A stretch of DNA of 38,489 nt from Gemmatimonadaceae bacterium (GCA_019694735.1 JAIBBJ010000189.1:1-38489); one strand, 5' to 3'. Counted from the stretch's first letter, positions 1 to 38,489 are shown. Numbers and translations are program-made. Notes: generated by a model from the letters alone, not told the origin.

Positions 1-1363
1 CGCGCGGCCGGTCGCCCCGCGGCGCGAAGCCGCCGGGCTTCCCGCCGCGCGGTCCGGCGCCGCGCCCGCCACCCGGTTCGCGGAGGGGGAAGTCGTCACG
101 CCGCGGGCCCCGCGGCCCGCGGGGACGGTCGTCACCGAACGTGCGCGGCAGGTCGGAGCGGTCGATACGGATGCCCCGCGGCCTCGGCGGCCGGTCGGCC
201 GCCGCCTTCTCCGCTTCGGCCTCCTTCATTTCCTTCCGGATCCGCGCCTCGGCGTGCTTCACCGCCTCGTCGGTGACGGCGCGTGCCCGCTCCACGAGCC
301 GCAGGGCGGCCGCGGCGACCTCGAGGCCGTCGTGCTCGGCGAGCAGCGGCTCGAGCGCGAGGACCTCGCGCGAAGGAACACCCGCCGCCAGCACGTCTCG
401 CAGCTCGGCGCGCATGCGCGCCTCGGCCGCGCGGGCCTTCGCGACGGCTCCCTTGGCGGAGAAAGGCGGCACCGGTGCGCCCGCGAGGCGCGCGAGCGCC
501 GCGCGCTGGCGCGGCGCGACGATGGCGACCACCTGCGTGGGGGTCGCCGAGAGCGCCTGCGCCCACGCGGCCCCGGTCGGCACGCCGAGGACGATCACGA
601 GGGCGGTGTTCGCCGGGACCTCCGTCTCGACGACGTGCGCGACGGGATCGCCGTCAGCATGGCCCAGCGCGGCGAGCACCTGCCGGGCCGTCGCCGCCTC
701 CGCCGCGTCGCCCGCGAGGACGACCGCCGTCGGCGCGTCGACCTCGTCGAGGACCTGGGGGATCGCATCGGCCGGCACACCGGTGACCGTGAGGCACCGG
801 ATGTTCGCCGAGGACTTCACCGCGGCGACCGTGTCCTCGGTGACGCGGCGTGCCTTGTGCAACTGGCGCTCGATGAGCGTCTCGACCCCCGCGGTCGCGT
901 CGAGCGCGGTCAGCAGGCGCGCGGCACCCTTCGGCACCTCGGCGAGCACCGCGCCGAGGTCGGCATCGTCCGCCTCGAGCTCGTCGGCGGCGGCGAGGAC
1001 CACGGTGGCGACCTGATCGAGCTTGAGCGCGGAAGCGGCGAGCGCCGGCGCGAGCGCCGCGGGTGCCCCGATGACGGCGTGCGCGGGCGCGCCGACGAGG
1101 AGGCGCTTGGCACGGGCGGCCGAGGTCGCGGCGACGATGCGGCGCCCGCGGGCCGCCGGCAGCGCGGCCAGGGTGCGCGCGAGCCCGACGGCGGCGCCGG
1201 CGTCGGGGACGAGCACGAGGAGCTGGGGCGCGGTCGCATCCGGCGCGGTCCGCTCGAGCGCCGGGGATACGAGCTGGGCGACCCGCGCCCAGTCGGGCGG
1301 GAGGAAGTGGGCCACGTGGGCCGAACGGACGGCACCGGCCGTCGCGCGTTCTTGCGGAGTCAC
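1..1363 (-). CDS. Degenerate DEAD-box-helicase-like protein with RGG tail (C-terminus beyond window edge)
   Basis: The frame is open from a GTG at 1363 to base 1, giving 454 codons. The order of segments follows a DEAD-box helicase, but the catalytic residues are gone. LLVLVP (49-53) resembles motif Ia and AVIGAP (96-101) motif Ib. VVLAAADELE (121-130) stands where VLDEAD should be, and LLTALDATA (150-158) where the SAT motif should be. A second RecA-like half (about 175-295) has no HRIGRTGR. There is no Q motif and no Walker A before motif Ia. Residues 300-365 resemble the helical extension after the helicase core in DeaD/RhlE proteins. A charged helix (365-390) leads to an Arg/Gly/Pro-rich tail with RGG repeats, typical of RNA binding. 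The likely role is a non-catalytic RNA-binding protein derived from a helicase. The motif alignment is by eye, so the family is inferred; the reading frame is solid. It is divergent from the aminotransferase. Confidence 0.72.
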   Translation of the reverse strand, partial: MTPQERATAGAVRSAHVAHFLPPDWARVAQLVSPALERTAPDATAPQLLVLVPDAGAAVGLARTLAALPAARGRRIVAATSAARAKRLLVGAPAHAVIGAPAALAPALAASALKLDQVATVVLAAADELEADDADLGAVLAEVPKGAARLLTALDATAGVETLIERQLHKARRVTEDTVAAVKSSANIRCLTVTGVPADAIPQVLDEVDAPTAVVLAGDAAEAATARQVLAALGHADGDPVAHVVETEVPANTALVIVLGVPTGAAWAQALSATPTQVVAIVAPRQRAALARLAGAPVPPFSAKGAVAKARAAEARMRAELRDVLAAGVPSREVLALEPLLAEHDGLEVAAAALRLVERARAVTDEAVKHAEARIRKEMKEAEAEKAAADRPPRPRGIRIDRSDLPRTFGDDRPRGPRGPRRDDFPLREPGGGRGAGPRGGKPGGFAPRGDRPR

Positions 1364-1510
1364 TGCGGAACCTCGGTTTTCAATGGCGCGCCGGACGGCG
1401 CGAGGGTATCCTTCGTCGAGCGTCGGAAATATAGCCGCCCCCCGCGACGCGGCGCCGTCCCCACATCGTTGGCCTCCGCCACCCTCGCCATCCCTCGAGG
1501 AGGATGCATC

Positions 1511-2713
1511 GTGTCCGCTCCCCTGGTGTTCCACCCCTCGGCCAACATCGCGGAGCTGCGCGAATCGGCCACCATCGCGGTCTCCCAGCGCGCCCGGGCG
1601 CTCAAGGCGCAGGGGCGCGAGGTGATCGACCTCGGGGCGGGAGAGCCGGACTTCGATACGCCGGCGCCGATCCGCGACGCCGCGAAGGTGGCACTCGACA
1701 AGGGCGCGACGCGCTACACCGCCGTCGAGGGCATCCCACCGCTCCGCGAGGCGATCGCCGCCGAGGCGAACGCGCACTGGCAGGGGGAGGGGCGCTACGC
1801 GGCCGGGGATGTCGTGGTGTCGAACGGCTCGAAGCAGTCGCTCTACAACGCCTGCGTGGTCTGCTTCGGACCGGGTGACGAGGTGCTCGTGCCCACGCCG
1901 AGCTGGACGAGCTACTACGAGATGGTGACGCTGGCCCGCGCCACGGTCGTGGAGGTGCGCGGCGACCCGTCCCGCGGCTGGAAGGTGGACGTCGAGATGC
2001 TGGCGCGGCATGCGACGCCGCGCACGCGCGGCCTCATGCTCAACTCGCCGAGCAACCCGACCGGCTCGGTGTACTCACCCGCCGAGCTGAAGGCGATCCT
2101 CGACCTCGCCGCCGCGCGTGGCTGGTGGGTCATCAGCGACGAGATCTACGTGCGCATCGCCTACGATGGTCCGGCGGTCGGCGCCCTCGACGTGGCCGAA
2201 CGGCGGGACAACCTCATCATCGTCAACGGCGTGGCCAAGGCCTACGCCATGACGGGGTGGCGCATCGGCTGGACGCTCTCGCCGGCCCCCGTCGCGAAGG
2301 CGATGAACGCGTTCCAGTCGCATACGACGAGCAACGCGGCGACCGTCTCGCAGCACGCGGCGCTCGCGGCGCTCACGCTGGGCGCGCCGGTCGAGTCGGC
2401 CGTGACGGCGATGGTGGCCGAGTTCAAGAAGCGGCGCGACGCGGCGCTCCCGATCCTCCGCTCGTCGAAGGCGCTCACCGTGCTCGACCCCGCCGGGGCC
2501 TTCTACTTCTACCTCAAGGTGCCGGGCGCCGGCCACGACGCGGGTGCGGCGTTCTGCACCCAGCTCCTCGAGGAGCATGGCGTCGCGATCGTGCCGGGGT
2601 CGGCATTCCGTACGCCGGAGTGGGTGCGCATCTCGTACGCGGCGTCGGAGGCGCAGGTCGTCGAGGCCTGCCGACGGGTGGCGGCGCTCGCGGACCGGAT
2701 GGCCGGCGGCTGA
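1511..2713 (+). CDS. Class I pyridoxal-phosphate aminotransferase (aspartate/prephenate aminotransferase type)
   Basis: A 400-residue fold-type I PLP enzyme that probably transfers the amino group of aspartate or glutamate to a 2-oxo acid in the cytoplasm. The segment GAGEPDFDTP near residue 38, the region LNSPSNPTG (about 177-185) and the PLP-lysine motif VAKAYAMTGWRIGW with Lys243 are those of the AspC/AspB subgroup Ib. The C-terminal WVRISYA supplies the substrate-binding Arg. The GTG at 1511 is preferred because GAGGAGG lies at 1496-1502, eight bases upstream. The frame is open much further upstream, but that part is antisense to the helicase-like gene. Exact substrate (aspartate, prephenate or another) cannot be decided from sequence. 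It appears to be a single-gene unit, followed by about 170 bp with GC-rich inverted repeats near 2748-2761. Confidence 0.95.
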   Translation: MSAPLVFHPSANIAELRESATIAVSQRARALKAQGREVIDLGAGEPDFDTPAPIRDAAKVALDKGATRYTAVEGIPPLREAIAAEANAHWQGEGRYAAGDVVVSNGSKQSLYNACVVCFGPGDEVLVPTPSWTSYYEMVTLARATVVEVRGDPSRGWKVDVEMLARHATPRTRGLMLNSPSNPTGSVYSPAELKAILDLAAARGWWVISDEIYVRIAYDGPAVGALDVAERRDNLIIVNGVAKAYAMTGWRIGWTLSPAPVAKAMNAFQSHTTSNAATVSQHAALAALTLGAPVESAVTAMVAEFKKRRDAALPILRSSKALTVLDPAGAFYFYLKVPGAGHDAGAAFCTQLLEEHGVAIVPGSAFRTPEWVRISYAASEAQVVEACRRVAALADRMAGG

Positions 2714-2850
2714 CCGCGTCCGAGCGGCGGGTCGCGAGCAGGATCCCGGCGGCCAGCCGCCCGGCCCGGCCGATCGGCGGGGATTCCCTCGCTGCGCGCC
2801 CGCGGACCGGTCGGCAGATTTCCGCTGTCGGGGAGCGGTCGGCCGCACGG

Positions 2851-2856
2851 TAGCAT
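2851..2856 (+). promoter_or_regulatory. Possible -10 element TAGCAT before the gene at 2883
   Basis: TAGCAT lies 26 bases before the start codon. The same TAGC(T/A)T hexamer precedes the starts at 15788, 20332, 20458 and 35915. No convincing -35 box is seen at 16-18 bases here, so this rests on the recurrence alone. Confidence 0.35.
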
Positions 2857-2882
2857 CGGCGGCATCCTGACCGGAGGTCGTG

Positions 2883-3386
2883 GTGTCGCTCGAGGCGCGT
2901 GTGGAGTCGGTGGACGAGGCGGCGGTTCCGCCGGTGGAGTACGCGTGGGATCCGGATACCGAGATCCTGCGGGCCGCGATGCGGCCCGCCGTCGCCGCGC
3001 CCGATGCGGAGGCCGCGGTGGACCTCGAGGGCCGTGACGGGGCCTGGCTGACGCTGGAGCTGACGGCGGGCGCGCTCGCGGCGGTCGAGGTCGCCGTGTG
3101 GCCCGACGTGCGGTCGTGCGAGACCCTCGTACCGCCATCGGCGGCGCCGGCCCGGCTGCTGCTGGCCGACCGGGACGGCCGCCCCGGGGCCCCCCCGGTG
3201 GAGGTCGACACCGCGATCGGGGCGGTAGCCGACCGGGCCGAGCGCACGATACACTTCCGCATCGGCCCGCCGCGGCCGTGCCGCGCGGTGCGCGTGGCCC
3301 GTGAGCTCCTCGTGGAACTCGACGGCCGCTCGCGGCTCGCCGGCCTCTGGCTCCTCAACGTCCCCCCGTTCCCGTCCGCCCGATGA
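2883..3386 (+). CDS. Conserved-looking hypothetical protein, possible duplicated small domain
   Basis: A 167-residue protein of unrecognised function. GGAGG at 2873-2877 sits best for the GTG at 2883; a GTG one codon earlier (2880) is possible. No signal peptide or membrane segment is seen. The two halves look alike: each has an acidic aliphatic strand followed by a segment around AVDLEG or LLVELDG, which recalls small beta-rich domains of the DUF2283 type. That comparison is by eye and weak. The stop codon overlaps the start of the next gene (ATGA at 3383-3386), so the two are translationally coupled and probably work together. Confidence 0.75.
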   Translation: MSLEARVESVDEAAVPPVEYAWDPDTEILRAAMRPAVAAPDAEAAVDLEGRDGAWLTLELTAGALAAVEVAVWPDVRSCETLVPPSAAPARLLLADRDGRPGAPPVEVDTAIGAVADRAERTIHFRIGPPRPCRAVRVARELLVELDGRSRLAGLWLLNVPPFPSAR

Positions 3387-3661
3387 TCACGACCATCGTC
3401 CTCGTCAACGCCGAGCCGCGCCTCATCCCCAAGTGCGCCGCCGCCCTCGCGGGGATCGATGGCGTCACGGACGTCTACTCGGTCTCGGGCGAGTGGGACC
3501 TCGTGGTGATCGTGAAGGTGAAGGAGTACGAGGACATCGCGCGGATCGTGACGGAGCGTTTCCCGTCGGTGCCGGGCCTCGTCAAGACGACCACGCTGAC
3601 CGCGTTCCGCGCCTACTCGAAGGCGGACCTCGAGCAGGCGTGGGACATGGGCGTGGACTGA
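3383..3661 (+). CDS. Stand-alone Lrp/AsnC-type effector-binding (RAM) domain protein
   Basis: A 92-residue protein that matches only the C-terminal ligand-binding and oligomerisation domain of Lrp/AsnC regulators. It begins directly with the beta-alpha-beta-beta-alpha-beta pattern (ITTIVLVNAEP, then GVTDVYSVSGEWDLVVIVK, then PGLVKTTTLTAF). The SGEWDLVV segment is the usual family motif. There is no helix-turn-helix, so it cannot bind DNA alone. Such SARD/RAM proteins bind amino acids and assemble into dimers or larger rings, and some act with a full-length Lrp partner. It overlaps the preceding unknown gene by four bases; an aminotransferase lies upstream on the same strand, so an amino-acid link is plausible but unproven. 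Confidence 0.9.
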   Translation: MITTIVLVNAEPRLIPKCAAALAGIDGVTDVYSVSGEWDLVVIVKVKEYEDIARIVTERFPSVPGLVKTTTLTAFRAYSKADLEQAWDMGVD

Positions 3662-3678
3662 CGCGGGGCCGGATGCGA

Positions 3679-3742
3679 ACGCGCGCCGCGGAGGCGGCGC
3701 GCGTCGGGTGCGACAGGGGGGAGGAGCCCGGGGCCCCGGCTC
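3679..3742. terminator. Two GC hairpins between convergent genes, probable bidirectional terminator
   Basis: A perfect 11-bp inverted repeat with a GGAG loop occupies 3679-3704 (arm ACGCGCGCCGC). A second tight hairpin at 3724-3742 has GAGCC/GGCTC arms and overlaps the stop codon of the minus-strand lipoprotein gene. No T-tract follows either, so the call rests on stem strength and on the position between two converging genes. Confidence 0.5.
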
Positions 3743-4688
3743 AGGGCGCGGGCTTCACGTCGAGGCACCACTCGTTCGGCACGCGGAAGATCATCCGCCA
3801 CTTCCCCTGCGCGTACTTCAGCACGCCGATCTCCGGCGTCGCCGCGTACTTCCACTCCTCGATGAGCAACTCGTCCACGCCGTCGCCGTCGAGGTCGGCG
3901 TGGTTGACGAGGCGCTGCATGTCCACCGCGCGCGCCTCGCCGCTGGAGACGTGCTGGTAGCTCGGGACGAGCGTGCCGGCGGAGTCCTCGGCGAGCGCGA
4001 GGATCATCGACGAGTGGCCCGCCCCTGCGCCGGCGTCGCCGCCGCTCGCATCGAGGTAGCTGGCGAGGAGCGTGCGCTTGGCGGGTCCGGCGCCGCTCGG
4101 GAGCCAGCGGGCGTCGAAGTTGAGGTGCCCGAGCTCCTCCGGCCCGACCTCGCGAGCCGCCGCGATCGTGTTCGCGAGCGTCCGCCCCTTCTCGGCGGCG
4201 TCCTTGGGCATCCGCTCCGTCTGCGCCGTCTGCGCGAGCGGCGTCGACGAGGCGATGTAATCCACGAGCGCATCGGGGGCGAGCTCGGTCGAGAGCCTTC
4301 CCTCCGCCTGCGGTACCAGCAACTGGCAGCCCGGGAGCGCGTAGAGCGCGCCCTCGTCGGTGAACATCGGGCGCGTGACCGTGAACTCGCCGGCCGCCGC
4401 GCCGTCGCGGTAGACCGTCAGGGTGCGCCCCTTCGCGAGGAACATCGAATCGAGCTGCCGCCATCCGGCGGCATCGAGCACGAGTTCCGCCACACGGCCG
4501 CCCTCGACGACGGCGATCGGGACGACCCGGGGGGCCGTGGCATCGCCGAAGACGTTGAAGAGGATCGTCGACTGCGCGGAGAGCGAGGTCAGGGGGCGGT
4601 CGGGGGCCGCGGCGGCGGGCGGTGCCTTCGGCTTGTCGCACGCCGAGAGCAGGGCTAGGATGCTCGCGATGATCACGGGGCGTCGCAT
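3741..4688 (-). CDS. Putative lipoprotein with a C-terminal acidic DxDGD calcium-type motif
   Basis: A 315-residue exported protein of unknown function. The N-terminus MRRPVIIASILALLSAC is a lipoprotein signal with the lipidated Cys at position 17, followed by an Ala/Pro-rich linker. Near the C-terminus, HADLDGDGVDELLIEEW is a DxDxDG-type calcium-binding motif as in FG-GAP or dockerin-like repeats, followed by strands ending in the KWRMIFRVPNEW segment. Two Cys (in LPGCQLL and EWCLDV) could form a disulfide. The ATG at 4688 is the only start that keeps the basic n-region. That start overlaps the divergent nurA-like start by two bases, so its promoter must lie within the neighbouring coding sequence, or the nurA-like gene starts further in. 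Confidence 0.82.
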   Translation of the reverse strand: MRRPVIIASILALLSACDKPKAPPAAAAPDRPLTSLSAQSTILFNVFGDATAPRVVPIAVVEGGRVAELVLDAAGWRQLDSMFLAKGRTLTVYRDGAAAGEFTVTRPMFTDEGALYALPGCQLLVPQAEGRLSTELAPDALVDYIASSTPLAQTAQTERMPKDAAEKGRTLANTIAAAREVGPEELGHLNFDARWLPSGAGPAKRTLLASYLDASGGDAGAGAGHSSMILALAEDSAGTLVPSYQHVSSGEARAVDMQRLVNHADLDGDGVDELLIEEWKYAATPEIGVLKYAQGKWRMIFRVPNEWCLDVKPAP

Positions 4689-5661
4689 GGGGCCAACCTA
4701 CGGCCCGTCCGAGGGAGCGGCAAGCGTCCGCGCCGTCCTGCGCGCCCTCCGTGACAGCGGGCTCACGCCGCGCGCCGCGGAGGCGATGCTCGAGGTGCAG
4801 CGCGCGGCGGACGAGCCGCCGCGTGTGGAGGCCGCGGTGCCGGTCGAGGGAGCCGCGCTCGAGGTCCGCGCCGTGCCGGGCGCGCCCGTGGTGGGCTTCG
4901 TGGCGTTCCTCGACGGGATCCAGCGGTCGCGCGTGCTCGCGCATGCGGGTCCGGTGCCGCTCGTGCACGGCGCGGTCGCGGCGGCCGTGCGGCTCCGCAC
5001 GGATCGCCGGCCCTCCACGTGGGAGTCTCCGGTGCTCTCGCAGCGGCTCTATGCGCCGCTCGGGCGCCTCGCCTCCGACGTCGTGCGCACCCTGGCGGCG
5101 GCCCTGCCGCTGACCGACACCGAGTCCGAGTCGACCGAGGGACCGGAACATCCGCAGGAGCTCGCGGCGCGTGCCCTGACGGCGGTGCAACGCACGCGGG
5201 AGTCGGCGGAGCTCACGCTGGTCGACGCGTGGGTGGCGCGGGGGCCGGGGCCCCTGCTCGTGGACGGCGGGATCAGCGGCAGCGCGGCCGGGTCGGCGAG
5301 CGACCGCGTCGTGGGGGTCGTCAAGTCCCACCGCACGCTGTACGCGGCCCCGGCCGCCCTCCCGCTCGTGCTGGACCTCCGCGAGGGCGAGCGGACGACC
5401 GCGGTGCGGCTCCATACGCCGCGCCGGCACGCCGTGGCGACCTGGTACCTCCGGCTGCGAGCGCCGGCGGCGCGCGGGCCGCTCTTCGGGCTCGTGCGCG
5501 TGGAGGCCGCCCTGGGCGACGACCTCACCGAACGCGCCGACCGCATCTCGCGCTGGCTGCTCGCGGAACGGGCTCCCGTCGCGCTCCCGGACGCGCGCTG
5601 GGACGTGATGGTCTACGGCGTCCGGGAATGCGAGCAGTACCTTTCCGCCATCCTCCGATGA
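4687..5661 (+). CDS. nurA: NurA-like nuclease, first gene of the end-resection operon
   Basis: A 324-residue protein assigned to the NurA family from key residues plus context. NurA is a 5'-3' ssDNA/dsDNA nuclease that works with the HerA hexamer in DNA end resection. FVAFLDG carries the first catalytic Asp (Asp76). An Arg/Glu helix (AVQRTRESAEL, 167-177) precedes LLVDGGI with the second acidic site (Asp193), and VVGVVKSHRTLY supplies the usual Lys213. The C-terminal VYGVRECEQYL fits the closing helix. The adjacent HerA, Mre11 and Rad50 genes strongly support the call. It is coupled to the next gene by ATGA at 5658-5661. The start is uncertain: ATG 4687 overlaps the divergent lipoprotein start, and ATG 4786 (residue 34) is an alternative that keeps all motifs. 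Overall identity to known NurA is likely low. Confidence 0.78.
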   Translation: MGPTYGPSEGAASVRAVLRALRDSGLTPRAAEAMLEVQRAADEPPRVEAAVPVEGAALEVRAVPGAPVVGFVAFLDGIQRSRVLAHAGPVPLVHGAVAAAVRLRTDRRPSTWESPVLSQRLYAPLGRLASDVVRTLAAALPLTDTESESTEGPEHPQELAARALTAVQRTRESAELTLVDAWVARGPGPLLVDGGISGSAAGSASDRVVGVVKSHRTLYAAPAALPLVLDLREGERTTAVRLHTPRRHAVATWYLRLRAPAARGPLFGLVRVEAALGDDLTERADRISRWLLAERAPVALPDARWDVMVYGVRECEQYLSAILR

Positions 5662-7622
5662 GCACAGCCATCCTCGGGCGCGTCGTCGCCACCGAACGGC
5701 GGCCCAACACGCCGCACGAGTTCCATTTCTGGACCCGGCTCGACGCGCCCGTCGGGATCGGGACGATCGTCCGTGTCGAGTCCGACCGGCCGGTGAACGG
5801 CGTCCTGCCGCGGACCTACGGCGTCGTGACCGAGGGCTTCGGCTACACCGACCTCGCGACGCCGCTGCACGACGTGCTCGGCGCCGACGGCGACCCGGCG
5901 CTCGCCTCGGCCGCGCCGACGGAGCGCACCGAGATCCGCCTGTACACCGCGGCCGTGTTGCGCCACGTGCCCGAGGAGCCGCTGCAGCCGGTGGCCATGG
6001 GGACCGTCCACCTCGCGAGCGAGGCCGACGTGCAGGCCGCGCTGCGCATGGATGGCTACGCGAGCGGACCGCAGCGGCGCGGCGTCCCGGTCGGCCTCTA
6101 CCGCGCCGGGGGCACCGAGGCCGCCGTCCACCTCGATGCCGACTTCCTGCTCGGGCCCGAGGCGGCGCACCTCAGCATCTCCGGCGTCTCCGGTCTCGCG
6201 ACGAAGACGAGCGCGGTCGAATGGCTGCTGGCCGGCATCTTCGCGCACCTCCCGCCGTCGAAGGGCCGCGTGGCCGCGGTCTGCTTCAACGTGAAGGGTC
6301 CCGACCTGTGCTTCCTCGACCAGCCGGCGGCGGCGCTCGCCGACGAGGACCGCGCGATGTACGCGGCGCTCGGCATCCCCGCGGCACCGTTCGGGCGCGT
6401 CCGCTACTTCGCGCCGTGGACCGCGAAGGGAGACCGCCTCGCGACGCTCCGCTCGCACGAGGCGCTGCAGGACGCGGTCACGCCCCTGACCTGGGGCCTG
6501 CGCGAGACGCTGCAGTACGCCGAGGTGCTGCTCAACAAGGATGATGTGGATGCGAAGGCCGACGCCCTGATCGACTTCATCAAGGAGCGCGTGGTCGACC
6601 AGCCGTTCACCGATCCCGGCTTCCTCGAGCGCGCACACGAGGTGCGATCCTTCAGCGACCTCGAACAGTGGTTCCGCGACCTGCTGCGCGGCATGGAGTC
6701 GCGCAACACCGAGGTCTGGCGGACGCACCACGTCGCCACCATCCGCAAGGTGCGCAATCGCCTCACCAACATCTCGACCCGCTGCAAGGGCCTCGTCACC
6801 GACGACGGGCTGGTGAGCGACCTGCCGTTCAAGGACGCGGGCTTCGAGGACCGGACGGTCTACGTCGTGGACGTCGCGAACCTCGAGGAGGACGCGCAGG
6901 ACCTCGTCTTCGCGCGCGTGGTGTCACAGCTGCGTGAGGCGCTGGAGAAGCGCCAGCTGGGCGTCGAGCAGGTGGTGGTCTTCGTCGACGAGCTGAACAA
7001 GTACGCGCCGGCCGACGGCCCCGACACGTACGTCCGGAAGATGCTGCTCGACATCGCCGAGCGCGGGCGCTACCTCGGGCTCGTGCTGTTCGGGGCGCAG
7101 CAGTTCCGCTCGCAGGTCCACCGCCGCGTGGTGGGCAACAGCGGCACGGCGCTGTTCGGGCGCATGGACCCCGACGAACTCGCCACGCCCGGGTACCAGA
7201 CGCTCGCGCCGGCGACCAAGGCCCGGCTCGCGACGCTCGAGAAGGGGCAGCTGATGGTGCGGCATCCGCACTTCGGCCAGCCGATCTTCGTGCGGTTCCC
7301 GCGGCCGGCGGTGCTCACGGGACGCGAGGGGGTCGAGCGCTTCCCCCCCGTGGCGGAGCGCCCGCTCGAGGAGGCCCTGACGGCGCAGCTCCGCCGCCTC
7401 GACCCGACCATCACGCTCGGCTGGGTGCAGGACACCCTCGCCCTCGCCGGGGACGACGAGGATGGCGTCCTGAGGGCGCGGAACCGGACCGTGCAGGCGC
7501 GGCCCGACGACGTGAAGGCGTTCTTCCGGGCGCAGTTGCGGAAGCGCGCCACCCCCGAGGTGGCGGGCCGGCGCGCCCCCGCGCCGCTGCGAACGCCGGC
7601 GTCGGACGACCCGTACGGGTGA
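5658..7622 (+). CDS. herA: HerA-like HAS-barrel AAA+/FtsK-superfamily ATPase with altered P-loop
   Basis: A 654-residue protein with the HerA layout: an N-terminal HAS barrel (LGRVVATERRP to about 110, with GIGTIVRVES), a RecA/FtsK-like ATPase core and a C-terminal segment. HerA is a hexameric DNA translocase that feeds DNA to NurA. The Walker A reads GVSGLATKT (176-184, Lys183), which has one residue more than GxTGxGKT and lacks the Gly before Lys. Walker B is VVVFVDELNKYAP with Asp444-Glu445. An Arg-rich stretch (SQVHRRVVGNSG) followed by LFGRMDPDEL fits the arginine-finger region. A 200-residue insertion-like segment with basic residues (IRKVRNRLTNI) lies between the two Walker motifs. The start at 5658 overlaps the nurA-like stop, and the end overlaps the Mre11 start (GTGA 7619-7622). 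Confidence 0.88.
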   Translation: MSTAILGRVVATERRPNTPHEFHFWTRLDAPVGIGTIVRVESDRPVNGVLPRTYGVVTEGFGYTDLATPLHDVLGADGDPALASAAPTERTEIRLYTAAVLRHVPEEPLQPVAMGTVHLASEADVQAALRMDGYASGPQRRGVPVGLYRAGGTEAAVHLDADFLLGPEAAHLSISGVSGLATKTSAVEWLLAGIFAHLPPSKGRVAAVCFNVKGPDLCFLDQPAAALADEDRAMYAALGIPAAPFGRVRYFAPWTAKGDRLATLRSHEALQDAVTPLTWGLRETLQYAEVLLNKDDVDAKADALIDFIKERVVDQPFTDPGFLERAHEVRSFSDLEQWFRDLLRGMESRNTEVWRTHHVATIRKVRNRLTNISTRCKGLVTDDGLVSDLPFKDAGFEDRTVYVVDVANLEEDAQDLVFARVVSQLREALEKRQLGVEQVVVFVDELNKYAPADGPDTYVRKMLLDIAERGRYLGLVLFGAQQFRSQVHRRVVGNSGTALFGRMDPDELATPGYQTLAPATKARLATLEKGQLMVRHPHFGQPIFVRFPRPAVLTGREGVERFPPVAERPLEEALTAQLRRLDPTITLGWVQDTLALAGDDEDGVLRARNRTVQARPDDVKAFFRAQLRKRATPEVAGRRAPAPLRTPASDDPYG

Positions 7623-8884
7623 GTAGATTCCCCGCGTCCGTGCGCCTCGTCCACCTCTCCGACCTGCACCTCGGCTTCCGCCAGTACCAGCGGCAGACCG
7701 CGGCCGGGATCAACCAGCGCGAAGCCGATGTCGCGCAGGCGTTCGCGCGCGCGGTGGACCGGTTGATCCAGCTGGCGCCCGACGTGATCCTGATCGGCGG
7801 CGACGTGTTCCACACCGTGCGGCCGACCAACACGGCGATCCTGCACGCCTTCCGCCAGTTCTCGCGCCTGGTGACCGCGCTGCCGCGGGCCCACGTCGTC
7901 GTCGTGGCGGGCAACCACGACATGCCGCGCTCGACCGAGACGATCTGCATCCTCCGGCTCTTCGAGCAGGGCTTCGTTGCGCGCGACGGGGACGGGACGG
8001 ACCAGGCGCTGCCGGCGCTGCCGATCTACGTGGCGGACCGTGAGGCGCGGCGGATCCGATTCCCGCACCTCGACCTCGCGGTGCTCGCGGTGCCGGACCT
8101 TCCGCCGGGGACGGTGGAGCTCACCCCGGACCCGACGGCGCGCTACAACGTGCTGCTGATGCACGGCGAGGTGCAGGGTGCGCTGCCCGCGGCCGACGAC
8201 GCCGACCGCGCCGCCATGCAGATCCCGGTGGAGGAGCTGACGCGGCCGGGGTGGGACTACGTGGCACTCGGCCACTACCACGTCTACAAGCGCCTCGCCG
8301 ACCACGTCTACTACTCCGGCTCGCTCGAGTACACGAGCTCGAATCCGTGGGGCGAGCTCGCCGAGGAGAAGGCGGCGAGGCTCCCCGGGAAGGGGATGAT
8401 CGAGCGCGACCTCGGCACGGGGAAGCAGACGTTCCACCCGCTCCCGGCGACGCGGCCGGTGCTCGACCTCGCCCCGATCGAGGGGCGCGGGATGAGCGCG
8501 GCCGAGCTCGACGCCGCCATCCAGCAGGCCGTCGGCCGCATCACGGGAGGGCTCGACGGCAAGGTGGTCCGGCTCGTCGCGCGCAACGTGCCGCGGCACA
8601 TCGCACGGGAGCTCGACCACAAGGCGCTGCGCGAGTTGCAGAAGCGCGCGCTGCACTTCCATCTCGACATGCGACGACCGGAGCTGGTGCGCCGGGCGCC
8701 CGCCACGGGATCCGGGGCGCCCGGGCGCCGGCCCTCGCTCGCCGACACGCTGCGCGAGGCACTCCGCGCGCGGCCGGTGGTGCACGGGGTCGAGCGCGAG
8801 GCCCTCGTGGCGCTCGGACTGCGCTATCTCGAGGAGGCCGAACTCGCGGAGCCGGCGCGCGACCTGCCGGGGGGCGACGGATGA
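7619..8884 (+). CDS. sbcD: SbcD/Mre11-family DNA repair nuclease
   Basis: A 421-residue manganese-dependent calcineurin-like phosphoesterase, the nuclease partner of the SbcC/Rad50 ATPase. All metal and catalytic motifs are present: SDLHLG (Asp15, His17), GGDVFH (Asp62), GNHD (99-101), MHGE (His182) and GHYHVY (His219, His221). The last of these is usual in Mre11 and SbcD. After the phosphoesterase domain come a capping-like domain (about 290-360) and a C-terminal segment rich in Arg/Glu that would bind the Rad50 coiled-coil base. The GTG at 7619 overlaps the herA-like stop; another GTG at 7640 lies just before the first strand (RLVHLSDLH). It is coupled to the Rad50 gene by ATGA at 8881-8884. 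Confidence 0.93.
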   Translation: MSRFPASVRLVHLSDLHLGFRQYQRQTAAGINQREADVAQAFARAVDRLIQLAPDVILIGGDVFHTVRPTNTAILHAFRQFSRLVTALPRAHVVVVAGNHDMPRSTETICILRLFEQGFVARDGDGTDQALPALPIYVADREARRIRFPHLDLAVLAVPDLPPGTVELTPDPTARYNVLLMHGEVQGALPAADDADRAAMQIPVEELTRPGWDYVALGHYHVYKRLADHVYYSGSLEYTSSNPWGELAEEKAARLPGKGMIERDLGTGKQTFHPLPATRPVLDLAPIEGRGMSAAELDAAIQQAVGRITGGLDGKVVRLVARNVPRHIARELDHKALRELQKRALHFHLDMRRPELVRRAPATGSGAPGRRPSLADTLREALRARPVVHGVEREALVALGLRYLEEAELAEPARDLPGGDG

Positions 8885-11325
8885 GGCTCGTCCGGCTTCG
8901 CCTCGTGAACTTCCGGCAGCATGCCGACTCGGACATCGCGTTCGAGACGGGATTGACGGGCATCATCGGCCCGAACGGCGCCGGCAAGTCGACGATCCTC
9001 GAGGCGATCGCCTGGGCGCTCTACGGCGGCAACACGCTGCGGGGCGGCAACGAGTCGATCCGTTTCCGACGGGCCGCGGCGCGGGCGCCGGTGCGCGTGG
9101 AACTCGAGTTCGAGCTCGCCGGCCACCGGTACCGCGTCGTCCGCGGCCTCTCGATGGCCGAGCTCTACCTCGACGGTGGGACCGAGCCCATCGCGAACTC
9201 GGTGACGGCCGTGACGGACATGCTCCAGCGGCGCATCGGCATGACGCGGACCGAGTTCTTCAACACGTACTTCACCGGACAGAAGGATCTCGCGGTGATG
9301 AACGCGCTCACCGCCGGCGAGCGGGCGCAGTTCCTCTCCCGCGTGCTCGGATACGAGCGGTTGCGTGTCGCCCAGGAGCTCTGCGCCACCCGGCGGAAGG
9401 AGCTGGCGAGCGAGATCGCGGGGTTGCGCGCCGGCATGCCCGAGCGCGACGCGGTCGAGGCGCAGCTCCGCGAGACCGACGCTGCGCGCACGGCCGCCGA
9501 GCGCGCGGCGGCGGAAGCCGACCGGCTCGAGGCCGAGACGAAGGCGGCGCTGGCGGCGGTGGCACCGCGCTGGCTCGCGGCCCAGACCGGTCGCGAGGAA
9601 CGGCAGCGCCTCGAGACCGAGCTCGCGGCGGTCGAGGGCGAGGCGGCTGCGCTGACCCGCGCGGAGGAGCGCCTGGTGTCCGAGCTCGCGCAGGTCGCCG
9701 AGGCGCGTGCGGCGCTCCAGCCGCTGCTCCCCGACGTGGCCGCGTTCGAAGGCGCGCAGGCGGAACTGGAGGCGATGCGCGCGCTGGAGGTGCACGACGG
9801 GCGCCGCCGGGCGCTCCTCGAGACCCAGGGGGCGTTGGCGGCGGAGGTGCAGGCGCTCGACGAGCAGCGGGACCGGCTTGCGACCGCGCCGCAGCTCGAG
9901 GAGCAGGCGACGGTGGAGCTGGAGGCGCGCCGGAAGGCGCTGGAGGAGGCGCACGGCACCCTGGAGGCCCGCCGCACCGAGTGGGTGCGTGACCGGCAGG
10001 AGGTCGATTCGCGGCTGCGCGCGCTCCGCGGCCAGTACGCCGAGATGCGCGACCAGCGCGACAAGCTGCTCCAGCTGGGCGAGGAGGGGGCGTGCCCCAC
10101 CTGCACACGCCCCCTCGGCGCCCACTTCCGCGACGTGCTCGACGTCCTCGAGCGGCAGCTCGAGCTCGTCGAGTCCGACGGCAGCTACTTCCGCTCGCGC
10201 CTCGAGCAGCTCGAGCCGATGCCGGCGGACATCGCGCATCTCGACGAGCTGCGCCGGAAGCTGCAGGGCGAGGTCGGGCCGCTCGAGCGCCGCCTCGCGA
10301 AGGTGCAGGCCGCGGTGCAGCAGCTCGCGCTGGTCGAGCGCGACCGACAGGGGAAGGCCGCGCGGCTCGCGGCGACCACCGCCGAGCTCGCGACGATCCC
10401 CGGCGGCTACGATGCCGGGCGGCACCAGGCGCTGGAGGCGGAGCACGCGCGGCTCGCCGAGGTGTCGACGCTGGCGAACCGGCTCTCGACGCGGATCGAG
10501 CGCGAACCGGTGCTCAAGCGCGAGCAGGAGGCGCTGGCGCGCACGCGCGCGGCGCTCGCCGCGCGGCGGGACGCGGCGTCGGCGCGGCTCGCCGCCCTGC
10601 AGTTCCCGGAGGAGGACTTCGCGGCGCTCCGCCGGCTCCATGATGAGGTCGCCGCCGCGTACGCCGAGGCGTCGCGCGCCGCCGCGGGAGCGCGGGCGGG
10701 CCGCGACATCGCGCGCGACGGCGCGCGCCGCGCCGCCGACGCGAAGGCCGAGCACGACCGGCTCGCCGAGCGCGTGGAGGCGCTCGAGCAGGACCGGCGC
10801 CTGCACGACGAGCTCCACCGCGCGTACTCCGACCTGCGGACCGACCTCAACTTCCAGCTGCGGCCGGAGGTGTCGGAGATCGCGTCGAGCTTCATCACCG
10901 AGCTGACCGACGCCCGCTACACGGAGCTCGAGCTCGACGACAAGTACCGGCTCGTCGTGCTCGAGGAGGGGGTGCCCCAGACGGTCATCTCCGGGGGCGA
11001 GGAGGACATCGCCAACCTCGTGCTGCGTCTCGCCATCTCGCAGATGATCGCCGACCGGGCCGGGCAGAGCTTCTCGTTGCTGGTGCTCGACGAGGTCTTC
11101 GGGTCGCTCGATGAGGTCCGGCGGCAGAACGTGCTGACGCTGCTGCGCGGGTTGCACGACCGCTTCGAACAGGTCATCGTCATCACGCACATCGAGGGCG
11201 TGCGCGACGGGCTCGATCGCGTGATCACGGTCGGGTTCGATGAACGGACCGGCGGCGCCGTGGTCGGCACGGTGGAGCCGGCCGGCGGCGACACCCTCCT
11301 CCTCGAGGCCGGGAGCGCGGCATGA
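8881..11325 (+). CDS. sbcC: SbcC/Rad50-family SMC-like ATPase with zinc hook
   Basis: An 814-residue ABC/SMC-type ATPase that bridges or processes DNA ends with its Mre11 partner. Walker A GPNGAGKS occupies 30-37, followed by the Q-loop region (TYFTGQKD). Two coiled-coil arms rich in Ala, Glu and Arg (about 165-390 and 440-650) flank the zinc hook CPTC (Cys405, Cys408), with EEGACPTCTRPLG in the family form. The signature motif ISGGEED starts near 703 and Walker B LLVLDEVFGSLDE has Asp737-Glu738. At 814 residues it is shorter than typical bacterial SbcC (about 1,050) and closer in size to archaeal Rad50. Overlaps at both ends (ATGA at 8881 and 11322) place it in the same coupled unit. The frame is open further upstream, but that part overlaps the sbcD gene and shows no domain. 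Confidence 0.95.
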   Translation: MRLVRLRLVNFRQHADSDIAFETGLTGIIGPNGAGKSTILEAIAWALYGGNTLRGGNESIRFRRAAARAPVRVELEFELAGHRYRVVRGLSMAELYLDGGTEPIANSVTAVTDMLQRRIGMTRTEFFNTYFTGQKDLAVMNALTAGERAQFLSRVLGYERLRVAQELCATRRKELASEIAGLRAGMPERDAVEAQLRETDAARTAAERAAAEADRLEAETKAALAAVAPRWLAAQTGREERQRLETELAAVEGEAAALTRAEERLVSELAQVAEARAALQPLLPDVAAFEGAQAELEAMRALEVHDGRRRALLETQGALAAEVQALDEQRDRLATAPQLEEQATVELEARRKALEEAHGTLEARRTEWVRDRQEVDSRLRALRGQYAEMRDQRDKLLQLGEEGACPTCTRPLGAHFRDVLDVLERQLELVESDGSYFRSRLEQLEPMPADIAHLDELRRKLQGEVGPLERRLAKVQAAVQQLALVERDRQGKAARLAATTAELATIPGGYDAGRHQALEAEHARLAEVSTLANRLSTRIEREPVLKREQEALARTRAALAARRDAASARLAALQFPEEDFAALRRLHDEVAAAYAEASRAAAGARAGRDIARDGARRAADAKAEHDRLAERVEALEQDRRLHDELHRAYSDLRTDLNFQLRPEVSEIASSFITELTDARYTELELDDKYRLVVLEEGVPQTVISGGEEDIANLVLRLAISQMIADRAGQSFSLLVLDEVFGSLDEVRRQNVLTLLRGLHDRFEQVIVITHIEGVRDGLDRVITVGFDERTGGAVVGTVEPAGGDTLLLEAGSAA

Positions 11326-12287
11326 CCGATCCGGGACAGCGCGTCGCGGGGCCGTTCCCGATCACGGGCGGGGACCTGCCGGCGCTCAACGTGCTCTTCA
11401 GCGATGCCTTCAGCGAACGCTATCGGCGCGACGGCATGGCCGGCGTGCGCGTGCCGCCCCTCAATCCCGCGATCTGGCGCTATGCGATCGAGGGGGCGGG
11501 CGAGGGCGCCATGCTCTGGCGCGACGGGCTCGGGCGCATCGCGGCGTTCAACCTCGCGCACGCGTCGGGCCGCGAGGGGTGGATGGGGCCGCTCGCCGTC
11601 CGCGAGGACCTGCAGGGGCAGGGACTCGGCCGGACCATCGTGCGCGCCGGCATCGAGCGGCTGCGCGCCGCCGGCTGCACGACGATCGGTCTCGAGACGA
11701 TGCCGCGCACGATGGACAACATCGGCTTCTATGCCGGTCTCGGATTCGTGCCGCAGCGGCTGACGCTCACGCTCACGCTCGACGGCACGCCGGGCACGGA
11801 CCAGCGGCCGCTGCTGCTCGGGCAACTCGGCGGCGCGGCGCGCGAGGAGGCGATCGCCGAGTGCGCGGAGCTGGTCGCTGCACTGCGGCCGGGCGCGGAC
11901 TACTCGCGCGAGATCGCGCTCACGCTGCGGTTCGGGCTCGGCGACTGCGTCCTGCTGCGCGACGACGCCGACGTGCTCATCGGCTTCGCGCTCTTCCACG
12001 ACGTGCCGCTGGTGGAAGGCCGATTGCGGGAGGAGATCCGCGTCCTGAAGTGCGCGCTCGCCGAGGAGACGCTCATGGCGCGGATCTGCGAGGCGCTTGC
12101 GATGCAGACGCGGCGGAGCGGGGCACTGCGGTGCGCGGTGCGGCTCCAGGGCGAGTATACCGCCGCCTTCCGTACCATGATCGCACGCGGGGCGCGCGTG
12201 CGGTGGACCGACCTCCGGATGAGTCTCGGTGGGTTCGAGGAGCGCCCGCCGCGGATGGGGTGCGTCCTCTCGAACTGGGAGATCTGA
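11322..12287 (+). CDS. Tandem GNAT-family N-acetyltransferase, last gene of the resection operon
   Basis: A 321-residue protein with an N-terminal GNAT domain (about 10-155). WMGPLAVREDLQGQGLGRTIV contains the acetyl-CoA loop Q-G-Q-G-L-G at 98-103, and NIGFYAGLGFVPQ is the usual closing segment. The second half (about 165-321) looks like a second, degenerate GNAT fold (CVLLRDDADVLIGFALFHDVP) without a clear acetyl-CoA loop. The start ATG overlaps the Rad50 stop (ATGA 11322-11325), so it is translated with the DNA-end genes. Whether it acetylates one of those proteins, a small molecule, or is simply a passenger cannot be told from sequence. The C-terminal residues abut a convergent small gene. 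Confidence 0.85.
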   Translation: MTDPGQRVAGPFPITGGDLPALNVLFSDAFSERYRRDGMAGVRVPPLNPAIWRYAIEGAGEGAMLWRDGLGRIAAFNLAHASGREGWMGPLAVREDLQGQGLGRTIVRAGIERLRAAGCTTIGLETMPRTMDNIGFYAGLGFVPQRLTLTLTLDGTPGTDQRPLLLGQLGGAAREEAIAECAELVAALRPGADYSREIALTLRFGLGDCVLLRDDADVLIGFALFHDVPLVEGRLREEIRVLKCALAEETLMARICEALAMQTRRSGALRCAVRLQGEYTAAFRTMIARGARVRWTDLRMSLGGFEERPPRMGCVLSNWEI

Positions 12288-12305
12288 CGGTGGCGGGTCC
12301 GGCCG

Positions 12306-12473
12306 CTACCGACCGGCCCCGCGCGTGCGCGCCGCGTGCCGGATGCGCGCCAGCACGACGAGGTAGATCCCGAGCGTGAGCAGCCCGTGGATGACGCCGG
12401 GCGCGTCGAAGAGGAAGGTGCCGGCCGCCCAGAGGGCGAGCATCGCGAGGCCGGCGATCGTGAGCAGGTCCAC
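12306..12473 (-). CDS. Small two-helix membrane protein of the lmo0937/DUF5670 type
   Basis: A 55-residue protein. A GTG start at 12473 reads MDLLTIAGLAMLALW and ends ARIRHAARTRGAGR. It has two hydrophobic helices (about 3-20 and 27-44) separated by a short turn DAPGVIHGL and a basic C-terminal tail. This matches the LLxILWLLG...GxxIHLLLVLAIxxLLxRLxR pattern of the lmo0937 family, which is widespread and of unknown function. There is no clear Shine-Dalgarno sequence and no other in-frame ATG before an upstream stop, so the start is the least certain part. It converges on the GNAT gene, 18 bases away. Confidence 0.7.
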   Translation of the reverse strand: MDLLTIAGLAMLALWAAGTFLFDAPGVIHGLLTLGIYLVVLARIRHAARTRGAGR

Positions 12474-12494
12474 GGGCGGGGGGTTCGGGTCCGA

Positions 12495-12523
12495 TTGACC
12501 CTCAAGTTAGCGCGGCCTACATT
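12495..12523 (+). promoter_or_regulatory. Sigma70-type promoter for the ncRNA unit
   Basis: TTGACC (12495-12500) and TACATT (12518-12523) are separated by exactly 17 bases. This is one of the best promoters in the window and predicts a transcript start near 12530. No open reading frame longer than 11 codons starts within the next 400 bases. Confidence 0.65.
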
Positions 12524-12529
12524 CGATAC

Positions 12530-12693
12530 TAGTGGCATGCGGGACGGAGAGATTTACTTCTTGAGCCGATAAGTCCTCCGAAGCGGATCCAATACCTCTG
12601 TCGACGCCATGCCCGGACGCCGGGAAGACGGAAGCAGGGTGCGGGCCTCAGCGTTCGACAGGGCTTCAAGAACCCCTCTCCGCTCCTGTATGC
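12530..12693 (+). ncRNA. Rod-like structured non-coding RNA of unassigned family
   Basis: The stretch folds into a long rod. The closing stem pairs 12535-12551 with 12676-12693 (17 bp, with a single C bulge at 12683). After a 6x3 internal loop, 12558-12564 pairs with 12666-12672, and GCC 12565-12567 with GGC 12662-12664. An apical stem pairs 12598-12607 with 12651-12661. The 5' strand carries a one-sided 30-nt bulge (12568-12597) that can form a small TCCG/CGGA hairpin; the apex holds a CCCGG/CCGGG hairpin. A promoter precedes it and a terminator hairpin follows. Length (about 165 nt), closing stem and large internal bubble recall 6S RNA, but the bubble is on one side only and no consensus was matched. 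Confidence 0.6.
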
Positions 12694-12694
12694 T

Positions 12695-12729
12695 CCGAAC
12701 CCCGCCGGGCTGGTCCCGGCGGGGTTCGG
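12695..12729 (+). terminator. Intrinsic-type terminator hairpin of the ncRNA unit
   Basis: A perfect 15-bp inverted repeat (CCGAACCCCGCCGGG and its complement) with a five-base loop CTGGT starts two bases after the RNA's closing stem. The following bases are TCGTTCG rather than a T-run. Confidence 0.65.
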
Positions 12730-12787
12730 TCGTTCGCGGGATGGCGTGGACGGCCGCGCGCAGGGGGTAGGCGCCGGCTCCGCACAC

Positions 12788-12824
12788 GGGTACGCGCACG
12801 GCTACGCGCGGGTACGCGCACGGG
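12788..12824. repeat. Direct repeat GGGTACGCGCACGG, 22-bp period, before the pterin operon
   Basis: The 14-mer occurs at 12788-12801 and 12810-12823, exactly 22 bp apart. The core TACGCGC appears a third time at 12803. Two turns of helix separate the copies, so a tandem operator is possible. It could equally be chance in GC-rich DNA. Confidence 0.4.
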
Positions 12825-12840
12825 TCATCGCGCCGGCTGT

Positions 12841-12924
12841 CTGCGGGGCGAGGTGCCCTTTCGGAACCCGGTCCTGCCCCGCAGGCTTAATAGGGTCCGT
12901 TCGGCGCCCCGCCGACCGGACCCT
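12841..12924 (+). promoter_or_regulatory. Double-hairpin leader upstream of the PTPS gene
   Basis: CTGCGGGGC (12841-12849) pairs with GCCCCGCAG (12876-12884) around a 26-nt loop. Then AGGGTCCG (12892-12899) pairs with CGGACCCT (12917-12924), continued inward by TCGGC/GCCGA after one mismatch. The second stem ends 16 bases before the start codon, where it could hide the ribosome site or terminate transcription. The loop does not show the A-rich tail of preQ1-I elements. Confidence 0.4.
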
Positions 12925-12940
12925 GTCCAGCGTCCGAACG

Positions 12941-13354
12941 ATGCCCATCGTCTCGATCACCCGGATCGTCCGCTTCAACGCGGCGCACCGCGTCTACAAT
13001 CCCGCCTGGGACGACGCGCGCAACGCGTCGACCTTCGGGAAGTGCAACAATCCCAACTGGCACGGCCACAACTACGTGCTCGAGGTCACCGTCGAGGGCG
13101 AGGTCGACCCCGAGACGGGATTCGTGGTCAATCTGGCCGACGTGAAGCGCGTCGCCGAGCGCGAGCTGGTGGACGTGATCGACCACAAGAACCTCAATCT
13201 CGACGTCCCGTTCATGACGGGAACGATTCCGACCACCGAGAACCTTGTACTGGCGTGCTGGCGCATCCTCGCGCCGGCGGTCGCGCCCGCGCGGCTCGCC
13301 AAGCTCAAGCTCTGGGAGACGGAGAATCAGTATGTCGAGTACACTGGCCGCTGA
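12941..13354 (+). CDS. 6-pyruvoyl-tetrahydropterin synthase / QueD-family protein (PTPS-like Cys motif)
   Basis: A 137-residue T-fold enzyme acting on dihydroneopterin triphosphate. Zinc ligands are His16, His41 and His43; the catalytic Cys35 sits in [13 protein letters not shown]. The Cys-x5-HGH spacing and the flanking CNNPN, DHKNL, TTEN and [10 protein letters not shown] segments resemble the eukaryotic-type PTPS that makes 6-pyruvoyl-tetrahydropterin. QueD (queuosine pathway) usually has Cys-x3-HGH. Automated pipelines would still name it 6-carboxytetrahydropterin synthase. The ATG at 12941 gives the family's usual N-terminus; no good Shine-Dalgarno sequence is visible, and the leader is folded. 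The gene overlaps folE by 23 bases, and an SDR follows, which points to a tetrahydropterin cofactor pathway. Confidence 0.85.
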
Positions 13355-14000
13355 GGCGGCGCACGATATGGCCAAGCCCATCTCCGGCAGTGACCAGTTC
13401 GAGGCCGATCCGCCGATCCGCGGCGACCGGATGCTCGAGTTCGAGAACATCATCCGGCGCGAGCTCGAGATCATCGGCGAGGACCCGCACCGCGAGGGGC
13501 TCCTCAAGACGCCGGAGCGAGTCGCGAAGGCGATGAGCTGGCTCACGCGTGGCTACGGCATGGAGGTCGCGGACGTCGTCGGCGACGCCGTGTTCGAGGA
13601 GCAGCACGCATCCATGGTGATGGTGCGCGACATCGAGTTCTACTCGATGTGCGAGCATCACATGCTGCCGTTCTTCGGTCGGGCGCACATCGCGTACATC
13701 CCGGACGGCCGCATCGTCGGCCTCTCCAAGCTGCCGCGGATCGTCGAGGTCTACGCCCGCCGGCTCCAGGTCCAGGAGCGGCTCACCGAGCAGGTGGCCA
13801 CGGCGATCGAGACGGTGCTGGCGCCGAAGGGCGTCGGGGTCGTGATCGAGGCGTCGCACCTCTGCATGATGATGCGCGGCGTCGAGAAGCAGGCATCGAG
13901 CACCATCACGTCGGCGTTGCGCGGCGCGTTCCGTGACGACGCGAAGACACGCGACGAGTTCCTCAGCCTGGCCTACGGCTCGGCCAACGGCCGCCGCTGA
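13332..14000 (+). CDS. folE: GTP cyclohydrolase I
   Basis: A 222-residue enzyme that converts GTP to dihydroneopterin triphosphate, the entry step to folate, queuosine and biopterin. The zinc site is complete: Cys107 and His110 in MCEHHMLPF, and Cys178 in SHLCMMMRG. Other family marks are [13 protein letters not shown] near 55-67 and [25 protein letters not shown] (130-154). The start at 13332 has GGAG at 13321-13324 and overlaps the PTPS gene; ATG 13368 is a possible shorter start. The product of this enzyme is the substrate of the preceding gene's product, so the overlap makes biochemical sense. The SDR gene starts two bases after the stop codon. Confidence 0.97.
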
Positions 14001-14001
14001 G

Positions 14002-14724
14002 ATGGCCGCGCTCCCGCTCGAGGGTCGCACCGCGCTCGTCACCGGTGCCTCGCGCGGGATCGGCGAGGCCTGCGCCCGGGCCCTCGCGGCCTTGGGGGCG
14101 CGGGGGATCCTCGTCTCGCGGCGCGAGGGACCGCTCCGCGCGCTCGCCGACGCGCTCGGCCTCGGCGCGGTCGCGATCCCCGGCGACCTCGCCGATCCGG
14201 CGAGCGCGACGCGCGTCGCGGAGGAGACGATGCTGATCGCCGGCGGCGCGCCCGACATCCTCGTGCACGCCGCGGGGTCGTTCCCGCTCTCGGCGGTCGA
14301 GGCGGTCTCCGACCACGAGCTCGACCTCGCCCTCGCGCTCAATGTCGCGGCCCCGCTCCGCCTGACGCGCGCCTTCCTGCCGGCGATGCGGGTCCGCGGC
14401 AGCGGGCACGTCGTGACGATCGGTTCGATCGCCGACCGCGCGGTCTTCCCGAGCAACGCGGCCTATGCGGCGAGCAAGCACGCGGTGCGCGCCGTCCACG
14501 AGACGCTGCGGGCCGAGACGCGCGGGAGCGGGGTCCGTGCGACCATCATCTCGCCCGCCGCGACCGACACCGAGCTGTGGGACCCGCATGACCCCGACGG
14601 CACGCCGCACCTGCCGTCGCGCCACGAGATGCTCCACGCGCGGGACATCGCCGACGCCGTCACCTGGGCCGTGACGCGTCCGCCGCACGTGGATGTCGAG
14701 GAGCTGCGGCTGGCCCGGAGCTGA
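14002..14724 (+). CDS. Short-chain dehydrogenase/reductase, candidate pterin (sepiapterin-type) reductase
   Basis: A 240-residue classical SDR. The NADP(H)-type glycine motif TGASRGIG occupies 14-21, HAAG follows the central strand, and the catalytic set is Ser142, Tyr155 and Lys159 (YAASK). Sequence alone would suggest a generic oxidoreductase of the 3-oxoacyl-ACP reductase group. Its place directly after PTPS and folE, with a one-base gap, makes reduction of 6-pyruvoyl-tetrahydropterin or sepiapterin the most economical idea. That function is inferred only from context. The start ATG at 14002 fits the family N-terminus LEGRTALVTG. Confidence 0.88.
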   Translation: MAALPLEGRTALVTGASRGIGEACARALAALGARGILVSRREGPLRALADALGLGAVAIPGDLADPASATRVAEETMLIAGGAPDILVHAAGSFPLSAVEAVSDHELDLALALNVAAPLRLTRAFLPAMRVRGSGHVVTIGSIADRAVFPSNAAYAASKHAVRAVHETLRAETRGSGVRATIISPAATDTELWDPHDPDGTPHLPSRHEMLHARDIADAVTWAVTRPPHVDVEELRLARS

Positions 14725-14778
14725 GGCGCGCGCGGCGGCATCCCGTTGTGACGGTGCCGCGGCGGCTCGCACTTCGTG

Positions 14779-14799
14779 TCACATCACTCGGTGATGTGA
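14779..14799. promoter_or_regulatory. Perfect palindrome TCACATCAC-TCG-GTGATGTGA, candidate operator
   Basis: Nine-base arms around a three-base centre lie 82 bases before the porin start. The half-site TGATGTGA suggests a dimeric regulator such as a CRP/FNR or GntR type. No T-run follows, and it begins 55 bases after the SDR stop, so an operator is favoured over a terminator. Confidence 0.55.
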
Positions 14800-14880
14800 A
14801 CGATTGAAGGGCGGATCGGATCGCCGAAGTTGAGAGCAGACGCCACGACGTCCTCTCACCTCCCGATCTCGCTCCAGCCC

Positions 14881-15723
14881 ATGCGTCCCTCCCGCCTCGC
14901 CCTCCCGCTCCTCGCCCTCGTCGCCGCGCCGACCCTGCTGCGCGCGCAGGCCACCATCGCCGGGGACGTGACGTTCGCCAGCCAGTACATCGCCCGCGGC
15001 ATCACCACGACGAACCGCGGCGTCTTCCAGCCCAGCGCGCGCGTGATCGTCCCGGCCGGCCGGACCACGCTCACCGTGAACGCCTGGGCGAACTACGACG
15101 GCATGCGCTACGACGACCCGACCCGCCACATCTCCGAGAACGGCGGTGCCGGCACCGAGCTCGCCGAGCTCGATGTGAACGTCGAGGCGGCCCGAACCGT
15201 CGGCCGCGCCACCCTCACGGTCGGCGCGCTCACCTACCGCTTCCCGAACGACCACGGCACCACCAGCGCGTCGAACACCACCGAGCTGTACGCCCGGGTC
15301 GCCCTCGACGTCCCGCTGGCGCCGTCGGTCCAGGTCTGGCAGGATGTGCGCACGGTGCGGGGCGCGTATGCCGAGGTCGCGTTCGCGCGGAGCGTCGGGC
15401 CGATCGCGATCTCGGCGACCACCGGCCTGAACCTCGGGCAGTCCTACGGGGATGGCGGGGCCTCGGGCTACTACGCCCGCCATGGCGTGACCCACGTGGA
15501 TCTCGCGCTCGCCGCGACACGGCAGATCGGCGGGCTCACCGTGACGCCGAGCCTCCACCTCGTGCGCGGCTTCGACGCCACGACCCAGGTGAGCGCCCCG
15601 GGGCAGGCGCGGGGCCTGAAGCTCTGGATCGGCACCGTGGTCGGCTGGTCGCGTGTCGCGGCCTTCGCGGGGCGGCCCCGCGTGGTCGCGCAGGCCGAGC
15701 CCGCGGACGACACCGCGCGCTGA
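14881..15723 (+). CDS. TorF-family-like outer-membrane porin
   Basis: A 280-residue exported protein. The first 24 residues form a signal peptide with an Ala-x-Ala-type site (LLRAQA). The mature part starts with GDVTFASQYIARGITTTNRG, the hallmark opening of TorF/CHP02001 putative porins. Alternating aromatic and polar strands then continue to the end, as expected for a beta barrel. ATG 14881 is chosen over the earlier ATG at 14830 because it directly begins the basic n-region. A perfect palindrome lies upstream, so expression is probably controlled by a dimeric regulator. The substrate is unknown. The C-terminal 25 residues (after WSRVAAF) look like a low-complexity tail. Confidence 0.82.
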   Translation: MRPSRLALPLLALVAAPTLLRAQATIAGDVTFASQYIARGITTTNRGVFQPSARVIVPAGRTTLTVNAWANYDGMRYDDPTRHISENGGAGTELAELDVNVEAARTVGRATLTVGALTYRFPNDHGTTSASNTTELYARVALDVPLAPSVQVWQDVRTVRGAYAEVAFARSVGPIAISATTGLNLGQSYGDGGASGYYARHGVTHVDLALAATRQIGGLTVTPSLHLVRGFDATTQVSAPGQARGLKLWIGTVVGWSRVAAFAGRPRVVAQAEPADDTAR

Positions 15724-15760
15724 GCGGACCGACCGGGCATCGGACACGGCGGGACCTCGC

Positions 15761-15766
15761 TAGCTT
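15761..15766 (+). promoter_or_regulatory. Possible -10 element TAGCTT
   Basis: The hexamer sits 21 bases before the start at 15788 in the context CGCTAGCTTCC, shared with the sites before 20458 and 35915. No -35 match is evident. Confidence 0.35.
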
Positions 15767-15787
15767 CCGCGGGGTCCCGCCATCCGC

Positions 15788-16450
15788 ATGCGCCTCGAAC
15801 TCACCGAACGCCTCCGTTGCCCCGTGCCGCACGCGCCGACGCCGCTGATCGTCGTCGCGTCGGAGACGCGAGACCGCGACCTCGTCCGCGGCGTGGCCGG
15901 CTGCCCGGTCTGCCGGCTGGAGGTGCCCATACGCGAGGGGCACGTGCGCTTCGACCTCGCCGCCGCGGAGCGCGACGCGCCCGCCGCGATGCCGCCGGTG
16001 ATCCCCCGGGACGCGCCGCCCGACGTCGAGCGGACGATCGCGCTCCTCGGCCTCGACACGCCCGAGGGGGCGGTACTGCTGACGGGGATCTACGCGAGCA
16101 TCGCGGGGCCGCTGGCCGCGGCGACCGGCGTCGTGGCCGTGGTGCTGTCGGCCACTCCCGCCGATGCGGTCGCCGGGGCGTCCGCCACCGCACCCGTGTC
16201 GGCGGTCACCGGTGCGCTCGCCGCGCTGCCGTTCACCGACGGGACCTTCCGCGGGGCCGCGCTCGACGCGGCGCTCCCCATGGCGCTCGTCGCCGACGCG
16301 CCGCGCACGGTGGCGGTGCGCGGGCGCCTGCTCGCGGCGGTGGCGGTCCCACCGCCCGCGGGCCTGCGGGAACTCGCGCGCGACGACCGCGAGTGGGTCG
16401 CCGCGCGCGAGGCCGTACCGACGGTCGTGGGACTCACGCGACGGACGTAG
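15788..16450 (+). CDS. Zinc-ribbon plus degenerate methyltransferase-like protein
   Basis: A 220-residue protein of unassigned function. The N-terminus has Cys11 (with His15 close by) and a CPVC pair (Cys39, Cys42), like the Trm112-type zinc ribbon found before some methyltransferases. Residues 85-215 imitate a class I SAM methyltransferase. VLLTGIYASIAGPLAA is where motif I would be but lacks the GxGxG loop. ALPFTDGTFRGAALDAALP matches the post-motif LPFxDxSFD segment, with the Asp replaced. The result looks like a methyltransferase fold without cofactor binding. Start ATG 15788 is preceded by a TAGCTT hexamer. It converges on the acyl-CoA synthetase gene, 12 bases away. Confidence 0.7.
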   Translation: MRLELTERLRCPVPHAPTPLIVVASETRDRDLVRGVAGCPVCRLEVPIREGHVRFDLAAAERDAPAAMPPVIPRDAPPDVERTIALLGLDTPEGAVLLTGIYASIAGPLAAATGVVAVVLSATPADAVAGASATAPVSAVTGALAALPFTDGTFRGAALDAALPMALVADAPRTVAVRGRLLAAVAVPPPAGLRELARDDREWVAAREAVPTVVGLTRRT

Positions 16451-16462
16451 CCGCGGGGCCGG

Positions 16463-18283
<1,821 letters not shown>

Positions 18284-18310
18284 CGAGGACTCGGCGGTGA
18301 CGGGGGACGG

Positions 18311-19111
18311 TCAGGGCGGTGCGACACGCACCAGGAAGCGCACCGGACTCCCGGCGACGGGCGTGCCGTGGAGCCGCACGTCGGCCAGGACGACGAAGGA
18401 ATCGGTGAGCGCGGTCAGGCGCTCGGCGAACACGCGGAGTCGGCGCGCGGCGGTGCCGTCGGCGCCCGTGGTGTCGACGACCCCGCGCGTCCCGGCTGCC
18501 GACTGGAGCGCGACGAGCTGCGTGTCGGTCGCCGCGATCGTGTCGGTGCCGTGCACGGCGCGCCAGCGCACGATCCAGCCCGGCACGGCGGCGCCGACGC
18601 CCACGGTGTCGTCGCTGAGCAGCTTGATCCGCATCTCGGGCGCGGCATTCGCGCCGTTGTCCGGGATGGCGAGGGCGAGCGAGACCGTGCTCGCGCCGCT
18701 CGCGGCGACGGAGTCGGGCCGACGCGTGACGCGCACCGTCACGTCGGTGGTCTGCAGGCCACGGTAGCTCGCCACGAGCCGGATGGTGCCGTCGCGTCGG
18801 CCCGTGGCGCGCAACAGGCCGCCCTCCGCGATCGCGACGCCGGTGTCGAGCGCGAAGTAGGTGAACCCGGCGCCCGGGATCGAGTCGCCGTCGGCATCGA
18901 AGGCGTGGGCGCGCAACGGGGCCGCCAGACCTGCCGCGTCCCGCATCGTGTCACCCGCGAGCAGCGCCGGGTACGGGACGCCATCGAACACCACGTACGA
19001 GACATCCCCGACCCCGGTCCCGAGGTCGCTGCAGGCCCCGGCGATGGTGCCCACCGCGAGGAGGGCAAGGACCGCGCGGCGCGCGGCCGGACGCGACCGC
19101 GCCGGCCTCAC
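18311..19111 (-). CDS. Putative lipoprotein with Ig-like (Big-type) repeats
   Basis: A 266-residue exported protein. A GTG start at 19111 overlaps the ParA stop (GTGA), giving an Arg-rich n-region, a hydrophobic stretch VLALLAVGTIAG and a lipobox AGAC with the lipidated Cys near residue 27. The mature part holds about two Ig-like beta-sandwich modules. One is VRLVASYRGLQTTDVTVRVTRRPDSV; the second includes WIVRWRAVHG and a TDTTG/ADGTAARRLRV segment of the bacterial Ig-like type with gain-of-sugar or adhesin-like architecture. No enzyme motif is seen. The frame is open upstream but that part is antisense-like and overlaps parA. Confidence 0.8.
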   Translation of the reverse strand: MRPARSRPAARRAVLALLAVGTIAGACSDLGTGVGDVSYVVFDGVPYPALLAGDTMRDAAGLAAPLRAHAFDADGDSIPGAGFTYFALDTGVAIAEGGLLRATGRRDGTIRLVASYRGLQTTDVTVRVTRRPDSVAASGASTVSLALAIPDNGANAAPEMRIKLLSDDTVGVGAAVPGWIVRWRAVHGTDTIAATDTQLVALQSAAGTRGVVDTTGADGTAARRLRVFAERLTALTDSFVVLADVRLHGTPVAGSPVRFLVRVAPP

Positions 19112-19878
19112 CGGCCGAGCCGCTCCGCGAGCCGCGTCGCGAGGTTCACGTAGGCCTGTGAGGCCGGGTCGGCCGGGGCGCGGACCACGACCGGCTGGCC
19201 CGCCGCGAACGACTCGGCGACGGCGAAGCTCCGCGGGACGACGAGGTCCAGCATCAGGTGCGCCGGGACCTTCTCCCGGATGTAGGTCGCGGTGGTCTCG
19301 CACGCCGGGTTCCCCGCCTCGTACATCGTCAGCAGGATGCCGTCGAAGACGAGCTGCTCGTGCGTCGCCACGATGTCCTGCACGCCGCGGAGGATCTGTG
19401 GCGTCGTCTGGAGCGCGAGCGGCTCCGCCTGGAGCGGGATGAGCACGCGGTCCGCCGAGGCGAGGGTGGCGCGCGTCACCGGGCCCAGGCCGGGCGGTGT
19501 GTCCACGACCACGATGTCGCAGCGCTCGCTCGCTGCGGTCAGCATCCGGTGGAGGAGGTCGCTGGAGGCGATCTGCTCGCCGTAGCGCGTGTGGTCCGCC
19601 TCGTCGGTGACCGAGCCGGCGAGCATCACGCGGAGCCAGGGCAGGGAGGTCGGGAGGAGCACCTCGCGCAGCTCGCGCTCGCCGGAGAGGTGGTCGGCGA
19701 ACCCGTAGGTCGGGTGGCCGCGGCGCAGCCCGGCGCCGAAGCGCACGGAGCCTTGCGGGTCCACGTCCACGAGGAGCGTCTTCAATCCGCGCCGCGCGAA
19801 GGCGGCGGCGAGGTTCACGGCGGTCGTCGTCTTGCCGACGCCGCCCTTCTGGCTCACGACTGCGAGGACGGTGCCCAC
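19108..19878 (-). CDS. ParA/MinD-family ATPase (orphan)
   Basis: A 256-residue Walker-type ATPase. The deviant P-loop KGGVGKTT (11-18) with the signature Lys11, the VDVDPQG switch (37-43) and VVVDTPPGLG (Walker B-like) are standard for chromosome-partition ParA/Soj proteins. GTG 19878 is chosen because GGGGAG lies just upstream and the frame directly begins with VLAVVSQKGG; the preceding gene ends at 19880. No ParB or parS is visible nearby. It sits between a TPR protein and a lipoprotein, so it may position something other than the chromosome. The chromosomal ParAB pair may be elsewhere in the genome. Confidence 0.93.
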   Translation of the reverse strand: MGTVLAVVSQKGGVGKTTTAVNLAAAFARRGLKTLLVDVDPQGSVRFGAGLRRGHPTYGFADHLSGERELREVLLPTSLPWLRVMLAGSVTDEADHTRYGEQIASSDLLHRMLTAASERCDIVVVDTPPGLGPVTRATLASADRVLIPLQAEPLALQTTPQILRGVQDIVATHEQLVFDGILLTMYEAGNPACETTATYIREKVPAHLMLDLVVPRSFAVAESFAAGQPVVVRAPADPASQAYVNLATRLAERLGR

Positions 19879-19879
19879 G

Positions 19880-20332
19880 CTACTCCCCGGCTGGAGGCGC
19901 CCCGTCGAGCGGGGCGCGGAGTTGGTCGAGCGTCCCCTGTGCGTGCGCGACCCAGCGCGCCGCATCGGGGCCGTCCGGTGGATGGGCGAGGAACGCCGAC
20001 AGGTGCTTCGCCGCCGCCGTCGTGTCGCCGCGCTTGATGAGCAGGAAGGCGAGGCCGTAGTGCGCCCCGCTGAGGCCCGGGTCGAGCTCCAGCGCCTTCC
20101 GGTAGGCCCGGATCGCCTCCTCCACGCGCCCGATCTTGGTGAGCGCGATCGCCATGTTCTGGAGGATCTTCAGGTCGTTCGGCCGTTCCCGCAGGGCCAG
20201 CCGGTAGCTCGTCACCGCCGCGTCGAAATCCCCCTGACGCTCCAGCACCAACGCCTCGTTCAGGTAGTCGAGGCGCTGCCGTTGCTGCGCGGACTCGGAG
20301 CGGCCGCCGAAGAGGCGGTCCCAAAAGGACAT
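19880..20332 (-). CDS. TPR-repeat protein
   Basis: A 150-residue helical repeat protein. After MSFWDRLFGGRSE it carries about three tetratricopeptide repeats (roughly 22-55, 56-88, 89-120; for example AIALTKIGRVEEAIRAYRKALELDP). A charged, Pro/Ala-rich tail follows. TPRs mediate protein contacts. ATG 20332 follows a good -35/-10 pair and avoids the Pro/Arg-rich shadow extension upstream. The parA gene begins one base after its stop, so the TPR protein is a plausible partner of the ATPase. Confidence 0.85.
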   Translation of the reverse strand: MSFWDRLFGGRSESAQQRQRLDYLNEALVLERQGDFDAAVTSYRLALRERPNDLKILQNMAIALTKIGRVEEAIRAYRKALELDPGLSGAHYGLAFLLIKRGDTTAAAKHLSAFLAHPPDGPDAARWVAHAQGTLDQLRAPLDGAPPAGE

Positions 20333-20363
20333 AGCGCGGGTCGGAGGGGCGGGTATCCGGCAC

Positions 20364-20392
20364 AAGCTACGGATGCGCGGGGGGCCCGGCAA
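20364..20392 (-). promoter_or_regulatory. Promoter of the TPR-parA operon
   Basis: On the minus strand, TTGCCG (20392-20387) and TAGCTT (20369-20364) are spaced 17 bases apart, with the start codon 31 bases downstream. This is the only TAGCTT site in the window with a properly placed -35 box and it anchors the reading of the others. Confidence 0.6.
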
Positions 20393-20420
20393 CCGCATTC
20401 CCCGAGCCTGCGCGCTACCC

Positions 20421-20426
20421 TAGCTT
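20421..20426 (+). promoter_or_regulatory. Possible -10 element TAGCTT before the phosphoribosyltransferase
   Basis: The hexamer lies 31 bases before the start at 20458. A TTCCCC at 20398-20403 would be a weak -35 box at 17 bases. It is back-to-back with the promoter of the TPR operon. Confidence 0.4.
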
Positions 20427-20457
20427 CCCCACATACCCCAGCCCGCCGAGCCCGCGC

Positions 20458-20985
20458 ATGCCGCCCCGCAAGACGCCCGCCCTCCCGGTCCGCGACACGC
20501 TCCACGTCGACTGGCCGCTCTTCGGCGAGCTCTCCCGCGCCCTCGCGTTGAAGGTCTCCAAGGAGTTCGACCCGGAGATCGTCGTCGGCATCGCGACGGC
20601 CGGGGTCGTGCCCGGTGCTGCCGTCGCGGCGATGCTCGACCGGCCATTCCACTCGATCCTCGTCAGCCGCCGCTACCGCGCCGAGGCCGTCCGGGAGACG
20701 CCGGCCGTGCTCTCGGCGGCGCCTCCCGAGGTGCACGGCCGCCGCGTGCTCATCGTGGACGAGACCTGCAACGGCGGTGACACGATGCGCCTCGCCAGGG
20801 CGGCGATCGTGAACGGCGGGGCCTCCGAGGTCCGGACGGCAGTGAGCTTCAGGACCGGCCCGTACAAGCCGGACTTCCATGCGCTCGAGATGGACAGCGA
20901 CATCGTGCTCCCGTGGGACCGCGAGACGATCGTGGACGGGGAGCTGCGTCCCAACCCCAAGTACGGTCCCGGCGGCGGGTACTGA
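20458..20985 (+). CDS. Phosphoribosyltransferase (type I PRTase fold)
   Basis: A 175-residue protein with the PRPP-binding motif VLIVDETCNGGDT (97-109). VVGIATAGVVPGAAVAAML precedes it and matches the PPi loop of type I PRTases. The SRRYRAEAVRE segment (70-80) is the flexible hood region. Substrate base cannot be read from the sequence; it resembles the xanthine/hypoxanthine or orphan PRTase groups that lack a clear hood. A Gly-rich C-terminus (PKYGPGGGY) is unusual. It is a single gene with its own TAGCTT-type promoter, divergent from the TPR operon. Confidence 0.88.
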   Translation: MPPRKTPALPVRDTLHVDWPLFGELSRALALKVSKEFDPEIVVGIATAGVVPGAAVAAMLDRPFHSILVSRRYRAEAVRETPAVLSAAPPEVHGRRVLIVDETCNGGDTMRLARAAIVNGGASEVRTAVSFRTGPYKPDFHALEMDSDIVLPWDRETIVDGELRPNPKYGPGGGY

Positions 20986-21158
20986 CGTAGTCCGGACCGC
21001 TACCGGACAGCGAGGGGGCGTCACCGGAGCGGATCGCCGGCCTCCCCCCTCGACAGGCGGGACCGCCGCGCGCGGACAACCGGGGCCGCTTCTTCCCAGC
21101 GGTTGTGTCAGGGGTGATGGTTGACGGGTAATGCATTCGTCCCCACCCCGAGGCCCTC

Positions 21159-21512
21159 ATGCGTCCCCGTCCCGCTCTCCGTCGTCCGCGCGCGCTCGTC
21201 GCGGTCGCCCTTCTCACCCTGTGCGCGGCCGCCTGCGGTGGCGACGACGGTCCCTCGGGGCCGGTGCCCGACAACGAGGTCCGCGTGCAGAACAACGCGT
21301 TCTCGCCCGCCACGCGGAACGTGTCGGTGGGGACCACCGTGATCTTCCGCTGGGCGAGCGACGCCTTCGGCCACAACGTCACCTTCAGCGACGGGCCGGC
21401 CTCCGCGACGCAGACCAGCGGCACCTACACTCGGACGTTCAACGCCGCGGGGACCTTCGGCTACCAGTGCACCGTGCATGAGGGCATGACCGGGACGATC
21501 ATCGTCAGCTGA
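21159..21512 (+). CDS. Cupredoxin-like (plastocyanin-type) lipoprotein
   Basis: A 117-residue exported copper protein. A basic n-region is followed by a hydrophobic stretch and the lipobox ALLTLCAAAC (lipidated Cys26). The cupredoxin fold is clear: VQNNAFSP, FRWASDAFGHNVTFSD with copper ligand His72, and GTFGYQCTVHEGMTGTIIV with Cys104, His107 and Met110. The Cys-x2-His-x2-Met spacing is short and like that of the plastocyanin/azurin-like soluble domain. It probably carries electrons in the periplasm. Start ATG 21159 precedes the basic n-region. The gene ends just before a long terminator hairpin. Confidence 0.9.
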   Translation: MRPRPALRRPRALVAVALLTLCAAACGGDDGPSGPVPDNEVRVQNNAFSPATRNVSVGTTVIFRWASDAFGHNVTFSDGPASATQTSGTYTRTFNAAGTFGYQCTVHEGMTGTIIVS

Positions 21513-21524
21513 GGCCAGTGGGAC

Positions 21525-21563
21525 GCGAGAGCCCCCGGACGCATGGCGTCCGGGGGCTCTCGC
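21525..21563. terminator. 18-bp perfect hairpin terminator between convergent genes
   Basis: GCGAGAGCCCCCGGACGC (21525-21542) and its exact complement (21546-21563) flank a three-base loop ATG. It starts 12 bases after the cupredoxin stop and lies 17 bases before the V4R stop, so it can serve both directions. There is no T-run. Confidence 0.75.
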
Positions 21564-21580
21564 CTGAGGCCGCGCGGCGT

Positions 21581-22135
21581 TCAGCCGAGCTCGCCGAGCG
21601 CGACCTCGTAGCCCACGCCCTCGGTGAGCCGCTGGTAGACGTGCCCGAGCACCTCCTGACTGCCGAGCAGGAACCGGCAGCGGGCGGCGCCCGTCGAGCG
21701 GCACTCGACCTCCATCGCGCCGAGGGCCCCGTCGGCGACGCGGCCGAAGAAGTCGGCGAGCATGCCCGCCGAGTAATAGCACGAGGCGTACGGCATCTGC
21801 GCCGCGGGGTCGGACTCGGCCCAGTCCTCCGAGTCGAAGGCGACGACCTTGTCGCCGATCTCGGTGATCATCACGTGGCCCCAGCCGGCGTCGGCGAAGA
21901 AGCGCATCGCGGCGTCCTGGAAGCGCGGAACGGCGAGCTCCTCCGGGGCGCCGAGCCCCTGACGCTGGCACCAGTCGCGGAAGGCGCCGAAGACCGCCTC
22001 GCCGCCGGCGTAGCCCGCTTCCTGGAGCACCGAGGCGAAGCCGTCGCCCAGGTCGCGCACGAGAGCGGCGCGCAGCGCGCGCAGCGAGGCGTGCGGCACC
22101 GCGGAGAGCGTGGCGGGGGAGACGGAGAGGGACAT
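21581..22135 (-). CDS. V4R (4-vinyl reductase) domain protein
   Basis: A 184-residue protein built around a V4R small-molecule-binding domain. The C-terminal half has CYYSAGMLADFF and VECRSTGAARCRFLLGS with Cys145 and Cys153, the family's metal- or ligand-site pair (Cys-x-x-Gly...Cys-x-Phe). It closes with YQRLTEGVGYEVAL. The first 70 residues are helical. V4R domains sense or bind hydrocarbons and tetrapyrrole precursors, often in regulatory proteins; no DNA-binding region is present here. ATG 22135 was chosen because the upstream open frame runs into ligA coding sequence. It lies 20 bases after ligA on the same strand and is probably cotranscribed with it. Confidence 0.82.
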   Translation of the reverse strand: MSLSVSPATLSAVPHASLRALRAALVRDLGDGFASVLQEAGYAGGEAVFGAFRDWCQRQGLGAPEELAVPRFQDAAMRFFADAGWGHVMITEIGDKVVAFDSEDWAESDPAAQMPYASCYYSAGMLADFFGRVADGALGAMEVECRSTGAARCRFLLGSQEVLGHVYQRLTEGVGYEVALGELG

Positions 22136-22155
22136 CGTCGGTCCTCGGGCGGGGG

Positions 22156-25607
<3,452 letters not shown>

Positions 25608-25613
25608 GTCACC

Positions 25614-25859
25614 ATGGATATCGACTTCGAGAAGTTCGAGAAGCCGCTGAGCCTCGGCGCCCACGCGATGTCCGGCGGGCTGGTCGTGCTCTGGCTGGGC
25701 TTCCTCTGGCTGACGATGCCCGTCTCCAGCGGCGGGATCGACCGCGTGCTCCACCTCTGCGTCGGCGCCGCCAGCGCGATGGTGATCGGTTGGCTGACGC
25801 TCGCGCACGTCTGGTTCGGCAACCAGCTCAAGCGCGGCGCGGACTCGATCCGCGGCTGA
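25614..25859 (+). CDS. Small two-helix membrane protein
   Basis: An 81-residue protein with two hydrophobic helices (about 22-40 and 45-68) and short charged ends (MDIDFEKFEKPL at the start, NQLKRGADSIRG at the end). No family was recognised. Seven bases separate it from the phosphorylase stop, so it is probably cotranscribed. The positive-inside rule would put both ends in the cytoplasm. Confidence 0.7.
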   Translation: MDIDFEKFEKPLSLGAHAMSGGLVVLWLGFLWLTMPVSSGGIDRVLHLCVGAASAMVIGWLTLAHVWFGNQLKRGADSIRG

Positions 25860-25908
25860 CGCCCCCCGCCGGCGCGCCCGCGCGCGCCGGCCCCTCGCGG
25901 AGCGTCGG

Positions 25909-27456
25909 ATGAGCGATCCGCAGCACTTCGATGTCCTCATCATCGGCGCCGGGCTCTCGGGCATCGGCGCCGCGTGGCATCTCCAGTCGCTGTGCCCCGG
26001 CCGCACGTACGCCGTGCTCGAGGGGCGGGACGCTATCGGGGGCACCTGGGACCTCTTCCGGTATCCGGGCGTCCGTTCCGACTCCGACATGTTCACGCTC
26101 GGCTACCGCTTCCGGCCGTGGCGCGACCCGAAGGCCATCGCGGACGGCCCGTCCATCAAGGCGTACATCGAGGAGACCGCGCGCGAGGCGGGGATCGACC
26201 GCCACATCCGGTTCGGCCACCGCGTGGTCCGGCTCGCCTGGTCCTCGGAGACCGCCCGCTGGACCGTGGACTGCGAGCTCGGTCCCGAGCGTCGCCCCGC
26301 GCGGTTCACCTGCGGATTCGTGCACGGCTGCACGGGCTACTACCGCTACTCGGCCGGGTACACGCCCGACTTCCCGGGGCTGGCCCGGTTCCGCGGCCGC
26401 GTCGTGCACCCGCAACACTGGCCCGAGGGGCTCGCCTACGCCGGCCGACGCGTCGTCGTGATCGGCAGCGGCGCGACGGCGGTGACACTCGTCCCCGCGA
26501 TGGCGACCGGTCCGGCGGCCGCCGCGCATGTCACCATGCTGCAGCGCTCGCCAACGTACGTCGCCGCGCTGCCGTCGGAGGACCGGCTCGCCAACCTGTT
26601 CCGCCGCCTGCTGCCGGAGCGGCTGGCGTACGCGCTCAGCCGGTGGAAGAACATCCTCCGCAGCCAGTTCTTCTACGTACTCGCGCGGCGCGCCCCCGAC
26701 CTCTTCAAGGCGGCACTCGCCCGCGGGGCCGAGGAGGTGCTCGGGGCGGGGCATCCGTGGGCCCCGCACTTCACGCCGCGCTACCAGCCCTGGGACGAGC
26801 GGCTCTGCATCATCCCGGACAGCGACCTCTTCCACGCGTTGCAGGGCGGACGCGCGTCGGTGGTGACCGACACGATCGCGACGTTCGACGAGACGGGGAT
26901 CCGCCTCGCGTCCGGCGCCCATCTCGAGGCGGACCTCGTCGTGACCGCGACCGGGCTCGTGGTGAGCATCCTCGACGGCATCGCCCTCGAGGTGGACGGC
27001 GCGCCGGTGGCGTTGCGCGAGACGCTCGCCTACAAGGGGATGATGTTCTCCGGCGTGCCGAACCTCGTCGCCTCGTTCGGCTACACGAACGCGTCGTGGA
27101 CGCTGAAGTGCGACCTCGTCGCCGAGCACACCTGCCGGCTGCTGCGGCACATGGCGGAGCATCGATACGTGCAGGTGACGGCGGTCCGCGATCCGTCGAT
27201 GCCGGACGAGCCGGTGCTCGACTTCACCTCGGGCTACGTCCAGCGTGCGCTGCCGACGCTGCCACGACAGGGGGTCCGCGCCCCTTGGCGCCTGAACCAG
27301 AACTACGTGCTCGACCTGGCGCTGCTGCGGTGGGCGCGCGTGGACGACCCCGCGCTGGAGTTCCGCCGGGGTGTCCCGGTCGCGTCGGGACCGGAGGCGG
27401 GTGAGGGCGCCGCGACCCCGGGGCCGGGCGTCCGGGAGGCGATCTCGCATGGGTGA
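25909..27456 (+). CDS. Baeyer-Villiger-type flavin monooxygenase
   Basis: A 515-residue NADPH- and FAD-dependent monooxygenase that would insert oxygen next to a ketone to form an ester or lactone. The FAD Rossmann motif GAGLSG occupies 13-18 and GGTWDLFRYPGVRSD follows near 44-58. The type I BVMO fingerprint FRGRVVHPQHWP (161-172) matches FxGxxxHxxxWP exactly. The NADPH Rossmann motif GSGATA is at 186-191, and the C-terminal TATGLVV completes the fold. It resembles the EthA/MymA group. The SDR gene overlaps its 3' end by eight bases. It is not exported. A tail of about 25 residues after ARVDDPALEF is Pro/Gly/Ala-rich. Confidence 0.93.
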   Translation: MSDPQHFDVLIIGAGLSGIGAAWHLQSLCPGRTYAVLEGRDAIGGTWDLFRYPGVRSDSDMFTLGYRFRPWRDPKAIADGPSIKAYIEETAREAGIDRHIRFGHRVVRLAWSSETARWTVDCELGPERRPARFTCGFVHGCTGYYRYSAGYTPDFPGLARFRGRVVHPQHWPEGLAYAGRRVVVIGSGATAVTLVPAMATGPAAAAHVTMLQRSPTYVAALPSEDRLANLFRRLLPERLAYALSRWKNILRSQFFYVLARRAPDLFKAALARGAEEVLGAGHPWAPHFTPRYQPWDERLCIIPDSDLFHALQGGRASVVTDTIATFDETGIRLASGAHLEADLVVTATGLVVSILDGIALEVDGAPVALRETLAYKGMMFSGVPNLVASFGYTNASWTLKCDLVAEHTCRLLRHMAEHRYVQVTAVRDPSMPDEPVLDFTSGYVQRALPTLPRQGVRAPWRLNQNYVLDLALLRWARVDDPALEFRRGVPVASGPEAGEGAATPGPGVREAISHG

Positions 27457-28267
27457 GATGCGACTCGCGGGTCGGACGGCGGTCGTGACCGGCGCGGGGA
27501 GCGGCATCGGCCGTGCGCTGGCCGGTGTGCTGGCGGCGCGCGGGTGCCATCTGGCGCTCGTGGACCGGGACGCGGAGGGACTCGAGGCCACCGCCGCACC
27601 GCTGCGCGGCGGGTCGCGCCGCGTGACGACGTACCTCCTGGATGTGAGCGACGGCGACGCGGTGGCCGCGCTCCCCGCGGCGGTGCGCGCCGCGCACGGC
27701 GGCGCCGACCTGCTGTTCAACAACGCCGGCGTCGGCGTCGGGGGCACGTTCGAGCAGGTGAGCGCGGAGGATTTCGACTGGCTCCTCGCCATCAACTTCC
27801 ACGCCGTGGTGCGGCTCACCCGCGCCTTCCTCCCGCTCCTCAAGGCGAGCGACGATGCCCGGCTCGTGAACATCTCGAGCGTCTTCGGTCTCGCGGCGCC
27901 GGCCGGGCAGGCGGCGTACGCGGCGGCCAAGTTCGCGGTGCGCGGCTTCACCGAGGCACTGCGGCACGAGTACGAGGGCACCGCGCTGGGGGTCACCGTC
28001 GTGCACCCGGGCGGCGTCGCGACGCGCATCGCGGACCGCGCCCGCGTGTCGGCCGGCGTGGATCCGGCGGAGGCGGAGCGGCGGCGGGCCGAGGCGAACC
28101 GGCACCTGCGGATGCCGCCGACGCGCGCGGCCGAGATCATCGTGCGCGGCGTGGAGCGGCGCCGTGGGCGCGTGCTCGTCGGCGTCGACGCACTCGCGCT
28201 CTCGTGGCTCGTTCGGTTGCTGCCCGAGCGATATTGGACCGTGCTCAAGCGGCGCGTCGCCTACTGA
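27449..28267 (+). CDS. Short-chain dehydrogenase/reductase coupled to the monooxygenase
   Basis: A 272-residue classical SDR: TGAGSGIG (14-21), NNAG (91-94), Ser143 in VNISS, Tyr157 and Lys161 in YAAAK. The last 40 residues (ERRRGRVLVGVDALALSWLVRLLPERYW) are hydrophobic and match SDRs associated with membranes or long-chain substrates. GGGAGG lies ten bases before ATG 27449; the start overlaps the monooxygenase stop. In the mymA-type arrangement, such an SDR oxidises an alcohol to the ketone that the monooxygenase then attacks. That role here is an inference from position. Confidence 0.92.
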   Translation: MGEMRLAGRTAVVTGAGSGIGRALAGVLAARGCHLALVDRDAEGLEATAAPLRGGSRRVTTYLLDVSDGDAVAALPAAVRAAHGGADLLFNNAGVGVGGTFEQVSAEDFDWLLAINFHAVVRLTRAFLPLLKASDDARLVNISSVFGLAAPAGQAAYAAAKFAVRGFTEALRHEYEGTALGVTVVHPGGVATRIADRARVSAGVDPAEAERRRAEANRHLRMPPTRAAEIIVRGVERRRGRVLVGVDALALSWLVRLLPERYWTVLKRRVAY

Positions 28268-28393
28268 GGGGTGGGCAGGCCATGCCGCGGCCGGCTGTCA
28301 GGGGAATCCCGCTGGACCCGCCGGTCCGTTGACGGCCCTGCCCGGCGCACCCAACGTGAGGGAGCCGGACCCACCCTCGCGCGGAGCACCTCG

Positions 28394-30349
28394 ATGCGGC
28401 GGACCCTCACGACCCTTGCCACCCTCCTCGCGATCGCCGGCGCACTGCCGGCGCAGGCGCGCCCGGCGGCCCAGAACCAGGACAGCCTTCGCGCGGTGCG
28501 CTGGGCCCTCGAGAACGAGCTCCAGTCGCTCGCCGTCGTCGAGCGGAAGGTGATGATCACGATGCGCGACGGCGTGCGCATCCAGGCGGACATCTATTAC
28601 CCGAAGGACGGGTCGCAGCGGTATCCCGCGATATGGGTGCGCACACCCTACAACTTCAATTGGTGGGACATCACCCTCGGGGCGCCGCGCGACATGACCA
28701 ACGCGCTCACCGCGATCAGGCGCGGCTACGCGTGGGTGGACATGCAGGAGCGCGGCCACTTCTGGTCCGAGGGCAACTACGACATCCTCGGCGCGCCGGT
28801 CAGCGACGGCGTCGACGAACTCGACTACCTGCGCTCCCGCCCGTGGTCCAACGGTCGGATCGGCACGACGGGTTGTTCGTCGACCGCCGAGTGGCAGGGC
28901 GCCGTGGCGGCGCAGGGGAATCCGGGGTACGCGGCGTTCAACGTGCAGGGCTTCGGCGCCGGCGTGGGCCGCGTGGGCCCGTACTACGAGCAGGGCAACT
29001 GGTACCGCGGCGGCGCAGTGCAGATGCTGTTCATCGACTGGCTGTACGGGGAGCAGAACCAGGTGCGCCCGATGTTCCCCGCGACGGCGACGCAGGAGGA
29101 GCTCATCCGCGCGTCCAAGTCGTTCGACCTCGCGCAGCGGCTGCCGCCCGTGGACTGGGCGAAGGCGTTCTGGACCCTCCCCGAGCAGGACATCCTCAGC
29201 GCGATCGATGGCCCGCGCGGCATCTTCGCCGACTCGATGCCCGTGCCGACCGGCGGCGCGATGATCAAGCGCACGCCGAACGACCCGGCGTGGTACCGGG
29301 GTGGGCTCTACCACGACGACATGCGGATCGACATCCCGGGACTCTGGTTCATGTCCTGGTACGACGTCTCCGTCGGCCCGAACCTCGAGATGTTCAACAT
29401 CGTCCGGCGCACCGCACGCGGCGCGGCGGCGAGCCAGCAATGGGCGATCATCGCGCCGGTCGCGCACTGCTCGTATACGCGCGCGACGGAGCACACCGTG
29501 GTCGGCGAGCGCGACATGGGTGACGCACGGCTCGGCTACCAGGAGATCATGTACGCGTTCTTCGACAAGTTCCTGAAGGGCGCGCCGACGACGGCGATCG
29601 ACACGATGGCGCGCGTCCGGTACTACGTCATGGGCGAGAACCGCTGGCATACCTCGGACGTGTGGCCGCCGCGGGGCACGCAGCCCATGACCTTCTTCCT
29701 CGGCAGTGGCGGCCACGCCAACACCCTGGCCGGGGACGGGGTGCTCACCACCCGGGCCCCCGCGCGGGACACGCCGGACCACTTCACGTACGACCCCGCG
29801 AACCCCGTGATGTCGCACGGCGGGAACGTCTGCTGTCAGGGCAACGCCGTCGGCAGCGGTGCGATGGACCAGCGTGGCACGGAGGCCCGGCCCGACGTCC
29901 TCGTCTACACGAGCGAGCCGTTCGCGGAGGGGATGGAGCTCACCGGACCGATCATCCCGGCACTCTACGTCTCCAGCGACGCCAAGGACACCGACTTCAC
30001 GGTGAAGGTGCTCGATGTGTACCCGGACGGCACGGCGTACAATCTCGACGAGTCCATCCAGCGGATGCGCTACCGCGACGGCTACGACAAGCCGCTCGTG
30101 TGGATGGAGGCGGGCCAGGTCTACAAGGTGACGCTGCAGCCGCTCAATACGAGCAACTGGTTCGCCCCCGGGCACCGGCTCCGCATCGAGATCTCGAGTT
30201 CGAACTTCCCCCGCTTCGACCGCAACCTCAATACGGGCGGGAACAATTACGACGAGGCGAAGGGCGTGCCGGCGCACAACACGGTGCACCACTCGCGGCT
30301 GTACCCGTCGTCATTGACGGTGACGGTGATGCAGCGTACGCAGCCCTGA
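28394..30349 (+). CDS. Secreted CocE/NonD-family (S15) hydrolase
   Basis: A 651-residue serine hydrolase with an N-terminal signal peptide ([22 protein letters not shown]). The alpha/beta-hydrolase core has the nucleophile motif [11 protein letters not shown] with Ser162, Asp324 in MSWYDVSVG and His358 in [11 protein letters not shown]-terminal jelly-roll domain (about 480-650, [16 protein letters not shown]) is characteristic of X-Pro dipeptidyl-peptidase and cocaine-esterase type proteins. Substrate may be an acyl ester or N-terminal dipeptide; it cannot be decided. ATG 28394 is the first start that gives a signal peptide. A TTGACG at 28329-28334 could be a -35 box, with only a poor -10. 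It lies 126 bases after the SDR, so it may be a separate unit. Confidence 0.93.
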
Positions 30350-30394
30350 GCGTGCCCGCCGCGGCGCCGGGCCGGCCGTGGGCCGCCGCCGGCG

Positions 30395-31542
30395 TCAGCG
30401 CGCGGGTCGGTACTCGAGGCCCGCGCGGAGGCGGAACGACCGATGGTCGGCGCCGCCCGGCTCGAGGCGTCCGCTCGTGAAGACGAGCCCGACGTCCACG
30501 TCGAGGTCGGGCTGGACACCGTAGAGCAGCCCCGCGCCGAGCAGCGGCATGGTCCCGCGTGTCTCGGTGAGGAGACCGGAGGGGCGGGAGCGGCGTTGCA
30601 CGGCGCTGACCCCACCCTCCAGGTAGGGCCGGACGCCGGTGACGAGCCCGGCGAGCGCCCAGCGGCCGAGGTAGTCCCGGTGGTGGAGTGCCTCGTCCGC
30701 CGAGAGCGCGAAGACGCGGTCCCGCGATTCGCGCACCGCGATCGCGAGGTGCGCACCGATGCCCCACGAGACGCCGAAGGTGGTGCCGGATCCCTGGCGC
30801 CGTTCGGCGCCGTCCACCCCCTCGGCGTAGGTGGAGGCGAGGGCCAGACCGAGCCCACCGAGCCTTGGCCGCCGCATGACCACGAAGCCCGACGCGGTGC
30901 CGATCCCGGCCGGCCGCCACTCGGCCCCGACGAAGAGGCGCGTGCTGGCCGTGCGCACGACCGGTGCGTCCGCGGCCGAGCCGTCCACGCGGAAGTCGTC
31001 GAGGAGCCCGCGCGTGTGGCGCACACCGCCGAGCACGGCGAAGCGGTCGGCGACGCCGAGGCGGAGTCCTGCCCCCAGCGTCGGCGCCCAGCCGACCTGC
31101 TCCGTCACGGCGGGGCCGCTCTCGAGGCGCAGCGTCCGGTGGGTGAGGCCGGCCTCGAGATAGGGGTAGGCGCGCCACCCCCTGCTCAGCTGATAGTGGA
31201 AGAGCGCGTCCACCTGCGTGAGGCGGAAGTCACCGCCCGGATATGGCGCCGCCGAGGCGAGCCGGGACGCGACGACCGCGAGCCGGGGATGCAGGCCCCA
31301 GCTCGCCGAGGTCTGGAGCCCATCGCCCGACGTGCCGGCCGAGGTGGTCGCGCTGAGGATGCCGAGGTCCTGCCGGGCGCCGGCGACGCCGACGCGCAGG
31401 CCGTCGAGCCGCGGCATCCGGGCCGGTGGTCGCCGCAGGACGCCGCCCTGTGCGGCGAGCGGCGCGCCGATGGCGGGGGCGAGCGACGCCGCGAGGGTGG
31501 CGACGAGCGCCGCCAGGCGGACGGCGCTCGCGCGGCCCGCCA

Positions 31543-31543
<1 letters not shown>
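30395..31543 (-). CDS. Putative outer-membrane beta-barrel protein
   Basis: A 382-residue exported protein of unassigned family. Residues 1-31 form a signal peptide (LAALVATLAASLAPAIGAPLAAQ). The mature part alternates aromatic/aliphatic and charged residues in about 12-16 strands (for example YPYLEAGLTHRTLRL, FVVMRRPRLGGLGLALAS) and ends with RSFRLRAGLEYRPAR, consistent with a barrel ending near the outer-membrane C-terminus. The start ATG overlaps the gyrB stop by one base (TGATG), so it is translationally coupled to gyrase subunit B, an unusual partner. It converges on the CocE-type gene. Confidence 0.72.
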
Positions 31544-33615
<2,072 letters not shown>

Positions 33616-35748
33616 TCAGCGCCGTCGCCCCTTGCGTTCGGCACGCCGCGACGCCAGCGGCGCGAGCCACGGATGTCCCGTGAACCACGGCAGGTGCCCG
33701 GGGTCCGCGTCACGCTCGACGGCCCACGCGGCATCCCAGTCGCCGAGCTCCGCGAGTGCGAGCGCGAGCCGCGGTGGCACGAATCGGTCGCCGGGACCGC
33801 TCGGACCGCGGTGCGCGAGGCGCGCGTGCAGCGCCGCGACGTGCGCCTCGAGTTCGCGGCGCCGCGCCGCGCGGTACCCCGCCTCGCCGCCCGCCGCGAG
33901 CGCCGCGCCGAACGCCTCGGCCTCTCCCGCCGCGCCGAGCCGTGTCCGCGCGGCGACCGCCTCCGCCCAGCGACCGGCCCGCTCGTGGCAGCGCACCAGC
34001 CGCTCCGCCGCCGCGCGAAAGCCGGGGTCGATCGCGAGCGCGATCTCGAGCTCGAGGACCGCCGCCGCCACGGCACCGTCCTGGAGCAGCGCGTCGGCGA
34101 GCGAGTTCCGGAAGAGCGGGGTCTGCGGTTCGAGCCGGATCGCCTCGCGGAGCGCGGCGACGCCCGCGGCGCGGTCGCCGAGCGCGCACCGCACGATGCC
34201 GAGGAATCGGTGTGCCTCGGCGTATCCGGGATCGAGGCGCACCGCCTCGGCGAACTCGCGCGCCGCCGTGCTCCAGTCGCGTTCGAGATAGAGCGCGCGC
34301 ACGCCGAAGTGCACGTGCGGCACGGCGAGGCTGGCGTCGAGCTCCAGCGCGCGGTGGCTCAGCGCGATCGCCTGGCCGAAGGCCTCCTCGAACGGGGTGC
34401 GCATCCCGCGGGCGGCGCAGACCGCGAAGTAGTTGGAGAGGCCCGCGTACGCGGCGCCGTACGTCGGGTCGCGCGCGAGGGCCTCCTCGAAGCAGCGCCG
34501 ACTGCGCTCGAGGTCCTCGCGGCTGCCGCCCACGTGCGCGGCGCGGAGGAAGTGCCAGTGCCCGCGCAGGCACGACAGGTGCGCCTCGGCGTCCCGCGGC
34601 GCCTGCGGCGGCGGGAGCGATGCGGCCGCGCCAGGCGCCTCCGGCGGGAGGATCGCCGCCGCGACGATGCCCTCGACGGCGAAGAGGTCGTGCGTCGGCG
34701 CCCGATGGCGCAACGTGGCGGCGCTGCTGCCATCGGCCGTCCGCATCACTTCGATCGCCACCACGAGCTCGCCCTCGGCGAGCGTGAGCCGGCCGGTCAC
34801 GACGAGGTCGGCCCCGAGCGTCCGCCAGGTCGCGAGCGGGGCGGCGTCCGGCGCCGCGGGCAGCGCCGCGCGCGCGACGACCCGCACGCCGCGTCGGCGC
34901 GAGAGCCGTCGCCTGACACCGTCATCGAGCGCACGCGCGAACTCCGAGTGCGTGTCGTCGGCGGGCGCCGCCATCGGGACCAGCGCGACGGTGAAGAGCG
35001 GCGCCGCGGACGGCTGGGCCATGAGCCGTGCGAGCAAGGCCTCCGTCCCGGGCGCCGGCGCGGTGCCTTCCGCCTCGAGCCGGAGCGCGTGGGCTCGGTG
35101 GACCCGATGTGCCTCGTCGAGATCGCCGGCGGCCGCGAGCGCCTCCAGCAGCGCGCGCAGGACGCGCTCGTCGTCCGGATCGGTGCGCCAGGCTGCCTCG
35201 AGGAGCGCCACGGCCCCGCGGCGGTCGTCGGTCCTGGTCGCGGCGTCGCGCATCGCTGCGGTCACCACGCGCGCGCGGAGCGCCTGGCGTGCGCGCGCAT
35301 GCCACTCCTCGAACCCCGGCGCCCCGCCCACATGCAGCCCCTCGAGGAGCGGGGCATGGCGCTCGAGCGCAGTGGCCACGTCGCCCGCCGCCAGCGCGTC
35401 CTCGAGCGCCGCGAGGTCGCATGCGACGAGGCCGGTGTCGAGCTGGATCTGGTGCTTGCCGACCGGCCGGACGACCGGGGCACCGCACGCGCGCCGGATC
35501 TCGTGGAGTGCGTTGCGCAGGGACCGCCGCGCGCGCGCCGTGTCGCTCTCGGGCCAGAGTAGCGCGGCCACGACATCGCGGGCGTGCGCTCCCCGCGGCT
35601 CCGCGACCGCGAGGTACGCGAGAAGGGCCGCCTGTCGCGGGGACGTCGCGATCGCCGCGCCGTCGTCGAGGCGCGTCACGTTGACCGCCCCCAGGACCCT
35701 GAGCGAGAGCACGGGGGCGTGGGCGGGAGAGGGACGGGAGGGCGGCAT
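33616..35748 (-). CDS. SARP/BTAD transcriptional regulator with TolB-like and TPR domains
   Basis: A 710-residue putative activator. The N-terminal OmpR-type winged helix (about 15-100, with LLAYLAVAEP, DVVAALLWPESDTARARRSLRNALHEIRR) leads into the BTAD all-helical domain (100-250). A TolB-like/CadC-adenylate-cyclase-type segment follows (about 275-390: VALVPMAAPADD, GVRVVARAAL, LGADLVVTGRL, LFAVEGIVAAAI). The rest is a TPR array (about 420-600, repeats such as AYAGLSNYFAVCAARG and ALELDASLAVPHVHFG). Proteins of this build are common in Gemmatimonadota and activate nearby genes in response to unknown signals. ATG 35748 is the start that keeps the wing domain. It is divergent from the beta-helix lipoprotein, a plausible target. 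Confidence 0.9.
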   Translation of the reverse strand: MPPSRPSPAHAPVLSLRVLGAVNVTRLDDGAAIATSPRQAALLAYLAVAEPRGAHARDVVAALLWPESDTARARRSLRNALHEIRRACGAPVVRPVGKHQIQLDTGLVACDLAALEDALAAGDVATALERHAPLLEGLHVGGAPGFEEWHARARQALRARVVTAAMRDAATRTDDRRGAVALLEAAWRTDPDDERVLRALLEALAAAGDLDEAHRVHRAHALRLEAEGTAPAPGTEALLARLMAQPSAAPLFTVALVPMAAPADDTHSEFARALDDGVRRRLSRRRGVRVVARAALPAAPDAAPLATWRTLGADLVVTGRLTLAEGELVVAIEVMRTADGSSAATLRHRAPTHDLFAVEGIVAAAILPPEAPGAAASLPPPQAPRDAEAHLSCLRGHWHFLRAAHVGGSREDLERSRRCFEEALARDPTYGAAYAGLSNYFAVCAARGMRTPFEEAFGQAIALSHRALELDASLAVPHVHFGVRALYLERDWSTAAREFAEAVRLDPGYAEAHRFLGIVRCALGDRAAGVAALREAIRLEPQTPLFRNSLADALLQDGAVAAAVLELEIALAIDPGFRAAAERLVRCHERAGRWAEAVAARTRLGAAGEAEAFGAALAAGGEAGYRAARRRELEAHVAALHARLAHRGPSGPGDRFVPPRLALALAELGDWDAAWAVERDADPGHLPWFTGHPWLAPLASRRAERKGRRR

Positions 35749-35851
35749 GTGGCGGACGGGAGGGGCACCTCGCACGCCCCAACAATGGCGGCCGGTCCCC
35801 GCCGCGGCCATCCGCCGCGCCGCGTCAGACGATTCCTTGGCGCTGCCGCGC

Positions 35852-35857
35852 TAGCAT
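35852..35857 (+). promoter_or_regulatory. Possible -10 element TAGCAT before the beta-helix gene
   Basis: The hexamer lies 57 bases before the start at 35915, in the same CGCTAGCATCG context as the site before 2883. TTGGCG is only nine bases away, too close for a -35 box. Confidence 0.3.
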
Positions 35858-35914
35858 CGCGTCGCGCGGCTGGCCTCCTCCTTCCGCCGCGACGCGCCCC
35901 GAACCGGAGTCCCG

Positions 35915-37417
35915 ATGCGCCGTAAGTCGACACTGCTCCTGTCCCTCTTCTTCGCCGCGTGTGCCGAGCCGCCCGCGGCGCCCCATGCCGTGGCCACTCG
36001 GAGCGCGGATGCGACCGAGTTCGCGGACCACGCGGGCGCCGGGGACCTTTCGGACGCCCTGCGGCCCGACGGGGCTCGGGTCTGCCAGGTGCAGCGGGAC
36101 GGCGGGGGCGCCGAGGTCGCCGCGCGCGGACCGCGGCGGCTCGCCCTCCTCGCGGCCGGCAGCTACGAGACTCGGCTGTTCGTGGACCCGACGAAGCCCC
36201 CGATCGCGGGGCTGCGGTTCCGCCGCCTGACGGACGCGGTCGACGCCGCCCGCGCGTCCCGCCTCGCGCGTGGTGAACTCACCCGGGCCGCCTGTCGCAT
36301 CCACATCGCGGTCGCGGCCGGGGACTACGTCGGGAGCTTCGATGCCGCCGCGCCCGCCACGCACGAGCGGCTCCCGATCCTCATCGACGTTCCCGACCTC
36401 ACCATCCGTGGCGCGACGCATCTCGGGCGCGACGAGGCAGGTCGTCCGGTGCCGCCGGCCGACGGCGCGCCCGCGTCAGTCCTCCGGCCCGACCGGCCGA
36501 TGGTGTTCCTGCCCGTCACCGAGGCCTTCCTCGTGGTCGTGGGGCACCCGGGGGGCTCCGCCGGCGACGGCGCGGAGATCCGCGACGTCACCTTCGCCTC
36601 CGGACGGACCGACGGGTCGAGCGGGGGCATGGGCGTCATCACGCTCCGGGTGCGGCGCCTGCGCCTCGAGGGGAACCATTTCCCCGGCGGGCTCAGCTCC
36701 GCCTTCGACGTGCGGGCCAGCGACGGCGTCATCGTCGGCAACCTCATGCAGCGACTCGGCGCCAATTGCGCCGTCTGCACCGCCGGTCCGGGCCACCTCC
36801 GGATCCGTGACAACCGCATCGAGGACGGCGCGCTCGGCGGCATCTACGTCGGGGCGCTGCTCGCGCACATGCCGATCGCGGCCGGCGCCGCGCCTGCCGC
36901 GGCGATCGAGCCCTATGCGCTCCCGGCGACCGCGAGTGCGGAGGCGGAGGTCGTCAACAACCGCGTGACGGGGCACCGCCGGCTGCCGATCGGTTTCGCG
37001 CTCCGGGTCCTCGCGCTCGGTCCCGGCACGGCGGGCGTGCCGCAGGCGACGACGGTGCGCGTACGCCGAAACGACTTCGATTCGAATACCTTCGGCATCG
37101 TCGTCGACGGTGGCTTTCCCGCGGCGGGCGCACTGCGGCGCGGCGACCTCACCGTGCGGCTCGCGCACAACCGCATCGCCGGTTCCTGCCAGGCGCCGCT
37201 CCTCGTCGCGTTCACCCGGCACACCGGTGCGCTCGGTGTCACCGTCAATCCCTACCTCGTGAACTCGACCTTCGCCCTCGCGCTCGGCGGGGATGTCGCG
37301 TGGGCCGATGCCTGGTACGCGCATCCGGATGGACTCGGCAACACGCTCCTCGTGGATGGCGTGCTGCAGCCGACGGGGACGCGAGTGGCGTACGATCCCG
37401 CGCGGTCCTGCCCATGA
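35915..37417 (+). CDS. Putative lipoprotein with right-handed parallel beta-helix
   Basis: A 500-residue exported protein of unknown substrate. MRRKSTLLLSLFFAACAE is a lipoprotein signal (lipidated Cys16). From about 190 on, regularly spaced rungs appear (VRRLRLEGNHFPGG, FDVRASDGVIVGNLMQRLG, LRIRDNRIEDGALGGIYVG, AEAEVVNNRVTGH, VRVRRNDFDSNTFGIVVDGG, VRLAHNRIAG). The N-x-(I/V)/D-N pattern is that of PbH1 repeats, as in polysaccharide lyases and carbohydrate-binding right-handed helices. Catalytic residues of pectate lyases are not recognisable. The divergent SARP regulator may control it. It ends with a VAYDPARSC cysteine. Confidence 0.82.
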   Translation: MRRKSTLLLSLFFAACAEPPAAPHAVATRSADATEFADHAGAGDLSDALRPDGARVCQVQRDGGGAEVAARGPRRLALLAAGSYETRLFVDPTKPPIAGLRFRRLTDAVDAARASRLARGELTRAACRIHIAVAAGDYVGSFDAAAPATHERLPILIDVPDLTIRGATHLGRDEAGRPVPPADGAPASVLRPDRPMVFLPVTEAFLVVVGHPGGSAGDGAEIRDVTFASGRTDGSSGGMGVITLRVRRLRLEGNHFPGGLSSAFDVRASDGVIVGNLMQRLGANCAVCTAGPGHLRIRDNRIEDGALGGIYVGALLAHMPIAAGAAPAAAIEPYALPATASAEAEVVNNRVTGHRRLPIGFALRVLALGPGTAGVPQATTVRVRRNDFDSNTFGIVVDGGFPAAGALRRGDLTVRLAHNRIAGSCQAPLLVAFTRHTGALGVTVNPYLVNSTFALALGGDVAWADAWYAHPDGLGNTLLVDGVLQPTGTRVAYDPARSCP

Positions 37418-37610
37418 GCGCCGCGGCCCCCGCGGCCCCCGCGTCGGCTGGCGTGGCGAGGGGGGAGCGGTGCGCGCGGACATCCTCGTCCGGGCCGCCA
37501 CCAGGGGCGTGTCCCTCCAACGGATCGAGGGGACGGGCATCCCCTCCGACTGGCCGTCCACGTCCACGATGGCGATGCGGCCGGGGTGGGGATTCGGCGC
37601 ACCGTCCCGA
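37418..37610. other. Intergenic stretch without a gene
   Basis: Between two convergent genes. It starts with a GCGGCCCCC repeat (about 2.6 copies) that could form a weak stem with nearby GGGG runs; no coding frame with plausible composition was found. Confidence 0.5.
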
Positions 37611-37922
37611 TCAGCGCATCAGCTCCCAGCGGATGCGCTGCACCGGCGTGGGCCCGCCCGCGGCCGCGAGCTTCGTGACCAGCTGGCGTTCCATCATCGA
37701 GAGCTCCGTCATCCACGCATGCGTCCGCACGCCGACGACGAGCGTGCCATCCGCGGTCATGAGCCGCGCCTGCGTGACGCCGGCGATCTGCGCCCCGACG
37801 AGGCGCGGCCAGGCCTCGAGGACGCCGACCCGCGCCACCTCGGCGTCGAGACCCGTGCGCCGGAGGAGCGTAGCGAGCGCCTCGGCGATCGCGCGCGGCT
37901 TCCCGCTGCCGTCGCGCGTCAT
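37611..37922 (-). CDS. dciA: DciA (DUF721) helicase-loading protein
   Basis: A 103-residue DUF721 protein. The signature block EAWPRLVGAQIAGVTQARLMTADGTLVVGVRTHAWMTEL matches the family's EVWPEVVGxxIAxHTxPxxLxxGxLxVxVxSxAWxxxL. The C-terminal half ends ELMR without the usual extra domain, so it is a short form. DciA loads the replicative helicase DnaB in bacteria without DnaC. It overlaps recF by four bases (ATGA at 37919-37922), the typical recF-dciA arrangement. ATG 37922 gives the natural N-terminus; an ATG at 37970 lies inside recF. Confidence 0.92.
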   Translation of the reverse strand: MTRDGSGKPRAIAEALATLLRRTGLDAEVARVGVLEAWPRLVGAQIAGVTQARLMTADGTLVVGVRTHAWMTELSMMERQLVTKLAAAGGPTPVQRIRWELMR

Positions 37923-38489
37923 CGGGCCGCCGTCCCGTCGGCCGCGAAGCGGCCGTCGCGCACCCGCCACCGCGCGAGCCGCGTGTACTGCTCGGGGATC
38001 TCGTCCTCGCGCGGGACGCAGAGCACCACTTGGCCGGTGCCCACCGCTTCGAGCAGCGTGAGGATCCGACCGGTGCGGCCGCGGTCGAGTTCCGCGAACG
38101 GGTCGTCGAGCAGCAGCAGCGGTGTCACGCCCGCCGCATCACGGTGCGTCGCGGCCTCGAGCAACCGGAGCACGATCGCCGCCGTCCGCTGCTGGCCGGC
38201 GGAGCCCACGACCCGCAGGTCGCGGCCGTCGAGCGCGAGCATCAGGTCGTCCCGGTGCGGGCCGGCATGGGTGAGGGCACGCCGCACATCGTGCTCGCGT
38301 TGCCGCTCGAGCTGTGCGTGCAGCGCGTCGCGCACGTCGTCCGCCTCCGCCAGCGGGCTCGCGTAGGCCAGCGACGGCGCGGCCCGCTCGCCGATCGCCG
38401 CGCACTGTGCCGCGAACTCCGCGCTGCGCGCTGCCGCCCACGCGCGCCGCTGGCGCACGAGCTCGGCGCCATGCTCGGCGAGCGCCGGC
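37919..38489 (-). CDS. recF: DNA replication/repair protein RecF, C-terminal part (5' end beyond window)
   Basis: The last 190 residues of RecF are visible. The ABC-type signature and Walker B region are present: AGPHRDDLMLALDGRDL, then SAGQQRTAAIVLRLLEA (signature), and LLLLDDPFAELDRGR (Walker B, D-loop). RecF loads RecA at single-strand gaps together with RecO and RecR. The gene is coupled to dciA and normally follows dnaA and dnaN, which would be outside the window. The N-terminal P-loop is not in the window. Residue order and the DxxELD motif leave no doubt about the family. Confidence 0.95.
   Translation of the reverse strand, partial: PALAEHGAELVRQRRAWAAARSAEFAAQCAAIGERAAPSLAYASPLAEADDVRDALHAQLERQREHDVRRALTHAGPHRDDLMLALDGRDLRVVGSAGQQRTAAIVLRLLEAATHRDAAGVTPLLLLDDPFAELDRGRTGRILTLLEAVGTGQVVLCVPREDEIPEQYTRLARWRVRDGRFAADGTAAR

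Follow-up and report, generated by a model that had tools for sequence, protein, structure and literature searches.

The window analysed here, 38,489 nucleotides in length, is one contig of the 3.52-Mb, 97% complete genome of a Gemmatimonadaceae bacterium, and the closest named relatives of the locus under study are Gemmatimonas and other Gemmatimonadaceae. Within positions 4687-12287 it carries five open reading frames, all on the plus strand, which encode homologs of NurA, HerA, Mre11 and Rad50 followed by a tandem GNAT acetyltransferase (Table 1). As an earlier note on this DNA had described, the ORF coordinates place a 4-nt overlap at each of the four junctions, and, since orthologues of all five genes occur in the same order in dozens of genomes, the arrangement is not due to chance. 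The lipoprotein-like gene on the left is divergent to nurA and starts at about 4676-4688, so that the two start codons overlap or nearly do so, leaving no free intergenic gap or ordinary promoter space (4660-4688); promoter and terminator scans yielded nothing useful. The start of nurA is ambiguous owing to two additional in-frame ATG codons, and a MI(A/T)GRR stretch is retained in close relatives; in mre11, use of the alternative GTG would abolish the overlap with herA.

Table 1. Genes of the nurA-herA-mre11-rad50-GNAT locus and its immediate neighbours (positions in the window)
Feature	Position	Strand	Remarks
Divergent lipoprotein-like gene	3741..4688	-	Bounds the removable nurA-herA pair on the left
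NurA, bacterial type, RNase H-like nuclease (by predicted fold)	4687..5661	+	324 aa; start possibly 4660 or 4669
HerA, hexameric ATPase/DNA translocase type	5658..7622	+	654 aa; P-loop GVSGLATKTS, Walker B VVFVDELNKY
Mre11/SbcD phosphodiesterase	7619..8884	+	421 aa; GTG start 7619, alternative GTG 7640
Rad50/SbcC ATPase	8881..11325	+	814 aa; CPTC zinc hook, ISGGEE signature, Walker A and B
Tandem GNAT acetyltransferase	11322..12287	+	321 aa; QxxGxG acetyl-CoA motif in the N-terminal half, none in the C-terminal half
6-pyruvoyl tetrahydropterin synthase-like gene (PTPS)	12941..13354	+	Pfam PTPS 9e-34; right-hand neighbour outside the operon
FolE	13368-14000		Right of the PTPS gene; Pfam GTP_cyclohydroI 1e-76; outside the operon

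Family assignment of the five proteins

Searches of Pfam, NCBIfam and PADLOC with the first protein returned no family match, the single weak Pfam match being far below cut-off, and the Pfam NurA model (PF09376, archaeal-type), which was positive in the control genomes of archaea, Thermotoga, Synechococcus and Deinobacterium, found no match in the entire host genome. This blank was considered as a refutation of NurA identity, and is overruled by the fold and profile evidence. The best phmmer match among solved structures was Deinococcus radiodurans NurA (E 0.006), and a profile of NurA orthologues matched the same protein (7f6d) at E 1.8e-5. The AlphaFold model (pLDDT 87) gave significant Foldseek matches only to D. 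radiodurans NurA (7f6d, E 9e-13) and TM1739 (1zup, E 5e-11), and its VIA-align Z scores of 19.2 to TM1739, 18.3 to D. radiodurans NurA and 14.0 to S. solfataricus NurA (2ygk) compare with a baseline of about 9 for unrelated, non-NurA proteins of RNase H-like fold. Residues D76, D193, K213 and E273 are invariant as far as the plasmid and phage NurAs, with D76, D193 and E273 also invariant in comparison with six distant NurAs, and E175 is invariant within the phylum; the acidic residues are those of the conserved nuclease core, and may ligate metal. Judged by its predicted fold, the first protein is a bacterial-type NurA, the identity on which the earlier note had made its reading depend.

The second protein matches D. 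radiodurans HerA (7f6d_B), the sole solved relative found, with a phmmer E of 1.2e-44; the P-loop of the latter, GISGVATKTS, aligns with that of the present protein, as does Walker B, and the Walker A K-T and Walker B D-E motifs are near-invariant in 70 orthologues. Its placement among bacterial HerAs, a class also defined by a 6:2 complex with NurA and by ATP-dependent 5′ resection, is made here from sequence. Mre11 matches Pfam Metallophos (4e-12) and passes the TIGR00619 sbcd cut-off (79.5 bits against 77.65), and its metal-binding D, H, D, N-H, H and H-x-H motifs are conserved in 70 orthologues. Rad50 matches the Rad50 model PRK03918 (4e-60) and AAA_23 (2e-21), and its hook cysteines (CPTC), ISGGEE signature and Walker A/B residues are invariant over 70 orthologues. 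Its score of 87 bits against SbcC TIGR00618 falls short of the 478.5-bit cut-off, which was reached in just one of 14 control genomes, so that this failure rules out only an E. coli-like SbcC. In one small, HerA-less genome (G028; L151), the best Rad50 match in front of the GNAT gene covers only residues 1-452, and this Rad50 may be shortened or frameshifted.

The fifth protein contains a Pfam Acetyltransf_1 domain (2e-12, residues 62-142), and its mean column identity over 28 orthologues is 64%. Its AlphaFold model (pLDDT 94) aligns with the Pyrococcus horikoshii tandem GNAT NP_142035.1 (3ddd) with a VIA-align Z of 25.1, the two proteins sharing the arrangement of their two GNAT halves, although they are only 16% identical. 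Folds, profile matches and motifs together bear out the earlier assignment of NurA, HerA, Mre11, Rad50 and tandem GNAT families.

Inheritance of the locus and its two modules

Of 298 Gemmatimonadota genomes, 158 have HerA orthologues: 86 of the 103 in the same family (f1), 64 of the 65 in the order's second family (f2), and eight in the families f4 and f9 of the same class, while a further 30 genomes of the phylum contain distant relatives only. All five genes recur in the same order in f1 and f2, the kind of recurrence in related genomes that the earlier note had looked to. In f4 and f9, the loci with HerA are without GNAT, several of them include Mre11-Rad50, and in f9 NurA is located elsewhere in the genome. 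Comparison of the HerA tree with the Mre11+Rad50 tree for 70 orthologues showed that 34 of 37 well-supported HerA splits are shared and two are in conflict. The locus is syntenic, lying among an aminotransferase, an AsnC-type gene, the lipoprotein gene and PTPS-FolE, the latter pair being found to the right of the operon in most f1 loci. In the order, the block is core chromosomal, syntenic and vertically inherited.

Spacing does not exceed 10 nt between Mre11 and Rad50 in 93 of 93 relatives, between Rad50 and GNAT in 78 of 91, and between NurA and HerA in 25 of 58; the median gap between HerA and Mre11 is 792 nt, and in only one of 47 genomes is there a start that gives the 4-nt overlap. The present genome is the only one coupled at all four junctions. 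In the 22 genomes of the order that are without HerA, GNAT is present in all except one, and each of the 20 HerA-less loci fetched retains Rad50-GNAT, as well as Mre11 wherever the stretch extends that far. The flanks of these loci are unchanged, with the lipoprotein gene to the left of mre11 in many of them; on L161 it directly faces mre11, with 140 nt between the two matches. Whole-genome profile searches did not find NurA in three HerA-less genomes, indicating that nurA and herA were lost together. Parsimony on the Mre11-Rad50-GNAT tree yields about ten changes of HerA state, which we read as losses because the nurA-herA pair occupies a shared position; in relatives, then, about ten losses have removed the pair from loci that are otherwise unchanged. 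A single coupled unit of five genes, as previously proposed, is ruled out by the junction statistics and the HerA-less loci: the 4-nt overlaps in this genome stand, but the unit is divisible, and the operon consists of two modules, the separable nurA-herA pair and Mre11-Rad50, mostly with GNAT.

Almost all genomes of f1, f2 and f3 contain the GNAT gene; elsewhere no match better than 8e-7 was obtained. The gene follows Rad50 in 79 of 79 contigs having upstream sequence, has been kept in place after rad50 almost throughout the order, even in genomes reduced to 1.8-2.1 Mb, and was nowhere in the order seen relocated away from it. The possibility that GNAT forms part of NurA-HerA is ruled out, as it is kept in all fetched HerA-less loci and missing from the HerA-bearing f4/f9 loci. 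Its staying with Mre11-Rad50 when HerA is lost assigns it to that half; the acetyltransferase described earlier as the fifth member of the whole set was correctly recognized and is indeed adjacent, but it goes with Mre11-Rad50. To judge by this linkage, it most likely acts on a component of Mre11-Rad50 or on a partner.

In many relatives (L032, L034, L047-L050, L068, L070 and L153-L160), though not in the window, mre11 is directly preceded by a gene for a secreted protein, some 280-330 aa long, that weakly matches DUF6263; this gene persists when nurA-herA is lost. Four f2 genomes (G012, G030, G018 and G104; loci L043, L044, L045 and L046) carry HerA-Mre11-Rad50-GNAT, and NurA was detected nowhere in their genomes; their HerA may use another nuclease, or NurA may have diverged beyond detection.

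RecBCD, AddAB and the proposed role of the operon

The host genome contains RecJ, RecQ and RecO, and scans of it for the PDDEXK_1 nuclease (PF12705) and for RecC were negative, so that RecBCD and AddAB are undetected, a result that the earlier note had said would support a role in resection. Across the phylum, strong AddAB-type PF12705 matches are present in 23 of 158 HerA-bearing versus 106 of 140 other genomes, an avoidance which lies largely between deep lineages. In f1, 12 of 17 HerA-less versus 19 of 86 HerA-bearing genomes have RecC (p 2e-4), and 14 of 17 versus 30 of 86 have either RecC or an AddAB-type match (Fisher p 4e-4), kinship being ignored in both comparisons; a tree-aware test on independent pairs in the order gave 1.6 in the expected direction versus 0.1, with a median p of 0.5 and too few informative pairs. 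In the host genus, both HerA-less genomes, which are small, have RecC, versus none of the ten HerA-bearing ones. Weak PF12705 matches in HerA-less genomes were considered as noise; this was rejected, since several lie in long UvrD-type helicase frames and the RecC scan identified RecBCD. HerA losses with neither RecBCD nor AddAB detected occur in G013, the f3 genomes, G199 and G201, many of the sampled genomes being incomplete MAGs. In G013 (L172), a PF12705 match lies within a 585-aa frame resembling a Cas4-Cas1 fusion. Some genomes hold both NurA-HerA and RecBCD/AddAB, which fits a gain of RecBCD preceding the loss of NurA-HerA.

We consider it probable that the locus is a chromosomal operon for double-strand break processing, with two functional halves and tuning by GNAT, in which NurA-HerA takes the role of RecBCD/AddAB; resection activity and cooperation between the halves are themselves inferred. 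Mre11-Rad50 would recognize DNA ends that are blocked or structured and open them; the HerA hexamer would, by homology with D. radiodurans (PMC9960219), pump duplex into the NurA dimer, and NurA would digest the 5′ strand so that a 3′ tail remains for RecA, thereby filling the place of RecBCD or AddAB in most bacteria. GNAT, co-translated with Mre11-Rad50, most likely acetylates a component of the complex or a partner and would in this way tune end processing. Deacetylation of human MRE11 at K393 promotes DNA binding and resection (PMC12948433), a distant analogy that illustrates only the possibility of such control. A bolder version, in which a dedicated GNAT would be the obligatory third gene and switch of Mre11-Rad50 throughout the order and the ancestral NurA-HerA would have been discarded once RecBCD/AddAB was available, is put forward tentatively. 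Overall, the earlier interpretation is upheld in part, in its phylum, its families and their recurrence, RecBCD/AddAB being undetected, and gives way as regards indivisibility, the acetyltransferase as partner of the whole set, and defence.

A role in defence had been offered in the earlier note as an alternative to end resection. That HerA-NurA and Mre11-Rad50 serve mainly to degrade phage or plasmid DNA, with GNAT as effector or regulator, now seems improbable. HerA and NurA homologues are indeed defensive elsewhere, TdpAB being a structural relative (Z 13), a PADLOC scan of the five proteins gave partial matches of mad8 and mad3 to HerA and Rad50, and related clusters reside on plasmids, one of them beside TIGR02680/TIGR02678/DUF2397, with NurA-HerA also in a Marinitoga phage. 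However, 150 of the 172 genomes sampled from the order have HerA, which sits among housekeeping genes at a single syntenic place wherever checked, the HerA and Mre11+Rad50 trees agree, mad-type matches are lacking for NurA, Mre11 and GNAT, the neighbour genes tested are housekeeping, and no mobile-element genes were seen alongside. Core, syntenic and vertical inheritance therefore favours DNA-end repair over defence.

It is also rather unlikely that NurA-HerA and Mre11-Rad50-GNAT are mere neighbours with independent jobs, held in synteny by slow rearrangement. The loose HerA-Mre11 junction, often with the DUF6263 gene in between, the equal synteny of the flanking folate and aminotransferase genes, the loss of nurA-herA with the trio untouched and the unlinked NurA of f9 all speak for it; yet inertia hardly explains why the same families cluster in unrelated phyla, on plasmids and in archaea, and Sulfolobus HerA binds Mre11-Rad50 (PMC2288612). 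A good deal more plausible, if still not our preferred reading, is that GNAT alone is an unrelated passenger, such as a metabolite or antibiotic acetyltransferase, placed behind rad50 for its expression, which would be compatible with resection by the other four proteins. Tandem GNATs of solved structure have varied substrates, GNAT genes are common operon passengers, and more than 10 nt separate rad50 from GNAT in 13 of 91 genomes; against this stand its retention behind rad50 even in reduced genomes, the level of its conservation and the lack of any relocation.

NurA-HerA is already known in bacteria, and four-gene sets may have been mentioned earlier (Constantinesco 2004, Iyer 2004). The new part is the Mre11-Rad50-GNAT trio, found across a whole order, together with the natural loss series, neither of which appeared in the literature searched, older comparative papers aside; searches of the open literature for NurA in Gemmatimonas and RecBCD in Gemmatimonadetes gave nothing relevant. 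If the operon acts in break processing as proposed, a lineage with culturable members would use an archaeal-style resection engine in the stead of RecBCD/AddAB and would be losing it in parallel, so that one could test whether the two engines are functionally equivalent. GNAT is a candidate regulator of bacterial Mre11-Rad50, from an enzyme class not found with the bacterial complex in the literature searched; in the bolder version given above, bacteria would gain a post-translational switch on break processing.

Related clusters in other organisms

D. radiodurans NurA-HerA (7f6d; PMC9960219) shares with the present pair the bacterial-type NurA fold, the TKTS P-loop and DELNKY Walker B of HerA, the joining of nurA and herA in one operon, and a genome in which RecBCD/AddAB is absent and RecJ/RecQ present; NurA identity is about 20%, however, and the present pair is linked to mre11, rad50 and GNAT. 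The D. radiodurans proteins resect 5′ strands, and are thought by the authors to compete with a robust RecJ-RecQ pathway (PMC9960219); the present genome has RecJ and RecQ too, which counts against the proposed role. The archaeal rad50-mre11-herA-nurA clusters contain the same four families, which are all adjacent and co-directional in our locus, and Sulfolobus Rad50, Mre11 and HerA co-precipitate (PMC2288612). In contrast to these clusters, NurA is missed here by Pfam NurA, HerA is nearest to the bacterial type, a GNAT is added, and the host is a bacterium with RecJ, RecQ and RecO.

With E. coli-type SbcCD, the locus shares the pairing of Mre11/SbcD with Rad50/SbcC, although its Rad50 has only 814 aa, scores well below the SbcC cut-off and is partnered by a GNAT. 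TdpB of the TdpAB system (8wfd), which we take to be the partner of a HerA-type ATPase, has a NurA-like fold (Z 13), but belongs to a defence system.

The four-gene set, regarded in the earlier note as unusual for a bacterium, is not unique to this lineage. Profiles confirmed all four families in clusters from plasmid records of Streptomyces, Nonomuraea, Sphaerospermopsis, Aulosira and Candidatus Chlorohelix (L220-L224), which span Actinomycetota, Cyanobacteriota and Chloroflexota. As in the window, NurA, HerA, SbcD and SbcC form one co-directional run; unlike it, they reside on plasmid records and have a longer SbcC and no GNAT, and in the two actinobacteria NurA comes last. Two of them (L221 and L223) adjoin genes for ImmA/IrrE-type metallopeptidases, and the Streptomyces cluster also adjoins the TIGR02680/TIGR02678/DUF2397 genes. 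Marinitoga camini virus 1 (L225, 4927-7635) has a NurA-HerA pair but no Mre11-Rad50 next to it, and its NurA matches the profile of the present NurA family at 4e-17.
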